In this document: one piece after another, positions 1-64,000 of the stretch
How positions within the stretch are numbered: position 1 is the first letter of the stretch
Layout: every line of letters starts with the position of its first letter
DNA from: Parasphingorhabdus flavimaris
GTDB taxonomy: Bacteria > Pseudomonadota > Alphaproteobacteria > Sphingomonadales > Sphingomonadaceae
Direction: 5' to 3'
DNA length: 64,000 nt
NCBI RefSeq assembly: GCF_013371215.1
Contig: NZ_JABWMH010000001.1
Span: 372,001 to 436,000, forward strand
Program-made: the position numbers and the translations under genes
Notes under the pieces: generated by a model
The model's input: only the letters and a program-made list of their open reading frames with translations
What the model was told of the DNA's origin: nothing
Databases searched by the model: none

Positions 1-2
1 TG

Positions 3-284
3 GTCGCCAAGCGGATCAACAATGTAACGCTGCAATTTGCCGATGGTGACTATCGCGCTTCGGCTTCGGCCAAGGCAGGCTCTTATGTCGACGCCTCTGC
101 AGCGCGTTTGCCCGAAGATGTGATCGAACGCCTGACCCGCAAGCGCAAGGCCGGAGACCCCGATGCCGCGCTTGACCCGCTGGCTGATCCGGCCGTTCGG
201 GCCGCTGTCGCGCGCTCTTCTTTCGAATTGCTCGTCGGTTTCCAGCTTACCCAGGCACAGTTGCAATATAACGCTACCCGATAG
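3..284 (+). CDS. C-terminal part of an unrecognised protein
   Basis: An open frame runs in from the window edge and stops at a TAG at 282-284, giving about 93 residues beginning VAKRINNVTLQFADG. The codon pattern is the same as in the neighbouring genes, so it is the tail of a real gene whose start lies outside the window. The segment is charged and hydrophilic, with no membrane segment or metal-binding motif, and I do not recognise the family. It lies 72 bases ahead of argS on the same strand. In many alphaproteobacteria dgt sits in this position, but this tail shows no Dgt features and a dgt gene is found elsewhere in the window. Confidence 0.6.
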   Translation, partial: VAKRINNVTLQFADGDYRASASAKAGSYVDASAARLPEDVIERLTRKRKAGDPDAALDPLADPAVRAAVARSSFELLVGFQLTQAQLQYNATR

Positions 285-356
285 GGTTGCCTGAAATGAC
301 GAATGTTCGCGCCTGATCCAGTCGGGCCCCTTTTCCTATGATGAATTGAGCCAATC

Positions 357-2078
357 ATGCTGTTCCAGATTTTTCAGAAACATGTTGATGCTGTTTTGGA
401 TGAACTGACCGAAGCGGGGACCTTGCCTGCCGGGTTGGACCGTTCCAATGTCACGCTCGAGCCGCCCCGCGACCCTGCGCACGGCGACCTGTCGACCAAT
501 GCCGCGATGGTGCTGTCAAAAGCTGCTGGCATGAAACCGCGCGATCTGGCGGAAAAGATCACGGAAAAGCTGGGCCAGCTCGACGATGTCCAGTCGGTGG
601 ACATTGCCGGCCCCGGGTTCATCAACCTGCGGGTGGCCGAACCGGTCTTGCTGCGGGAATTGCTTGAAATCGCAGAGCTTGGGTCCGAATATGGTCGGTC
701 GGACAAAGGCCGGGGCGTCACCGTCAATGTCGAATATGTTTCCGCCAATCCGACCGGACCAATGCACATGGGTCATTGTCGCGGTGCGGTCGTCGGCGAT
801 GCGCTGGCCGATTTGCTCGAAGCGGTCGGTCACAAGGTGATCCGGGAATATTATGTCAATGACGCCGGCTCGCAGGTCGCCACGCTCGCCCGTTCGGCGC
901 ATCTGCGCTATCGCGAAGCGCTTGGCGACGATATCGGCGCGATACCGGAGGGGCTTTACCCGGGCGATTATCTGAAGCCGGTCGGCGAAGCGCTGGCCGC
1001 CGAATTTGGCGATAAATACAAGGATAGCGCCGAATCCGAATGGTTGCTGATTTTCCGCAAGGCAGCGGTTGCCAAGATGATGGACATGATCCGCTCGGAT
1101 CTCGCCCTGCTCGGCATCCGGCATGATGTCTTCTCGTCCGAAGCCGACCTGCATGCTGCCGGCAAGGCGGATATCGCCGAAGCCGAGCTGCGGTCGCGCG
1201 ATCTGGTTTACGACGGAGTGCTTGAGCAACCAAAGGGCAAGGTCATCGAGGACTGGGAAGCGGTCGAGTTGCCTTTGTTCCGCTCGACCCAATTCGGCGA
1301 TGACCAGGACCGTCCGATCAAGAAATCCGACGGCAGCTGGACCTATTTTGGCGGCGATCTCGCTTACCATTTCCAAAAAGCCCAGAGCGCCGACGAGCTG
1401 ATCAATATCTGGGGTGCCGATCACAGCGGCACGGTCAAGCGGATCAAGGCTGCGGTTGCGGCGCTGACCGAAGGCAAGACCAAGTTTGACGTCAAACTGG
1501 TCCAGATGGTGCGCCTGCTGCGCAACGGCGAGCCGGAGAAAATGTCCAAGCGCTCGGGCAATTTCGTTACCATTGCCGATATGGTCGAGGAAGTGGGCAA
1601 GAATGCGGTGCGTTTCACGATGCTGATGCGCAAGGCCGACGCCCAGATGGACTTTGATTTTGCCAAGGTGATGGAAGCGTCCCGCGACAACCCGGTTTTC
1701 TATGTGCAATATGCCCACGCCCGTATCCAGTCGATCCTGCGCAAGGCGGCAGACGAGGGCGTCCTGCCTTCGCCGGACAAGCTGGACAACCTCGGCGAGG
1801 AGGAGATGGACCTGATCAAGATGGCCGCGCAATTCCCGCGGATTGTCGAATCGGCGGCGGCTTCCCGTGAGCCGCACCGAGTCGCATTCTATCTGAATGA
1901 CCTCGCGGCGGCATTTCATGCTTTTTATAATCTGGGCAATGACCGGCCTGAGAAGCGGATCATAATGGTTAACGACCCGGAAACGACATCGGCAAGGCTT
2001 TTCTTAGCCAAGAATATCGGGCAGACTATCAGGAACGGCCTTGCCCTGATGGGCGTCGAGGCCTCTGAATCGATGTGA
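357..2078 (+). CDS. argS: Arginyl-tRNA synthetase
   Basis: Class I aminoacyl-tRNA synthetase that charges tRNA-Arg in the cytoplasm using ATP. The 573-residue length is normal for bacterial ArgRS. The N-terminal tRNA-binding region is followed by the ATP-binding signature in the form SANPTGPMHMGH (HxGH, around residue 137) and by KMSKRSGN (KMSKS loop, around residue 395). The alpha-helical anticodon-binding domain fills the C-terminal third. The ATG at 357 gives the conserved N terminus. It is followed after 27 bases by a SPOR-domain gene, an arrangement common in alphaproteobacteria, so the two are probably co-transcribed. No anomalies. Confidence 0.97.
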   Translation: MLFQIFQKHVDAVLDELTEAGTLPAGLDRSNVTLEPPRDPAHGDLSTNAAMVLSKAAGMKPRDLAEKITEKLGQLDDVQSVDIAGPGFINLRVAEPVLLRELLEIAELGSEYGRSDKGRGVTVNVEYVSANPTGPMHMGHCRGAVVGDALADLLEAVGHKVIREYYVNDAGSQVATLARSAHLRYREALGDDIGAIPEGLYPGDYLKPVGEALAAEFGDKYKDSAESEWLLIFRKAAVAKMMDMIRSDLALLGIRHDVFSSEADLHAAGKADIAEAELRSRDLVYDGVLEQPKGKVIEDWEAVELPLFRSTQFGDDQDRPIKKSDGSWTYFGGDLAYHFQKAQSADELINIWGADHSGTVKRIKAAVAALTEGKTKFDVKLVQMVRLLRNGEPEKMSKRSGNFVTIADMVEEVGKNAVRFTMLMRKADAQMDFDFAKVMEASRDNPVFYVQYAHARIQSILRKAADEGVLPSPDKLDNLGEEEMDLIKMAAQFPRIVESAAASREPHRVAFYLNDLAAAFHAFYNLGNDRPEKRIIMVNDPETTSARLFLAKNIGQTIRNGLALMGVEASESM

Positions 2079-2105
2079 TTAGCCCTTTGGCTTATGGAGT
2101 GTATG

Positions 2106-2744
2106 ATGTCTGACACCACCCGCGAAAATCTTGATCTGGACGACGAAGATCGTCTGCCATGGCTGGAATCAGCCGAAGATTATGATGATGACGGTGAATA
2201 TTCGCCGATCCGGGTTGCCCTGTTTGTCGGTGCCGGTTTGCTGCTGCTGGCTGCGATCGTCGGTGGCATCTACTGGCTGCAGAACCGCGATGGCGGCGGG
2301 CTTGACGGTGACGGTGAATTGATCGCGGCGCAGGAAGGCGATTACAAGGTTCGCCCAGATGATCCGCAGGCACGGCAGTTTGAAGGCGAGGGCGACGCCA
2401 GCTTTGCGGCCAGCGAGGGCAAGGACACGCCAGCGCAACTGGGCGATCCGGTGCAAACCGAAGCGCCGATCCGCAAGTCGGATGCCGCGCCCGCTGCTGC
2501 GGGCGCAGGCTCCGCCATGGTCCAGCTTGGAGCCTATAGTTCGGCGAGCCTCGCTGATGGCAGCTGGTCCGGCTATACACGGCGTTTTGAAGCGATCGGC
2601 GCGCTGCCGAAGAAGATTATTCGCGGCACCGTTGATGGCGGCACCATTTACCGGCTGAATGCGGTTGCGCCAAGCTACGAGGCGGCACAGCAGTTGTGCA
2701 ACAACCTCAAGGCTGCGGGCGAAAGCTGCCTCGTCGTTCGCTAA
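2106..2744 (+). CDS. SPOR-domain inner-membrane protein
   Basis: Single-pass membrane protein likely to bind septal peptidoglycan through a C-terminal SPOR domain. An acidic cytoplasmic N terminus (about 35 residues) precedes one hydrophobic segment (FVGAGLLLLAAIVGGIYWL), then a low-complexity Ala/Gly/Glu/Asp periplasmic linker, then about 80 residues beginning SAMVQLGAYSS that match the SPOR fold (MVQLGAY entry, paired Cys in CNNLKAAGESC near the end). In-frame ATGs lie at 2094, 2103 and 2106. The GGAG at 2096-2099 is well spaced only for 2106 (or 2103), so I use 2106. SPOR proteins localise to denuded glycan strands at the division site; which enzyme this one helps cannot be told. Confidence 0.85.
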   Translation: MSDTTRENLDLDDEDRLPWLESAEDYDDDGEYSPIRVALFVGAGLLLLAAIVGGIYWLQNRDGGGLDGDGELIAAQEGDYKVRPDDPQARQFEGEGDASFAASEGKDTPAQLGDPVQTEAPIRKSDAAPAAAGAGSAMVQLGAYSSASLADGSWSGYTRRFEAIGALPKKIIRGTVDGGTIYRLNAVAPSYEAAQQLCNNLKAAGESCLVVR

Positions 2745-2764
2745 TTTTGGGCAATAGATGGTTG

Positions 2765-2790
2765 AAGCGCTGTGGATAACGGCGCTTTTG
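2765..2790 (+). terminator. Weak hairpin terminator candidate after the SPOR gene
   Basis: AAGCGC at 2765-2770 pairs with GCGCTT at 2782-2787 and is followed by TTGCCTTT. The stem is short and the T tract broken, so attenuation rather than full termination is likelier. The loop contains TGTGGATAA (2771-2779), the reverse complement of the consensus DnaA box, probably by chance. Confidence 0.3.
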
Positions 2791-2849
2791 CCTTTACCCG
2801 GCTGCCAAACGGCGCAAGTATAAGATATGTTGCGTGAGATAAATTTGCC

Positions 2850-3875
2850 ATGGCTATGACACCAGCGGTTTTTGGAGTGGCGGGCCTGAGCCTGACCGCC
2901 TCGGAAAAGGATTTCTTTCGCGACAGCGATCCTGCCGGCTACATCATTTTCGGTCGCAATATCGAAAGCAAGGCGCAGCTGCGCGCGCTGACCGACGAGT
3001 TGCGGGCAATCCATGGCCGCGATGATCTGGCGATCCTGATTGACCAGGAAGGCGGTCGTGTGGCGCGGATGCAGGAACCGATCTGGCCCAGATTCCCTGC
3101 CGGTGAAGTCTTTGACAAGATTTATGATATCGCACCCGCCACCGCGATCGAGGCGGCGCGTCTCAATGCGCAGGCGATTGCCGTCAGCATGCGCGAAGTG
3201 GGGATCACGGTGGACTGCCTGCCGCTGCTCGATGTCCGCCAGCCGGACGCCGATAATGTCATAGGTGACCGCGCTCTGGGCAGCGAACCGATGCGGGTTG
3301 CCGCTCTCGGTCGAGCGATCCTCGACGGCTTGCAGCGTGGCGGCGTGGTTGGCGTGGTCAAACATCTGCCCGGTCACGGCCGGACCAGCGTCGACACGCA
3401 CAAGGCCTTGCCGACGGTCACTGCCAGCGACGAAGAGCTGGAGCTCGATCTCGCCCCGTTCAAGACGCTGAACAAGGCGGTCATGGGGATGACCGGCCAT
3501 TTGCTGTTTACCGCCTGGGATGCCGAGACACCGTCGACTCTGTCGAAAACCGTCGTTCAGGACATCATTCGCGACCGGATCGGTTTCGACGGGCTGCTGT
3601 TCACCGATGACCTCGATATGGAAGCGCTCTCCGGAACCGTTCCCGAGCGGGCCGAACGGGCGCAGGCGGCAGGATGCGATATCGCGCTCAATTGCTGGGC
3701 CAGGATGGATGACATGACCGGGATTGCCGAACGGCTGACCCCGATGTCGGACAAGGTGCAGGAGCGGCTGGATCTGGCGATGGCAACAATCGCCGAGACA
3801 AAGGACGCTGGTGACGCTGACGAAATGGCGGCACTGGTCGCCCGACGCGATGAACTGATAGCGGCGGCGGCATGA
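2850..3875 (+). CDS. nagZ: Beta-N-acetylhexosaminidase, glycoside hydrolase family 3
   Basis: Cytoplasmic enzyme of peptidoglycan recycling that removes N-acetylglucosamine from GlcNAc-anhydromuropeptides. The 341-residue single-domain TIM-barrel protein has the NagZ signatures KHLPGHGRTSVDTHKALP (around residue 172, including the loop His that acts as general acid/base in NagZ) and FTDDLDMEAL (around residue 250, carrying the nucleophile Asp). No signal peptide, as expected. ATGs at 2850 and 2856 are both possible, and no strong ribosome site separates them. It overlaps scpA by four bases (ATGA), so translation is probably coupled. The nagZ-scpA-scpB-tat order is common in this group. Confidence 0.95.
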   Translation: MAMTPAVFGVAGLSLTASEKDFFRDSDPAGYIIFGRNIESKAQLRALTDELRAIHGRDDLAILIDQEGGRVARMQEPIWPRFPAGEVFDKIYDIAPATAIEAARLNAQAIAVSMREVGITVDCLPLLDVRQPDADNVIGDRALGSEPMRVAALGRAILDGLQRGGVVGVVKHLPGHGRTSVDTHKALPTVTASDEELELDLAPFKTLNKAVMGMTGHLLFTAWDAETPSTLSKTVVQDIIRDRIGFDGLLFTDDLDMEALSGTVPERAERAQAAGCDIALNCWARMDDMTGIAERLTPMSDKVQERLDLAMATIAETKDAGDADEMAALVARRDELIAAAA

Positions 3876-4657
3876 GCGAAGAGCGGGAAAACGAAAGCTT
3901 CTTTTTCCCGGCAGAATCGGTCGCTCCGGATGAGGACGCGCTGACGCTGAACATCGACGGCTGGGAAGGGCCGCTGGATCTTCTGCTCGCCCTGGCGCGC
4001 AACCAGAAGGTGGATCTGCGCGAGATTTCAATTCTCGAGCTGGTTCAGGAATATCTCAAATATATCGCCAGCGCCCAGACATTGAGGCTGGAACTGGCGG
4101 CCGACTATCTGGTGATGGCGGCCTGGCTGACCTATCTGAAATCGGGGCTGCTCTTGCCGAAAGACCCGGAGATCGATCCTTCGCCGGAAGAGCTCGCCTT
4201 GCGGCTGCAAATGCGCCTCGAACGGCTGAACGCAATGCGCGAGTCGGGCGCGCGTCTGCTGGCGAGGGACCGGATCGGACGGGACGTCTTCATGCGCGGC
4301 GCTCCGGAAGGGCTGAGGGTCGTAAAGGACCGGCAGTGGCAGGCGGAATATTATGACCTGATCACCGCTTATTCGCGGGTAAAAACTCGCAATGCTCCCG
4401 CGATTCATATCGTCCGGCAGCGGATGGTAATGACGCTGGAGGATGCATTGGCGCGGGTGTCGCTGATGCTCGGGGAGGCGATCGACTGGATGGATATCCG
4501 GCATTTTCTGCCCCCCGGTGCGCCGGCGGAACTCCGCAAATCGGCGCTAGCGTCCAGTTTTCTGGCGACGCTGGAATTGGCCCGACAAGGGAAGCTGATA
4601 TTGCAGCAGGAGGGCAGTTTCGCTCCGCTGAGGATCAAGGCGACGACGAATGGATGA
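3872..4657 (+). CDS. scpA: Segregation and condensation protein A
   Basis: Kleisin subunit of the bacterial SMC condensin complex, which bridges SMC heads and helps organise and segregate chromosomes. The 261 residues contain the family core (WEGPLDLLLALARNQKVDLREISIL near residue 30, then a long helical region with YLVMAAWLTYLKSGLLLP) and a C-terminal winged-helix part. Starts within the nagZ stop (ATGA) and overlaps scpB by eight bases, so nagZ-scpA-scpB is a coupled operon. The first 25 residues are acidic and variable. No smc gene lies in the window. Confidence 0.95.
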   Translation: MSEERENESFFFPAESVAPDEDALTLNIDGWEGPLDLLLALARNQKVDLREISILELVQEYLKYIASAQTLRLELAADYLVMAAWLTYLKSGLLLPKDPEIDPSPEELALRLQMRLERLNAMRESGARLLARDRIGRDVFMRGAPEGLRVVKDRQWQAEYYDLITAYSRVKTRNAPAIHIVRQRMVMTLEDALARVSLMLGEAIDWMDIRHFLPPGAPAELRKSALASSFLATLELARQGKLILQQEGSFAPLRIKATTNG

Positions 4658-5345
4658 GCATGACATGGAAGACACAAGCCTGATTGAGCCAGACACAGAG
4701 GCGATGGATATCGGCAAGCGGGCGGTCGAGGCAACGCTTTTTGCGTCGGAAAAGCCGATGACAATCGCCGATATCAAGGCCTATGTCGGTGATGAACTCG
4801 ACATCCGCCAAATATTGGCGGAATTGCAGGAGGATTTCCAGCATCGCGGGATCATATTGGTTCGGACCGGTGACCGCTGGCATTTCCAGACGGCCCATGA
4901 CCTCTCCCACCTGTTGCGTCGCGAACGGGCGGAGCTGCGGAAGCTCAGCCGCGCCGGCATGGAGACGCTCGCGATCATCGCCTATCACGAACCGGTCAGC
5001 CGTGCCGAAATCGAAGCCATTCGCGGTGTTCAGGTGGCAAAGGGCACGCTCGATGTCCTGATGGAAGCTGGCTGGGTGCGTCCGGCCGGTCGGCGGGAAG
5101 TGCCGGGCAGGCCGCTGATCTACGCGACCACCGCGGAATTTCTGACCCATTTCGGTCTGGCCAGCCGCAAGGACTTGCCAGGTCTTGATGATCTGAAAGC
5201 CGCGGGATTGCTCGATCCGGTGGATCTCGTGCTCGACCAGATGGAGCTGGAAGACGAGATCGAAGAGGCGGCAACGGTATCCGCAGAGCAAGAGTTTGCA
5301 GGTGATGACGGTGTTTTGCTGGAAAACCAGAGTGAAAGCGCTTAA
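4650..5345 (+). CDS. scpB: Segregation and condensation protein B
   Basis: Winged-helix partner of ScpA in the SMC condensin complex. The 231 residues carry the conserved family segments LFASEKPMTIADI near the start, LRKLSRAGMETLAIIAYHEP around residue 105 and IEAIRGVQVAKGTLDVLMEAGWVRPAGRREVPGRP after it (two winged-helix domains in tandem). The acidic C-terminal tail of about 45 residues is variable. The ATG at 4650 overlaps scpA; a second ATG at 4665 is also possible. The gene ends 25 bases before tatA. Confidence 0.94.
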   Translation: MDEHDMEDTSLIEPDTEAMDIGKRAVEATLFASEKPMTIADIKAYVGDELDIRQILAELQEDFQHRGIILVRTGDRWHFQTAHDLSHLLRRERAELRKLSRAGMETLAIIAYHEPVSRAEIEAIRGVQVAKGTLDVLMEAGWVRPAGRREVPGRPLIYATTAEFLTHFGLASRKDLPGLDDLKAAGLLDPVDLVLDQMELEDEIEEAATVSAEQEFAGDDGVLLENQSESA

Positions 5346-5370
5346 ATAGGGCGCTTAAGGAGAATATCGC

Positions 5371-5601
5371 ATGCAACCGAGTGTTTGGCAGATTTTAATT
5401 GTAGCGGCGCTGGTGCTGATTCTATTTGGTCGTGGCCGCATTTCCGAAATGATGGGCGATGTCGGAAAGGGCATCCGTTCTTTCAAGAAGGGCATTACCG
5501 AGGAAGAAGCGAGCGCGGAAAAACCGACTCCCAAGATTGACAGCAAGTCCGGCGATGCGTCGGCCGAGACCAGCAAAACCGCCGACAAAACGGCTGTTTG
5601 A
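5371..5601 (+). CDS. tatA: Sec-independent translocase subunit TatA
   Basis: Small inner-membrane protein that forms the pore of the twin-arginine export pathway for folded proteins. The 76 residues have one N-terminal hydrophobic helix ([15 protein letters not shown]), the [23 protein letters not shown] hinge and amphipathic helix with the conserved Phe-Gly pair, and a polar tail. A good ribosome site (AAGGAG at 5358-5363) precedes the ATG. First gene of tatABC, which would serve the Tat-signal multicopper oxidase CopA encoded later in the window. Confidence 0.95.
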
Positions 5602-5636
5602 GCCGGCCGGCCTCTAGCCTTAGGGCCGCATAGAAC

Positions 5637-6005
5637 ATGTTTGACCTGTCCATATCCGAGATCGCGATTATAGCGATCATTGCCGTTGTCGTCATCGGGC
5701 CCAAGGAATTGCCGCGGGCGCTGGCGACGGCGGGAAAATGGATGGCCAAGGGCCGCGGCGTAATGGCCAATTTCCGTACCGGGCTCGATGCCATGGTCCG
5801 TGAAGCCGAGCTTCAGGAAATGGAAAAGAAATGGGCCGCCGAGAATGACCGGATCATGAAGGAATATCCGGCGCTTCCCGACGACGCTGTGGCGGACGAA
5901 CCGAAGATGGAGCCGCTGGAAGGCCCGCCCGCAGAGGTGCCGGAACCGTCCGATCCTGTGGACGATCGACCAGACTTGCCGCCCGCAGGCGATCCCAAAC
6001 CATGA
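5637..6005 (+). CDS. tatB: Sec-independent translocase subunit TatB
   Basis: Part of the TatBC receptor for twin-arginine signal peptides. The protein has 122 residues: N-terminal membrane helix (SISEIAIIAIIAVVVIGPKELP, with the family's conserved Glu and the GPKELP hinge), a long amphipathic helix (KGRGVMANFRTGLDAMVREAELQEMEKKW) and a Pro/Asp-rich tail. The 3' end lies in a 17-bp tandem duplication that also contains the tatC start. TatA and TatB are told apart by the GPxxLP hinge and the longer helix. Confidence 0.94.
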   Translation: MFDLSISEIAIIAIIAVVVIGPKELPRALATAGKWMAKGRGVMANFRTGLDAMVREAELQEMEKKWAAENDRIMKEYPALPDDAVADEPKMEPLEGPPAEVPEPSDPVDDRPDLPPAGDPKP

Positions 6006-6024
6006 ACGATCCCAAGCCATGAAC
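5991..6024 (+). repeat. 17-bp tandem duplication at the tatB-tatC junction
   Basis: GATCCCAAACCATGAAC (5991-6007) is followed at once by GATCCCAAGCCATGAAC (6008-6024), differing at one base. In the first copy the ATGA is the tatB stop with an overlapping orphan ATG (6002); in the second it is the tatC start (6019). The orphan ATG opens only six codons. The simplest reading is that tatB and tatC once overlapped by ATGA, like their neighbours, and were separated by this duplication. Confidence 0.85.
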
Positions 6025-6795
6025 GATCAAAGCCAGCCTGATCTGGACGACAGCAAGGCGCCGCTGATGGAGCATCTGATCGAGCTTCGGCAGAGACTGT
6101 TATGGTCGGTGGCTGCGCTGGTGGTGGCCTTTCTCGCCAGCATGTTTTTCGCCGACGAGATTTTCGGTATTCTCGTACAGCCGCTCACCGATGCCTTTCC
6201 GGCGGGTGAGGGGAAGCTGATCTACACCAAATTGTATGAAGCCTTTTTCGTCGAGATCAAGGTGGCGATGTTCGCGGCCTTCTTCATCGCTTTTCCGATC
6301 ATTTCAAACCAGCTCTGGGCCTTCGTCGCGCCCGGCCTCTATGCCAACGAGAAAAAGGCCTTTCTGCCCTTTCTGGTGGCGACGCCGGTGCTGTTCGTCG
6401 CGGGAGCCTCGCTGGCCTATTTCATCGTCATGCCGACCGCGTTCAGATTCTTTCTGGGATTTGAAGGGACGGTTGGCGGTTTGCAGCAGGAAGCCCTGCC
6501 GGCGATGGGCGACTATCTCTCGCTCGTTATGCAGTTCATATTGGCGTTCGGCGTCTGCTTCCAGCTGCCGGTGCTGCTGTTGCTGCTGAACCGTGCGGGC
6601 ATTGTCAGCCGTCAGCAGCTAAAGTCCATTCGTCGCTATATGATTGTGGGCGCTTTTGCGCTGGCAGCGATCCTGACACCGCCGGATGTGGTGTCGCAGC
6701 TGATGCTCGGCATTCCGCTGATCCTGCTCTACGAAGTCTCGCTGCTGATCATGTGGTTCACCGAGCGGAAGAAAAAAGAAATCGTTCCGTCCTGA
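6019..6795 (+). CDS. tatC: Sec-independent translocase subunit TatC
   Basis: Polytopic inner-membrane protein that recognises twin-arginine signal peptides together with TatB. The 258 residues show the family start (APLMEHLIELRQRLLWS, with the conserved Glu-Leu-Arg), six membrane helices, and a conserved loop (AFVAPGLYANEKKAFLPF). The order tatA-tatB-tatC is complete. The start is set by the second copy of a 17-bp duplication, leaving 13 bases between tatB and tatC. Downstream comes a decayed palindromic repeat and then convergent genes, so the operon should end here. Confidence 0.96.
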   Translation: MNDQSQPDLDDSKAPLMEHLIELRQRLLWSVAALVVAFLASMFFADEIFGILVQPLTDAFPAGEGKLIYTKLYEAFFVEIKVAMFAAFFIAFPIISNQLWAFVAPGLYANEKKAFLPFLVATPVLFVAGASLAYFIVMPTAFRFFLGFEGTVGGLQQEALPAMGDYLSLVMQFILAFGVCFQLPVLLLLLNRAGIVSRQQLKSIRRYMIVGAFALAAILTPPDVVSQLMLGIPLILLYEVSLLIMWFTERKKKEIVPS

Positions 6796-6814
6796 TCAAC
6801 CCGGCGACGCGATA

Positions 6815-6885
6815 CCGTTGGTAGTGAACCTGCCGAAGCACGTCTGTTGACCAGTTCCGTTCTTCGACAGGTTTTGGACTAACGG
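6815..6885. repeat. Dispersed 71-bp palindromic element, family 1, decayed copy
   Basis: A 24-base left arm (6815-6838, starting CCGTTGGTAG) matches the reverse complement of the right arm (6862-6885, ending GGACTAACGG) at 19 of 24 positions. The copy at 29268-29338 has the same total length and the same arm sequence family (consensus core CTGAGCCTGTCGAAG). It lies between the convergent tatC and entericidin-like genes and may act as a bidirectional terminator hairpin, but shows no T tract. Confidence 0.7.
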
Positions 6886-6888
6886 TCG

Positions 6889-7014
6889 TCAGTCAATGGC
6901 TTTTTCGCCGGCTTTTCCAACCGACTCAATATCCCGACCGGCACCTTTGACGGTGTTGCAGGCGCTGAGCAGAACCATGGTTGAAATCAAGATGGCTACG
7001 GTAATTTTCTGCAT
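6889..7014 (-). CDS. Entericidin-like small lipoprotein
   Basis: A 41-residue protein, MQKITVAILISTMVLLSACN followed by TVKGAGRDIESVGKAGEKAID, read by hand on the minus strand. It has a lipoprotein signal peptide with a lipobox (LSAC), then the NTVKGAGxDIxxxGxAxxxA pattern of the entericidin A/B family (small cell-envelope lipoproteins, some acting as bacteriolytic toxin/antidote pairs). An AGGA lies 8-10 bases before the ATG, overlapping the stop codon of the TonB receptor gene, so it is probably co-transcribed with that receptor. Only one copy is present, which suggests an EcnB- or EcnA-like envelope lipoprotein rather than a full toxin-antidote pair. Confidence 0.85.
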   Translation of the reverse strand: MQKITVAILISTMVLLSACNTVKGAGRDIESVGKAGEKAID

Positions 7015-7025
7015 TTCAAAATATC

Positions 7026-9188
7026 CTAAAAACTGAACTTTGCACTTACGCGAATATCACGACCGGACAAAGGTACATAGTCTTTAGTGAACGAGGCATG
7101 ACGGCGTGCGTTGACATCGAAAATATTATTCGCCGAGGCGAGCAGGGTGATGCCGCCATCCTTGCCAAAGGGGCGCCAGGCAGCGGTTGCGTTGACCATG
7201 GTAAACCCGTCGGTCGTGGTTTCAAACGCCGCGACTTTATTCTGGCTGGCCGACCATTCCACTTCGGCGCGCAGGTCGAGATTGTCGCTCTGCGCCTTGA
7301 GTCCGCCCAGCAGACGGAGTGGCGGGATGCGCGGAACCGGTCCGCCGCCATCGTCGATCTTGGCGTGCACATAGTCGGCCACGCCATCGGCAACCAGATC
7401 AAAATTGCCGAAACGCGCGACAACCGCTGACGCAGAGGCTTCGAAGCCGTAATAAGTCGCATCGCGCTGGAAATACTGGAACACCGGAAGGCCGTCTTCC
7501 TCCGCTCCGGTGGCCGCTTCGAAAATATAGTCGTTGAAAAAATTGCTATAGGCCGTTGCGCTGAGCTGTAGGTCATCGCTGTCCCAGCGCGCGTAAAGCT
7601 CGCCGCCCCAGCTCTTTTCCGTGGTGAAATCGGGATTGCCGATTTCAAAGGCCTGGGTGGCGATATGAGGCCCGTTGGAGAGCAGCTCTTCTGCCGAAGG
7701 CGCGCGTTCCGATCGCGATAAATTCGCACCGATCTTGAACGGATTGTCGTCGGGGGCGTAAGCCACACCGACGGCCGCGGAGACCGTATTGAAGCTGCGG
7801 TCGAAATCGATGCTGTTGGCAGAAATATTGGCCTGGTCAAAGCGCAGCGCGCCTTCCAGTTCGAGATATCCGAGATCGGCCTCCTGCACAGTGAAAAAGG
7901 CCCAGCTTTCGATCGTGTTCTTGGGGACGAAGGCTTCTGCGCCAATAGCGTTGAAATCGCGCACCAGTATCTGGCTGCCTATCACGCCGCGCCAGCCATC
8001 ATGATCGGCCTGCACCAGTTCGGCGCGGGCCTCTATGCCGGAGACGGAGAAAACCGTGCCGATTTCGTCGCCTTCAAATTCGGTATGCGTGTAATCCGAA
8101 TAGCCGGCGCGGAAATTCAGGGCTTCGAAGAAGCCGCCCATGTTCACGCCGCCGCGCAGGTCGGCCCGATATTGTTTCAGTCCGATGGTGACCGGGCCTT
8201 CCTCTTCATGGCCTTCCTCTTCTTCATCATCGTCATCTTCCTCGCCGTGCGCATGACCCGCGCCAGGGCGCCCGGGGACACCATAATCCGTGTCATAATA
8301 GCTGATCGAGAAGCCCAGATTGCCTCCGTCATCGATATAGGCAATCCCGGCGCCTGCTGTCTGGGTGCGGCTGGCAGTATTGGCCACACGGCCGGACTGA
8401 TTGGCTGCCTCGGTCAGTTCTGCGGCCTCGTCAAGATGGCCTTCCTCAGCTTCTTCTGCTGCATCCGCCAGCACATCTGCGCGCAACGCCGGTGACAGGA
8501 CATAGCCCGGCACCCGGACATCACCGGTGTCACGGAAGCTGCCATCGGCGTGGATTACCAATTTGGGGGTCAGTGGCACATCGACCGATCCGGCGATGCT
8601 CCAGTCATCGGCGGCGCTGCCATAGCCGCCGATCGCGTCGAGATGGACGGCATCGTCAGGAATGTCGCGCGGGATACGCTTGTCGATTACATTGACCGCG
8701 CCGCCAATCGCGTCACCGCCGAACAGCAGAACCGCAGGACCGCGCAAGACTTCGACCCGCTGGGCGGTCAACGGATCAATGGTAACCGCGTGATCGACCG
8801 AGGTGTTGGATGCGTCGAGCGAGCCGATGCCGTCGGTGAGAACCCGGACCCGCGGTCCTTGGAAGCCGCGCAGAACCGGGCGCGATGATCCGGGAGCAAA
8901 GGAGGTGGACGAAACGCCGGGCAGGCCGGTCAGACTGTCGCCGATCTGGCCGCGCAGATCCTCTGCCAACTGGTCTCCGGAGAGGACGGATGTACCAGCC
9001 AATATGTCGAGCTGCTCGACATAGGGAGCGGTGACCACGATCATATCGTCATTGTGGAAATCGTCGGAGAGACCGTCGGCGCGCTGCTGGGCAGACGTGT
9101 CTTTCTGAGCGAGGGCGGGAGCGGCAGGCAGTGTCAGGATCGCTGCGGAAATAAGGAATTTTCTGTGGGACAAGATCATTTCTTCCAT
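7026..9188 (-). CDS. TonB-dependent outer-membrane receptor, ZnuD-like (probable zinc uptake)
   Basis: Outer-membrane beta-barrel transporter with an N-terminal plug. The start at 9188 (MEEMIL; 9179 also possible) gives a signal peptide ending ...PAAPALAQ. A plug domain with LTGLPGVSS, RPVLRGFQGPRVRVLTDGI and VEVLRGPAVLLFGGDAIGGAVNV follows, then a barrel ending in aromatic SAKFSF. Around residues 308-330 one loop is extremely rich in His, Asp and Glu (GHAHGEEDDDDEEEEGHEEE), as in zinc receptors of the ZnuD type. A Zur-like palindrome lies 38 bases upstream. The frame extends to 9254, but that would place the palindrome inside the coding region, so I reject the longer start. Zinc specificity is inference; other metals or metallophores are possible. 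Confidence 0.85.
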   Translation of the reverse strand: MEEMILSHRKFLISAAILTLPAAPALAQKDTSAQQRADGLSDDFHNDDMIVVTAPYVEQLDILAGTSVLSGDQLAEDLRGQIGDSLTGLPGVSSTSFAPGSSRPVLRGFQGPRVRVLTDGIGSLDASNTSVDHAVTIDPLTAQRVEVLRGPAVLLFGGDAIGGAVNVIDKRIPRDIPDDAVHLDAIGGYGSAADDWSIAGSVDVPLTPKLVIHADGSFRDTGDVRVPGYVLSPALRADVLADAAEEAEEGHLDEAAELTEAANQSGRVANTASRTQTAGAGIAYIDDGGNLGFSISYYDTDYGVPGRPGAGHAHGEEDDDDEEEEGHEEEGPVTIGLKQYRADLRGGVNMGGFFEALNFRAGYSDYTHTEFEGDEIGTVFSVSGIEARAELVQADHDGWRGVIGSQILVRDFNAIGAEAFVPKNTIESWAFFTVQEADLGYLELEGALRFDQANISANSIDFDRSFNTVSAAVGVAYAPDDNPFKIGANLSRSERAPSAEELLSNGPHIATQAFEIGNPDFTTEKSWGGELYARWDSDDLQLSATAYSNFFNDYIFEAATGAEEDGLPVFQYFQRDATYYGFEASASAVVARFGNFDLVADGVADYVHAKIDDGGGPVPRIPPLRLLGGLKAQSDNLDLRAEVEWSASQNKVAAFETTTDGFTMVNATAAWRPFGKDGGITLLASANNIFDVNARRHASFTKDYVPLSGRDIRVSAKFSF

Positions 9189-9225
9189 GGCTTGAGGGCG
9201 GCGTTGGAAGGCTAGATAGGTGTAA

Positions 9226-9240
9226 TGATATAATATATCA
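9226..9240. promoter_or_regulatory. Zur-like palindrome upstream of the ZnuD-like receptor
   Basis: TGATATAATATATCA is a perfect inverted repeat (TGATATA-A-TATATCA). It closely resembles the alphaproteobacterial Zur operator type TGTTATAATATAACA and lies 38 bases before the receptor start and 76 bases before the divergent VOC gene. It also contains TATAAT/TATATT, so a bound repressor would cover a -10 element. The match to Zur is by resemblance only. Confidence 0.6.
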
Positions 9241-9315
9241 ATCAGTAATCGCACGGACTCGGCAAAGCGAGCGAAATTTGCTATAAACAGCGCTCAACCA
9301 GAGCGGAGAGTGATA

Positions 9316-9780
9316 ATGACGGCGTGGAAAGAAGACGGATATCGCAGCGTTACACCCTATATCACGGTAGACGATGCCGAGGCGGCGATCGCGTTTTACG
9401 CACGAGCCTTTGGCGCGACGGAGCACATGCGCCTGCCGATGGGCGACAAGATCGGCCATGCGGACATCATCATCGGCGACAGCCATGTGATGCTGTCGGA
9501 CGAATTTCCCGACATGGACAAGCTTGGCCCGAACAAACGCGGCGGGGCGACCGCGAGCCTGATGATCTATGTCCCGGATGTCGATGCGGCCTTCGCCAAG
9601 GCGGTGGCCGCCGGGGCGGAAATAGTGAAGCCGGTGGAAGACCAGTTTTACGGCGACCGTTCGGGCTGGCTGAAAGACCCGTTCGGGCACGAATGGACCC
9701 TTTCGACCCATGTCGAGGATGTATCGGAAGACGAAGTGGGGCGCCGGATGGAAGCGATGATGGCCGGCGAGGGCGCCTAG
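9316..9780 (+). CDS. VOC (glyoxalase/bleomycin-resistance fold) family protein
   Basis: Cytoplasmic protein of 154 residues with the vicinal-oxygen-chelate fold: [24 protein letters not shown] at the start (first beta-alpha-beta module), [14 protein letters not shown] in the middle and a second module with [21 protein letters not shown], ending in [15 protein letters not shown]. The pattern fits the PhnB-like subgroup, which often binds a metal but whose substrates are mostly unknown. The ribosome site GGAG (9305-9308) favours ATG 9316 over the in-frame GTG at 9310. Divergent from the TonB receptor. No function can be assigned beyond the fold. Confidence 0.85.
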
Positions 9781-9785
9781 CGATT

Positions 9786-9920
9786 ATATTTCCTCCCCAT
9801 TGCAAAGCAATGGGGAGGTGGCAGTCCGGAGGACTGACGGAGGGGCCGGTTCGCGACAAACCCCTCCACCACGCTTCGCGCGGTCCCCCTCCCCGAAGCT
9901 TCGCTTCAGGGAGGAAATAT
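9786..9920. repeat. Palindromic intergenic element, family 2 (about 135 bp)
   Basis: The ends are inverted copies (ATATTTCCTCCC at the left, GGGAGGAAATAT at the right). Inside are a perfect 12-bp hairpin (CCTCCCCATTGC, loop AAA, GCAATGGGGAGG, 9792-9818), a second hairpin (CAGTCC-GGA-GGACTG, 9822-9836), and a third GC-rich one before the right end. It fills the gap between the VOC gene and purT. The look is that of a non-coding miniature repeat; no target-site duplication was identified. Confidence 0.75.
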
Positions 9921-9961
9921 TGTGGCTTGCTCCTTTCCGCCGAACCCAACATAGTCACCCG

Positions 9962-11158
9962 ATGACCTACACCAAAAAAATCCTCCTCCTCGGCTCCGGC
10001 GAACTGGGCCGTGAATTCGCTATCTCGGCGAAGCGGCTTGGCGCTCATGTGATTGCCTGCGATGCCTATGACGATGCGCCCGCCATGCAGGTTGCCGACG
10101 GCCGCGAAATCTTCTCGATGCTCGACGGCGAAAGGCTGCGCGCGGCGATCGAAAAGCACCAGCCGGACCTGATCGTCCCCGAGGTCGAGGCTATCCGTAC
10201 CGAAATCCTCGCCGACATGGAGGCCGAAGGTTTCCACGTCGTGCCATCGGCCCGCGCCACCCAGCTGACGATGAACCGCGACGCCATCCGCGACGTCGCG
10301 GCAAAGGAACTGGGCTTGACCACCTCGCGCTACCATTATGCGGAAAGCTTTGCCGAAGTCGCCAGCGCGGCGGACGATATCGGCCTGCCGCTGGTGATCA
10401 AGCCGGTGATGTCCTCGTCCGGCAAGGGGCAGAGCAAGGTCGACAGCGCCGATAAGCTGGAAGAGGCGTGGGACTATGCCGTCGCCAATATGCGCGGCGA
10501 CCGCGCGCGGGTGATTGTCGAGCAGTTCATCGACTTCGATTACGAGATCACGCTGCTGACCGTGCGAACCAAGGACGGCGTGATCTTCTGCCCGCCGATC
10601 GGCCATCGGCAGGAGCGCGGCGACTATCAGGAAAGCTGGCAACCGGCGGCGATGACCGACGCGGCGCTTGCCTCGGCGCAGGACATGGCGCGCAAGGTCG
10701 TCGAGAATCTCGGTGGCGACGGCAGGGGCTGGGGCCTGTTCGGGGTCGAGTTTTTCGTCACCAGGCAGGGCGAAGTCATCTTCTCCGAGCTCAGCCCGCG
10801 GCCCCACGATACCGGCATGGTCACCTCGATCGGCCAGAATCTCAGCGAGTTCGACCTGCACGCCCGCGCCATCATGGGGCTTCCCGTCCCGCATATCGCG
10901 CTGACCGCACCAGCCAGCGCCAGCGCGGTGATCCTGGCGGACCGGGACAGCGAGCAGTTCGAATTTACCGGCGTGGCGGACGCTCTGGCGCTGGGCGGCG
11001 AAGGCGCGGAAACGGACGTGCGGATATTCGGCAAGCCGGTGACGCGGCCTTACCGGCGGATGGCTGTGGCGCTGGCGACCGGCGCAGATACGGACGCGGC
11101 GCGGGCGCTGGCGAAGCGGGCGGCGGACGCGGTTAATATCGTCTACGGAAAGGAATAG
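9962..11158 (+). CDS. purT: Formate-dependent phosphoribosylglycinamide formyltransferase
   Basis: ATP-grasp enzyme of purine biosynthesis that makes formyl-GAR from GAR, formate and ATP (the folate-independent third step). The 398 residues start [21 protein letters not shown] (nucleotide-binding first domain), contain [19 protein letters not shown], the ATP-grasp region with [14 protein letters not shown], and [17 protein letters not shown], all typical of PurT. The frame is open upstream to 9800, but that part is repeat sequence. There is no ribosome site before ATG 9962; a weak TTGCTC-N17-CATAGT element ends six bases before it, compatible with a leaderless mRNA (tentative). Confidence 0.95.
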
Positions 11159-11165
11159 GCCCGAA

Positions 11166-11228
11166 CCTCTTCGTGCCTTCGCGTCTTCGCGTGAAGCATT
11201 TTCCGGCCTTCTCCCCTGAGGGAGAAGG
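11166..11228. repeat. Intergenic repeat remnant with 9-bp hairpin
   Basis: The gap after purT contains a short direct-repeat run (TTCGTGCCTTCGCGTCTTCG) and then a perfect stem CCTTCTCCC (11207-11215), loop CTGA, GGGAGAAGG (11220-11228). No T tract follows, so a repeat remnant is likelier than an intrinsic terminator, though it could slow read-through from purT. Confidence 0.45.
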
Positions 11229-11304
11229 AACAAGACTGGGGTTTTCAATCTCCGAACAATCCGCCAAAGAACTTTCAAATAAAAATTTCAGGAGAAAATA
11301 CCCC

Positions 11305-12003
11305 ATGACCGCATCGCTCGTTCTCTACGGCTCGCCTCTGTCCCCCTTCCAGCGCAAGGTGGAGGCGGTGATGGCGTTAAAGGGGCTCGATTATGACTGT
11401 GAGGACGTCAATGTCATGGGCATGCCGGACTGGTACAAGGAAATCAGTCCGCTTGGCCGGATTCCCTCGCTCCGTGACCGCGACATCGCCGAAGAAGGCG
11501 CTGCGGGCACAATCACCGACAGCTCGGCGATTTGCGGCTATCTGGAAAAGCGGCAGCCCGAACCGGCGGTTTATCCCGTGGATGCATTTGATCATGGCCG
11601 GGCGCTGTGGCTCGAGGAATTTGCCGATACCGGCATGGCGATGGTTGGCGGCATGGGCGTGTTCCGGCCGATTATTTTCAACCTGTTCCAGCGCAAGGAT
11701 CCGGACCTGGAGACGGCGCGCAAGAGCTGGAATGAAAAGCTGCCGCCGCTTTATGATTATCTCGAAGCGCAGCTCGACGGCCGACCCCATTTTATCGGCG
11801 ACGCGATCACGATTGCCGATATCGCGGTGGCCAGTCAGATCGCCCAGACCGACATGATCGCCGGTCTTCCCGACAAATCCAGATGGCCTGGCCTGGTGGC
11901 CCATTATCAGGCGATGCGTGCGCATGAATGCTTCCAGCGCAACAATGCGGGCTGCGACAAGATTATCGCGAAAGTCGTGCCAGAGAAATTTGACTTGAGC
12001 TAA
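11305..12003 (+). CDS. Glutathione S-transferase family protein
   Basis: Cytosolic glutathione S-transferase of 232 residues. The N-terminal thioredoxin-like domain begins LVLYGSPLSPFQRKVEAVMALKGLDYD and includes NVMGMPDWYKEISPLGRIPSL (cis-Pro loop) and ITDSSAICGYLE (glutathione-binding Ser). The C-terminal helical domain has YLEAQLDGRPHFIGDAITIADIAVAS, the usual N-capping motif. The ribosome site AGGAG (11290-11294) fixes the ATG at 11305, although the frame is open to 11173. Substrate unknown; such proteins are numerous in sphingomonads, where some act in degradation of aromatics. Confidence 0.9.
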   Translation: MTASLVLYGSPLSPFQRKVEAVMALKGLDYDCEDVNVMGMPDWYKEISPLGRIPSLRDRDIAEEGAAGTITDSSAICGYLEKRQPEPAVYPVDAFDHGRALWLEEFADTGMAMVGGMGVFRPIIFNLFQRKDPDLETARKSWNEKLPPLYDYLEAQLDGRPHFIGDAITIADIAVASQIAQTDMIAGLPDKSRWPGLVAHYQAMRAHECFQRNNAGCDKIIAKVVPEKFDLS

Positions 12004-12022
12004 TTGCCCTGAGCCAGACTTC

Positions 12023-12940
12023 TCAGCTCTGTACCAGCAGATAGAGCGCATAGATGGCCGGCATGGACAGCACCGAAAATACCGTCTGCACCGCGATCAG
12101 ATTGGCCGACAAAGTGGCGTCTCCGCCGAGCTGGCGCGCCAGTATATAGCCGCTGCTCGCGGTCGGCGTGGCAGCGGCAATTGCGACGATCGCCAGGCTA
12201 TCCGGGGCGAGGTCGAGCAAGAGCCCCGCAGCCAGTGCCACAAGAGGCAAGCCGAGCAGGCGCACGGCCGACCAGGTCAAAGTGGTGGGGCCGGCCCGTT
12301 TGAAGGCGTCCAGATCAACCGCCGCGCCGACCACGAGAAGGCCGAGCGCAAGCGTGGCCTGCCCCAATATATCGAGGGTTTTCTCGGCAATGCCGCTGGG
12401 GGCGATACCCAATAGATTCAATGCGATGCCGATCACGCAACCGATGATCAGCGGATTGCGGACCATGTCCATCATCACATGGGGTTTTTGGGCCCCGGTG
12501 TTTTCGGCGAAATGGGTAAGAGCCAGTACCGAAATGACATTGGCGGTCGGCGTCAGAGCCGCAACCGCAATCGCCATCAGGGCAAGCCCCGGTTCGCCGA
12601 ACAAAGCGCTGGCGATGGACAGGCCGACAAAAGTGTTCCAGCGGACATTGGACTGGATGATCGACCCCTTTCGCGGTCCGTCATCCGCCCGCTTTGCAAA
12701 CAGGCCCAATATCGCGAGCGCAAATTGTGAGCCGATCAGCACCAGCACCATGGCCCAGGGAACAACATCAAAAGAAGCGCTGGCCAGAACATCGATGATC
12801 AATGCCGGGAAAAATATGAAATAGACCAGTCTTTCGATCGCGCGCCAGCCGTCGGCGGGCAGGAAATTCCTGTGCGCCAACAGCCAGCCCAATGCGGTGA
12901 TCAGGACCACCGGGATCAGGGCGTAGACAAAATTTATCAT
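12023..12940 (-). CDS. AEC-family (auxin efflux carrier-like) permease
   Basis: Inner-membrane transporter of 305 residues with about ten hydrophobic helices in two similar halves of five, the topology of the AEC/BART superfamily. Family features include an N-terminal VYALIPVVLITALGWLLAHR, RLVYFIFFPALIIDVLAS, GSIIQSNVRWNTFVGLSIAS and a C-terminal ATPTASSGYILARQLGGDA. Bacterial members are thought to carry small carboxylates such as malate or malonate; the substrate here is unknown. It is convergent with the GST gene, with 19 bases between stops, and is followed upstream on the same strand by a crotonase gene. Confidence 0.88.
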   Translation of the reverse strand: MINFVYALIPVVLITALGWLLAHRNFLPADGWRAIERLVYFIFFPALIIDVLASASFDVVPWAMVLVLIGSQFALAILGLFAKRADDGPRKGSIIQSNVRWNTFVGLSIASALFGEPGLALMAIAVAALTPTANVISVLALTHFAENTGAQKPHVMMDMVRNPLIIGCVIGIALNLLGIAPSGIAEKTLDILGQATLALGLLVVGAAVDLDAFKRAGPTTLTWSAVRLLGLPLVALAAGLLLDLAPDSLAIVAIAAATPTASSGYILARQLGGDATLSANLIAVQTVFSVLSMPAIYALYLLVQS

Positions 12941-12961
12941 CGATGGATCGCGTACGCGAAT

Positions 12962-13813
12962 TTACATCGCTGTGGTTTTGAGCGGCAACAGATCGGGAAA
13001 GTCCGCTTCGCGTTTCTCGCCCATCGCGGCGACCGCTTCCTGGATATGCGAAGGCGGGAACATGCCGGCGTTCCAGACTCCGATATAGTCCAGCGTGTCC
13101 GCCGTATTATGATCGCGGCCATAGTTGATCAGTACCTTGCAGCCGGTGACCGCCAGCGGCGATTTCGACGCTATTTCCTTCGCGGTTGCCATGACATGGG
13201 CCAGGCATTCTTCCTGCGTCTCGAACACGTCGTTGACCAGCCCGATTTCCTTGGCCTTGGCGGCGTCTATCCGGCGACCGGTATAGGCCATTTCCTTGAC
13301 CCAGCCTTCGGGGATATAGCGCTGCAGGCGCGGGAAGGTGCCGACATCGGCGGTCATGCCGATATTGGTTTCCTGAATGCAGAATATCGCGTCCTTGCTG
13401 CACCAGCGGATATCACCGGCACTGATCATGTCGATCGCGCCGCCGATGACGCCGCCGTGCAGCGCGAACAATACGGGGATGCGCGCTTCTTCCAGCGCGT
13501 TGAAACTATGCTGGATGCGTTTGACGTTGGATCGGAACATCTCCGCGATTACATGCTTGTCCGCGCCGTCAATCTTCGCGTTCGGCTGGGGCGCAAACAC
13601 GGAAAGGTCCATGCCCGCGGAAAAATGCTTGCCGGTGGAGCTGATGACGATGACCCGTGCGCGGGCGTTGATATCAATATCTTCGACGATTTCCGGCAAA
13701 TCATTCCAGAATGACTTGTTCATGCTGTTGAGCTTTTCCGGACGGTTCATCCGGATATGAGCGATATTATTTTCTATTTCGACATCGAAACATTCATATT
13801 TTTTCTCGACCAT
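12962..13813 (-). CDS. Enoyl-CoA hydratase/isomerase family protein, dienoyl-CoA isomerase-like
   Basis: Crotonase-fold acyl-CoA enzyme of 283 residues. The oxyanion-hole segments are KHFSAGMDL and HGGVIGGAIDM. The later part (CSKDAIFCIQETNIGMTADVGTFPRLQ) keeps the Asp, Glu and Asp that act in delta(3,5)-delta(2,4)-dienoyl-CoA isomerase (ECH1), so a role in beta-oxidation of unsaturated fatty acids is likely. AGAGGA just before the ATG at 13813 supports this start over the longer frame to 13861. The gene precedes the AEC transporter by 22 bases on the same strand and may be its operon partner. Confidence 0.88.
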   Translation of the reverse strand: MVEKKYECFDVEIENNIAHIRMNRPEKLNSMNKSFWNDLPEIVEDIDINARARVIVISSTGKHFSAGMDLSVFAPQPNAKIDGADKHVIAEMFRSNVKRIQHSFNALEEARIPVLFALHGGVIGGAIDMISAGDIRWCSKDAIFCIQETNIGMTADVGTFPRLQRYIPEGWVKEMAYTGRRIDAAKAKEIGLVNDVFETQEECLAHVMATAKEIASKSPLAVTGCKVLINYGRDHNTADTLDYIGVWNAGMFPPSHIQEAVAAMGEKREADFPDLLPLKTTAM

Positions 13814-13991
13814 GATCCTCTTTTTCCTATTTTCTGTCAGAAGTTGCCAGCGGCCTAGCATGATGTTCTTCGGCTGCGCACGAACAATTTTCAGCCGGCA
13901 GGCAAGGCAAGCGTGCGACTAAAGCCATGCTATTGCCCCTGAAAAGGCTTCAAGCTTGCGGCGCGAAAAACCGCGCACTATGTATTGTGGC

Positions 13992-14987
13992 ATGAACATC
14001 ATCCCAAACACACTCGAATTGATCGGCAACACGCCGCTGGTCCGTCTCTCCGGACCCAGCGAGGCCGCCGGTTGCGATATTTACGGCAAGTGCGAATTTG
14101 CCAATCCCGGTGCCTCGGTAAAAGACCGCGCGGCTCTCTATATCATTCAGGACGCAGAAGAGCGCGGAATGCTCAAGCCCGGCGGACGGATTGTCGAGGG
14201 CACTGCCGGCAATACCGGGATCGGTATCGCGCTGGTCGCCAATGCCAAGGGCTATAAATCGACCATCGTGATGCCGGAAACCCAGAGCCGGGAAAAAATG
14301 GACACATTGCGCGCGCTCGGTGCAGAACTGATCACGGTGCCGGCTGCGCCCTATTCGAGCCAGTGCCATTTCGTCCATCAATCGCGCCGGATTGCGGAAG
14401 AAACCGAAGGCGCGGTCTGGGCCAACCAGTTCGACAATGTCGCGAACCGCCGCGCGCATATCGAAACCACCGCCAAGGAAATCTGGGAACAGATGGACGG
14501 CAAGATTGACGGCTTTACCTGTGCCGTCGGAACCGGCGGCACGCTGGCCGGTGTCGGCATGGGGCTGAAGGCAAAAGACGAGGCGGTGACCATCGCGCTG
14601 GCCGATCCGCATGGCGCGGCGCTTTATGAATTTTACGCCAATGGCGAGCTCAAGTCCGAGGGCAGCAGCGTCGCCGAAGGCATCGGCCAGGGCCGGATTA
14701 CCGGCAACCTCGAAGACGCGCCGGTCGACAGACAATATCGTATTTCCGACGAGGAAGCGCTGGTCTGGGTCGAACGGCTGCTGATGGAAGAGGGGCTTTG
14801 CCTCGGCATGTCATCGGGGATTAATGTGGCGGGCGCTATCGCACTGGGCAAGGAGCTTGGACCGGGCAGCCGGGTTGCAACAATCTTGTGCGATACCGGT
14901 TTTCGCTATCTGTCCTCGCTCTACAACGCCGCATGGCTGAAAGAAAAGGGGCTGCCGGTATTCCCGTGGCTGGACAATGATGGATAA
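13992..14987 (+). CDS. Cysteine synthase family PLP enzyme
   Basis: Fold-type II PLP enzyme of 331 residues related to O-acetylserine sulfhydrylase A and cystathionine beta-synthase. It begins MNIIPNTLELIGNTPLVRL and has the PLP-lysine segment NPGASVKDRAAL, the substrate loop EGTAGNTGIGIA (TSGNTG-type, with T-A-G in place of T-S-G), the phosphate loop GTGGTLAG and SSGIN. In this clade proteins like this are usually annotated cysteine synthase A. ATG 13992 fits the family N terminus; the frame is open to 13956. It overlaps the next gene by 11 bases. The Ser-to-Ala change in the substrate loop leaves the exact substrate open. Confidence 0.88.
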   Translation: MNIIPNTLELIGNTPLVRLSGPSEAAGCDIYGKCEFANPGASVKDRAALYIIQDAEERGMLKPGGRIVEGTAGNTGIGIALVANAKGYKSTIVMPETQSREKMDTLRALGAELITVPAAPYSSQCHFVHQSRRIAEETEGAVWANQFDNVANRRAHIETTAKEIWEQMDGKIDGFTCAVGTGGTLAGVGMGLKAKDEAVTIALADPHGAALYEFYANGELKSEGSSVAEGIGQGRITGNLEDAPVDRQYRISDEEALVWVERLLMEEGLCLGMSSGINVAGAIALGKELGPGSRVATILCDTGFRYLSSLYNAAWLKEKGLPVFPWLDNDG

Positions 14988-15348
14988 ATACGAACAAGAC
15001 CGTGGTCGTCAGGACACGATGCAGCGCATCCAGGTCGGTGTGGTTGGTCTTGCGGCCGTGCTGTTGCTGGCCAGCGTTGCCAATTTCGTTATCCAGCGGG
15101 CGAGCGATGAGCAGACCGTGATCGAGGAAATGCAGGCCGAGAGCGTGGACAGAAGCGCTCCGCTAGCGGGCAAGGCGGAAGAAAAGCCGGCTGAACCGCT
15201 GGCCGAACTGGGTATTACCCCGGCTCCGGCCGCCGGAGCCGGCCAGCCGCAATTGCAGAACCCGGCTGCCAATCTTCCCGGACAGACAGTGCCCGACCTG
15301 AAGCCTGATCCCAATCTGGATGCGCCGATGGACCGGGAGAGACGATAG
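14977..15348 (+). CDS. Uncharacterised single-pass membrane protein
   Basis: I do not recognise this 123-residue protein. It has a short polar N terminus, one membrane helix (IQVGVVGLAAVLLLASVANFVI) and a Glu/Pro/Ala-rich periplasmic tail. ATGs at 14977 and 14980 are adjacent, and both overlap the end of the cysteine synthase gene, which implies translational coupling. The next gene starts directly after its stop. The topology (short cytosolic end, one helix, disordered tail) recalls a membrane-anchored linker protein. Confidence 0.65.
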   Translation: MMDKYEQDRGRQDTMQRIQVGVVGLAAVLLLASVANFVIQRASDEQTVIEEMQAESVDRSAPLAGKAEEKPAEPLAELGITPAPAAGAGQPQLQNPAANLPGQTVPDLKPDPNLDAPMDRERR

Positions 15349-16134
15349 TTGACGGCCCCCTGGCAGACGGTCACGTCGGCCATCGCGGCGCTTTTGCTGT
15401 TGAGCCAATGCACCGCCAAATCTCCATCTGAAAGCCTGGAGGGCAAGCCGCGCATCCAGCTAATGACCAGCCTGCCGCTGGTCTGGGGCGATGATGCGTC
15501 GATGGAAATGATCTTGTCCGGTGAGTCGGATCCGGCGCCTATCTACCGATATTGGCAGGCCCGCTATGACATAGCGGCGGTCGACAGTCTGGAAAAGCTT
15601 GCCCAGGACGATCCGGATATCGTCATCCTTGCCCAGCCGCGCGCCATGGATCCTGCCGACCTGACCATTCTCGATGCCTGGGTCCGGCTTGGCGGCAGCG
15701 TCATCATCTTTACCGACCCCGATCTGGTCTGGCCGTCCGAATTGCCGATCGCTGATCCGCGGCGGCCTCTGGCGAGCGGCTTGCTCTCTCCCTTGCTCGG
15801 TCACTGGGGGCTGGAGCTGGTCGCGGCTGAGAAGAACCGGGTTGCTGTCGACCTGAGCTTCGATGGCTATTCCTTCGCCACCCGCGGGATCGGCAAGCTG
15901 GTGCCTTTGCCGGATGGCGCAGACCCCGACGTGCGCTGCAAGGGGAGCGCGGCTGATTTCATCATGCAATGTTCGGTCGGTCTCGGACAGGCTTCGATCA
16001 TCGCGGACGCAGATTTCCTGAATGCAATGTTCTGGCCGGAGTCGGCACGGCGATCGCCGCAGAAAAGCGGGGCAGGGCGCTTCGTCGATTCTCTGGTGCG
16101 AGACCATTTTGTTGCCGACGAGAAGGAAAAATGA
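15349..16134 (+). CDS. Uncharacterised DUF4350/GldG-like protein
   Basis: A 261-residue protein read from a TTG that abuts the preceding stop. A hydrophobic N terminus ending LLLLSQC may be a signal anchor or imperfect lipoprotein signal. The body (RIQLMTSLPLVWGDD, then DPDIVILAQPRAMDPADLTILDAWVRLGGSVIIFTDPDL) resembles the Rossmann-like periplasmic domain found in auxiliary components of uncharacterised ABC systems (GldG/DUF4350 type). No ATPase or permease gene lies beside it. It forms a unit with the previous two genes just upstream of the dcw cluster; function unknown. Confidence 0.65.
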   Translation: MTAPWQTVTSAIAALLLLSQCTAKSPSESLEGKPRIQLMTSLPLVWGDDASMEMILSGESDPAPIYRYWQARYDIAAVDSLEKLAQDDPDIVILAQPRAMDPADLTILDAWVRLGGSVIIFTDPDLVWPSELPIADPRRPLASGLLSPLLGHWGLELVAAEKNRVAVDLSFDGYSFATRGIGKLVPLPDGADPDVRCKGSAADFIMQCSVGLGQASIIADADFLNAMFWPESARRSPQKSGAGRFVDSLVRDHFVADEKEK

Positions 16135-16237
16135 CGATGTTGCGGGCGTTTACAGACACTAAGCGGCGATGTTTCGATCGCAGGTTGAAACTATGGAAAA
16201 TTAAAAGTTAACTATTTCAATGTGATAATCATAAGAA

Positions 16238-16290
16238 CCCATAAAATCCCGTAAAATCCCCTTCCATCCCCGACCGTCCCCTGATAACCC
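16238..16290. promoter_or_regulatory. MraZ operator: six CCC triplets on exact 10-bp spacing
   Basis: CCC occurs at 16238, 16248, 16258, 16268, 16278 and 16288, each followed by seven spacer bases. Read on the minus strand this is a run of GGG boxes (TGGGTT, CGGGAT, GGGGAT, GGGGAT, GGGGAC, AGGG) one helical turn apart. MraZ is known to autoregulate the dcw cluster by binding direct repeats of TGGGN with 5-bp spacers (10-bp period) in E. coli. Lying 117 bases before mraZ, this is almost surely its operator, with more repeats than usual. A clear promoter hexamer pair was not identified. Confidence 0.8.
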
Positions 16291-16406
16291 TATTTTGTTA
16301 TCGGGGTATTCTTCCTGTCCGGGATGTTGTTTCCGGAAGGGCGCTGGAAAGCGCGCTTCTGAAGCGGGGAGACTATTGCCTCTGGTTCGGGTGAGGGACG
16401 TCCGCT

Positions 16407-16910
16407 TTGTCAGGTGCATTTGCATATTCAGGCTCTGCCATATCGGCGATAGACGACAAAGGTCGGCTGTCGGTGCCTGCATTCCTGCGCAAAAACCTGG
16501 TTGATAGCAGCGACGGGCGCACCCTCTGCCTTGGCACCCATGAAAAATGGGATTGCCTCGTCGGCTTTGGCCTCAGCCGCAAGGCCGACATGCTCACCGA
16601 AATCGACAAGCAATGGGAAGCGGCCATCGCGCGCGGCGAGTCTTTCGATAAAGATGCAGCCGGCGCCCGCAAATTCTCGTCCCTGCAAGACCTCAGCTTC
16701 GACGCCAGCGGCCGCTTCATCCTGCCGCCGCAGCTGCGGGAAATCGGTAATCTTGAAGGCAAAGTGCTGTTCCACGGCATCGGCACCACCTTCTGTCTGT
16801 GGAATCCGCAGACTTTGCTCGACACCACCGACGATGTCCCGGTCGACCGGCGGCTGGTCGAACATCATCTGAAAGAAGCCGGCCACAAAAGCGGAGGCAA
16901 ACAGAAATGA
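16407..16910 (+). CDS. mraZ: Division/cell wall cluster transcriptional repressor MraZ
   Basis: DNA-binding AbrB-like protein that forms a ring-shaped oligomer and represses its own cluster. The 167 residues hold two copies of the swapped-hairpin domain, each with the signature DxxGR..x[15 protein letters not shown] near residue 17 and [14 protein letters not shown] near residue 100. The start is TTG 16407, with GAGGGA eight bases upstream; no ATG gives a full-length protein. First gene of the dcw cluster; it overlaps rsmH by four bases. Confidence 0.95.
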
Positions 16911-17854
16911 CCTCTGCTGTTGCTGCCCGCCATGTCCCCGTCCTGATCGATGAAGTCATCGTCGCGCTCGCCATTGCCCCCGGCGAAACGCATGTCGATG
17001 GCACATTTGGTGCGGGCGGCTACACCACTGCGATGCTCGAGGCCGGCGCGACCGTCCACGCATTTGATCAGGATCCCGACGCGATTGCGGCTGGGCAGGC
17101 GATGGTTGACGGCGCCGATGGCAAGCTTCACCTGCACCACGCTCGCTATTCCGAAATGGCGGACGTGCTGGTCGACGAAGATATTGACGGAATAACGCTC
17201 GATATCGGCGTGTCGTCGATGCAGCTTGATCAGGCCGAGCGCGGCTTCTCGTTCCAGAAAGACGGGCCGCTCGACATGCGCATGGCCCGCGACGGCGAGA
17301 GCGCCGCCGACTTTCTCAACGAAGCGGACGAAGAGGCGATTGCCGATGTCATCTATCGTTACGGCGAGGAGCGCCGTTCGCGCCGGATCGCCAGATCGAT
17401 CGTCGAGGCGCGGCCGCTGACCCGGACGTCGGAGCTGGCGCTGGTGGTCAGAAAGGCGCTGGGATATCGCGCCGGTGACAAGAAGGACCCGGCCACCCGG
17501 ACCTTCCAGGCGATCCGTATCCATATCAATCGCGAACTCGGTGAACTGGAAGACGGACTTGTCGCAGCAGAGAAGCTGCTGCAGCCCGGCGGCCGCCTGG
17601 CCGTGGTGACATTCCACAGCCTCGAAGATCGCATCGTCAAAAATTTCCTGCGGGACCGCAGCGGTCAGAAATCCGCCGGATCTCGCCATCTTCCCCAAGT
17701 TAACGAAATACGACCGGCACCCACCTTTCATAAACCAGCCAAAGCGGTGCGTCCGGCCGCGGCGGAGCAGGCTCTTAATCCCCGGGCCCGCTCCGCCACC
17801 CTCAGATCAGCGGTGCGTACAGACGCGCCTTTTTGCAATGGTGGAGAGACGTGA
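16907..17854 (+). CDS. rsmH: 16S rRNA m4C1402 methyltransferase
   Basis: SAM-dependent methyltransferase that N4-methylates C1402 of 16S rRNA. The 315 residues start [15 protein letters not shown], then motif [16 protein letters not shown], a conserved core ([28 protein letters not shown]), [15 protein letters not shown] and [18 protein letters not shown], all hallmark segments of RsmH. The start ATG overlaps the mraZ stop; the longer frame (to 16799) overlaps mraZ deeply and is rejected. It ends in GTGA shared with the next gene. Confidence 0.97.
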
Positions 17855-18447
17855 AGCTAGCAGTCAAGCGCCTCGAAGGAATGGGATGGCTCGCGCTGGT
17901 GTTTGTGGTTGCGATCCTGCTCTATCCACTATCGCTCAGCGTCGCGACGTTGCGCAGCGATCTCGCGCGGACCGACGCCAGGATTGTAGCCGTAAAAAAA
18001 GACATTCGCTATCTCGAAACGGAATTTAGCGCGCGTGCCAATTTGCGGCAGCTGGAAGACTGGAACAAGCTGGAATTTGGCTATGCATCGCCGGTAGCGG
18101 CGCAATATCTGGACGGCGAGAGAGCGCTCGCCAATCTTGGCGGCAGGGACTTGCGCAAGCCGGTCCGCGTCGCGGTGCTCAGCACGATGGATGATGTACA
18201 GCCGGCCGGAATCATCGGTTCGGTTTTTGGCACAGCCAAAGCGCATGACCGCAATGACGATGGCAGCGCAATCGGCGGCAGCACAAGGCATGCAAGCGCA
18301 GCGACCGATGCGGATCCGCGCAAAGGACTGGCTCAGAACCGCACCACAAGAGTGGCCCATCTGGAAGAGAAGCTACTGGATGACGGCCTTGTCCGCGATC
18401 TCGGCCGCAGGGCGATCACGGAGAAAATCGAAAGCACGTCCGAATGA
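17851..18447 (+). CDS. ftsL: FtsL-like cell division protein
   Basis: Bitopic membrane protein in the ftsL position between rsmH and ftsI. From the GTG at 17851 (overlapping the rsmH stop, with GGAGAG just before) it has 198 residues: a short basic N terminus, one membrane helix ([19 protein letters not shown]), then a coiled-coil-like stretch ([47 protein letters not shown]) with the N..QLE.WN pattern of alphaproteobacterial FtsL. The C-terminal half is polar and poorly conserved, and makes the protein longer than enterobacterial FtsL (about 120 residues). FtsL works with FtsB and FtsQ to activate septal synthesis. Confidence 0.85.
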
Positions 18448-20162
18448 CGACACTTCTCGCCAATAGCAAGAAAGTGGAGTTTTCGGGAAAAGCCAAGGAA
18501 GTAACCGCCAACGCGCATTTTCGGCTGATGATCCTGCTGCTGGTCTTTCTGGCGGTCTTCACGGTTATCGTCGGGCGTTTGGCCAGTCTCACAATTCTGG
18601 AAGATGCCACCCCCTATCGGGCATCCAGCAACGCCTTCATTCCGCCGCGCGGCGATATCGTCGACCGCAACGGGGTGGCACTGGCGCGGACGATGCGCGG
18701 TTATGCCATTCGGGTTGTGCCGGCTCGCCTGCTCGGTGACAAAAAGACACTGGCGCGCCAGCTTTCCGAGATTTTTCCCGATACGAACCCATCCTATTTT
18801 ATGGAACGGCTCAATGGCCCCCGGCCGACCTATCTTCGCCGCCGGGCGCTGCCGGAGCAGGTCAAGCAGGTCCATGCGCTGGGTGAAATCGGTATAGAAT
18901 TCCCACGCGAAGACGAGCGTCTCTATCCCCAGCGCGAACTGGCCGCGCATGTTCTTGGCTATGTCGATGCCGATGGCAAGGGCGTGATGGGCATGGAACG
19001 GGCGCTGAACAGCCGTCTCGTAGACAAGGACCTGCGCGGCACGCCGACGACCCTATCGATTGACAGCCGGGTACAAGCGGCGCTGGAAAGCGAGCTGCAG
19101 GGCGCGATGATCAGCACCCAGTCTCGCGGTGCCGCGGGGATTATCCTCGATGTGCAGACCGGCGAAGTCATGGCCCTGGCTTCGCTGCCGATGTTCGATC
19201 CGAACAAGATCCGCAGGGCTTCGATGAAGCACCAGAATAACGAAGTGACCCAGAGCGTGTTCGAACTCGGTTCGACGTTCAAGCCGCTGACTGTAGCGGC
19301 GGCTCTCGACGCCGGCACGGTTACCGATCTCGCGGTCCGCTACAATGCCATGGAGCCGGTCAAGGTAGGCGGTTTCACGATCAAGGATGATCACAGCCAG
19401 GGCCGCTATCTTAATGTTCCCGAGACCCTGGTCCACAGTTCCAATATCGTCACCGCCCGGATCGCCGATAATCTCGGCAAGGAAGCCATGGAAAACATGT
19501 TCCGCCGGCTCGGCTTTGACGAGCGGCCGCATATCGAGCTGGTCGAGAAGGGGCATCCGATCTGGCCGAGCAACTGGGGTCGGGTTACCAACATGACCGT
19601 CGCCTATGGCCATGGTATTGCTGTCACGCCGCTCCACCTTGCCAGCGCCTATGCGGCGCTGGTCAACGGCGGAATCTGGCGTCCCGCCACCCTGCTGAAG
19701 GTCGAGCCGGGCAAGGAAGCCAAGGGGCGCCGCGTGTTCAAGGCAGCAACCAGCGCCCGTATGCGCCAGCTGCTCCGGATGATCGTTGCCGATGGTACGG
19801 GACGCAAGGCCGATGCGTCTGGCTACCGGATCGGCGGCAAGACAGGGTCTGCAGAAAAACCGTCCGAAGGTGGCTATAACAAGACATCGCTGGTTTCGAC
19901 CTTTGCTGCCGCATTCCCGATGGATAATCCCCGCTATATTCTGATCACCATGCTCGATGAACCCAAGGCCACCGCAGAAACCTCTTTCCAGCGCACCGCG
20001 GGCTGGACGGCGGCACCGATCGTGCGCAAGGTCATCCCGCGGGTCGGTCCGATGCTGGGCGTGATCCCCGATGAGCATCGCGACGTCGATGTATCCGAAT
20101 TGACGCCGCTGTTATGGAAGCCGAAAGCCTCAACCAAAGAGCAGAATGATGCAACTGAGTGA
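18444..20162 (+). CDS. ftsI: Septal peptidoglycan transpeptidase, penicillin-binding protein 3
   Basis: Division-specific class B penicillin-binding protein. The 572 residues have one N-terminal membrane helix (LMILLLVFLAVFTVIVGRLA), a pedestal domain opening with PPRGDIVDRNGVALA, and the transpeptidase domain with active-site STFK (GSTFKPL, around residue 277), SSN (VHSSNIV) and KTG (GGKTGSAEKP, around residue 466). It pairs with FtsW, encoded later in the cluster, to build the septum. The ATG overlaps the ftsL stop, and the gene runs 17 bases into murE. Confidence 0.97.
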   Translation: MTTLLANSKKVEFSGKAKEVTANAHFRLMILLLVFLAVFTVIVGRLASLTILEDATPYRASSNAFIPPRGDIVDRNGVALARTMRGYAIRVVPARLLGDKKTLARQLSEIFPDTNPSYFMERLNGPRPTYLRRRALPEQVKQVHALGEIGIEFPREDERLYPQRELAAHVLGYVDADGKGVMGMERALNSRLVDKDLRGTPTTLSIDSRVQAALESELQGAMISTQSRGAAGIILDVQTGEVMALASLPMFDPNKIRRASMKHQNNEVTQSVFELGSTFKPLTVAAALDAGTVTDLAVRYNAMEPVKVGGFTIKDDHSQGRYLNVPETLVHSSNIVTARIADNLGKEAMENMFRRLGFDERPHIELVEKGHPIWPSNWGRVTNMTVAYGHGIAVTPLHLASAYAALVNGGIWRPATLLKVEPGKEAKGRRVFKAATSARMRQLLRMIVADGTGRKADASGYRIGGKTGSAEKPSEGGYNKTSLVSTFAAAFPMDNPRYILITMLDEPKATAETSFQRTAGWTAAPIVRKVIPRVGPMLGVIPDEHRDVDVSELTPLLWKPKASTKEQNDATE

Positions 20163-21591
20163 TTTCGTACCCGGACTGAATGCTGATGCCGGCGAACAGC
20201 CGGTCACCGGCTTTGCCATCGATAATCGGAAGATCGCACCCGGCAATATTTTCGGTGCGTTCCGGGGTGCGAAGTTCAATGGCGAAGATTATATTGAAGC
20301 AGCGGTTGCCGCCGGTGCGATTGCGGTGGTGGCGCTTCCCGATGCGCAGGTTGAAGGCATGGTCCATATCGCGGACGAGGAGCCAAGACGGTTGTTCGCC
20401 CGGATGGCAGCCCGCTATTTCACGCCCACGCCGGTCCATGTCGCTGCCGTGACCGGGACCAACGGCAAGACCTCGACTGCCGAGCTTACCCGGCAGTTGT
20501 GGCGGATGGACGGCCACAACAGCGCGTCGATCGGGACGCTCGGCGTCACCACGGCGGACGATCAGGTCAAAACCGGTCTGACCACCCCTGACATTGTCAC
20601 ATTCCTGTCGAACATGTCTGGTCTGGCGCGGGAAGGCGTCAGCCATGCGATTTTCGAAGCCTCGAGCCACGGACTGTCGCAATATCGGACCGAAGGTCTG
20701 CCGGTCAGGATCGGTGCCTTCACCAATTTGAGCCGCGACCATCTCGACTATCACGGCGATATGGACAGCTATTTCGAAGCCAAGATGCGCCTGTTCGACG
20801 AAGTCGTGGCAAGCGACGGAGCCGCGGTTATATGGGCCGACGACGATCCCTGGTCGGACAAGGTGATCGAGCGGGCGACGGCGCGCGGCCTCGCGTTGCT
20901 GACGGTCGGAAAAAAGGGTTCGACGCTGCGGTTGATGTCGCAGACTCCCACTCATCTAGGCCAGATATTGATGGTCGAGGCGGAGGGTAATACCCACCGG
21001 ATTTCTCTGCCACTGATCGGTGCCTATCAGGCGGCCAATATCCTGATCTCGGCGGGCATCGTGCTGGCGGCCGGCGGGCAACTGCAAAATATTCTCGACC
21101 ATATGCAGCGGGTCCAGCCTGTTCGTGGCCGGATGGAGCGCGCAGTCATCACCCGTGCCGGTGCGCCGCTCTATGTCGACTATGCCCATACGCCAGATGC
21201 CTTGCGCGCCGCGATTGAGGGGCTTCGCCCGCATGTCACGGGCAGGCTGATCACGATTTTTGGTGCCGGTGGCGACCGGGACAAGGGCAAACGGCCAGAA
21301 ATGGGCAGGATAGCCGTCGAAATGTCCGATCATGTGATTGTCACCGATGATAACCCGCGCAGCGAAGATCCCGCCACCATCCGCGCTGAAATCCTGGCCG
21401 GAGCGACCGGAGCCGATGATGTTGCCGACCGGCGTGCGGCAATCACCAGGGCGATCGAGATGGCCGGAGCGCAGGATATCATCCTGCTGGCCGGCAAAGG
21501 TCACGAACAGGGCCAGATCGTTGGCGACCGTGTCATCCCGTTTGATGACGTCGAAGTGGCGAGAGAATGTGCCGGAGCGCAGCCGCTGTGA
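20146..21591 (+). CDS. murE: UDP-MurNAc-tripeptide synthetase (meso-diaminopimelate adding)
   Basis: Cytoplasmic Mur ligase that adds the third residue of the peptidoglycan stem peptide. The 481 residues contain the ATP-binding GTNGKTSTAEL (around residue 104), the central-domain segments NLSRDHLDYHGDMDSY and VDYAHTPDALRAA, and DNPRSEDP (around residue 402). DNPR is the motif that marks meso-diaminopimelate rather than lysine specificity. It starts inside ftsI (ATGATG, 20146 or 20149) and ends in GTGA shared with murF. Confidence 0.97.
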   Translation: MMQLSDFVPGLNADAGEQPVTGFAIDNRKIAPGNIFGAFRGAKFNGEDYIEAAVAAGAIAVVALPDAQVEGMVHIADEEPRRLFARMAARYFTPTPVHVAAVTGTNGKTSTAELTRQLWRMDGHNSASIGTLGVTTADDQVKTGLTTPDIVTFLSNMSGLAREGVSHAIFEASSHGLSQYRTEGLPVRIGAFTNLSRDHLDYHGDMDSYFEAKMRLFDEVVASDGAAVIWADDDPWSDKVIERATARGLALLTVGKKGSTLRLMSQTPTHLGQILMVEAEGNTHRISLPLIGAYQAANILISAGIVLAAGGQLQNILDHMQRVQPVRGRMERAVITRAGAPLYVDYAHTPDALRAAIEGLRPHVTGRLITIFGAGGDRDKGKRPEMGRIAVEMSDHVIVTDDNPRSEDPATIRAEILAGATGADDVADRRAAITRAIEMAGAQDIILLAGKGHEQGQIVGDRVIPFDDVEVARECAGAQPL

Positions 21592-22985
21592 CCGCATTGT
21601 GGACATCGGCCGCGATAGCGCAGGCGACGGGCGGCAAGGCAAGCGCTGTCTTTGACGCAAGTGGCGTCGCCTTTGACTCGCGCGAAATCGGTCCGGGCGA
21701 CCTGTTCGTTGCGCTCAAGGGCGAGCACAGCGATGGTCACCTCCATGTGGAGCAGGCTTTTGCTTCCGGCGCTTCGGGCGCGATTGTCAGTCAGCCGGTG
21801 GATGGTCCCCATATATTGGTATCCGACACCGCTGCTGCGCTTGACGCGCTGGCAAAGGCTTCGCGTGAGCGCACCGCCGCAAGGATCATCGGCGTAACCG
21901 GATCGGTCGGCAAGACGGGCACCAAGGAAGCGCTGTACGCGGCTCTCGACCGTTGTTCGTTCGGCCACGCGCATCGTTCGGTCAAAAGCTATAATAATCA
22001 CGTCGGCGTCCCGCTCAGCCTGTCGCGGATGCCGGAAGACACGAAATTCGGCATTTTCGAGATGGGCATGAACCACGCTCACGAATTGTCGGCGCTGACT
22101 CGACTGGTGCGGCCACATGCCGCGATCATCACCGCTATCGCTCCGGCCCACATCGGCAATTTCCCGACCGGCGAACAAGGTATCGTCGACGCAAAGGGCG
22201 AGATTTTCGAAGGGCTGGTCCCCGAGGGCACAGCGATCATTCCTTTTGACAGCCCTCATTATCAGCGCCTGCGCAAGAAAGCGGAGCGACACGCCGCCCA
22301 TGTGATATCCTTCGGATTTGAAGACGGAGCCGATGTCCGCGCGGTTGACGTGGTTCCCGCTCCCCGCGGTGGCTCGCTGGTCACCGCAAGGCTGGGCGAC
22401 CAGAGCCTGTGCTTCACGATAGCGGAAGCCGGGCGGCACTGGGTTTCCAATTCGCTCGCCATTCTTGCCGCGGTACGCGCCGTCGGCGGTGATCTGGCGT
22501 CCGCCGGCCTGTCGCTCGCGGAGATGAGCGGAATCGATGGCCGCGGTCGCCGTCATGTCATCACCCTGAAATCCGGCGGCAAGGCCGTTGTCATCGACGA
22601 AAGCTACAACGCCAATCCGGCTTCGATGAAGGCAACGTTGCAACATTTTACCGTCGAGCCGTGCAGCGGCCAAAAAATCGCAATTCTCGGCGCCATGGGC
22701 GAGCTCGGGGAGCAATCCGCGCAATTTCACGCAGCGCTCGCCGACGATATTCTGCACTGCGGGATGGATGCGGTGATTTTGGTCGGCGAATATATGGCAC
22801 ATACTGCCGCGAAACTGGAACATGGCCTTGATCAGGGCGTAAAAATGTCACATGCCGAAAGCGCTTCGGAGGCGCTGTCCGAGGTCGCAAAACTGATCGG
22901 CGACGGGGACGTGATTCTGATCAAGGGGTCAAATTATCTGGGGCTGTCATCGGCGGTTTCCGCGCTGGTGAACGGGGAGTATTAA
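21588..22985 (+). CDS. murF: UDP-MurNAc-pentapeptide synthetase (D-Ala-D-Ala adding)
   Basis: Mur ligase that adds D-Ala-D-Ala to complete the pentapeptide precursor. From the GTG at 21588, which overlaps the murE stop, it has 465 residues: [23 protein letters not shown] in the N-terminal domain, ATP loop [43 protein letters not shown], and [15 protein letters not shown] in the C-terminal domain. The upstream extension of the frame to 21567 lies inside murE and is not used. It abuts mraY with a TAATG overlap. Confidence 0.96.
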
Positions 22986-24055
22986 TGTTTTATCTGCTAG
23001 CCCAATGGCTTGAATTCGAAGGCATATTCAACGTCTTTCGCTACCTGAGCTTTCGCTCGGGTGCCGCTGTTTCGACATCATTGTTCATCGGTCTGCTGAT
23101 CGGTCCCAAATTCATCAACATGCTGCGCATGCGGCAGGGCAAGGGGCAGCCGATCCGCGAGGATGGCCCGGTCACGCATCTCAAGAAGGCGGGAACGCCG
23201 ACGATGGGCGGCTTGATGATCCTGATTTCGGTGGTGACATCGCTGATCCTGTGGATGGACCTCAGCAACATGTTTGTATGGGCCTGTATCTTTGTCACAC
23301 TCGGGTTTGGCGCGATTGGCTTCATGGATGATTATGACAAGGTTCGCAAAGCCAGCCACAAGGGCATTCCCGGGCGTGTGCGGCTGTTGCTGGAATTCAT
23401 CATCGCCGGTTTCGCGACATGGTTGATCGTCCAGCAGATTGGCACCAGCCTTTACGTGCCTTTCTTCAACGATGTGCAGATCGATCTCGGCTATTTTTAT
23501 ATTCCCTTCGCGATGTTCGTGATTGTCGGTGCGGGCAATGCGGTCAATCTGACCGACGGCCTCGATGGCCTTGCGACCATGCCGGTGGTGATCGCCAGCG
23601 CGACTTTTCTGGTTCTGGTCTATCTCTCCGGTAATGCGGTTTTCTCCGAATATCTCGGCATCCCCTTTGTGCGCGGAGCGGGCGAACTGGCGATCTTCTG
23701 CGCTTGCGTGATTGGCGCCTGCCTCGCCTTCCTGTGGTTCAATGCGCCGCCAGCCGCGGTATTCATGGGCGATACCGGCAGCCTCGCTCTCGGCGGCGCG
23801 CTCGGCGCGATTGCGGTGTCCATCCATCATGAAATCGTCCTGGCACTGGTCGGCGGGCTGTTCGTGCTCGAAGCCGTGTCGGTGATTGTCCAGGTGTTTT
23901 TCTTTAAGCGCACCGGCCGCCGGGTCTTCCGCATGGCCCCGATCCATCACCATTTCGAACAGCTTGGCTGGTCCGAATCCACGATTGTGATCCGTTTCTG
24001 GATTATCAGTCTGGTACTCGCGCTGGCCGGATTGGCGACGTTGAAACTGAGATGA
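22985..24055 (+). CDS. mraY: Phospho-MurNAc-pentapeptide translocase
   Basis: Integral membrane enzyme that transfers phospho-MurNAc-pentapeptide to undecaprenyl phosphate, making lipid I. The 356 residues form about ten membrane helices, with the family signatures GTPTMGGL near residue 72, FMDDYDK (Asp-Asp pair) near residue 116, [10 protein letters not shown] near residue 184, [12 protein letters not shown] near residue 260 and [11 protein letters not shown] (HHH motif) near residue 318. All catalytic residues are present. The start overlaps the murF stop by one base, and murD overlaps its end by four. Confidence 0.98.
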
Positions 24056-25386
24056 TCGTCTCCTCCGCCTTTGCCGGCAAACGATATGCCATCCTCGGAC
24101 TGGCCCGTTCCGGCATGGCAGCGCTCGAATGCCTGCACGCCAGCGGCGCAGAGTTGCTCGCGTGGGACAATCGGGAAGAATTGCGGGAAAGCGTCGCCGA
24201 CAAGGCGATCATTGCCGATCCACTGACTTCGGACCTCAGCGGCTATGACGCGATCGTCGTGTCTCCGGGCGTGCCGCTCAACGGCCAGCCGATCTCGCGC
24301 AAGGCGGCTGAAGATGGTGTTCAGATTATCGGTGATATCGAGCTGTTCGCGGAGGCTCGTCCTTCGCTGCCGCCGCACCGGGTGGTCGGCATCACCGGTA
24401 CCAATGGCAAGTCGACGACCACCGCGCTGGTTCACCACATCCTCCAGAGCGCTGGCATCCCGAGCCTGATGGGCGGCAATATCGGCGTTCCGATCCTGTC
24501 ACAGGAGCCATTGCCCGAAGGCGGCGTCTATGTCCTCGAATTGTCCAGCTATCAGATCGACCTGACCATGAGCCTCGACTGCGATGTCGCGCTTTTGCTC
24601 AACGTCAGCCCGGACCATCTCGACCGCTATGACGGGTTTGATGCCTATGCCGCCTCGAAAGCCCGGCTGTTTGACATGCTGGCTACCGATCACACGGCAA
24701 TCTTTGCCAGCAAGGACGAAAAGACCCAATTGGCCCTCCATTGCCTGCGCGATCTCGGCCGGATCCGGAATATTGTCGATACCAGCGATGCCGAGCTGGC
24801 GGGGCAGGCCGACTGGCCGTCGCTGCAAGGACCCCATAATCTGCAAAATGCCATCGCTGCCGTCGCCACGGTCGAAGCCCTGGGTCTATCCGCAGATCAG
24901 TGGCGCCCGGCATTGGCTTCCTTCGATGGCCTGGCGCACCGGATGGAACGGATCGCCGAAGCCTCCGGGGTGCTGTTCGTCAACGACAGCAAGGCAACCA
25001 ATCCCGCGTCGACAGGCCCTGCACTGGGAGCCTATCCGAAAATCCACTGGATTCTCGGTGGCCTGCCCAAGAGCGACACGCTGACCGAATGCGAGCCTTT
25101 CTATAACAATGTCGTCAAGGCCTATACGATTGGCGAAGCCGGGCCGCTGTTCGGTAAATTGCTGGCGGACAAGGTGCCGGTGGAATCCTGCGAAATGATG
25201 TTGACCGCCGTGCAGCAGGCAGCCGCCAACGCCAGACCCGGCGAAGTGGTTCTGCTGTCGCCCGCTTGCGCCTCGTTCGACCAGTTCCGCGATTTTGAAG
25301 CGCGCGGGGAATGTTTCCGGACGGCGGTCAATTCGGTAATCGAGAATGATCTGGTCGGCATCGCGACCCGGGGGATGAGTCAATGA
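24052..25386 (+). CDS. murD: UDP-N-acetylmuramoylalanine--D-glutamate ligase
   Basis: Mur ligase that adds D-glutamate to UDP-MurNAc-L-Ala. The 444 residues include an N-terminal UDP-binding domain ([22 protein letters not shown], then VVSPGVPLN), the ATP loop [15 protein letters not shown] near residue 112, [22 protein letters not shown], and [12 protein letters not shown] with GGLPKSD in the C-terminal domain. It starts in the mraY stop and overlaps ftsW by four bases. Nothing unusual. Confidence 0.97.
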
Positions 25387-26642
25387 GCGCCTCTGATCAG
25401 TCGACCGGCCTCGACAATGCCCAGCCCGAATTGGCCGGGGGACTCAAGAAGAAGCGATTCCAGTTGCAGTCGCGGCTCGGACGGAGTGATCGTTCGCCGC
25501 TGGCGATCTGGTTCTGGGAACTCGACCGGGTGCTGCTCGGCCTGATCCTGACCCTGATTGCAATCGGGTTGATCGCGGTGGCTGCGGCATCGCCGGTGAC
25601 GGCGCTGAAACTGGGCAGCGATGCGGTCAAAATCGATCCGCTCTATTATTTCTATCGTCAGCTCGGCTGGGTGATTGCCGGTATACCGTTGATGCTGGTG
25701 GTGTCGATGCTGCCCAAGGAACAAGCCCGGCGCTTCGCAATTCTCGGTGCGGTTGCTGCGGTCATATTGCTGTTCCTTGTTCCGGTATTCGGAAAGACGG
25801 TCAACGGGGCCCAGCGCTGGATCGGCTATGGCTTTGCCACGATCCAGCCCGGTGAATTTCTCAAGCCGCTTTATGCCGTGGCCCTTGCGTGGCTGCTGTC
25901 GCTGCGGGTCAAGGACCCGGCCTTGCCGGTGATATCGCTTTCGATCGTGCTGACCGGGGTGATTGCGGTTCTGCTGCTGATGCAGCCCAATCTGGGCGAG
26001 ACCATTCTGATCTGCGGCATCTGGTTCGCGGTCATGACCGTCTCCGGCCTGTCGGCGCGTCTGATCGCGGCGGTCGGTGTCGGTGGTATCGGCGGTCTGG
26101 TCGGGGCCTATTTTTTCTATCCCGTTGCGACCCAGCGGATCAATGCATGGCTGTTCGGGGGGGAGGAATTTGACCAGGTGATGCTCGCGCACAAGGCTTT
26201 GACCGGCGGCGGCTTGCTCGGCACCGGGCCAGGGCTGGGCACTGCCAAGTTCAAGCTGCCCGAAGCGCATACCGATTATATCTTCTCGGTGATCGGCGAA
26301 GAATTCGGCCTGCTGGCCTGCATGGCCATCGCCCTGGTCTATCTCGCGATCATCGTTCGGGTCTTTCTCCGGCTGCTCGACGAAGAGGATAATTTCATCA
26401 TTCTCGCAGTAACCGGGCTGACCGCCCAGTTGGGTGGACAGGCGTTGATCAACATGGCGGTAAACCTGCAGCTTTTCCCGTCAAAGGGCATGACCCTGCC
26501 ACTTGTCAGCTACGGTGGATCGTCGCTGCTGGCTTTGTGCATCGGCATTGGACTTTTGCTCGCATTTACCCGCCGGAACCCGTATCTTGACCGCTCACAA
26601 TATGTCTCGGCCTGGCCCGAGCAAGGACGGATAGCGGTATGA
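25383..26642 (+). CDS. ftsW: Septal peptidoglycan glycosyltransferase FtsW (SEDS family)
   Basis: Polytopic membrane glycosyltransferase that polymerises lipid II at the septum with FtsI. The 419 residues begin with about 45 polar residues, then roughly ten membrane helices. SEDS signatures are GAQRWIGYGFATIQPGEFLKP near residue 145, VMLAHKALTGGGLLGTGPGLGTAKFKLPEAHTDYIFSVIGEEFG near residue 265 (with the essential Asp of the HTDY segment), and FPSKGMTLPLVSYGGSS near the end. The cluster position between murD and murG supports FtsW rather than RodA. Confidence 0.96.
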   Translation: MSASDQSTGLDNAQPELAGGLKKKRFQLQSRLGRSDRSPLAIWFWELDRVLLGLILTLIAIGLIAVAAASPVTALKLGSDAVKIDPLYYFYRQLGWVIAGIPLMLVVSMLPKEQARRFAILGAVAAVILLFLVPVFGKTVNGAQRWIGYGFATIQPGEFLKPLYAVALAWLLSLRVKDPALPVISLSIVLTGVIAVLLLMQPNLGETILICGIWFAVMTVSGLSARLIAAVGVGGIGGLVGAYFFYPVATQRINAWLFGGEEFDQVMLAHKALTGGGLLGTGPGLGTAKFKLPEAHTDYIFSVIGEEFGLLACMAIALVYLAIIVRVFLRLLDEEDNFIILAVTGLTAQLGGQALINMAVNLQLFPSKGMTLPLVSYGGSSLLALCIGIGLLLAFTRRNPYLDRSQYVSAWPEQGRIAV

Positions 26643-27823
26643 GTTTTTCGAAACATTATGTTCTGGCGGCCGGCGGCACCGGAGGTCACATGATTCCGGC
26701 CTATGCGCTGGCAAAAGAACTGGTTCTGCGCGGTCACCGGGTGGCGATGATCACCGATGCACGCGGCGAGAAAATACCCGGCATGGTCGACGAAGGGCAG
26801 GTCCATGTCCTGCCAGCCGGCCGGATCACCAAGGACCCGCGCAGCTGGGTCGGCGGAACCCGTGCCATTCTCAAGGGTCGCCGGATGGCGATGCAGCTTT
26901 ACGAGACATTCCAGCCGTCGGCGATTATCGGCTTTGGCGGTTATCCGGCCTATCCTGCTCTGCTCGCGGCCAACAGCCGCAATATCCCGACCATCGTCCA
27001 CGAACAGAATGCGGTATTGGGCCGGGTCAACCGTCTCGCGGCGCGTTCGGTCAATGCAATCGCGACCGCCTATCCCGACGTACTCCGGATCAAGCCGAAA
27101 TATCAGGAAAAAGTGCATCTGGTCGGCAACCCTGTGCGCGAGGAAGTGGTCGCGCTGCGCGAGGAACCCTATCCGCCCTTGTCCGAAGAAGGCATATTCC
27201 GCGTACTGGTGACCGGTGGCAGCCAGGGTGCTTCCATCCTTTCCAGTGTCGTTCCCGATGCGATGGCCATGCTGCCCATGCATTTGCGCCGCCGCCTGCA
27301 GATTACCCAGCAATGCCGCGAAGATGATATCGAAGGTGTGCGGGCGAAATATTCCGAACATGATATTCCGGCGGAACTGGCGACCTATCTGCCCGATCTG
27401 CCACAGCGTCTCGGTTGGGCGCATCTGGTGATTGGCCGGGCCGGCGCATCGACAATCGCCGAACTGACCACCGCTGGCCGTCCGGCGATCCTGATCCCGC
27501 TGCCCAGCGCGATGGACGATCATCAGACCTATAATGTCAAGGAAATGGTCGCATCCGGTGGCGCACGGTCAATCCCGCAGTCCCGCTTTACCGCCAAGGA
27601 ACTGGCCAAGCAGATGCAGAAAATGGCGCTGCAGCCGGGCGCGCTGGAAAATGCTGCGCGCTTTGCCGCGAAATGCGGTCGGCCGGAAGCGGTCAACGAT
27701 CTTGCCGATCTGGTCGAGAGCATCGGTACATCGCCTCTCGGCAACAGCATGAAGGTGAAAAAGGAAAAGCAGCAGATGATATCGTCCCGCAAGGAAGCTC
27801 TGGCCAAGGACGGCGTTCAGTGA
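26639..27823 (+). CDS. murG: N-acetylglucosaminyl transferase (lipid II synthase)
   Basis: Membrane-associated GT-B enzyme that adds GlcNAc to lipid I to give lipid II. The 394 residues start [21 protein letters not shown] (the glycine-rich loop and catalytic His), with [74 protein letters not shown] in the donor-binding domain. The C-terminal tail after residue 365 is basic ([15 protein letters not shown]) and somewhat longer than in E. coli. It ends in GTGA shared with murC. Confidence 0.97.
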
Positions 27824-29226
27824 AGGGCGTAGGTACGGATATCGGAACGATCCATTTTGTCGGCATCGGCGGCATCGGCATGTCCGGTATCGCCGAGGTG
27901 ATGCATAATATGGGCTATCAGGTGCAGGGCAGCGACATTGCCGAAGGCTATGTGATCGACGGCCTGCGCGCCAAGGGCATTGATGTCAAAATCGGCCAGA
28001 ATGCCGAAAATGTCGAAGGCACTGCGGTGGTTGTGACCTCAACCGCGGTCAAGCGCGGCAATCCCGAAGTGGAAGCTGCGCTGGCGGGCCGGATACCTCT
28101 GGTTCGACGGGCCGAAATGCTGGCCGAACTGATGCGGCTGAAATCGACCATTGCGATTGCAGGAACCCATGGCAAGACCACGACCACGTCGATGGTTGCA
28201 GCCATGCTGGATGCCGGCGGGATTGATCCGACCGTGATCAACGGCGGGATCATCAACCAATATGGCTCCAACGCCCGGCTTGGCGACAGCGAGTGGATGG
28301 TGATCGAGGCCGACGAAAGCGATGGCAGCTTCCTGCGGCTCGATGGCACGATCGCGGTGGTTACCAATATCGATCCCGAACATCTCGATCATTATGGCAG
28401 CTTCGAGAAGATCAAGGACAGTTTCGTCGAGTTTATCGAGAATGTCCCGTTTTACGGCGCCGCGATCCTGTGCGTCGACCATCCCGAGGTGCAAGGCGTG
28501 CTGACCCGTATCCGTGACCGGCGGCTCATCACCTATGGCTTTTCCGCGCAGGCCGATGTGAAGGGCGTCAATGTCACGCCGATATCGGGCGGGAACCGTT
28601 TCGACGTGGTCGTGCGGGACCGTGAAGGCGAGACCCGCACCATCGAGAATATCACCCTGCCGATGCCGGGCCGTCACAATGTCCAGAACGCGATCGCGGC
28701 TGTCGCTGTCGGTCTCGAAATGGGGATGAGCGACGAGCAGATTGCCAGAGGCTTTGACGATTTCGGAGGCGTCAAACGGCGCTTTACCAAGGTCGGTGAA
28801 GTGGACGGCATCACCATCATCGATGATTATGGTCATCACCCCGTGGAAATTCAGGCGGTTCTGTCGGCCGCACGCGAGGGTGCGCAGGGACGCGTGATCG
28901 CTGTGGTCCAGCCGCACCGCTTCACCCGCTTGCGCGATCATATGGAAGAATTCCAGGGTGCCTTCAACGATGCCGACATGGTGCTGGTGACACCGGTCTA
29001 TGTTGCCGGTGAAGACCCGATCGAAGGCGTTGACAGCGATGCTCTGGTCGACGGGCTCAAGATCCGCGGCCACCGGCTTGCCGAGACCGTTGCGGACCAG
29101 CAGGCACTGGCGACGCGACTGGCCGAAGTGGCGCAACCGCAGGACATGATCATCTGCCTCGGGGCAGGCGATATTACCAAATGGGCCGCCGTGCTCGCAG
29201 ACAATATCGCGGAGGCGCGCAAATGA
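27820..29226 (+). CDS. murC: UDP-N-acetylmuramate--L-alanine ligase
   Basis: First Mur ligase of the pathway, adding L-alanine to UDP-MurNAc. From the GTG at 27820 it has 468 residues: [29 protein letters not shown] at the N terminus, ATP loop [44 protein letters not shown] and [14 protein letters not shown]. The frame extends 147 bases into murG but the family N terminus begins at the GTG. Unlike its neighbours, its end does not overlap the next gene: a palindromic element separates it from murB. Confidence 0.96.
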
Positions 29227-29267
29227 ACCTGTCGCGGTTCCCGACTTTCCTTAACGTGGCCCTTTTC

Positions 29268-29338
29268 CCGTTCGTCCTGAGCCTGTCGAAGGACGCCTCC
29301 GGAGGAGACGTGCACTTCGACAAGCTCAGTGCGAACGG
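29268..29338. repeat. Dispersed 71-bp palindromic element, family 1, inside the murC-murB gap
   Basis: A 24-base left arm (29268-29291, starting CCGTTCGTCC) and right arm (29315-29338, ending GTGCGAACGG) are inverted copies matching at 21 of 24 positions, around a 23-base centre. Same length and arm family as 6815-6885. The murC-murB gap is 136 bases, whereas other junctions from mraZ to ftsQ overlap, so this is an insertion into the dcw operon. The hairpin could act on read-through or mRNA stability. Confidence 0.8.
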
Positions 29339-29362
29339 TTTTTTCACTCTGGGGCTGATTTC

Positions 29363-30259
29363 ATGACCGCGGTCGCCACCATGCCGGAAACCCGCGGCAA
29401 GCTGACCGAAGGCGCGGCTCTGGCGCCGCTCGTCTGGTTCAAGAGCGGCGGCGCGGCCGAATGGCTGTTCGAACCCAGGGATATTGACGATCTGCAGCAA
29501 TTTCTTCGCGACCTCGATCCGGCGATAGCGGTCTGGCCGCTCGGGCTGGGGTCGAACCTGATCATCCGCGACGGCGGCATCCGCGGCGTCGTAATCCGGT
29601 TGGGCAAGGCCTTTGCCGGCATCGATGCGGACGAAATGACCTTGCGCTGCGGAGCGGGAGCACCCGGCATATCTGCTGCGAGCAAGGCCCGCGATCACGG
29701 CATAGCGGGGATGGAATTTCTACGCGGCATACCTGGCACCATCGGTGGCGCGGTCCGCATGAACGCGGGCGCCTATGGCCGCGAAGTCTGCGACATATTG
29801 GAGAGCGCGGACGTGATCCTGCGCAACGGCGATCTGGTGACAATCCCCCTGGCCGAGATGGGCTATAGCTATCGCCATTCGGCCTTGCCCGAAGGTGCGA
29901 TCGTGGTCGGCGCGACGTTCAAGGGCGACGCAGGCGATCCAGCGATTATCGGTGCTGAAATGAAGCGCATCGGCGACGAACGCGAAGCCTCGCAGCCGCT
30001 GCGCTCCAAGACCGGCGGCTCGACCTTCAAAAACCCGGATGGCCACAAGGCATGGCAACTGGTCGACGAAGCCGGCTGCCGCGGCCTGCAAATCGGGCAG
30101 GCGCAGGTGTCGGAAAAACATTGTAATTTTCTGCTGAACCTCGGCGGTGCGACATCTGCCGAAATTGAGGCATTGGGCAACGAAGTGCGCAAGCGGGTGA
30201 AAGAAAATTCCGGCGTCGAACTGCATTGGGAAATCCAGCGCGTGGGAGAAGAAGCATGA
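29363..30259 (+). CDS. murB: UDP-N-acetylenolpyruvoylglucosamine reductase
   Basis: FAD enzyme that reduces UDP-GlcNAc-enolpyruvate to UDP-MurNAc with NADPH. The 298 residues have LGLGSNLIIRDGGIRGVVIRL (FAD-binding PP-loop), GMEFLRGIPGTIGGAVRMNAGAYGREV with the conserved Arg and Gly-rich loop, SYRHSALPEGAIVVGATF, GSTFKNPDGHKAWQLVDEAGCRG (containing the catalytic Ser) and SEKHCNFLLNLGGATSAEI. The lack of the tyrosine-loop insert places it in the short type II group. It starts 25 bases after the palindromic element and overlaps ddl by four bases. Confidence 0.96.
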   Translation: MTAVATMPETRGKLTEGAALAPLVWFKSGGAAEWLFEPRDIDDLQQFLRDLDPAIAVWPLGLGSNLIIRDGGIRGVVIRLGKAFAGIDADEMTLRCGAGAPGISAASKARDHGIAGMEFLRGIPGTIGGAVRMNAGAYGREVCDILESADVILRNGDLVTIPLAEMGYSYRHSALPEGAIVVGATFKGDAGDPAIIGAEMKRIGDEREASQPLRSKTGGSTFKNPDGHKAWQLVDEAGCRGLQIGQAQVSEKHCNFLLNLGGATSAEIEALGNEVRKRVKENSGVELHWEIQRVGEEA

Positions 30260-31188
30260 CCGCCAAAACCGAAAAGAGCCTCCACGTCGCTGTCCTGATG
30301 GGTGGCTGGTCCGCCGAGCGCGAAGTATCCTTGAGCAGCGGCAATGGCGTCGCCGACGCGCTCGAGAAAAACGGCCACAAAGTGGCTCGTGTGGATATGG
30401 ACCGCAATGTTGCCCAGATACTGACCGCACTCCGGCCCGATGTGGTTTTCAACGCGCTGCACGGGGTTCCGGGAGAAGATGGCAGCGTCCAGGGCATGCT
30501 CGATCTGATGCAGATTCCCTATACCCACAGCGGCATGGTCACCTCGGTCATTGCCATCGACAAGGAACTGACCAAACAGCAGCTTGTCCCGGCCGGCATC
30601 CCCATGCCCAAGGGCAAGGTGGTTTCCAGCGCCAGTCTCTACGAAGCCGATCCGATGCCGCGGCCCTATGTCCTGAAACCGGTCAACGAGGGCTCCTCGG
30701 TCGGCGTCGCGATCGTCACCGACGACAGCAATTACGGCTATCCGATCGGTCGCGATGTTGCCGGTCCGTGGCAGGAATTTGACGAGCTGCTGGCCGAACC
30801 CTTCATCAAGGGGCGCGAACTGACCACTGCCGTTGTCGGCGGCAAGGCGCTGTGCGTGACCGAATTGAAAACCGCGCAGGGTTTCTACGACTATGCGGCA
30901 AAATATACCGAAGGCCTGACCCAGCACGTCTGTCCCGCCGAAATTCCCGAAGATATCGAGAAATTATGTCTCGACTATGCCTTGCGTGCGCATCAGGTGC
31001 TGGGCTGCAAGGGCACTTCGCGGACCGATTTTCGCTGGGACGACGAACTGGGCGCGGCCGGCCTGTTCGTGCTCGAAACCAATACCCAGCCCGGCATGAC
31101 CCCGCTCAGCCTTGTTCCCGAACAGGCCAGGCAGATGGGGATCAGCTACGAACAACTGGTCGAACTGATCGTGAGAGAAGCGCTATGA
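30256..31188 (+). CDS. ddl: D-alanine--D-alanine ligase
   Basis: ATP-grasp enzyme that makes D-Ala-D-Ala, the substrate of MurF. The 310 residues start with VAVLMGGWSAEREVSLSSGNGVADAL (the SAEREVSLxSG signature), then FNALHGVPGEDGSVQGMLDLMQIPYTHSG, VLKPVNEGSSVGVAIV, EPFIKGRELTTAVVGG, and LETNTQPGMTPLSLVPEQA (metal-binding Glu/Asn). The ATG at 30256 overlaps murB, and the frame start at 30226 is not used. It corresponds to the ddlB position of E. coli. Confidence 0.97.
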   Translation: MTAKTEKSLHVAVLMGGWSAEREVSLSSGNGVADALEKNGHKVARVDMDRNVAQILTALRPDVVFNALHGVPGEDGSVQGMLDLMQIPYTHSGMVTSVIAIDKELTKQQLVPAGIPMPKGKVVSSASLYEADPMPRPYVLKPVNEGSSVGVAIVTDDSNYGYPIGRDVAGPWQEFDELLAEPFIKGRELTTAVVGGKALCVTELKTAQGFYDYAAKYTEGLTQHVCPAEIPEDIEKLCLDYALRAHQVLGCKGTSRTDFRWDDELGAAGLFVLETNTQPGMTPLSLVPEQARQMGISYEQLVELIVREAL

Positions 31189-32081
31189 CAGCAACCCAGA
31201 AACGGACCAACCGCAAGCCCAAGGGCAAGCCGCGCAAGCAGGCACGTCGTACGGTCAAGGAAGTGTCGATTTTCGACAAGATGTTGCGCGCCATGCCGGT
31301 CACCGAGGAACAGGTGCAGAAGGGGCTGACCGTGGCTCTGGTCGCGGTGTTCATTCTCGGGGCCTATAGCGTCGCTCATTATTCGGGCATCAACGAACGG
31401 ATCAAGACGGAAGTTGCGGCTGCGGTCGGCAAGGCCGGTTTCGAGGTCAAGCGGGTCGAGGTCAGCGGCGTCAACCGGATCGACGAGCTGAAAGTATATG
31501 AAATTACTCTGGCGCAGAAGGACCGGTCGATGATGCTGGTCGATATCGATGCGGTCCGCGACGACCTGCTCGCCGATGGCTGGATCAAGGACGCCCGGAT
31601 TTCGCGGCGTCTGCCCGACACTCTGGTCGTCGATATTATCGAGCGCGAACCGGTTGCTGTCTGGCAGAACCAGGGCCAGCTTTCGCTGATCGACAAGACC
31701 GGTTATCCGCTGGAAAAAATTACCAGGGAAGAAATTCCCGACCTGCCGGTAATCGTCGGCAAGAAAGCCAATCTGCAATTTACCCAGCTGGATGCGCTGC
31801 TCGACGTCGCGCCCGCGCTCCGTCCGATGGTCACTGGTGCCACCTGGATCGGTAACCGCCGCTGGGATCTGGAATTTGACAGCGGCGAGACGCTGGCGCT
31901 GCCGGAAGGCGAGCAAACCGCTTCGGCCGCCTTGCTGAATTTTGCGCGCATGGACGGCGTCAACCGGCTGCTCGGTCGCGGCGTTGTCCATTTTGACTTG
32001 CGCGACGCCGAACGGGCCTATCTGAGAATGCCGCCGAAACCGGCCGCGGCCGACCAGATTGCGGCCGGCCCGGAGAGCTGA
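31185..32081 (+). CDS. ftsQ: Cell division protein FtsQ
   Basis: Bitopic divisome protein that links early (FtsA/Z) and late (FtsL/B/W/I) components. The 298 residues have a very basic cytoplasmic tail (KRTNRKPKGKPRKQARR), one membrane helix (GLTVALVAVFILGAYSVAHY), a POTRA domain (VKRVEVSGVNRIDELKVYEIT through ARISRRLPDTLVVDIIEREPVAVW) and the beta domain with LSLIDKTGYPL. The ATG at 31185 overlaps the ddl stop; the much longer frame from 30852 lies inside ddl. It is followed after 57 bases by ftsA. Confidence 0.94.
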   Translation: MTATQKRTNRKPKGKPRKQARRTVKEVSIFDKMLRAMPVTEEQVQKGLTVALVAVFILGAYSVAHYSGINERIKTEVAAAVGKAGFEVKRVEVSGVNRIDELKVYEITLAQKDRSMMLVDIDAVRDDLLADGWIKDARISRRLPDTLVVDIIEREPVAVWQNQGQLSLIDKTGYPLEKITREEIPDLPVIVGKKANLQFTQLDALLDVAPALRPMVTGATWIGNRRWDLEFDSGETLALPEGEQTASAALLNFARMDGVNRLLGRGVVHFDLRDAERAYLRMPPKPAAADQIAAGPES

Positions 32082-32138
32082 TCATCGATATTGTGGGTTG
32101 CATTGGCACGACAGAGACTGAAGTTGGGGACTAGACAA

Positions 32139-33398
32139 ATGGCAGCACGGGTTGAAAAAATCTTCACCGCATTGGATATCGGCTCGTCGAAAATCTCGGC
32201 GATGATTGCCGGGCGCATGGACAATGGCGAACTGACCGTTCTCGGCACCGGCCAGCGCGCCAGCAAGGGCGTGAAACGGGGCTATATCGCCGACACCGAG
32301 ACAACCGAAATGGATGTCCGCGACGCGGTCGAGCAGGCCGAGCGGATTGCCGGGACCAATATCGACGATGTCTGGGTCAGTTTTTCCGCTGGCGGCCTGC
32401 AGAGCATGCTGACGTCGGTCGAAACCGAACTTGGCGGCCACCGGATCGAACAGGAAGATATCGATCTGCTGCTCGATGCCGGACGCAACAGTATCGATCC
32501 CAAGGGCAAGATGGTTCTGCACGCCCAGCCGGCGCTGTACACGCTCGACGGCCTCAACGGCGTCAAGAAACCGAAAGGCCTGCACGCCGATCGTCTTGGC
32601 GTGGATATTCATGTGATCCTGGCCGAGGGGTCGCCGGTTCGCAATATCGACATGAGCGTGCGCGGCGCGCATCTCAACGTCAAATCGATCGTCGCATCGC
32701 CGATCGCAGCCGGTACCGCCTGTCTGTCCCGCGAAGAGCGCGAACTGGGCGTGGCGCTGGTCGAAATGGGCGCCGAAGTGACCAATGTTTCGCTGTTTGC
32801 CGGCGGGATGCTGGTCGGCCTGACGACATTGCCTTACGGAGCCGCCGATATCACCGACGATATCGCTTCGTCCTTTGGCCTGCGGCGCGCGCAGGCGGAA
32901 CGGATCAAATGTTTTTACGGTTCCGCCACCACCAGTCCACGTGACAATCATGACGTGATCAATCTGGAGCTGGAGAAAACAGCCGAACATAGCGATGAAG
33001 ACGGGCGGATCACCCGGGCGCAGCTGATCGCGGTTATCCGCCAGCGGCTCGATCATCTGATTGGAGAAATCGGCCGGGCGCTCAAGGATCTTGGCTTTAC
33101 CGGACCGGTTGGACGCCAGGTCGTGCTCACCGGCGGCGGAGCCGAACTCAAGGGCATCGCCGACTATGCCCAGTCCGCCCTGGGACGGACGGTGCGCATC
33201 GGTCGCCCGACCGGACTGAACGCGCTTCCGGAGGCCCATAGCGGTCCGGCTTTTGCCGGTCTTGCGGGACTGGCGCTCTATGCGTCACAGGAGCCGATTG
33301 ATTTGCGATCGATGTCCCGAAGCCATCAGAAAGTCTATAAATATGGTGGATCAGCGGTGATCGGGCGGCTGATGTCGGCGATCCGGGGAAATTTTTAG
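32139..33398 (+). CDS. ftsA: Cell division protein FtsA
   Basis: Actin-like ATPase that anchors FtsZ to the membrane and recruits the divisome. The 419 residues include FTALDIGSSKISAMIA (phosphate 1 loop), SKGVKRGYIADTE and DAVEQAERIAG in the 1C region, VEMGAEVTNVSLFAGGMLV (phosphate 2) and VVLTGGGAELKGIADYA (adenosine loop). The C terminus (YGGSAVIGRLMSAIRGNF) forms the usual amphipathic membrane-targeting helix. GGGGA nine bases upstream supports ATG 32139 over the frame start at 32091. The stop codon sits in a 22-bp palindrome. Confidence 0.96.
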   Translation: MAARVEKIFTALDIGSSKISAMIAGRMDNGELTVLGTGQRASKGVKRGYIADTETTEMDVRDAVEQAERIAGTNIDDVWVSFSAGGLQSMLTSVETELGGHRIEQEDIDLLLDAGRNSIDPKGKMVLHAQPALYTLDGLNGVKKPKGLHADRLGVDIHVILAEGSPVRNIDMSVRGAHLNVKSIVASPIAAGTACLSREERELGVALVEMGAEVTNVSLFAGGMLVGLTTLPYGAADITDDIASSFGLRRAQAERIKCFYGSATTSPRDNHDVINLELEKTAEHSDEDGRITRAQLIAVIRQRLDHLIGEIGRALKDLGFTGPVGRQVVLTGGGAELKGIADYAQSALGRTVRIGRPTGLNALPEAHSGPAFAGLAGLALYASQEPIDLRSMSRSHQKVYKYGGSAVIGRLMSAIRGNF

Positions 33399-33412
33399 AA
33401 ATTTCTAAAAAT
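33391..33412. repeat. 22-bp perfect AT-rich palindrome over the ftsA stop codon
   Basis: The sequence from 33391 reads ATTTTTAGAAA and is followed by its exact reverse complement to 33412. The ftsA stop TAG (33396-33398) is inside the left arm. The remaining 90 bases to the ftsZ start contain TTAACTTTTCGGG, one GATTC site (33429-33433, the GANTC methylation pattern) and GTTAAC. It could be a weak hairpin or a regulator site for an ftsZ promoter. Confidence 0.7.
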
Positions 33413-33502
33413 AATTAACTTTTCGGGTGATTCCGGCAGCAAATTTGTGCAAAGCGTTAACTAAATGTGACGGCAAGACAAAATGTCTCGGGAGACAGTG
33501 AG

Positions 33503-35053
33503 ATGAGTATCAATATTGGGCCACCGGAAGTTGAAGAACTGAAGCCTAAAATCGCGGTTATCGGAGTCGGCGGAGCGGGCGGAAACGCGATCGCCAACAT
33601 GATCGCAGCCCAGGTTGAAGGCGTCGATTTTATCGTCACCAACACCGATGCGCAATCGCTCAACAGCGCGACCGCCGAACGGCGTATCCAGCTTGGTCCC
33701 GATATCACGCAGGGTCTGGGTGCAGGTTCGCGCCCCGAAGTCGGTCGTGCAGCGGCTGAAGAAACAATCGATCTGGTCGAACAGGCGCTTGAGGGCACGC
33801 ACATGTGCTTCATCGCGGCTGGCATGGGCGGCGGTACCGGTACGGGTGCCGCTCCGGTCATTGCCAAAGCAGCGCGCGATCGTGGCATATTGACCGTCGG
33901 CGTTGTGACCAAACCGTTCACTTTCGAAGGCACGCGCCGCATGAAGTCGGCGGAAGCGGGCATCGAGGAACTGCAGAAAAACGTCGATACATTGATCGTC
34001 ATTCCCAACCAGAATCTTTTCCTGGTTGCAAACCCGAACACCACTTTCAAGGAAGCCTTCTTGCTTGCGGACGAAGTGTTGCAGCAGGGCGTTCGCGGCA
34101 TCACCGACCTGATGGTCATGCCTGGTCTGATCAACCTCGACTTTGCCGACGTGCGTAGCGTGATGCACGAAATGGGCAAGGCGATGATGGGTACCGGCGA
34201 AGCCGAAGGCGACGGACGCGCGCTGGAAGCAGCCGAGAAGGCGATTGCCAATCCGTTGCTCGACGGCGTCTCGATGAAGGGTGCCAAGGGCGTCATCGTG
34301 TCGATTACCGGCGGCGAAGATATGCGCCTGATGGAAGTCGACGAAGCAGCCAACCATATTCGCGAACTGGTCGATCCCGATGCCAACATCATCTGGGGTA
34401 GCGCGTTTAACGCCAATCTCGACGGCCGCATCCGCGTGTCGGTTGTGGCAACCGGTATCGACAGCGACGGCAGCATGTCCTCGGCCGCGCCGCCGCCATC
34501 CTTCGCCATGGGCAGTCCGTTGCAGAAAAAGGAAAGCGCCCAGCCAGCGCCCAGCTTTGCATCGTCGATTACCAGCGATGAAGAAGAAGCGCCTGCCGCC
34601 TATGAACCGGAGGAGGAGCCAGCACCCGAACCGGAAGTAGAATATAAGGCCGAAGAAGTGCCTGCACCGGAGGTGGTCTCAACTCCCGCACCCGTCGCCA
34701 CTTATGGTGATGATGATGACGAGGACGAGGAAGAAGACGATTATTCTGGTTCAACGCCATCCTTTGCGTCTCTCACGCCCGGAATGGCTGCGTCGCGGCC
34801 GGAGCCGGAAGATGAGGATGAACTGGTCCTGGGCGATGACGCGATCCAGATGGATGAAGGTCAGGAAGCCGCTGCGGGCAGTCAGCCGCCGCCAGCGCCG
34901 CGGGTTGCCACGGGTGGCGGGACATTGTTCGAACGCATGTCCAATCTGACCCGGGGCGGATCGAAAAACGATGAAGCCGACGATGGCGAGGATGACAAAT
35001 CCTCTGATCCACTCGACATTCCCCGTTTCTTGAATCGGCAGAATAATCAGTAA
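33503..35053 (+). CDS. ftsZ: Cell division GTPase FtsZ
   Basis: Tubulin-like GTPase that forms the division ring. Residues 1-330 are the GTPase core with [16 protein letters not shown], the tubulin signature [16 protein letters not shown], and the T7 loop region [12 protein letters not shown] long acidic, Pro-rich linker of about 170 residues follows, then the conserved C-terminal peptide DIPRFLNRQ that binds FtsA. GGGAGAC supports ATG 33503; the frame extends to 33467. At 516 residues it is much longer than E. coli FtsZ (383) because of the linker, a common trait in alphaproteobacteria. Confidence 0.97.
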
Positions 35054-35160
35054 GCTGCGGCGCGGGTCAATCGGATTTTGGTACTGATCAAGTGGCACGA
35101 GGGAGTTTGTCTTTCCCGTGCCACCATTTGCCCCGCTGCGTCGAAGGAATGATTGATTTC

Positions 35161-37077
35161 ATGCGCAATCATTCCTTTATAGGTCTTGTGAAACACAGAT
35201 TCAAAATTTTGCTGGTTGTCTCCGCGGCACTGGTGGGGACGACTATTCCCCACCTGCCGGCGGCTGCCCAGTCCAGCAGCCAGTCCAATTCCGATGCCCT
35301 GCAGGATGCCTTGCGCCGGATTGCCAGAGATTCAAACGATTCCTCCGCGCTTGCCGATGCCGGGCTTGCGGCGCTTGAATTGGGTGATATGCGTGCGGCG
35401 ATCGGATTTCTTGCCAAAGCCGACCAGATCTATTCCACCAGCGGCAGGGTCAAAGTCGGTCTCGGCAGGGCCTTGCTGGCGGAGGAAAATCCGTTCGGCG
35501 CAATCCGCTATTTTGACCAGGCGATCGAGAATGGCGTTCCTCTGCGTGAAATCGCAGCAGATCGGGGGCTTGCCTATGACCTGATCGGGCGGAACCGCGA
35601 TGCACAGAAGGATTATGCGCTGGCGATGCGATACGGCAACACCGATCAGCTGATGACTCGCAATGCCATATCGCTGGGTATCAGCGGGGATGTTGAACTG
35701 GCCGACGAGCAGCTCAATCCCTTACTCCACAAAAGCGACCGCGACGCCTGGCGGAACCGGGCGTTTATCTATGCGATGAATGGCAGGAAAAAAGACGCGA
35801 ACAATATCGTCGATCAGACGATGGAGCGGCGGATGGCAAAGGCGATCAAGCCGTTTTTCGATCGCATGCCGAAGCTGACCGCTGCGCAAAAGGCCGCAGC
35901 CGTTCACCTCGGCCATTTCCCCGCCAGCGAGAATATCGGTGTCGACGTGGCTGCGGTTCAGATGGCCTCCAACATGGCGGTCCGGGGCGGCGACGGCGCG
36001 GATGCGGGGCTGATTCCGGTTGGCGAGGCGCTCGGTTCCACTGCCGCGCGTCCCCGCGTGCTGGCAATGCCGGACAAATCTCCACGCCGGCGTCCCGGTG
36101 CGTCCGAGCGGGTATTATCCGAGCGGAAACAGAGCCGGCGCCAGAAAAAGCAGAATGAAGTGCAGGTGCTGGCCCGGACGGATTTGCCCGCTCCGGCGAG
36201 CGCTGGTTCCGGTCGAGCGCCTGCCTTCGCATCGGCAGAAGCGAAGCCTGTAACCGACGCAGCGCCTGAACCGGCGCCCAAGCCCGGATTTGACGCCCCA
36301 ACCGAACGCGTTCCCGCGAAAATCCTGCCGGAGCCGGTCAAGACTGCCGAAATCAAGCCGGATGTCGACAAACCGGAAGCCAAGACTTCTGCTCCCGGTT
36401 TTCAAACCGCTCTTGGCGTCGGCAAGCCGCCTGTGCTGTTGTCGCAAACAATCGAACGCAAGGTCGAAATTGCCGGTCGCCCGCCCGTTTCGCAGCCGCA
36501 ACCCGAGTCACCGGTTCAGCCCGCTCCGGCCGATCCGTCGGTCGACAAGGCCAGCGCCAGCACGCCGGTTAATCTGATCAATTTCGATCTCGGAAATTCG
36601 CCCCGCGGAAATATGGAAATCGCCGAAGCAGACCCAGCTCCCAAGGCGCTTTCCGACATCATCGGCTCAATCAACATACCCGAACGGGAAACCAGGACCG
36701 AAGTGGTACCGGTCGATCTCGACGAGATCGAGCCGGCCAAGCCAAAGCCCAAGATCGTCGCAAAGCCGGTCGTAAAAGCGCCAGTCAAACCGAAGGAACC
36801 GGAACATCCAAAGCGTTACTGGGTGCAGATAGCGACGGGTTCGGACCTCAACGCGCTGAAATATGATTCCCGCCGGATGACCAAGAAACATAGCGATCTG
36901 TTCAAGGGCAACCGGATTTGGACCTCGCCATGGGGCAGCACGCGGCGCATGGTTGTCGGGCCCTTTGACGACTTCAAGGAAGCCAAGGCCTTTGAAGCCG
37001 ATTTCCGCAAAGATGGCGGTGACGGTTTCGCCTGGGCGAGCGCCGACGGTGTCGAGGTCAACGAGCTAGGAAAATGA
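35161..37077 (+). CDS. Exported TPR-like and SPOR-domain protein
   Basis: A periplasmic protein of about 638 residues. A signal peptide or anchor ([17 protein letters not shown], then AAAQS) precedes a helical repeat region (residues about 35-260) with TPR-type pairs such as [25 protein letters not shown] and [13 protein letters not shown] Pro/Ala/Glu-rich linker of about 270 residues follows, then a C-terminal SPOR domain starting [15 protein letters not shown]. Candidate starts are ATG 35149 and 35161; AAGGA lies directly before the first and 12 bases before the second, so the choice is uncertain. Placed 107 bases after ftsZ and overlapping dgt by four bases, it probably acts at septal peptidoglycan. 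Confidence 0.82.
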
Positions 37078-38234
37078 TCCAGTTGAAAAGCTATGCCAGC
37101 GATCCGGCCCACAGCCGGGGCCGGCTGCACGATGAAAAGCGCGATGTTACCCGCGGGCCGCGCGACGATTTCCAGCGCGATCGTGACCGGATCATTCACA
37201 GCATTTCCTTTCGCCGCCTGCGCCACAAAACCCAGGTCTTTGTCGCGCCCGATGGTGATCATTACCGGGTCCGGCTGACCCACAGCCTCGAAGTCGCGCA
37301 GATCGGCCGCACGCTCGCCCGGGCGCTTGGTCTCAACGAAGATCTGACCGAGGCGCTATGCCTTGCCCATGATATCGGCCATCCTCCGTTCGGACATGCC
37401 GGAGAGGATGCTCTCGAGGAGGCCCTCACGGATTTTGGCGGTTTCGACCATAATGCACAGACCATCCGGACGCTGACCAAACTCGAAACACCCTATCCGC
37501 GCTGGAACGGGCTTAACCTCACCTGGGAAATGCTCGAAGGCCTCGCCAAGCATAACGGGCCGGTCGACAATCCGACCTGGGCGCTGGCAGAAGACAATGA
37601 CGCGATGGACCTCGAGCTCAAAAGCTGGCCGTCGCTGGAAGCCCAGATCGCGGCGATCGCCGATGATATTGCCTATGACAATCACGACATCGACGACGGG
37701 ATGCGGGCAGGGCTACTGATGCTCGACCAGCTGCTCGAACTGCCGTTCATAGCCGAACGCTGGCAAGTGCTGTGCGACCGTTTTTCGGATGTTCCGCAAG
37801 CCAGACTGCTGCCCGAACTGATCCGCGACCAGATTGGCCTGATGGTCAATGATGTGCTCGAAACAACCCGGGCGCGGATCGATAGCCTTGGCGTGAAATC
37901 GCCGCAGGACGTGCGAGAGGCAGGCCAGATGATCGGCGGCTTTTCGGAACTGATGGCGGAAAAAGAACGGAAGCTGAAGGGCTTCATGTACGAAAACCTT
38001 TATCATCACCCGAAGCAGATGGCAGCGGCAGAAGAGGGCAAGATGATGGTTGGTGATCTGGTGAAAGCCTATCGCGAACGGCCCGAGCTGATGCCGGAGA
38101 GCTGGGTATCGGCCATGCCGTCCAGCGAGCCGCAGCGCACCAGACATATCGCCGATTTTCTGGCCGGAATGACCGATCGCTATGCGCGCAACCGTCACGC
38201 AGAGATTTTTGGCGAGCGGACTGGCACAGCCTGA
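37074..38234 (+). CDS. dgt: Deoxyguanosinetriphosphate triphosphohydrolase-like protein
   Basis: HD-domain dNTP triphosphohydrolase, which removes tripolyphosphate from deoxynucleoside triphosphates and limits the dNTP pool. The 386 residues start with [42 protein letters not shown], typical of the family, and keep the metal-binding set: His in [12 protein letters not shown], His99-Asp100 in [18 protein letters not shown], and a later Asp in [15 protein letters not shown]. This is the alphaproteobacterial type 2 form. It overlaps the SPOR gene (ATGA). In many relatives dgt lies directly before argS; here it is near ftsZ. Confidence 0.93.
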
Positions 38235-38355
38235 TCCGCCACTCTGGCGAAGACCGGGGCCAACCCAGGTTCGTGAGTCTCCGAAAAATCGGTTTGGATA
38301 ACAGCCTTCGCTGCTATGAGGGCTGATCAACAAACTGATCACGGAAACCCTGACC

Positions 38356-39015
38356 ATGGCCGATAAAATCCTGATCCTTGGCGCCACCGGCCTGATCGGC
38401 GGACTGCTGACCCGCAAACTGGTCGAGCGGGGCAGGGACCAGACTCTCCACCTGTTGCTTCGCCGGCCCTATCGCGAGGATGTCGGCAAGGCCAAGGTCC
38501 ACGTCCAGCTGCAGGAAAACTGGCCCGCGACGATAGCCAAAATCAAACCCGCTATCGTGATATCCTGCCTCGGCTCGACAATGAAGAAGGCGGGATCGAA
38601 GGAGGAATTCGCCGCAGTCGACCGCGATCTGGTCGGCGCCGTCGCAGCCGCGGCGAAGGCGGCGGGCGCGAAGCAATTTATCGCGGTCTCGTCAACCATG
38701 GCGGACAGCAGCGCGTCGAGCTTCTATCTGAAAATCAAGGGCGAAGCCGAGGACGTGATGCGCGCCCAGCAATTTGATCGTCTCGACATCATCCGCCCCG
38801 GCCTGTTGCGCGGGGAACGGACCAACGAAACACGCGTTGGCGAAAGCCTCGCCATTGCCGCAAGTCCGATCATGGACTTGATGTTGCACGGCAAATTCCG
38901 CCGCTACCGGTCGATCCTGGCCAGCGATGTCGCCGACGCGATCGTGGCGCTGATGACGGAAAGCGAGCCGGGCGCCTTTGTCCACGAAAATGACGCGATC
39001 TGGGGGATGGTCTGA
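38356..39015 (+). CDS. NAD(P)-binding oxidoreductase, HTATIP2/TIP30-like
   Basis: Atypical short-chain dehydrogenase fold of 219 residues. The Rossmann motif is ILILGATGLIGGLLTRKLVERG, followed by VISCLGSTMKKAGSKEEFAAVDRDLVGAVAAAAKAAGAKQFIAVSSTMAD and YLKIKGEAEDVM (a YxxxK-type pair) and IIRPGLLRGER. This matches the NAD(P)H-binding proteins annotated as HTATIP2-like. The substrate is not known. It stands alone between dgt and the glycine riboswitch, all on the plus strand, with 121 bases upstream. Confidence 0.85.
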   Translation: MADKILILGATGLIGGLLTRKLVERGRDQTLHLLLRRPYREDVGKAKVHVQLQENWPATIAKIKPAIVISCLGSTMKKAGSKEEFAAVDRDLVGAVAAAAKAAGAKQFIAVSSTMADSSASSFYLKIKGEAEDVMRAQQFDRLDIIRPGLLRGERTNETRVGESLAIAASPIMDLMLHGKFRRYRSILASDVADAIVALMTESEPGAFVHENDAIWGMV

Positions 39016-39120
39016 GTCGAAATAATAGGGCCTGATCCATAGAATCGTTGACTCATTGCATCCGGTCATTCACTTCTCAATCTGCTTTTTGATCGCTGCT
39101 TTCGGGTAAAGGTCATGAGA

Positions 39121-39364
39121 CGTTGCGGGAGAGTGTTTTTCTGTCCCAAAAGACCGAAAGGCCGCCGAAGGAGCAACCGCCCCGGAAACTCTCAGGCGAA
39201 CGGACCGCAAACGTTTCACAAGCACTCTGGAAAGAGCCCTCCGTCGCTAAAGCTATGGCGGGCCACCGAAGGGGTAAATTCTTGTCGCAGTTGCGACGGC
39301 GGACCTGTCCGCCGAAGCCTTGGCGAAGAAGGATGAAACTCTCAGGTTCCGTGACAGAGGGGGC
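39121..39364 (+). promoter_or_regulatory. Tandem glycine riboswitch (gcvT leader)
   Basis: Two glycine aptamers in series. The first (39121-39213) has GGGAGAG, CCGCCGAAGGAGCAA and GGAAACTCTCAGGCGAACGG, the family consensus. The second (39223-39364) has CTGGAAAGAG, CACCGAAGGGGTAAA and GAAACTCTCAGGTTCC with a closing CAGAGG. Both match the known cooperative glycine riboswitch that turns on gcv genes when glycine is plentiful. It ends 45 bases before gcvT. The second aptamer is unusually long, because both variable hairpins are expanded (39236-39263 and 39279-39333) with GC-rich, repeat-like sequence, while the core nucleotides are intact. Confidence 0.93.
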
Positions 39365-39409
39365 AGTTTTGCAGGGCTTTGCTGCGGGCTGTCTTCTTGA
39401 TGCGGAAAT

Positions 39410-40555
39410 ATGATGAGTGATATAAAAGAAAATCTGAAACAACTTCCCCTCGGCGACTGGCATCGCGGTCTCGGCGCACGGATGGTGCCTTTTGCCGGCT
39501 ATGAGATGCCGGTACAATATGAAGGCGTCATGGCCGAACATATCTGGACCCGCACCGAAGCGGGCCTGTTCGATGTTTCGCACATGGGCCAGCTACAGCT
39601 GACCGGCGAGGGCGCAGCCGATGCGCTGGAACAGATCACGCCGGGCAATCTGTCTGCATTGGCCGCAGGCAAAATCCGCTATACCCTGCTGCTCGCCCAG
39701 GATGGCGGGATACTGGACGACCTGATGGTCACCAATACTGGTCGCAATCTATACTTGGTGGTCAATGGCGCGACCAAGCATGATGATATCGCCTATATGC
39801 GCGACCAGCTGCCGGACCATGTTACGCTCAATCATCTCGAAGATGCGGCCTTGCTGGCGCTGCAGGGCCCCAAGGCCTCAGCCGCTCTGGCCAGACTGGA
39901 TATTCAGCCTCTCGAAGAGGGATGGCCGGTGCCTGCCGATCTCTACTTCATGGAGGCGGGCCCGTTCATGTGGAACGATATACCTCTCGGGATCAGCCGC
40001 TCCGGCTATACCGGCGAGGACGGTTTCGAGATCAGCGTGCCTGCCGAACATGTCGTGGCGCTGGCGACGGCGCTGACGGAGCTTGAAGAAGTGCGTCCGA
40101 TCGGCCTTGGCGCCCGCGACAGTTTGCGGCTCGAAGCCGGACTGCCGCTCTACGGCCATGACATGGGGCCGGAACTGCTGCCGGTCGAAGCCAATCTGAA
40201 TTTTGCCTTGTCCAAGGTGCGGCGCGAAGAAGGCAATTTCGCCGGTGCCGAGCGGGTGCTTGCGCAATATCCGGACAATGCGGCAAAAAAGCGCGTCGGA
40301 CTTTTTGTCGATGGTCGCCAACCAATAAGAGAAGGTGCCGCGGTGATTGACGAGGCCGGCGCGACTATTGGCAATGTCACGAGCGGCGGTTTTTCGCCAA
40401 CGCTCCAGCGCCCGATCGCCATGGCCTATGTCCCGATGCCGTTGTCCGAAACCGGCACGGCAATCACAATCGAACAGCGCGGTAAAAAAATTGCTTGCAC
40501 CGTCGCCGATATGCCCTTTGTACCACATAATTATCACCGCAAACCCAAGCTATAG
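39410..40555 (+). CDS. gcvT: Glycine cleavage system T protein (aminomethyltransferase)
   Basis: Transfers the methylene group from the H-protein aminomethyl arm to tetrahydrofolate and releases ammonia. The 381 residues show the family pattern: [44 protein letters not shown] with the conserved Asp, [36 protein letters not shown] and [20 protein letters not shown]. ATGs at 39410 and 39413 both follow GCGGAAAT; 39413 has the better spacing, 39410 is the longer reading. First gene of the gcv operon under the riboswitch. Confidence 0.95.
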
Positions 40556-40578
40556 ATTGACAGGAAGAGGAAACGAGC

Positions 40579-40950
40579 ATGAGCCGATATTATACCGAGG
40601 AACATGAGTGGGTCGACGTCGAGGGCGACACCGCCACCGTCGGGATTACCGACTATGCGCAGGAACAGCTGGGCGATATCGTGTTTGTCGAAGTACCGGA
40701 CGTGGGCACCGAACTTGATCAGGGCGACGATGCTGCGGTGGTAGAATCGGTCAAGGCCGCGTCCGACGTTTATGCGGCGGTATCCGGTGAAGTGATCGAA
40801 GTGAACGAAGCGCTGGAAGACGAACCCGGGCTGGTCAACTCCTCGGCAGAAGAAGACGGCTGGTTTTTCCGGATCACCCTGTCGGACAAGGACGAACTCG
40901 ACGATCTGATGGACGAGAAAGCCTATAAGGCGTTTATCGACAATCTTTGA
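40579..40950 (+). CDS. gcvH: Glycine cleavage system H protein
   Basis: Small lipoyl carrier (123 residues) that shuttles the aminomethyl intermediate between the P, T and L proteins. The lipoylation site is Lys59 in [15 protein letters not shown], inside the hybrid-motif fold. The N terminus [37 protein letters not shown] is typical. GAGGAAA precedes the ATG. A palindromic element starts seven bases after the stop, separating it from gcvPA. Confidence 0.97.
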
Positions 40951-40956
40951 ATGTAA

Positions 40957-41072
40957 AAGCCTCTCCTTTTCCGAGGAGGGGATCAAGGGGTGGGGCGATG
41001 CGTCGACATCGTTCGCGTGAGCGACAGGCGGCACCAAACCACCCCAATTCCTCCTTCGAAAAGGAGGGGCTT
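40957..41072. repeat. Palindromic intergenic element, family 3, between gcvH and gcvPA (about 116 bp)
   Basis: The left end AAGCCTCTCCTTTT and right end AAAAGGAGGGGCTT are inverted copies; further in, AAGGGGTGG faces CCACCCC. The element at 50470-50633 has the same ends, the same inner GGGGTGG/CCACCCC and a similar GC-rich centre. It begins seven bases after the gcvH stop and ends 17 bases before gcvPA, whose ribosome site (GGAAG) lies just outside. Confidence 0.8.
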
Positions 41073-41089
41073 AAGCAAAGGAAGTAAAC

Positions 41090-42448
41090 ATGCGCTATCT
41101 CCCGCTGACTCCCGACGACCGGCAATCGATGCTGGCCACTATCGGCGCGCAATCGGTTGACGATCTGTTCGTCGATGTGCCGGAAGAGGCCCGGCTGAAC
41201 GGACCGATCGAAGGCCTGCCGATGCACGCGGGCGAGATGGCGGTAGAGGCGCATATGAAGGCGCTGGCGCGCAAGAACCACGCCGCCGGCGATATGCCCT
41301 TCTTCCTCGGGGCGGGGGCCTATCGCCACCATGTTCCGGCGAGCGTAGACCATATCATCCAGCGCGGTGAATTTCTCACCGCCTACACGCCCTATCAGCC
41401 GGAAATCGCTCAGGGCACGCTACAGACCCTGTTCGAATTCCAGACGCAGGTCGCGCGCCTGTTCGGCGTCGATGTCGCCAATGCCTCGATGTACGACGGC
41501 TCGACCGCCTGCTGGGAAGCGATTACCATGGCGCGCCGGATCACCAAGCGCGGCAAGGCGATCCTCTCGTCCGGCCTGCATCCCCATTATGTGTCGGTCG
41601 CCAAGACCATGGCCCGCTTCACCAAGGACGATCTGTCCTATCAGGCGCCAAGCCTTGAAGCCGCGACCGACGGCCAGAATATCCTCGACCAGATCGATGA
41701 CGAAACCAGCTGTGTCGTTGTGCAATATCCCGATATATTGGGCCGCATCGGCGACCTTTCCGCCATCGCGGAAAAGGCGCACAAGCATAAAGCCCTGCTG
41801 ATTGCCGTCGTCACCGAACCCGTCGCCCTCGGCGCGATCAAGTCGCCGGGCGAAATGGATGCCGATATCGTGGTTGGTGAAGGCCAGTCGCTGGGTGTCG
41901 GCCTGCAATTCGGCGGTCCCTATGTCGGGCTGTTCGGCTGCAAGCAGAAATATGTCCGGCAGATGCCCGGCCGGCTGTGCGGCGAGACCGTCGACGCCGA
42001 AGGCAAGCGCGGCTTCGTCCTGACGCTCTCCACCCGTGAGCAGCATATCCGCCGCGAGAAGGCGACGTCGAATATCTGCACCAACAGCGGTCTTTGCGCC
42101 TTGGCATTCACCGCGCACATGACCTTGCTGGGCGAGAAGGGGCTACGCGAACTGGCGATGCTCAATCACAAGAAGGCGGTGCAGGCGGCGGACCGGTTGT
42201 CGCAGATCAACGGCGTGAAGCTTTTGAACGACAGCTTTTTCAACGAGTTCACTTTGGTACTTGATACCGATTCACGCCCTGTCGTGCGCCAGCTTGCCGA
42301 TCAGCGCATTCTGGCAGGCGTCTCTCTGGGGAGGCTTTATCCGGAAGAGCAGCCGCTCGCTCATGGATTGCTTGTCGCGGTCACCGAAACCTCGACGGAT
42401 GGCGAAATAGAGGCCTTGGCCACTGCCCTTGAAGGAGCCCTGTCATGA
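41090..42448 (+). CDS. gcvPA: Glycine dehydrogenase (decarboxylating) subunit 1
   Basis: N-terminal half of the two-subunit P protein of the glycine cleavage system, working with GcvPB to decarboxylate glycine on PLP. The 452 residues start [27 protein letters not shown] and include [62 protein letters not shown] and [19 protein letters not shown], typical of this subunit. GGAAG lies seven bases before the ATG. It overlaps gcvPB by four bases (ATGA). The split P protein is usual in alphaproteobacteria of this group. Confidence 0.95.
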
Positions 42449-44028
42449 GCATGCTTGCCGAAGGACGCCCGACCAAACAGGAAACCAATGTGACCATGCC
42501 CGACCAGAATGCCATCACCACCCACACCGGCAACCGCGCCCTGATGGTCGACGAACCGCTGATCTTTGAAATCGGTTCGCCCGATCGCAGCGGCGTCGAT
42601 CTGCCCGAGGCCCCGCAAGTCGAAAGCCGCCTCGGCGGGCTCGAGCGCAAGGCGCCGATCGCTATTCCCGGTCTGTCCGAGGGCGAGACGGTCCGTCACT
42701 ATACAAGGCTCAGCCGCCAGAATTACGCGATCGACGTCGGCCTGTTCCCGCTCGGCAGCTGCACGATGAAACATAATCCGCGGCTCAACGAGAAGATCGC
42801 GCGGCTGAAGGGCTTTGCCGACATCCATCCGCTGCAGCCGGTCGACAGCGTGCAGGGCGCGCTCGGCGTGATCAACGAACTGGCGGTCTGGCTGATCAAG
42901 CTGACCGGCATGCATGGCGTGGCGATGACGCCCAAGGCTGGCGCGCATGGCGAGTTGTGCGGTATCCTGTGTATCCGGGCTGCGCTGGAAGCGCGCGGCG
43001 ATGCTCGCGAAGTGATCCTCGTGCCGGAAAGCGCCCATGGCACCAATCCGGCGACCGCAGCCTTTGCCGGTTACAAGGTCGAGGATATTCCCGCCAATGC
43101 CGCGGGCCGTGTTGATCTCGAAGCGCTGAAGGCGCGGCTGGGGCCGGATGTCGCCGGTGTGATGATCACCAATCCCAATACCTGCGGCCTGTTCGAGCCG
43201 GACATGAAGGCGATTTCCGATGCGGTCCATGCCGCTGGCGGTTACGTCTATTGCGACGGCGCGAATTTCAATGCCATCGTCGGCAAGGTCCGTCCCGGCG
43301 ATCTCGGCATCGATGCGATGCACATCAACCTGCACAAGACCTTCTCTACCCCGCATGGCGGTGGCGGTCCGGGTTCCGGTCCGGTGGTATTGTCGGAAGC
43401 GCTGGCGCCTTATGGCCCGCTGCCCTTTACCGAACGCCATGCCGACGGTCATATCACTTTGGTCGAGGAAGAGACGGTCGAGGACCGTCACCCGCATACA
43501 TTCGGCCGGATGAGCGCCTTTCATGGCCAGATGGGCATGTTTACGCGGGCGTTGACCTATATCCTGAGTCACGGCGCTGACGGCCTGAAACAGGTGGCGG
43601 AAGATGCGGTGCTCAACGCCAATTATATCCTGCGCAGCCTCGAAGATGTGCTCGACGCACCCTTCGCGCACAGCGGTCCCTGCATGCACGAGGCTTTGTT
43701 CTCGGACAAGGGCTTCACCAACGACCTGACCACCCTCGATCTCGCCAAGGGCATGATCGACGAAGGCTATCACCCGATGACCATGTATTTTCCGCTCGTG
43801 GTGCACGGCGCGATGCTGGTCGAGCCGACCGAGACCGAGAGCAAGGCTGCGATTGACCAGTTTATCGGCGCGTTCCGTTCAGTAGCTGAACGGGCCAAAG
43901 CGGGTGACGAATTGTTGAAATCCGCTCCCCACTTTGCCCCGCGTCGCCGCCTTGATGAAACCCAGGCAGCCCGCAAACCGATATTGGTGTGGACCGAGCC
44001 AGAGGATTTCGCCGAAGCGGCTGAGTGA
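42445..44028 (+). CDS. gcvPB: Glycine dehydrogenase (decarboxylating) subunit 2
   Basis: Catalytic PLP subunit of the split glycine decarboxylase. The 527 residues include [58 protein letters not shown], and the PLP lysine in [19 protein letters not shown], followed by EATMTETESK-like C-terminal sequence and a polar tail. The first 35 residues are variable; a downstream ATG at 42451 is also possible. Last gene of the gcv operon, followed by a 10-bp hairpin. Confidence 0.96.
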
Positions 44029-44053
44029 TTGCGCACCCTGAAAGCGCAATCAC
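44025..44053. terminator. Hairpin between the convergent gcvPB and Cys-rich protein genes
   Basis: GTGATTGCGC (44025-44034) and GCGCAATCAC (44044-44053) form a perfect 10-bp stem with a nine-base loop. It begins at the gcvPB stop and lies 11 bases before the end of the minus-strand gene. CTATTTTA follows on the plus side, so it can serve as terminator for gcvPB and perhaps in both directions. Confidence 0.6.
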
Positions 44054-44063
44054 CTAAGCCCGT

Positions 44064-44366
44064 CTATTTTACGCAATATTTGCCGGAGGTTTTCAATCCA
44101 CTCGGGCAACTGCCGCTCTTGATTTCGGCATAGTCGCCTTTGTCGCCGACGCAATAATTGGCGGAAGATTTGAAACCGGTCGGGCAGGAGCCGACTTTGG
44201 TGATGGCGACCTTGCCGGAGCCGGATTTGCACGCGCTTCCCGACGATTTGAAGCCGGTCGGGCAGCTGCCGTCCTTGGCCACGGTCGTGCCGCTCGACTG
44301 GGCGAAAGCCGCGGGAACGGCCAGGCTCGAAATGATCAGTGACGACAGGGCGATTGCGTAACGCAT
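44064..44366 (-). CDS. Secreted Cys-rich protein with three tandem repeats
   Basis: A 100-residue exported protein I cannot assign to a studied family. The signal peptide MRYAIALSSLIISSLAVPAAFAQ ends in a clean AFA-Q cleavage site. The mature part consists of three repeats of about 24 residues with the pattern G-S-C-P-x-G-[FL]-K-[ST]-S/x-x-x-x-C: GSCPTGFKSSGSAC, GSCPTGFKSSANYC, GSCPSGLKTSGKYC. Six Cys would allow one disulfide per repeat. AAGGAACC precedes the ATG. Small and basic, probably periplasmic or secreted. It lies 46 bases after another secreted protein on the same strand. Confidence 0.85.
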   Translation of the reverse strand: MRYAIALSSLIISSLAVPAAFAQSSGTTVAKDGSCPTGFKSSGSACKSGSGKVAITKVGSCPTGFKSSANYCVGDKGDYAEIKSGSCPSGLKTSGKYCVK

Positions 44367-44412
44367 ATTGTGGTTCCTTATGAAAATTGGTTGGTCTGCG
44401 GCAGTTCCGAAA

Positions 44413-45234
44413 CTATCGGGCTGGCGCGCTCAGATATTCGAAGGCAACCAGGCTCTTGCCGGTCCGCTTGTTATAATATTGGCAATAGAGTTTTTCCGTT
44501 TTCGCGCTGCTGCGCTCGTTGAGACGAGCGAGAAAACTGATGCCATATTTGCCGCGTTTTTTCCGGTCGGCGGTGTAGGCCGAGGCACGGGACGAGTTGG
44601 TACCGGTGGCGCAATCGCTGACGCCCTGGTCATTGCCGCAATGCAATTTCATGTGGGAATCGCCGAGATACTGGTCGCTATGCCAGGTCCAGTAATCGAC
44701 CGTGCCGGCGCCGGGATCATCCGATTTCACGCACTGCCAGGTAAAATCATTGCCCTTGTCCATCGCCTTGTATTTTTTCTCGTCGACTTCAAAGTAGAGA
44801 ATTTCCTGCGGTTGCAGCGACGGCGCGATGCACGCACCGCTTACTTTGCCCGGCTTGCGATTGATGAAACCGGTTCGCTTCTCTTTGCTAAATCCTTGCT
44901 GGAATGTATAGCTGCCGAGATTGCCGACGGTCACATTGGTCAGGGCGATGCCAGCGCATTGGGTTTGCGATGTCAGGGCCGAAGATGGCGTGCCGAGTGC
45001 GACCAAGCCGCCGCTGCTACCCCGTTTGCCCGTGGTGCCACCTTTGCCGCGTATCGCGTTATCAATTGCATTCTTGGCCTCGTCTACCGCTTCTCTTTCT
45101 GCGTCGCGCTTGGTCTGCTTTGCTTCTTTCTTGATCGCTTTGCCAAGGCCACCGAATTGAGCGTGGGCAGCACCGCTGCTGAGCATAGAAACGGCGAACA
45201 GGGCAGCTACAGCCGGTTTTAGTAAATTCATCAT
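44413..45234 (-). CDS. Secreted protein of unknown function
   Basis: A protein of about 273 residues with a signal peptide (LLKPAVAALFAVSMLSSGAAHAQ), then a basic/acidic helical stretch (GKAIKKEAKQTKRDAEREAVDEAKNAIDNAI), a Gly/Ser linker and a domain with seven Cys, rich in Tyr and Trp (YFEVDEKKYKAMDKGNDFTWQCV, DYWTWHSDQYLGDSHMKLHCG). I do not recognise the domain. GGAG lies upstream of the paired ATGs at 45234 and 45231; either is possible, and the frame start at 45249 lacks a ribosome site. A 12-bp palindrome sits 55 bases upstream. It may form a unit with the Cys-rich gene that follows. Confidence 0.8.
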   Translation of the reverse strand: MMNLLKPAVAALFAVSMLSSGAAHAQFGGLGKAIKKEAKQTKRDAEREAVDEAKNAIDNAIRGKGGTTGKRGSSGGLVALGTPSSALTSQTQCAGIALTNVTVGNLGSYTFQQGFSKEKRTGFINRKPGKVSGACIAPSLQPQEILYFEVDEKKYKAMDKGNDFTWQCVKSDDPGAGTVDYWTWHSDQYLGDSHMKLHCGNDQGVSDCATGTNSSRASAYTADRKKRGKYGISFLARLNERSSAKTEKLYCQYYNKRTGKSLVAFEYLSAPAR

Positions 45235-45288
45235 TGATCTCCATTGCATTCACGCGGCGAATACGGGAGCAAAACCGGCATTAGAATA

Positions 45289-45300
45289 TACCATATGGTA
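45289..45300. promoter_or_regulatory. 12-bp palindrome upstream of the secreted-protein gene
   Basis: TACCATATGGTA is a perfect palindrome 55 bases before the start of the minus-strand secreted protein. Its position suits an operator, but there is only one copy and no known regulator can be named. Confidence 0.3.
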
Positions 45301-45374
45301 CATGGAGGCGGATTACGGGGATCAATGACGGCTCCAGGATCGGCGTTGTCCGAGAATGGTCGCCAGGAACCTGC

Positions 45375-47036
45375 TCAATCCAGCGGGATTTTGGCGGCTT
45401 CTTCAAAGACCTGATGCGGGACCTGCTGAATCGCGAGACTGCCGACATCCTCCAGCGGACCGATCAGACGGAACCCGTAGCGATCACAAAATTTCCTCAC
45501 CATGTCGGGCGGAGCCAGCCGGTCTTCGTCGCCGCTGATCACGGTGACAGGCACTTCCAGTTCGCGGCACCATTTCGACCAGTCACTGGCCGTCAGGATT
45601 GCCTGCTGCGCAGTCGATTCGTAGCCGTCTTCAAAGGTGCGCTTCATCGACCGTTGCATCAGGTCCGCGACATCGGCCCGGTTGAGCGTTTTCATGTCGG
45701 CATCGCTTTCGCCATAGATGCTGCGGAAATAGGCCATGCTCTTGCCGCGGCGGACCATGGTCGAGATGGCCGCGAAATAAAGCCGCACGAAAGATGGCGC
45801 GATCCGGGCCAGGCGCAGCGGCGCGCGGTAGCCCATGGCGAGATGCGAGAAATCATTGTCATCGCCGGCCGGCAAAATCGTACCCGCCATGACCAGTCCG
45901 CAAAAACGCTTCGGATGGGACCGGATTGCGGCCATCCCATATGGCGCGGCAACTCGCGCAGAAACGACGGAGCAGCTTGCGATCTCCAGCTGGTCCAGCA
46001 GATAGACCAGCCGTTCGACAAATTCGTCAACCACCGCAAGGCCGCTACTCTCCATTTTGCTTCCCGCGTAAAAGGGCAGCCAGGGGGCAATGACCCGCAA
46101 CCCCTGCTGGGCTGCGGCGTCCTGCTGGCGAGTGGTCAGATAGGCGCCATCGATTGTCGCGTGAAGATAAAGGACCGGCTTCCCGTCCGGATCGCCATAG
46201 ACTTCAAAGGGCAGATCGCCACCGTCCGGTAAAGTCAGCTTATGGCTTGAACGGGAGGAGGGCAGTTGCTGCTCCAGTGACTCCGCGGTCGCAAACGCAC
46301 TGCTGAAGCCAGCGTAGAGCGAGATAAGCTCGGTTTGCGAGCCGATGCCCAGTTTGCGGAGAAGGGCTTTGAGCTGGTTTCTCGCCGTCCCAATGGCCCG
46401 CTTGCGCTGCGCCGCAAATTCCATAACCGACAGGCCATTGACCAGATGTTCCGCAAGCTGCTCTTCGGTTGCTGTCAGCTCCAGAGACCGCGCAAAGGCA
46501 TTGCCGATCACATCATTCCATCGCAGGCGCATGACGCGAAAATCCAGTTCGGCATTGCTATCACCGGAAAGCTGGGCCGCAAAGAGCACGCCCCGGTCAT
46601 CGTCGCGGTCCGTGTACAGACGGACGATCGCGGGTCCAACGCTTCGGTCTTTGAGCAGCTTTTTCACCTGCGCATAAGCTTCGCCATCGACTCCGAACAG
46701 CCAGTCGGGGGCGGATCTTCCGCCATTCAGGTCAGCGCTTTTGAAAATCTCCTCGTCGACGTTCAGTACTGTCATCGATGTGCTGAGCGACAGGTGCGGC
46801 TGGGCCAGAAGACCGTTTGTTCCTTCAAGATCGCGGGCATAAGTAGAAAAATCATCGCCGACGCTGGGATCGATCTCGGTCAGCAACTCGGTAACATTGG
46901 CGAAATGGGGCTGGAGATCCTGTTCATTCTCGGCGCCCGGCTTCTCCAGCAGCGTCAATAATTTCATCAATCGTTCGGGCTCGGCCGCGATGGCATAGGC
47001 GTCGCGGATCAGCGGATCGAGAGAATCATTCGGCAT
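45375..47036 (-). CDS. LuxR-type HTH regulator fused to a degenerate alpha/beta-hydrolase domain
   Basis: A 553-residue fusion. Residues 1-180 form an unassigned, PAS-like N-terminal region. Residues about 185-250 (LTATEEQLAEHLVNGLSVMEFAAQRKRAIGTARNQLKALLRKLGIGSQTELISL) read as a LuxR/GerE helix-turn-helix. Residues about 265-553 are an alpha/beta-hydrolase fold (GKPVLYLHATIDG, then VTVISGDEDRLAPPD). The catalytic parts are altered. The nucleophile elbow is VVSARV (Ser359 kept, both flanking glycines lost), the acid Asp505 is present, and the position of the catalytic His holds Ser533 in DVGSLAIQQVPHQV. I infer a ligand-sensing pseudo-hydrolase controlling DNA binding. The HTH is internal, not C-terminal as in classical LuxR. 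Confidence 0.8.
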   Translation of the reverse strand: MPNDSLDPLIRDAYAIAAEPERLMKLLTLLEKPGAENEQDLQPHFANVTELLTEIDPSVGDDFSTYARDLEGTNGLLAQPHLSLSTSMTVLNVDEEIFKSADLNGGRSAPDWLFGVDGEAYAQVKKLLKDRSVGPAIVRLYTDRDDDRGVLFAAQLSGDSNAELDFRVMRLRWNDVIGNAFARSLELTATEEQLAEHLVNGLSVMEFAAQRKRAIGTARNQLKALLRKLGIGSQTELISLYAGFSSAFATAESLEQQLPSSRSSHKLTLPDGGDLPFEVYGDPDGKPVLYLHATIDGAYLTTRQQDAAAQQGLRVIAPWLPFYAGSKMESSGLAVVDEFVERLVYLLDQLEIASCSVVSARVAAPYGMAAIRSHPKRFCGLVMAGTILPAGDDNDFSHLAMGYRAPLRLARIAPSFVRLYFAAISTMVRRGKSMAYFRSIYGESDADMKTLNRADVADLMQRSMKRTFEDGYESTAQQAILTASDWSKWCRELEVPVTVISGDEDRLAPPDMVRKFCDRYGFRLIGPLEDVGSLAIQQVPHQVFEEAAKIPLD

Positions 47037-47318
47037 CGGTGCAGCCTATAGGAGGTTGCCACCGACGGGAAGTAACTCGGGGTGATTTTGACCTATTTTC
47101 GAGTTGGTTAGGAAGTGGGCCATGTTGCACTTCCGGGGGCGCCGATTTGCTCTAATTCCGCTTTTGGTTGTGTCTGCGCCTGTTTTTATCCAATGAGCTA
47201 TCGATCCGAAACCGAGGAACTGGCGTTTCGAGGTTATCCAGACAGACCGTGCGGCGGGCTATTGTCGCATCATTAGCAATGAGGCAACGGCGCCCGCCAC
47301 AGTCAGGGAGCACAGATT
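47037..47318. other. Divergent intergenic region with a spaced inverted repeat
   Basis: The 282 bases between the LuxR/hydrolase fusion and the BASS transporter hold AACTCG (47074-47079) facing CGAGTT (47100-47105), 20 bases apart, about 40 bases before the regulator start. No convincing -35/-10 pair or RNA was seen, nor a credible small gene. Confidence 0.3.
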
Positions 47319-48281
47319 TTGATCCATCGCCTCACCAATCTCTTTGCCCTGTGGACAATATTGGGGACAGCCTGGGCATGGTTTGTGCCCGATCATTTTC
47401 TCTGGGTCGTCGATGGCCGGTTCCGGCCGCTCGGCCAACCGCTGGTCAGCGTCATGCTTGGTCTGGTGATGCTCGGCATGGGACTGACATTGTCGTTCGA
47501 CGATTTCAGACGCGTTCTCAAAATCCCGCGCTGCGTCGCAACCGGCGTCATATTGCAGTTCACCGTGATGCCTTTCGCGGGCATTTTCCTCGCCACGATA
47601 TTCGGGCTAGAGACGGGCCTTGCGGTCGGCCTGATCCTGGTGGCCTGTTGCCCAGGCGGCACGGCGTCCAACGTCGTCGCCTATCTCGCCAATGCCAATC
47701 TCGCGCTGTCAGTGACGATGACCATGGCCTCGACGTTGATCGCGGTGATTGCCACTCCGCTGCTGACCGGCTGGCTCGCGGGAAAATATGTCGAGATCGA
47801 CCAGTGGAGCCTGTTCATCAACATGGTTTCGATCGTGCTTTTGCCGGTCATCGCCGGAGTGTTGTTCAACCGCTATTTGCCCAAAGTGACGGAAAAAATC
47901 GCGATCATTTCGCCGCTCGTTTCGGTGATCGTCGTCGTGTTGATCGTCGGCGGCATTATCGCCAACAGCAAGGCGCTGATCGAAGCGCATTTCGGTGTGC
48001 TGATGCTGGCGATCTTGCTGCTCCACGTCTTCGGTTTCGGGCTGGGCTATCTCATCACCAGGATGATGGGGCTCGGCGTAGCAGAGCAACGAACGATCAG
48101 CATCGAAGTCGGCATGCAGGCCAGCGGGCTTGGCTCCAGCCTGGCCTCGACGCCAACCTTTGCTGCCCAGTTCGCCAGTCCGATGCAGTCAGCACTGGCG
48201 CCGGTTCCGGCCGCCATATCCGCTGTCTATCATGTGGTTATCGGCAGTTTTCTGGCCGCAATCTGGCGACGCATCGATTGA
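47319..48281 (+). CDS. Bile acid:sodium symporter (BASS) family transporter
   Basis: Inner-membrane transporter of 320 residues with nine or ten helices. BASS signatures are LGLVMLGMGLTLSFDDFRRVL near residue 50, LVACCPGGTASNVVAYLANANLALSVTMT near residue 107 (the crossover motif with sodium-binding residues) and ISIEVGMQASGLGSSLAS near residue 262. Bacterial members carry bile acids, pyruvate, pantoate or other organic anions; the substrate is unknown. It starts with TTG at 47319, with GGGAG eight bases upstream. Divergent from the LuxR/hydrolase fusion across 282 bases, so it is a plausible target of that regulator (inference). Confidence 0.9.
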   Translation: MIHRLTNLFALWTILGTAWAWFVPDHFLWVVDGRFRPLGQPLVSVMLGLVMLGMGLTLSFDDFRRVLKIPRCVATGVILQFTVMPFAGIFLATIFGLETGLAVGLILVACCPGGTASNVVAYLANANLALSVTMTMASTLIAVIATPLLTGWLAGKYVEIDQWSLFINMVSIVLLPVIAGVLFNRYLPKVTEKIAIISPLVSVIVVVLIVGGIIANSKALIEAHFGVLMLAILLLHVFGFGLGYLITRMMGLGVAEQRTISIEVGMQASGLGSSLASTPTFAAQFASPMQSALAPVPAAISAVYHVVIGSFLAAIWRRID

Positions 48282-48290
48282 GGGCAGGTC

Positions 48291-48779
48291 CTAGAACCAG
48301 CGTCGGACATCGGCCTTGTAGGCGAGATATTCGTCGCCGAATTTCTTTGCCAGATAGCGTTCTTCGCGCGCGATTACCTGGGTGCGGATGACGAGGATCG
48401 TGACCGGCAGCAAGATGATCGCCCAGCTGCTGCGCAACCACAAGGCAAGGCCGAGATAGGCCAGCGCCATGCCAAGATACATCGGATTGCGGGTATAGCG
48501 GTAGATGCCCGAGCTGACGATCTGGTTGCTGTGTTTCCACGGTTCGAGATTATTGCCCAGTTGTCGGAAGCGGCTGGTACCCGCGAACATCACGAAAATA
48601 CCGGATAGGAGGGCAATGCCGCCGGCTGCCATGATCGTGGGAGATACCGGAATGAAGTCGGGTATCCGGCCGCTCAGCCGGTCGAGCAGCAATCCGGTCA
48701 GCAAAAAGCCGAGATAGACAAAGGGCGGTGGAAATCTGACCTGCGCGCTGTCTTCTTCGAGGCGGAAAAGTTTCATCAT
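48291..48779 (-). CDS. Isoprenylcysteine carboxyl methyltransferase (ICMT/PEMT-like) family protein
   Basis: Membrane methyltransferase-like protein of 162 residues with four hydrophobic helices. The C-terminal part carries the family signature GIYRYTRNPMYLGMALAYLGLALW and AREERYLAKKFGDEYLAYKADVRRW, where SAM and substrate bind. In bacteria these proteins methylate diverse lipids or are uncharacterised. The frame extends to 48968, but the family start fits the paired ATGs at 48779/48776; there is no clear ribosome site. It is convergent with the BASS gene, with nine bases between stops. Confidence 0.82.
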   Translation of the reverse strand: MMKLFRLEEDSAQVRFPPPFVYLGFLLTGLLLDRLSGRIPDFIPVSPTIMAAGGIALLSGIFVMFAGTSRFRQLGNNLEPWKHSNQIVSSGIYRYTRNPMYLGMALAYLGLALWLRSSWAIILLPVTILVIRTQVIAREERYLAKKFGDEYLAYKADVRRWF

Positions 48780-48991
48780 CAGTTGATGACAATATCGCAA
48801 AACCGCCGGGCAGGCAAACGCCGGGTAATGGCTGTTCTGTGCTCCCGACACATGGCGTAAACCGCGCTGTCCGGAGTTTCCGGTCCATTTAATTGCGGAG
48901 ATTCCGGCCATAATGCTGGCATTCCCGTTCCATCGTCGGCAATAAGCCAGCAAATTTGCGCTCGCCATTATTCTTCAGAAAGCATGATAAT

Positions 48992-49807
48992 ATGAAAATC
49001 GACAGCAGCACTGTAGCCTTCATTACCGGCGGAGCAGCGGGAATCGGGCTGGGGATCGCCCGGGCTTTTGCCAAGCGCGGAGCGCAGCTGATGCTCGCGG
49101 ATATCGACCAGTCCGCCCTCGACGTCGCCGCAGAAACGCTTCGTGCCGAAGGCGCCGACGTGGCCACCGTGGTCTGCAATGTCGCGGACGAAGCGCAAAT
49201 GCGCGCAGCGGCACAGGCGACTATCGACCGATTCGGAAAAGTCCATATCGTCGTCAATAATGCAGGCGTCGCGCTGGGCGGGATGACCGGCGAGATCGAT
49301 TTGAAAGACTGGCGCTGGATTGTCGACATCAACCTGATGGGCGTGGTGCACGGCGTCGAAATATTCACGCCGCTGATCAAGAGCCACGGCGAGGGTGGCC
49401 ATTTCATCAATACCGCATCGCTGGCAGGACATATTGCCGGTCCCGGCATGGCCCCCTATCACGCGACGAAATTTGCGGTTGTTGGCTATTCCGAAGCGAT
49501 GCAGCAGGAACTGGCTCCCGCCGATATCGGCGTCAGTGTGCTCTGCCCGGCATGGGTCAAGACCAATATCCATCGCAGCGGCTTCAACAAGCCGACCGGG
49601 GGAGGCGACGAAGCAGATCCGCGATTCAAGGAAATGACCAAGGTCATCGAGGGCGGTATCGATCCCGCCGATCTTGGCGAATGGGCGGCGACTTGTGTCG
49701 AAACCAAGCGGCTGTATATTTTCTCCCATCCGGAGTTCGCTGTCGGAATCGATATGCGCTATGCCGCCGTGAAGGCCGATTACGACGCGGTTCCGTTCGG
49801 CAAATAA
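48992..49807 (+). CDS. Short-chain dehydrogenase/reductase
   Basis: NAD(P)-dependent oxidoreductase of the classical SDR family, 271 residues. It has the cofactor motif TGGAAGIGLGIARAF (TGxxxGIG), D at the end of strand 2 (LADIDQSAL, which favours NAD over NADP), NNAG in VVNNAGVALGG, the catalytic Ser in NTASLAG, YHATK (Tyr and Lys) and the PAWVKTNI loop. The substrate is unknown. ATG 48992 (MKIDSSTVAF) gives the usual start; the frame is open to 48956. A DUF938 gene follows 19 bases later. Confidence 0.9.
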   Translation: MKIDSSTVAFITGGAAGIGLGIARAFAKRGAQLMLADIDQSALDVAAETLRAEGADVATVVCNVADEAQMRAAAQATIDRFGKVHIVVNNAGVALGGMTGEIDLKDWRWIVDINLMGVVHGVEIFTPLIKSHGEGGHFINTASLAGHIAGPGMAPYHATKFAVVGYSEAMQQELAPADIGVSVLCPAWVKTNIHRSGFNKPTGGGDEADPRFKEMTKVIEGGIDPADLGEWAATCVETKRLYIFSHPEFAVGIDMRYAAVKADYDAVPFGK

Positions 49808-49826
49808 CGACAAGATACAGGTGATT

Positions 49827-50471
49827 ATGATGGCTGATTCGAAACCCTGGCTCGTCGACGAGGCTTCATCTGCCGAGCAACGCCACGCTCCGGCAACTAT
49901 GCGCAACCGCGATGCAATCGTGGAGATATTGCGCGATATCCTGCCGGATACCGGGACCATCCTGGAAATCGCCAGCGGGACCGGGGAACATGCCGTTTAT
50001 TTCGGCCAGCAATTTGCCGACCTTATCTTTCAGCCCAGCGACCCCGATCCCGAATGTTGCCAGTCGATCGCCGCGTGGACAAAGCGCGAAGCCATGGCCA
50101 ATATTCTGCCGCCCAAGCAGCTCGACGCGCAGGCGCCCGAGTGGGATGTGCCGCAACCGGCGGCGATTCTGTGCATCAACATGGTTCACATCAGCCCGTG
50201 GGAATCCAGCATCGGCCTGATGGACAAGGCCGGCAAGCTGCTTGAACCGGGCGCCCCGCTATATCTCTACGGTCCCTATTTGCGAAAAGATGTGGAAACC
50301 GCACAAGGCAATCTCGACTTCGAGCGGAGCCTCAAAAGCCGCGACCTGCGATGGGGACTGCGCAATGTTGAGGATATGGATGCGCTGGCGGCACGCAACG
50401 GCTTCGTTCGCGAGAGCCTGATCGAGATGCCAGCCAACAATATTTCTTTGATTTATAGGAAACAGGCCTAA
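49827..50471 (+). CDS. DUF938 family SAM-dependent methyltransferase-like protein
   Basis: A protein of 214 residues with the DUF938 pattern: an N terminus ending in RHAPATMRNRDAIVEIL, motif I ILEIASGTGEHAVYFG, FQPSDPDPECCQSIAAW, then AILCINMVHISPWESSIGLM and GPYLRKDVETAQGNLDFERSLKSRDLRWGLRNVEDMDALA. The Gly-rich loop indicates SAM binding. Known family members lack an assigned role in most bacteria. ATGs at 49827 and 49830 follow a CAGGTG. The stop codon coincides with the left edge of a palindromic element. Confidence 0.85.
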   Translation: MMADSKPWLVDEASSAEQRHAPATMRNRDAIVEILRDILPDTGTILEIASGTGEHAVYFGQQFADLIFQPSDPDPECCQSIAAWTKREAMANILPPKQLDAQAPEWDVPQPAAILCINMVHISPWESSIGLMDKAGKLLEPGAPLYLYGPYLRKDVETAQGNLDFERSLKSRDLRWGLRNVEDMDALAARNGFVRESLIEMPANNISLIYRKQA

Positions 50472-50633
50472 GCCTCTCCTTTTCAAAGGAGGGGTTGGGG
50501 TGGTTTCTCTCCGCGGAGAAACGCTCTCTGGTCTTTTGCCTGATTGCCGGCTGGCCGCCATTCACTGAAGCGAGCGATGCTTGCGCATCGCCACCACCCC
50601 CACCCCAACCCCTCCTCTAAAGAGGAGGGGCTT
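50470..50633. repeat. Palindromic intergenic element, family 3, second copy (about 164 bp)
   Basis: Left end AAGCCTCTCCTTTTCAAAGG and right end AGAGGAGGGGCTT are inverted copies, with inner GGGGTTGGGGTGG facing CCACCCCCACCCCAACCCC. In the middle CGATGCTTGCGCATCG forms another hairpin. Same family as 40957-41072, but about 48 bases longer. It starts inside the DUF938 stop codon and ends 82 bases before the acyl-CoA ligase. Confidence 0.8.
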
Positions 50634-50715
50634 AAAATCCTTCTCCGAACCATCCCCCTTGCCATGCCTTAATCGCGCGATTAACAGGGCGTGATAAACA
50701 TATAGGAGCGGGCTA

Positions 50716-52290
50716 ATGACAGAGACACGGCACTGCATGGGGTCTTCCATCGCCCATTGGGCTGCGGAGACGCCGGACAATATCGCGATTGACGATCCGG
50801 ACGGTTTGGTCAGCTATGCCGAACTGGACAAGCGGGTCACCGAATATGCCCAGGCCTTTTCCGGCGCAGGCCTTTCCAGGGGTGATCGCATCTGCTGGCT
50901 GGGCAAGAATAGCGGTCTCTATTTCACTCTGTTCGCCGCTGCCACTCGCGCCGGTATGGTGATCGCGCCGATCGGCTGGCGTCTCGCCGCGCCGGAAGTT
51001 GCCTATGTATTGAAAGACACGCGGGCGCCGCTGCTGATCTGCGAACCGGAATTTGCCGAAACCGCCAAAAAGGCCGTGGAAGAAGCACCGGACACCAGGA
51101 CCATTATCTGCACCAAGACCGGCACCGATCTGCCGGACCTCGCCGATTTTGTCGCCAGTACAACGCCCGGTGATCTACCCGAATGCGATCCTGCCGAAGG
51201 CGTGCTGCAACTTTACACCTCCGGCACCACCGGCAATCCCAAGGGCGCTGTGCTGACCAGCAACAATCTGTTCCAGCTGCGGCCGCTGATCGAGGACAGG
51301 CCGGAATTTGCCTGGACCAACCTGAAGCCGGGCGACAGTACGCTGGCGGTCATGCCCTGTGCCCATATCGCCGGTTCCGGTATCGGTCCGATTGCCTTTT
51401 ACAACGGTGCGACGATGATGGTGATTCCCGAATTCCATCCCGATCATGTGCTCGATTGCATCGACAAGGGGCTGAACCAGTTTTTCCTCGTGCCGACCGC
51501 GCTGCAGATGCTCGTCAACTGGCCGCGTGCCAAGGATACCGACTTTTCCAGCGTCCGCGCGGTCACCTACGGCGCCGCGCCGATCCCGCTGGAGCTGCTG
51601 CGCCAATGTATCCAGACCATGCCGCAGGCTTTGTTCTGCCAGCAATATGGCATGACCGAAACCACCGGCACCGTCTGCATATTGCCGCCGGAGGATCACG
51701 ATCCGAATGGCAATGAACGGATGCGCGGCATCGGCATTCCCTTGCCCGGCGTCGAATTGAAGATCGTCGACGAAAAACGGCAGGAAGTCCCGCCCGGAAC
51801 GATCGGCGAAATCGCCACGCGATCCGGCCTCAACATGCTGCATTATTACGATAATCCGGAGAAGACCGCCGAGACGGTCGACGCCGACGGCTGGCTCTAT
51901 ACCGGCGATGCGGCAGTGATGGACGAGGACGGCTATTTCTACATCAAGGACCGGGTCAAGGACATGATCATCTCGGGCGGCGAGAATGTCTATCCGGCGG
52001 AAGTCGAGAATGCGATTTTCGGCCACCCGCAGGTCAACGAAGTCGCGGTCATCGGCATCCCCGATGCCAAATGGGGCGAAGCGGTCAAGGCGGTCGTTTC
52101 GCCCAAGCCGGGCGTCACCGAGATCGACACCGACAGCATCATTGCCTGGGCCAAAGAACGCATCGCGGGCTTCAAGGTCCCCAAAACGGTCGACGTGATC
52201 GCCGACTTGCCGAGAAATGCCTCGGGCAAGATATTGCGCCGGGAATTGCGCGCGCCTTATTGGGAAGGCAATGATCGCGGAGTGAACTGA
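50716..52290 (+). CDS. AMP-forming acyl-CoA synthetase/ligase
   Basis: ATP-dependent acyl-CoA ligase of the ANL superfamily, 524 residues. It has the P-loop LYTSGTTGNPKGAVLTSNN near residue 172, QQYGMTETTGTVCILPP near residue 312, YTGDAAVMDEDGYFYIKDRVKDMIISGGENVYPAEVE (with the hinge Asp/Lys region), and the catalytic Lys in PRNASGKILRREL near the end. The type resembles fatty-acid and steroid side-chain CoA ligases, but the acid used is unknown. A PaaI-like thioesterase follows, suggesting an acyl-CoA catabolic pair. Confidence 0.92.
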   Translation: MTETRHCMGSSIAHWAAETPDNIAIDDPDGLVSYAELDKRVTEYAQAFSGAGLSRGDRICWLGKNSGLYFTLFAAATRAGMVIAPIGWRLAAPEVAYVLKDTRAPLLICEPEFAETAKKAVEEAPDTRTIICTKTGTDLPDLADFVASTTPGDLPECDPAEGVLQLYTSGTTGNPKGAVLTSNNLFQLRPLIEDRPEFAWTNLKPGDSTLAVMPCAHIAGSGIGPIAFYNGATMMVIPEFHPDHVLDCIDKGLNQFFLVPTALQMLVNWPRAKDTDFSSVRAVTYGAAPIPLELLRQCIQTMPQALFCQQYGMTETTGTVCILPPEDHDPNGNERMRGIGIPLPGVELKIVDEKRQEVPPGTIGEIATRSGLNMLHYYDNPEKTAETVDADGWLYTGDAAVMDEDGYFYIKDRVKDMIISGGENVYPAEVENAIFGHPQVNEVAVIGIPDAKWGEAVKAVVSPKPGVTEIDTDSIIAWAKERIAGFKVPKTVDVIADLPRNASGKILRRELRAPYWEGNDRGVN

Positions 52291-52420
52291 GGAGGCGCCT
52301 GCAAGCTGGGCGGCAACCAATGCCGGCTTCGGGCGAACGCTCTTGGCCGATCGACGTCATGATTCAATCTTATTCAGGACAATGGAGCGTCGTCAGAAAC
52401 GACCGGCGCGGAATATATTT

Positions 52421-52846
52421 ATGAAAAACAAAGAACAAATAATAGCAGAGAGTAATCAACACAGCCCCAAGTTCATCCGCTTGATGGGCGGGAAGCTGGT
52501 CGATGTCGATACTGAGAAATGCGCCTGTACGTTCGAATTCGATATCGGGACAGACTATTGCCATTCGATAGACATCGTCCAGGGCGGCTTCGTTACCGCC
52601 ATGCTCGATGCAGCCATGAGCCACGCGATGTTCTTGCACGATCCCGATATTGTCGGCCTGTCCTCGCTGGAAATAAAGACCTCATATCTGGAACCAACCC
52701 GGGCTGGAAAGTTGCGGGTTGAAGGCTGGGCGATCAAGCAAGGCTATAAAATCGTCTTCATGGAAGGCCATGTTTACAACGAGGATGGTATTTTGACGGC
52801 GACCGCCAGCACGGTCAGCAAAATATCCCGCGCGCCCGCCGGCTGA
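52421..52846 (+). CDS. PaaI-type hotdog-fold thioesterase
   Basis: Acyl-CoA thioesterase-like protein of 141 residues with the hotdog fold: FEFDIGTDYCHSIDIVQGGFVTAMLDAAMSHAM (the H-x-x-x-x-QGG-x-x-x-x-x-x-D helix that carries the active Asp) and LSSLEIKTSYLEPTRAGKLRVEGWAIKQG. GGAA about nine bases before ATG 52421 supports this start; the frame is open to 52343, with another ATG at 52382. It is 130 bases after the acyl-CoA ligase and probably works on related CoA esters. Confidence 0.87.
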   Translation: MKNKEQIIAESNQHSPKFIRLMGGKLVDVDTEKCACTFEFDIGTDYCHSIDIVQGGFVTAMLDAAMSHAMFLHDPDIVGLSSLEIKTSYLEPTRAGKLRVEGWAIKQGYKIVFMEGHVYNEDGILTATASTVSKISRAPAG

Positions 52847-52908
52847 GCCATTCTGGAGATATCCAATCTACGGCACGGCAATCTCGGCATGGAGGGAATC
52901 GCCGTGGA

Positions 52909-53820
52909 TCAGACGAATTCCGTTGACCGCATCAGGTTTCGCGGATCGCTGGCGGCTTCGTTCAGGAGCCAATCGCCAAACCAGCGGATCGCACGCCTGC
53001 TGCCCGATGCATTTTTGATCGCGAGAAAATAGCTGTAAGGAGTCTCGGCGCTTTCGCCGAAGGGGCGAACCAGTCCGGATGTTCCGGATTTGAAATTGAC
53101 CATGTCTTCGAGCACCAGAGCTATCCCCAGACCGTTTTGTGCCGCTGAAACAAGCAACGGGCCATTGTCATAATATTCGATCTTGCTGGAAGGCAGCGTA
53201 TCGAAACCGACCGTCTTCAGCCAGTTGGGCAAAATCTCCGGCAAGGCCCGGTGGATCAGAAGCGGCTGTTCCAGCAAGGCGCGTTTTAGTCCGGAGCGCG
53301 TGTCGACCAGACCCGGTGCGGTGATCGCGAAGGCACGCTGCGGGCGCAGCTCGTGCATTTCAATCTGATGCTCGTTCTTGTTGGCAAACAGGATGATGGC
53401 ATCAAGGCTCATGCCCAGTTTCGCCATAGGTGAGCCGGAGCTGTCGAGTGTCAGCTCGACTTCGGGATGTTCCGTTCTGAAATGCTGTATTCGCGGCATC
53501 AGCCAGGCGGTTGCGAAGGACGGGGGCACGCCCACGGTGATCTTGAATTGTTTTTCCTCGCGCAATTCTTCCAGAAGCAGCCCGAGCTTCTCGAACACAG
53601 GCTCGGTACCGACCAGCAGACGCTCCCCGGTCGGGGTGAGCTGAAACTCATGATGGCGCCGTTCGAAAAGCGGCTGGCCGACATAGGTTTCCAGATTCTG
53701 GATGCGGCGGCTCAATGCCGACGGGGAAAGATTCAGATCAGCCGCAGCGGCGCGGAGCGTGCCGCTCCGTGCTGTGGCTAGAAAAGCTTCGAGGGCACCG
53801 GTCGGGGGAAGCCTGCGCAT
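52909..53820 (-). CDS. LysR-family transcriptional regulator
   Basis: Regulator of 303 residues. Its N-terminal winged HTH (LPPTGALEAFLATARSGTLRAAAADLNLSPSALSRRIQNLETYVGQPLFERRHHEFQLTPTGERLL) is typical of LysR and resembles the GcvA-like group. A periplasmic-binding-protein-like effector domain follows (QFKITVGVPPSFATAWLMPRIQHFRTEHPEVELTLD). The inducer and targets are unknown. It is convergent with the thioesterase and divergent from the UrcA gene, either of which could be regulated. Codon use is like the neighbours. Confidence 0.92.
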   Translation of the reverse strand: MRRLPPTGALEAFLATARSGTLRAAAADLNLSPSALSRRIQNLETYVGQPLFERRHHEFQLTPTGERLLVGTEPVFEKLGLLLEELREEKQFKITVGVPPSFATAWLMPRIQHFRTEHPEVELTLDSSGSPMAKLGMSLDAIILFANKNEHQIEMHELRPQRAFAITAPGLVDTRSGLKRALLEQPLLIHRALPEILPNWLKTVGFDTLPSSKIEYYDNGPLLVSAAQNGLGIALVLEDMVNFKSGTSGLVRPFGESAETPYSYFLAIKNASGSRRAIRWFGDWLLNEAASDPRNLMRSTEFV

Positions 53821-54127
53821 TGTTACTCCTGATACACGTTACGACAGCATGATCCTTCATCAGGGACCCGATCCCTTGAAGGGGTGAATCCGGATCAGTT
53901 CGGCGCTGTGTCGCGACACTAGTCGATTTTATGCTGCAATGCACCAATTTCTTGAAAAAGCCTTGACGTCCGATTTTTTCAATCTTGGGCGATCTCCTCA
54001 ACTGTCTGAATATACAAGTAAAATTGTAGAACTGCAAAGAATGCAACGGCCCGTGTGCAGGCTGCGATGGTGCTTTTTATGCGGATCGATAATGCTGCAA
54101 CGCACAAATTCAGAAGGGAATTGCACT
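53821..54127. other. Intergenic region between the LysR regulator and the UrcA-family gene
   Basis: About 300 bases, noticeably AT-richer than the flanks. It contains TTGAAAAA (53952-53959) facing TTTTTCAA (53975-53982) with 15 bases between, a dyad that could be a regulator site, and TTGACG at 53963. No convincing -10 is at the right distance and no small gene was accepted. Confidence 0.35.
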
Positions 54128-54457
54128 ATGAACATCATCAAAAAAACCACCATCATCGCTCTCGCAGCGTCAGCCATCGTCACCGCTCCTGCGGTGTCCG
54201 CAGAGGAAAAGGCGTCGTTTGAATTCGCCACCCAGGAACTGCAGAGCGAAAGCAGCCGGGAGCGGATGATGGCGCGCCTTGAGAGAAAAGCGCGCTCTTA
54301 CTGCCGCAGCGGCAACTACTCGGCATTGATTCCGCACCACACTCTGTCCAAGTGCAGCGATGCGATCGAAGCACAGTGGCTGGCGGCCATCGACAGCGTT
54401 GAGATGAGCAGTTTCAGCGCCCATGCTGGCACGAAACTGGCTGACGCCCGTCCATAA
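54128..54457 (+). CDS. UrcA-family secreted protein
   Basis: An exported protein of 109 residues. The signal peptide MNIIKKTTIIALAASAIVTAPAVSAEE is followed by the UrcA pattern: LERKARSYCRSG, then KCSDAIEAQWLAAID, with two Cys expected to form a disulfide. The family is abundant in sphingomonads and has no established function. GAAGGGAA lies about eight bases before the ATG. The gene ends 53 bases before a strong terminator hairpin. Confidence 0.85.
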   Translation: MNIIKKTTIIALAASAIVTAPAVSAEEKASFEFATQELQSESSRERMMARLERKARSYCRSGNYSALIPHHTLSKCSDAIEAQWLAAIDSVEMSSFSAHAGTKLADARP

Positions 54458-54509
54458 TAACTGCTGCGTACCTTAGCTATTATTTTTGCGCTCGGCTAAA
54501 TGGTGAAGC

Positions 54510-54540
54510 AGGCCCTTTCCGTCTCTGGCGGAAAGGGCCT
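54510..54540. terminator. Strong 12-bp hairpin between convergent genes
   Basis: AGGCCCTTTCCG (54510-54521), loop TCTCTGG, CGGAAAGGGCCT (54529-54540): a perfect 12-bp stem. It lies between the UrcA gene and the 3' end of the minus-strand rhodanese gene (54559). No long T run follows on either strand, but the stem and position fit a bidirectional terminator. Confidence 0.7.
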
Positions 54541-54558
54541 GGCTGCCGATAACATTTC

Positions 54559-55917
54559 CTAATTCTCTCCCTGAGAGGCCTTCCAGGCGCCCATAGACCC
54601 AAGATAGATATCGAGCTTCCCGAATCCGCGACTGGCCAGCCAGCCTGCGGCCACGGTCGCGCGCATGCCGCTGGCGCACATCAATGTATAATGACGCGCC
54701 TTGTCGAGCTCTTGCCACCGGTCGTTCAGTTCGCCGACATAGATATGTTGAGAGCCATCGATCGAGACTTCGCTGCGCTCATCGGCATCGCGCACATCGA
54801 GCAGGGTCCAGTTGCCGCGACCCTCTTCTAGGCGCTTCCTGACCTTTCCGGTCTCGATCATCGGGATTTGCTCCATGCTTTTCCCTGCTGCCGCCGCCGG
54901 AACGACGCCGCTATAGCCCCCAAGGATATTGTCTAGCGCGATCCGGACGAGATGCTCGGTAGCCGCGGCAAGCTGGCTTTCGTCGGAGGCGATCAGCAAA
55001 ATGCTGTCTTCCTCGCCGACGAACCATCCGGCAAAGGCCGGTATCATGCCAACCGGCAGGTTCATCGAACCGGGGAAATGACCCGAAGCATAAGCCATCG
55101 GCTCGCGCACATCGATCCAGTGGGTGGCGGAACAGTCGTCGAGTTCGGACAGGCTCAACATTCTGGGCTTCAGTACCCGTGGTGCGGGATCGCCGCCTTC
55201 CAGATTGAGCCTTTCCATCAGCCGGAAATAAGGCGGTTGATAATGGTTCTCATTGACCTTGGTGTCGATAAATTCTTCGCGGCTTTCGATTTGCAGCCGG
55301 GGATTGTTTTTCCGTTCGTGCCCGACCGTAGAGAATTCCCGTTCCGCCATTCCCGATCCGCACACCGATCCAGCACCATGGGCGGGATAGATGATCGTCT
55401 GATCGCCAAGCGCCAATATTTTCCGCAACGAATCGAACAATAGTCCGGCCACTTCCCGTTTGCGATCAGGATAGAAATCGGTGCGGCCGACATCGCCTAC
55501 GAACAGGGCATCGCCCGTAAACACGCCGACAGCGCCGTCCGGATATTCCGTGTCATAAAGCGCAAACGCGACATGATCATCTGTGTGGCCTGGGGTTTCG
55601 ATGACCTCGATAGCGAGCTGCCCGATTTCGAAACGGTCTCCCTCACGGGTGGTTGCCGCATAGACGACGTCTCCCCCTGCATTGGGTCCGTGAAAGACCT
55701 CGGCCTCCGTCATGCTTGCAAGAATGGGCGCGCCAGATACCAGATCCTCGTTGCGATGGGTCTCGAAAATATGGCTTATCTCCATACCTTCGGCGCGCGC
55801 GGTCTCGAGATAGATGTCACAGTCCCGTCTCGGATCGATGACCGCGGCCTTGCCGCCTGAACCGACCAGATAGGAGAGATGGGACAGTCCGGGCGTCTTG
55901 ATTTTCCTGAGCAGCAT
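54559..55917 (-). CDS. Persulfide dioxygenase-like metallo-beta-lactamase protein with two rhodanese domains
   Basis: A 452-residue protein. Residues 1-230 form an ETHE1-type metallo-beta-lactamase domain (ETHRNEDLVSGA, ETPGHTDDHVAF, FTGDALFVGDVGRTD, YPAHGAGSVCGSG), which in this family oxidises glutathione persulfide with iron. Two rhodanese domains follow (residues about 255-350 and 360-450). The first has no active Cys (IASDES where the Cys loop should be); the second has CASGMRAT, with the Cys present. Role: sulfide and sulfane-sulfur detoxification. A very strong ribosome site (AAGGAGG) precedes the ATG at 55917. Its place next to the copper genes may reflect a shared thiol/metal stress role. 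Confidence 0.88.
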   Translation of the reverse strand: MLLRKIKTPGLSHLSYLVGSGGKAAVIDPRRDCDIYLETARAEGMEISHIFETHRNEDLVSGAPILASMTEAEVFHGPNAGGDVVYAATTREGDRFEIGQLAIEVIETPGHTDDHVAFALYDTEYPDGAVGVFTGDALFVGDVGRTDFYPDRKREVAGLLFDSLRKILALGDQTIIYPAHGAGSVCGSGMAEREFSTVGHERKNNPRLQIESREEFIDTKVNENHYQPPYFRLMERLNLEGGDPAPRVLKPRMLSLSELDDCSATHWIDVREPMAYASGHFPGSMNLPVGMIPAFAGWFVGEEDSILLIASDESQLAAATEHLVRIALDNILGGYSGVVPAAAAGKSMEQIPMIETGKVRKRLEEGRGNWTLLDVRDADERSEVSIDGSQHIYVGELNDRWQELDKARHYTLMCASGMRATVAAGWLASRGFGKLDIYLGSMGAWKASQGEN

Positions 55918-55944
55918 ATTTCCTCCTTGCGTCGATCAAATTAC

Positions 55945-55968
55945 ACGGAAACCTGGCTCGGGTTCCGT
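55945..55968 (-). terminator. Possible hairpin terminator downstream of copB
   Basis: ACGGAAACC (55945-55953) faces GGGTTCCGT (55960-55968) with one mismatch and a six-base loop. On the minus strand it lies 57 bases past the copB stop, followed by GTAATTTG. It could equally be a regulator site for the rhodanese gene, which starts 28 bases on. Confidence 0.35.
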
Positions 55969-56024
55969 CGAAATGTGGCCGGCAGCAATGTATTTGCTAC
56001 CAAATCATCCGCTCCGCCACCTGA

Positions 56025-56945
56025 TCAAAACCAGAAACGCATCCCGATCACATAATTGGTAACGCTCGGATCCTCGCCAGCCAGTCGCGCAAAGTCGCGG
56101 CTGCCGCCCAGTTTCCATTCCTGCTCGATCCCGACATAGGGCGCGAATTCCGGCACGATCTCGTAACGGAGCCGGAGGCCAAGTTCGATATTGTCGATTC
56201 CCGATCCGATATCCAGTTCGGGAATCTCCTGAGCCGAGAGGTTGACCTCGGCGCGCGGTTGCAGGATCAGGCGCTGGGTGATCCGCTGGTCATATTCGGC
56301 CTCGACCCGCGCGGTCAGGTCGCCCTTGCTGGACAGGAACGCCGCGGCATCGACTTCGAACATATAGGGCATCAGGCCCTGGATGCCGATCACCGCATGG
56401 GTGCGTTCCGGGCCGGTCAGGTCCTGCCGAACACCGGCCTGCAGGTCGAAAAAGGGCGCGATGGCGCGGCTGTAAAGCGCCTGTATTTCGGCCTGCTCGA
56501 TTGGCTCGCCGAAGCTGCCTTCGCCCTCGCTCTTGAACCAGAATTTATTGATGTCGCCGCCATAATAGCCCTGCACATCCCAGAGATAGCCGTCGTCGCC
56601 CGCGCGCGCGCGATATTCCAGCCGGTCACCCTGGAACCAGAATATCTGCATATTGCCATGGTCCCGGTAGAGCGCTTCCCGTGACGCGCGCATCGCCTCG
56701 GCTCCCCAGACAGCGTCGGCCGCATTGGGCGGTCCGCTTGTGCTATTCGGTAGCGATACCGGGTCGACCGCAGGCCGGAAATGGCCCATCGCGCCATGGT
56801 CCATCTTGCTATGGTCGACTTCCGGCTCCGCTTCCGGCGCAGCAGGCATCTGGTGCGCGCTGTTGTCCATCTGGCTGTGATCTTGCGCCAAGGCCGGTGT
56901 AGCGACGATCATCGCCGCAAAACTCGCGGATAACAGCCGCATCAC
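56025..56945 (-). CDS. copB: Copper resistance outer-membrane protein CopB
   Basis: Outer-membrane protein of the plasmid-type copper resistance pair CopAB. The 306 residues have a signal peptide (LLSASFAAMIVATPALAQ), a Met/His-rich N terminus (HSQMDNSAHQM, DHSKMDHGAMGH) that can bind copper, then a beta-barrel ending in an aromatic MRFWF. The conserved IFWFQGDRLEYRAR and WDVQGYYGGDINKFWFKSEGE are CopB signatures. It overlaps copA by four bases (ATGA on the minus strand) and is co-transcribed with it. Confidence 0.94.
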   Translation of the reverse strand: MMRLLSASFAAMIVATPALAQDHSQMDNSAHQMPAAPEAEPEVDHSKMDHGAMGHFRPAVDPVSLPNSTSGPPNAADAVWGAEAMRASREALYRDHGNMQIFWFQGDRLEYRARAGDDGYLWDVQGYYGGDINKFWFKSEGEGSFGEPIEQAEIQALYSRAIAPFFDLQAGVRQDLTGPERTHAVIGIQGLMPYMFEVDAAAFLSSKGDLTARVEAEYDQRITQRLILQPRAEVNLSAQEIPELDIGSGIDNIELGLRLRYEIVPEFAPYVGIEQEWKLGGSRDFARLAGEDPSVTNYVIGMRFWF

Positions 56946-58768
56946 GCCGGTCCCTCAGGAAAAGCGACGCTGACCGTCTGCATCATTCCGGCGTGCATAT
57001 GGTAGAGCAGGTGGCAGTGGAAGGCCCAGTCGCCCGGCTCGTCGGTGGTCACGTCAAAGGTCGCGCTGCTGCCCGGCTGGACGATCACCGTATGCTTTTT
57101 CGGCTGGTGATGGCCCTGGCCGTTGACCAGTTCGAAAAACATGCCGTGCAGATGGATCGGATGCGCCATCATCGTGTCGTTGACCAGCTTCACCCGAACC
57201 CGCTCGTTATGGCCGAAGCGGATCGGTTCATCGCCGACCGCGCTGAACTTCTTGCCGTCGAACGACCACATATAGCGCTCCATATTGCCGGTCAGATGCA
57301 GTTCCATCTCGCGGTCCGGCGCGCGCTTGTGATGGTCCATCTCGAGCGATTTCAGCAGGCGATAGTTGAGCACCCGGTGCGGCACATCATCGAGGCCGAG
57401 ACCCGGATAGCCGGTACGGTCCTGCGGGTTCATTGCCACCATGTCGATGCCGGGGCCAGTCTTGACGCTGGCCGGGAGCAGCGATGTATCGCGCATATCC
57501 ATGCCACCGCTCATATCCATCGCTGTCATGTCATGGCCGCCAGCAGGGGTGTCGGCGGGCATCGCGTGTCCCATGGCCGCATGATCCATCTTGCTGTGGT
57601 CCATCGGCTCGGCTGGCTCAGTACCACCGCCACCATGATCCATGCCCCCATGACCCATATCAACCATCGACAGCAAAGGCGGATCGCGCAGGGCAGGGAA
57701 GGCGGCCTTGCGCCCCGGCTGAGAGGTCAGCGAAGCCTGCGCCATGCCACTGCGGTCCATGCTTTCCGCTGCGATGGCAAAGGCACCCGCTTCGTTCGGC
57801 GTGACGATCACGTCGTAGGTTTCGGCCACCCCGATCTGCAACTCGTCGACCGCGACCGGCTGCACATTCTCGCCATCCGCCTGCACCACCGTCATTGGCA
57901 GACCCGGCAAACGCACGTTGAAGAAGGTCATCGCGCTGCCATTGATGATCCGCAGCCGGACCCGCTCGCCCGGGCGATAGGGCAGCTCCAGCCCGTCCTC
58001 CGGCCCGTGACCGTTGATCAGATAAGTGTAAGTCGGCGCAGAAACATCGGCGATATCTGTCGGCATCATCCGCATCCGCCCCCACATCCGCCGCTGTTCC
58101 GCACTCAATGGATAGTCGTCGCTCGCGCTGGTCTTCTGCATGCTGAAATAGCCCTCGGCCACCTTCAGCTTCTTCATGATCGCATGCGGGTGCATCGGCG
58201 TGAATTCGCTCAGCAATATGACATGCTCGCGGTCATATTTCACCGGGTCGGGACCCGCAGGATCGATGATCAGCGGCCCGTAATGGCCGACCTGTTCCTG
58301 CAACCCGCTATGGCTGTGCCACCAGTAGGTGCCCGACTGGCGCGGGGTCAGCGGCACATCAAATCGTGCGCCGGGCTTGATTCCGGGAAAGCTGATTCCC
58401 GGTACGCCGTCAAACTGGAACGGCAGCAACAGGCCATGCCAGTGCACCGAGCTGTCGACATCCAGCATATTGTGCACCGACAAGGTCACATCCTCGCCCT
58501 CATTCAGCCGGATCAGCGGCCCCGGCACCGTGCCGTTGACCGCAATCGCATGGCCCGACCGTCCGCCGGTGGCAAAACTGCCATCGGCAATATGCAGATC
58601 GATTTTCGCGCCGGAAAGCTCGTGTATGCCCTTGCCCACGGCAGCCCCGCCATGGCGGCCCATATTGCCCGTGGCCCAGGCGGGCATGGGAAGGGCGGCA
58701 GCGCCGGAGAGCGCGGCCAGACTGCTGATCATCCGGCGGCGGGTAAGGGGGAGATTGCTTTTTGTCAT
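56942..58768 (-). CDS. copA: Periplasmic multicopper oxidase CopA (Tat-exported)
   Basis: Cuproxidase of the CopAB copper resistance system. The 608 residues begin with a twin-arginine signal (LTRRRMISSLAALSGAAALP), to be exported by the TatABC encoded in this window. Copper-binding motifs are HWHGLLLPFQFDGVPG, YWWHSHSGLQ, HPIHLHGMF and HCHLLYHMHAGMM. A Met/His-rich insert near residues 390-470 (DMGHGGMDHGGGG, DHSKMDHAAMGHAMP, MDMSGGMDM) adds Cu(I) sites. ATG 58768 fits the Tat signal; the longer frame to 58879 adds non-conserved sequence. There is no ribosome site, and the -10 element ends seven bases before the ATG, so the message is probably leaderless. Confidence 0.96.
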   Translation of the reverse strand: MTKSNLPLTRRRMISSLAALSGAAALPMPAWATGNMGRHGGAAVGKGIHELSGAKIDLHIADGSFATGGRSGHAIAVNGTVPGPLIRLNEGEDVTLSVHNMLDVDSSVHWHGLLLPFQFDGVPGISFPGIKPGARFDVPLTPRQSGTYWWHSHSGLQEQVGHYGPLIIDPAGPDPVKYDREHVILLSEFTPMHPHAIMKKLKVAEGYFSMQKTSASDDYPLSAEQRRMWGRMRMMPTDIADVSAPTYTYLINGHGPEDGLELPYRPGERVRLRIINGSAMTFFNVRLPGLPMTVVQADGENVQPVAVDELQIGVAETYDVIVTPNEAGAFAIAAESMDRSGMAQASLTSQPGRKAAFPALRDPPLLSMVDMGHGGMDHGGGGTEPAEPMDHSKMDHAAMGHAMPADTPAGGHDMTAMDMSGGMDMRDTSLLPASVKTGPGIDMVAMNPQDRTGYPGLGLDDVPHRVLNYRLLKSLEMDHHKRAPDREMELHLTGNMERYMWSFDGKKFSAVGDEPIRFGHNERVRVKLVNDTMMAHPIHLHGMFFELVNGQGHHQPKKHTVIVQPGSSATFDVTTDEPGDWAFHCHLLYHMHAGMMQTVSVAFPEGPA

Positions 58769-58775
58769 GGGAAAT

Positions 58776-58804
58776 TCTATATACCCCCTATAGGTATATG
58801 ACAA
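58776..58804 (-). promoter_or_regulatory. copA promoter with an operator dyad in the spacer
   Basis: On the minus strand, -35 TTGTCA (58799-58804) and -10 TATAGA (58776-58781) are 17 bases apart. The spacer is filled by a dyad, ATATACC (58779-58785), seven bases, GGTATAT (58793-58799), which contains a run of five C. This GC-core dyad flanked by AT-rich arms is the style of CsoR-family operators, and a CsoR gene lies 1.4 kb away. Transcription would start at or next to the copA ATG. Confidence 0.65.
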
Positions 58805-58941
58805 GTGTTGATGGCAGCGGAAATATCGGGGCGGAGTGCGGCCTCGCAACAGGGTGAAGCACAAGCCCTTGCGGAACAACGCGGCGGTTCATGCGTCATT
58901 GCAATAGCGGCTTGTGCAAGAAGGAAAGGAGTGCGCGGACG

Positions 58942-59454
58942 ATGTCGAAATATACCAGATTTATCGTGATGATCGCCACCTCGACGCTGGTGATGTTTGG
59001 ACTCATGTATCTCAACACCTACGCGCTGGATCATGTCCGGTTCAGCGAAACGCGGAGCTGGATGGCGCTCTATATGGGCGGCGCGATGGCCATCGTCATG
59101 CTGCTGTTCATGCTCGGCATGTATGACGACAAGCGCAAAAATGCGCTGATCCTGGGCGGTGCCGCGGCTCTCTTTGCCGGCTCGCTCTATCTCGTCCGCT
59201 CGCAGGACACGATCTCCGACCTGGCGTGGCAGAATGCGATGATCCCGCATCACAGTATCGCCATCCTGACTAGCGAGCGCGCCCATATTGAAGACAGGCG
59301 CGTGCGCGATCTGGCCGACAATATCATCAGGGCCCAGCGCCGCGAAATCAGGGAAATGCAATGGCTGATCCGCGATATCGAGGCAAATGGCAAGGCGACG
59401 ACCGAGGCCGAAGCGATCGCGCGGCCGGTGCCGGATTTTGAGGGTGAAATATGA
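58942..59454 (+). CDS. DUF305-domain membrane protein
   Basis: A protein of 170 residues. Three N-terminal hydrophobic helices (FIVMIATSTLVMFGLMYL, SWMALYMGGAMAIVMLLFMLGMY, LILGGAAALFAGSLYLV) precede a DUF305-type helical domain with WQNAMIPHHSIAILTSERA (the conserved M-x-x-HH motif) and DNIIRAQRREIREMQWLI. DUF305 proteins often sit beside copper genes and the HH/Met motif suggests metal binding. ATG 58942 follows an AGGAG at a long spacing; the frame is open to 58891. It starts a plus-strand operon divergent from copA. Confidence 0.85.
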   Translation: MSKYTRFIVMIATSTLVMFGLMYLNTYALDHVRFSETRSWMALYMGGAMAIVMLLFMLGMYDDKRKNALILGGAAALFAGSLYLVRSQDTISDLAWQNAMIPHHSIAILTSERAHIEDRRVRDLADNIIRAQRREIREMQWLIRDIEANGKATTEAEAIARPVPDFEGEI

Positions 59455-60200
59455 ACAAGACAGCAAAATTATATCGCATGGTGATGGAGCAGCATATCTG
59501 TCCTTATGGGCTGAAATCGAAATATCTGCTGGAACGGCAGGGCTTCACCGTCGAGGATCATCATCTGACCACGCGCGCGGAAACCGACGCGTTCAAGGCC
59601 GAACATGATGTGGCCACCACGCCGCAGACCTTCATCGATGGCGAGCGTATCGGCGGCTATGATCAGCTGCGGGTCGCCCTCGGCAAGTACAAGCCGAAGG
59701 AAGAGCGCAGCGACACCAGCTACCAGCCGGTCATAGCCCTGTTCACGATGACCTTCCTGATGGCACTCGCCGCAGCATTTGTAGCGACCGGCGCCTGGTT
59801 CTCGATCCTGACCGTTGAATGGTTTGTCGCTTTCTCGATGTGCGGTCTCGCCTATCTGAAATTGCGGGATATCGAGAGTTTCTCGACCATGTTCCTCAAC
59901 TATGACCTGCTCGCGATGCGCTGGGTGCGCTATTCCTATCTCTACCCGTTCGGCGAGGCTCTGGCCGGCGTGCTGATGATCGCCGGCGTGGCGCTATGGC
60001 TGGCTATTCCGGTGGCGTTGTTCATCGGCACGATCGGCGCGGTCTCGGTCTTCTACGCCGTCTATATCCAGAAGCGCGAGCTGAAATGCGCTTGCGTCGG
60101 CGGCGACAGCAATGTGCCGCTCGGCTTCATCTCGCTCACCGAGAATATTTTCATGATCGGCATGGCGCTGTGGATGAGCTACAAGCTATTTGCTGCCTGA
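59451..60200 (+). CDS. Glutaredoxin-like domain fused to a MauE/DoxX-type membrane domain
   Basis: A 249-residue fusion. Residues 1-80 are glutaredoxin-like, with the active-site type CPYG (QHICPYGLKSKYLLERQGF, one Cys), TTPQTFIDGERIGGYDQL (cis-Pro and glutathione-binding loop). Residues 95-249 have four membrane helices with a pattern like MauE, and the loop KRELKCACVGGDSNVPLG carries a CxC pair. MauE-type proteins support disulfide formation in exported metalloproteins, so this may keep Cys ready for copper loading. It overlaps the DUF305 gene (ATGA) and is followed by the CsoR gene. Confidence 0.86.
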   Translation: MNKTAKLYRMVMEQHICPYGLKSKYLLERQGFTVEDHHLTTRAETDAFKAEHDVATTPQTFIDGERIGGYDQLRVALGKYKPKEERSDTSYQPVIALFTMTFLMALAAAFVATGAWFSILTVEWFVAFSMCGLAYLKLRDIESFSTMFLNYDLLAMRWVRYSYLYPFGEALAGVLMIAGVALWLAIPVALFIGTIGAVSVFYAVYIQKRELKCACVGGDSNVPLGFISLTENIFMIGMALWMSYKLFAA

Positions 60201-60221
60201 TTCCGGCAAGAGGAATGGACC

Positions 60222-60497
60222 ATGACAAAAGAGACGATCAGCGCGAAACTGAACCGGCTGAAGCGCATCGAGGGACAGGTGCGCGGTATCGCGAAAATGG
60301 TCGAGGAAGACCGCTATTGCATCGACATATTGCACCAGATGCAGGCGGTTAAGTCCGCCTTTGCCAAAGTTGAGAGCCAGATATTGAAAGACCATGCAGC
60401 CTGTTGCGTAAGCGAGGCGATCGCCACGGGAAGCGCGGACGAGCAGAAAGAGAAATTTGAAGAACTGATCGACCTTTTTGAAAAAGTGAAACGGTGA
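60222..60497 (+). CDS. CsoR-family metal-sensing transcriptional repressor
   Basis: All-helical homotetrameric repressor of 91 residues. The copper-binding set is conserved: Cys33, His58 and Cys62, with the same spacing as Cys36/His61/Cys65 of Mycobacterium CsoR, and Tyr32 next to the first Cys. The start LNRLKRIEGQVRGIAKM is the family signature. Binding of Cu(I) releases the protein from DNA. Its likely target is the GC-core dyad in the copA promoter. AGAGGAA precedes the ATG. An extra Cys61 is present beside Cys62. Confidence 0.92.
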   Translation: MTKETISAKLNRLKRIEGQVRGIAKMVEEDRYCIDILHQMQAVKSAFAKVESQILKDHAACCVSEAIATGSADEQKEKFEELIDLFEKVKR

Positions 60498-60548
60498 TCG
60501 ATCCGTTCTGCTGCTTTTGCAGCGGACGGCCATTTGAAAGGAAAAGTG

Positions 60549-61013
60549 ATGATCGGAGCCATTGCCAAATCGATGAAGGAAACCAGCGCCGCAGGGCTGT
60601 TGCTGGTGTCACTGGCAGCCTGTTCGGCCGCAGCGCAGGCGGCCAGCTATACCATGTATCGTGATGCCGGTTGCGGATGCTGTCTGAAATGGGCGGATCA
60701 TGCAGCCGAAGGCCTTGATGCCGAGGTGATTGCCGAAAGCGCAGATATGCAGATGGTCAAGGATTTGCACGGTGTTCCCGGCCAACTGCGCGGGTGCCAT
60801 ACGATGATCGTCGAAGGCTATGTCATCGAGGGCCATGTCCCGGCCGAAGCCATCCGCAAATTGCTGCGCGATAAACCGACCGACGTGATCGGACTCGCCG
60901 TTCCGGGGATGCCGGTGGGTTCGCCGGGAATGGAGCATCAGGATTTGACAGAGCCCTATCAGGTGATCGCATTCGGTCCCAAGGGCCAGCGCGTCTTTGC
61001 CAGCTATAACTGA
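60549..61013 (+). CDS. DUF411-domain copper-associated protein
   Basis: An exported protein of 154 residues with a signal peptide containing a lipobox-like LAAC (VSLAACSAAAQA). The DUF411 core includes MYRDAGCGCCLKWADHA (CGCC metal-binding motif), HGVPGQLRGCHTMIVEGYVIEGHVPAEAIRKLL and the conserved GLAVPGMPVGSPGME. Such proteins are common near copper and silver resistance genes and are thought to bind metal in the periplasm. AAAGGAAAA before the start favours ATG 60549. Whether it is a true lipoprotein or is cleaved later (AQA-A) is uncertain. Confidence 0.88.
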   Translation: MIGAIAKSMKETSAAGLLLVSLAACSAAAQAASYTMYRDAGCGCCLKWADHAAEGLDAEVIAESADMQMVKDLHGVPGQLRGCHTMIVEGYVIEGHVPAEAIRKLLRDKPTDVIGLAVPGMPVGSPGMEHQDLTEPYQVIAFGPKGQRVFASYN

Positions 61014-61078
61014 CCGCGATCAGCAGAAGCGACGGATCACAAGCGCGTATGAATGATCTGTCTCCGCTGCAATGGCGT

Positions 61079-63748
61079 TCAGGCTGCTCTGGTGGACCCG
61101 ACCCTGCGCTGCATTTCCGGGTTTTTGGAGTGGACGAGATTGTCCAGGTCGATATCCCTGTCAAAATGGACACCGGTTCGATCATCATGTGACCAGCGGG
61201 CAACGGCTTTGAATCGATAATCGGGGGATAGTTCGATGGTCAATTCGGTCCCTTCCGGTACGTGCCAAAGGCCGACCAGCATCGCGCCCCGAACACCGAT
61301 ATTTCTGATCTGGACCGTATAGCGGTGATCGTCATGGATCACGACAATCGAACGCAGCATTTTGCGACGGGGCATACGGGTCTTGTTCATGCCCGAAGGA
61401 GTGATTGTTCCGAATTCATTGTGTAACAGGGCGACGGCCTCTTTCGCGACCAGGGGTTTGCTGTAAATATAGCCCTGGACGTGGGAGCAGCCGAGCGTCT
61501 TGATGAGATCCAGTTCATCATGTGTCTCTGCGCCCTCCGCAATGGTTTCCATATCCAGTGCCTCGGCCAGCGAAACGATCGATTTGATGATCGCGGCGTT
61601 TCGTGTGTCCGGCATTGCGGCCCCGCGGACAAAGCTCTGGTCGATTTTGATCTTGTCGAACGGTGCCTTCTTCAAATAGCTGAGCGAGGAATATCCCGTG
61701 CCGAAATCATCCAGCGACAGGCGCACGCCGATCGACTTCAGCCGCGAGAACATCCTGTCGGTTTCGTCGCCTTCGATCAGGAAAACGCTCTCGGTAATTT
61801 CCAGCTCCAGCCGGTTTGCGGCGAGCCGCGAAGTCGCCAGCGCGTTCACGACGATCGAAGGAAATCCGGGATTTGCAAATTGTGTCGGCGACACATTGAC
61901 CGCGATTTTGACATTTTGCGGCCAGCTGGAAACCTCTGAACACGCGGTCCGCAATACCCATTCGCCAATGTGCGAAATGAGCCCGGCTTCTTCGGCAATC
62001 GGAATGAATGTCGCTGGTGATATGCTGCCGCGAACGGGATGTTCCCAACGCACCAATGCCTCATAGCCGGAAATTTCTTCGTCTACGGTCGAGACTTGCG
62101 GTTGATAAACCAGATGCAGCTGGTTTTCGGCCAGAGCCTTTCTCAGGTCCATTTCCAGATTGCGCCGGTCTTCGGCATCGGCATGCATCGATTTGTCATA
62201 GAAACTGTGGACCCCGCGACCCGCTTCCTTGGCCGCGTAAAGCGCAAGGTCGGCGTTACGGATCAGCGACTCGCTGGTGATGCCGTGCTCCGGCGCGATC
62301 GCGATCCCGATAGAAACTCCAATGGTTACCTGGACATCATCGATCATATAGGGGCGCGAAATCGAGGAGATTACTTTCTCTGCAATCGACGAAAGCCGTT
62401 CCCGATCGTAGATTCCGGGGAATAGAACCGTGAATTCGTCACCACCCTGCCGTCCGGCCTGACCCGCAGAACCAACGATCCCCAACAGTCTTTTGCTGAC
62501 CTGTTTGAGCAATGCGTCTCCGGCCGGGTGACCGAGTGTGTCATTAACCGACTTGAACCGGTCGAGGTCGAGCAGGAACAGCGCCGTGGGACGGGTTGTC
62601 CCGGTCGGGCTGACCAGGGTTTTTTCCAATATACCCAGCATCTGGGGACGGTTCGACAGCCCGGTCAGGGAATCGAACTGCGCCAGCTGCCGCACTTTTT
62701 CCTGCGACTGGCGCATCGCCGTCAAATCCGTACCGCTTCCGCGAAATCCCAGAAACTGCCCATTGGCTGTAAATATCGGATTGCCGGAAATGGACCACCA
62801 TCGCTCCTCCTGGAAGATCACGGATCGAACCGAAATTTCCTTGAAGGCTGAGCGGCTCGACAGGTGGAAACCCAGCGTTCTCTCGCCGCTGGGTGAGATG
62901 GAATCTTCTTCATAAGGCGCGATCAGCTGCGTGATCGGGAGGCCCATCAAATCCTCGAACGTATTGCCGGCAAGTTTCCGGATTGTGTTGGAAATATAGA
63001 CGATCCTGCCATGTCTGTCGGTCTCCCAGAACCAGCCCAGCGACGCATTTTCATATTCCGAAAGCAGCAATTTGGCCCGTTTCTCGTCGCCCCTTTTCCT
63101 TTCGACCCGCAAATATTCGTCATGGTCGTGACGGATATGCTGCAAGGTCGCAAAAAAAGTGGCAAGCACGAACAGCGACAGTGCGACGGCGAAGGCGGCG
63201 AATGGCAGCAATGGAAAGAGCGTAATGGCCACGCCGGAACTGAATGCGAGCGCGACGATCCTTTGCTTGCCGGCGATGATCGTTACAATCATGGTGGTGA
63301 GGCACTGATAGACGACGCAATAAGCAGCGAGCAGCGGTGAACTTGCGATATGGGCCGCCGCCATCAGGGTGCCGGCGAAGGATATCGCAGATAGGCAGGC
63401 CACAAACAGCATCAATCTCAACTGCCAATGCGATGGCAGCCTGCCGAACCACTTCACTTTTGCCAAAATCCAGACACTCAGATCCGTCAAAACCGTGACA
63501 CAGGCCAGAGCGACCGCCGTCGAGCTCATTGTCATCAGCCCATCGGTCTCGGCCAGATTGTAAAATAGCAATGCTGCCAATTTGACGATCAGGACCATCG
63601 GCCAGAAGCCACACAAGACGCGCAAATCAAGGGTTATCCGATCCGCGATGTCGTCATGCTGCGGTCTGGCGGAAAGTCCCAGATCCGACCAGCCGATCGG
63701 TTCTACCGACGCGCTGTCGATATTGGCTATGTTACGGGGTAAATTCAT
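61079..63748 (-). CDS. Membrane PAS-GGDEF-EAL-PilZ cyclic-di-GMP signalling protein
   Basis: An 889-residue protein. Five or six hydrophobic helices (residues about 45-210) form a membrane sensor of MASE-like type. A PAS domain (about 230-345) follows, then GGDEF (about 355-510, GGDEF motif intact in GRQGGDEFTVL, no RxxD inhibitory site), EAL (about 525-775, with EALVRW, NVSPTQF, LEITES, DDFGTGYSSL, KIDQSF, AEGAET, all conserved) and a C-terminal PilZ domain (about 790-880, with RRKMLRS and NIGVRGAML, where the usual Ser is Gly). It should be able to make and/or degrade cyclic-di-GMP; the intact EAL set favours phosphodiesterase activity. It stands alone and is convergent with the copper operon. 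Confidence 0.92.
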   Translation of the reverse strand: MNLPRNIANIDSASVEPIGWSDLGLSARPQHDDIADRITLDLRVLCGFWPMVLIVKLAALLFYNLAETDGLMTMSSTAVALACVTVLTDLSVWILAKVKWFGRLPSHWQLRLMLFVACLSAISFAGTLMAAAHIASSPLLAAYCVVYQCLTTMIVTIIAGKQRIVALAFSSGVAITLFPLLPFAAFAVALSLFVLATFFATLQHIRHDHDEYLRVERKRGDEKRAKLLLSEYENASLGWFWETDRHGRIVYISNTIRKLAGNTFEDLMGLPITQLIAPYEEDSISPSGERTLGFHLSSRSAFKEISVRSVIFQEERWWSISGNPIFTANGQFLGFRGSGTDLTAMRQSQEKVRQLAQFDSLTGLSNRPQMLGILEKTLVSPTGTTRPTALFLLDLDRFKSVNDTLGHPAGDALLKQVSKRLLGIVGSAGQAGRQGGDEFTVLFPGIYDRERLSSIAEKVISSISRPYMIDDVQVTIGVSIGIAIAPEHGITSESLIRNADLALYAAKEAGRGVHSFYDKSMHADAEDRRNLEMDLRKALAENQLHLVYQPQVSTVDEEISGYEALVRWEHPVRGSISPATFIPIAEEAGLISHIGEWVLRTACSEVSSWPQNVKIAVNVSPTQFANPGFPSIVVNALATSRLAANRLELEITESVFLIEGDETDRMFSRLKSIGVRLSLDDFGTGYSSLSYLKKAPFDKIKIDQSFVRGAAMPDTRNAAIIKSIVSLAEALDMETIAEGAETHDELDLIKTLGCSHVQGYIYSKPLVAKEAVALLHNEFGTITPSGMNKTRMPRRKMLRSIVVIHDDHRYTVQIRNIGVRGAMLVGLWHVPEGTELTIELSPDYRFKAVARWSHDDRTGVHFDRDIDLDNLVHSKNPEMQRRVGSTRAA

Positions 63749-63803
63749 CGGCGGACTGTGGCGTCCAAGGGTTTAAATCTTCTTACCAATTTACCGGTTT
63801 GAT

Positions 63804-64000
63804 ATGAATATGACGATAGCTGAAAAATTGCCGCAACTTCTGGAATTTGCTGTATTTTATGCCAGAAATGCTGACATCGTAGGTCAGTGGCGGGGCGTCG
63901 ATTTGGCTCCGCCGCGGGGGCTGCGACCGGATATCTCTGGCCTGCGGGAGTCATTGCCCGAATGCTACCGAACGTTGGGGCTGTTCGTGCCACATATCGG
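63804..64000 (+). CDS. N-terminal part of an unrecognised protein running off the window
   Basis: From ATG 63804 an open frame runs to the end of the window without a stop, giving MNMTIAEKLPQLLEFAVFYA and about 45 further residues (ADIVGQWRGVDLAPPRG, then a hydrophilic stretch ending in RTLGLFVPHI). It is not recognised. Codon use in the second half is like the neighbours, and the divergent placement from the GGDEF/EAL gene makes a real gene plausible. A second ATG lies at 63810. An antisense 82-residue frame over the same bases is less convincing. Confidence 0.5.
   Translation, partial: MNMTIAEKLPQLLEFAVFYARNADIVGQWRGVDLAPPRGLRPDISGLRESLPECYRTLGLFVPHI

Follow-up and report, generated by a model that had tools for sequence, protein, structure and literature searches.

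A 553-residue protein of Parasphingorhabdus flavimaris probably acts as a one-component regulator of secreted proteins in which a dead hydrolase domain senses a ligand, a reading to which we give a probability of roughly 0.62. Its gene lies in a 64,000-nucleotide stretch of DNA, called the window below. We infer that the protein, probably dimeric, uses a LuxR-type HTH to bind the palindrome TGTACCATATGGTATA, which lies upstream of two neighbouring genes, sp278 and sp100, and that control runs from the regulator to this transcription unit. The hydrolase domain would have lost catalysis (Arg at the nucleophile, Ser for the His) and would be kept as a receptor, its pocket and cap binding a small molecule, possibly one derived from the substrate of the ancestral enzyme. 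From there the signal would pass to the HTH, with a PAS-like domain as a second input. The gene and its domains are:

45375..47036, reverse strand: regulator gene, 553 aa, with a helical N-terminus, a PAS-like domain, a LuxR-type HTH and a degenerate alpha/beta-hydrolase domain
46521..46799, reverse strand: PAS-like domain, residues ~80-172, beta-beta-alpha-beta-beta-beta in the predicted structure, the fastest-changing domain
46341..46514, reverse strand: LuxR/GerE-type HTH, residues ~175-232, with near-invariant alignment columns
45390..46250, reverse strand: alpha/beta-hydrolase domain, residues ~263-549
45567..45860, reverse strand: cap part of the hydrolase, residues ~393-490, the region best conserved among orthologs

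The open reading frame is a genuine gene. Structure prediction, which an earlier note on this DNA had proposed as a check of the HTH, bears it out with four helices within residues 175-229 (175-184, 189-199, 204-210 and 215-229). Scored alone, the regulator reaches 15.4 bits for GerE, below the Pfam cut-off of 23.5, and its Abhydrolase score also stays under the Pfam cut-off. At E up to 0.1, GerE is found in 15 of the 17 family members scanned, with a best E of 2e-5, and the LuxR-type assignment is made through this family homology and the model helices, not through the regulator's own Pfam score. PAS (PF00989) is matched by Pfam in three of the 17 members; the regulator itself gives no Pfam match to PAS, and the order of strands and helix in its model fits that domain. 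A fold search with the model, spanning residues 259-553, found the alpha/beta-hydrolase fold in the C-terminal domain. No autoinducer-binding domain occurs among the regulator's Pfam matches at E up to 1, and by Pfam and the structure model the HTH is internal and the hydrolase C-terminal, a domain order unlike that of classical LuxR, as had been pointed out before. The regulator is not a LuxR quorum-sensing receptor.

Three codons define the state of the active site:

45954..45956, reverse strand: Arg361, at the nucleophile position of the catalytic site
45522..45524, reverse strand: Asp505, at the acid position, retained
45438..45440, reverse strand: Ser533, replacing the catalytic His

These positions were assigned from two family alignments, one of 48 sequences and one of 76 regulators with four ordinary hydrolases, the 76 being the regulators fetched, a subset of those listed by the searches. 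In both, the GxSxG elbow of ordinary hydrolases pairs with S359-A360-R361-V362-A363; the glycines of the nucleophile elbow are lost, as the earlier note had observed. It had also taken Ser359 for a retained nucleophile, and this does not hold: the family alignments and a separate pairwise alignment with the hydrolase 9wlv (elbow GWSGGG) set Ser359 on the first Gly of the motif and Arg361 in the nucleophile column. The nucleophile has thus been replaced by Arg361. Retention of Asp505, which occupies the acid column, and replacement of the catalytic His by Ser533 stand as first described, and both Arg361 and Ser533 are kept in all six complete orthologs of the genus. With R361/D505/S533, the regulator lacks the nucleophile-acid-His triad. 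The original picture of a LuxR-type regulator joined to a dead hydrolase is thus right about the fusion and the degenerate triad and wrong in its residue account.

The active site varies widely within the family. Ser-Asp-His is intact in two of the 76 regulators (L137, L155) and Asp-Asp-His occurs in two others (L032, L136). The nucleophile column of the 76 holds Gly (16 rows), Arg (9), Ser (9), Ala (7), Ile (6), Val (5), Asp (4) and Gln (4), and the remaining 16 rows carry seven further residue types or a gap. Among 20 rows drawn from the phylum, of which five (L164-L167, L175) are regulators already counted, Ser-Asp-His is present in two from another class (L177, L180) and Cys-Asp-His in one (L176). 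Both L177 and L180 are relatives of full length in which the elbow (GHSAGG), the Asp and the His are all intact; near them, in longer flanks (L184, L186), lies a large protein with a signal-peptide-like start. Since triad-bearing and triad-less rows are both present, the two states coexist within one architecture, and we infer the direction of change between them. In a quick tree the triad-bearing rows form long, weakly placed branches. The clade of the window has Arg, Asp and Ser at the three positions, and most of the L010 clade has Ile, Asn and His. That the domain still catalyses some reaction with altered residues is the least probable of the readings considered and can nearly be dismissed. 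The few Ser-Asp-His and Asp-Asp-His rows among the 76, together with the two from another class, speak for it; the clade of the window has neither nucleophile nor His, with Arg in the nucleophile column, and the full triad is found in none of the 24 sp278/sp100-linked and none of the 17 type V-linked regulators.

The inactive domain has nonetheless been closely kept. Identities to six orthologs are 87, 87, 83, 85, 83 and 69% for the hydrolase domain, 94, 95, 92, 92, 91 and 73% for its cap, 90, 86, 81, 76, 78 and 71% for the HTH, and 71, 62, 70, 66, 63 and 31% for the PAS-like part. For the five closest orthologs this amounts to 83-87%, 91-95%, 76-90% and 62-71%, respectively. Against L034 the hydrolase domain shows a dN of 0.087 and a dS of 0.91. 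A dead domain so closely kept has some use, and its maintenance by selection makes a receptor-like role reasonable; to this extent the suggestion in the earlier note of a hydrolase-fold receptor survives, shorn of the transporter that it was supposed to control. A different use is conceivable, though unlikely: with the same target and operator, the dead hydrolase could be a protein-protein module, which either makes a dimer contact or senses the state of secretion by binding an unexported partner. The strongest conservation lies in the cap and not in the remainder of the hydrolase fold, as would suit such a contact, and a nucleophile column with 14 residue types besides Ser, as well as gaps, among the 76 regulators is so varied that no common ligand chemistry is implied. 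On the other hand, subfamilies retain their own active-site residues, as tuned pockets would, and enzyme-derived ligand domains are common in regulators. Ligand sensing stays the preferred role of the domain.

The conserved partner of the regulator is the following gene pair, and the BASS transporter on its other side is not the likely target:

44413..45249, reverse strand: sp278, 278 aa, with a signal-peptide-like start (by eye) and a predicted beta-sandwich; probable start at 45231 or 45234
44064..44366, reverse strand: sp100, encoded downstream of sp278, a Cys-rich repeat protein of 100 aa whose start looks like a signal peptide (by eye)

The sp278 protein has no Pfam match, neither protein has an NCBIfam match, and a fold search with the predicted beta-sandwich gave no convincing hit; four Cys of sp278 are invariant across 16 rows. 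The regulator protein is matched in 31 of 60 related genomes (own included), many of these matches being weak or single-domain, and its subfamily (at least 60% identity) occurs in seven other genomes of the genus, where one copy is truncated by the end of its contig. Both sp278 and sp100 adjoin the regulator in 6/6 complete orthologs and again in all five loci of the L010 subfamily, whose regulators are 25-29% identical to that of the window. Among the 60 genomes sp278 is present in 12, each time beside a family regulator. A draw of 298 genomes from the family contained it in 13, with an intact regulator adjacent in 12 and a remnant in one (G300), and a draw of 385 genomes from the class added a single case, G601, with no regulator in the 14 kb fetched. 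In total, 24 genomes carry sp278: 22 with an adjacent regulator, one with a remnant and one without, and the linkage is maintained across four gene layouts. In G300 (L130, 4594-6427) sp278 and the operator are kept and the sp100 start runs into the end of the regulator; from its sequence, this regulator appears to be a decayed copy in which a deletion fused the two. A weak sp278-like ORF (E 9e-6) also stands at L124 (5199-5690), directly before a regulator otherwise labelled as having another kind of neighbour.

The earlier note had the regulator sense an ester or lactone and control the divergent BASS transporter at 47319-48281, 282 bp away. This is very unlikely. Proximity and divergent orientation favour it, as does a remote BASS homologue at one of the five L010-subfamily loci, L043, which is convergent with the regulator there and 31% identical over 235 aa. 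However, when the genes of the window were compared with ortholog loci by tblastn, the transporter had no match in any of the six with at least 3 kb upstream (L034, L035, L036, L038, L039, L040; L037, with 0.8 kb of upstream flank, was left out of the count), the conserved partner sits on the other side of the regulator, and the gap between regulator and transporter holds no operator copy at up to two mismatches. The transporter itself scores 218 bits against the PanS model, below its 400-bit cut-off.

Evidence for control of sp278-sp100 comes from a palindrome in front of the pair:

45284..45302, reverse strand: predicted operator TGTACCATATGGTATATTC, palindromic core 45287-45302, centred ~62 bp upstream of the probable sp278 start

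It is the sole operator site within the window, and the opposite strand matches at two mismatches. TGTACCATATGGTATA has one match at up to one mismatch in the organism's own 3.35 Mb genome; a reversed control pattern also has one. Operator forms, elsewhere for example TATCCCATATGGGATATTC or TGTACCAGATGGGACATTC, precede sp278 in all 22 loci where it accompanies the regulator. The best sites for the pattern TNTMCCANNTGGKANATTC in these loci have no mismatch in 15, one in four and two in three, and their centres are 33-72 bp away from the start position adopted, the value for the window being 62. The 60 genomes contain nine exact operator matches, eight of them upstream of sp278. A site at up to one mismatch precedes sp278 in 11 of the 12 sp278 genomes of this set (two mismatches in G007), and the other matches number 26 (25 with one mismatch and one exact in G053) versus 19 for the reversed control. 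No operator was found in the 14 kb fetched from G601, where sp278 lacks the regulator, and no sigma-70-like promoter in 44000-47500.

A second operator-like site, CGTCCCATTTGGGATATTC or GTTCCCAAATGGGATATTC, occurs in three genomes of the window subfamily (G025:C12:78531, G028:C15:5576 and, as GTTCCCAAATGGGATATTC, G004:C43:169) and is perhaps a second target; the window's own genome has no second match at up to one mismatch. L010-type loci carry a further palindrome upstream of the operator, ~115-121 bp upstream of sp278; it resembles a CRP site and reads TGTGACCTGGATCACA in L041 and L048, with similar sequences elsewhere in the subfamily.

Related dyads reach beyond sp278. Close operator forms precede the autotransporters that replace sp278 at L126 and L127, in the same clade, and the sp100 gene of L114, and variants such as CATACGCCAGATGGCGTATG lie beside L120, L122, L045, L132 and L145. 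For a looser joint dyad, TRYNCCANNTGGNRYA, 29 matches fall no more than 2 kb from a regulator, spread over 28 of 92 loci, and the other 727 kb contains none; with four control patterns the counts near regulators were 2, 0, 0 and 0, and nothing matched further off. The near count is largely circular, because the loci that yielded the consensus are almost the ones counted (27 of the 28 were known before the pattern was built, the exception being L160), and the exact dyad is missing from the other 64 loci. The operator's single match in its own genome and the absence of matches from far sequence are less circular than this near count. The palindrome might be bound by another factor while the regulator acts elsewhere, which we regard as improbable. 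Palindrome and regulator gene could be neighbours for a different reason, and G300 retains the site beside a decayed regulator; against this, related dyads adjoin relatives with different neighbours (YadA-like proteins, classical autotransporters, a PAN/crystallin protein) and are absent from those same loci more than 2 kb from the regulator. Binding by the regulator itself remains the reading that we favour.

At E up to 1e-40 the architecture is matched in 15 of 385 class-draw genomes and 43 of 388 phylum-draw genomes (own included), some of these matches covering the hydrolase part only. A Pfam scan of 20 hand-picked neighbour proteins found classical autotransporters at L126, L127, L132 (both sides) and L139 (with a ShlB-type transporter), YadA-like trimeric autotransporters at L129 (both sides), L131 and L046, a PAN/crystallin protein (L122), a PEP-CTERM protein (L137), a DUF4915 protein (L115) and a weak TPR match (L113); six of the 20 had no Pfam family. 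Among the matches listed, a type V gene lies within 5 kb of 17 of 39 regulators in 30 genomes, where 3.0 are expected (P 1.6e-11), and PF03797 alone lies near five regulators versus 0.37 expected (P 2.8e-5), an enrichment that is large, with P values not to be taken at face value. The test searched 30 regulator genomes in full for PF03797 and PF05658. Most of these genomes lack sp278, and they were chosen after autotransporters had been noticed beside some of these regulators. The inputs of the test (numbers of matches, genome sizes in rounded form, regulators in each genome and the 17 positives) were compiled by hand, its expectation counts each YadA repeat as one gene, some YadA assignments (e.g. 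L144) are by motif count alone, and kin regulators are treated as independent. The sample omits a weaker-scoring branch, about a dozen weaker family-draw matches and most phylum-draw matches. None of nine regulators of that branch (L151-L158, L162) has a type V neighbour, and no autotransporter domain was detected in a set of 20 loci fetched later.

By neighbour, the 76 regulators divide into 24 with sp278/sp100, 17 with type V genes and 35 with others; for the 56 fetched loci flanked on each side by 4.4 kb or more the numbers are 19, 13 and 24. In the quick tree all 24 sp278/sp100-linked regulators fall within one branch of 28 (SH-aLRT 95), which also contains L124 and three type V-linked regulators, and in a second branch (SH-aLRT 100) 11 of 14 are type V-linked. 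Family regulators occur in close tandem, divergent or convergent pairs at L126, L114, L133 and L143, which suggests duplication or cross-regulation.

The family is large, often beside surface-protein genes, and undescribed in the literature searched, in which no account of this architecture was found and whose scope lay outside most subscription journals. It is possible, and here we are more tentative, that these proteins form a broad class of one-component receptors of bacteria, as yet undescribed, whose alpha/beta-hydrolase was repeatedly turned into a signal receptor like those of plant hormones. The class would control proteins that are secreted or displayed at the surface, among them adhesins, via a common CCA-NN-TGG dyad, and triad-bearing members might terminate their own signal by hydrolysing it. 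If the proposed mechanism is right, a bacterial regulator family senses through a retired hydrolase and governs surface display and secretion. Several subfamilies gain a candidate operator and target, which makes the ligand searchable with reporters. As Ser-Asp-His and dead rows stand side by side in one architecture, the enzyme-to-receptor step, for which a case has been made with the strigolactone and gibberellin receptors of plants, could be tested directly in bacteria.

Among known systems, the regulator shares its fold with the alpha/beta-hydrolase superfamily (Abhydrolase_1), from which it differs by lacking the nucleophile Ser, the His and GxSxG and by the fusion of its hydrolase behind an HTH. 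The nearest solved structure is 9wlv, a Microlunatus hydrolase, and D14-type chains rank below several bacterial hydrolases in the comparison. LuxR-type proteins bind palindromic sites of roughly 16-18 bp. With LuxR/GerE regulators, acyl-homoserine-lactone receptors included, the protein has in common the HTH and a palindrome of about that length; its HTH is internal, it has no autoinducer-binding Pfam match and its sensor has a hydrolase fold. The hydrolase fold serves signalling in the plant receptors GID1, D14 and KAI2 and in bacterial RsbQ. None of these is known to be fused to a DNA-binding part, and D14, KAI2 and RsbQ retain the triad, whereas the window protein carries an HTH and has lost it. 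MocR/PdxR regulators, in which an HTH is fused to an aminotransferase-like domain, likewise employ a former enzyme domain as a one-component sensor, with a different HTH family and enzyme fold. By analogy, the regulator may work like GID1 or MocR without belonging to either. WP_011536845.1 (Ruegeria) and WP_139615708.1 (Paracoccus), 21-26% identical to it, have the same full-length architecture by profile match, and the Ruegeria protein retains Asp-Asp-His. Proteins of this type have no function described in the literature searched, and the relatives carry the annotations 'alpha/beta fold hydrolase' or 'LuxR C-terminal-related transcriptional regulator'.
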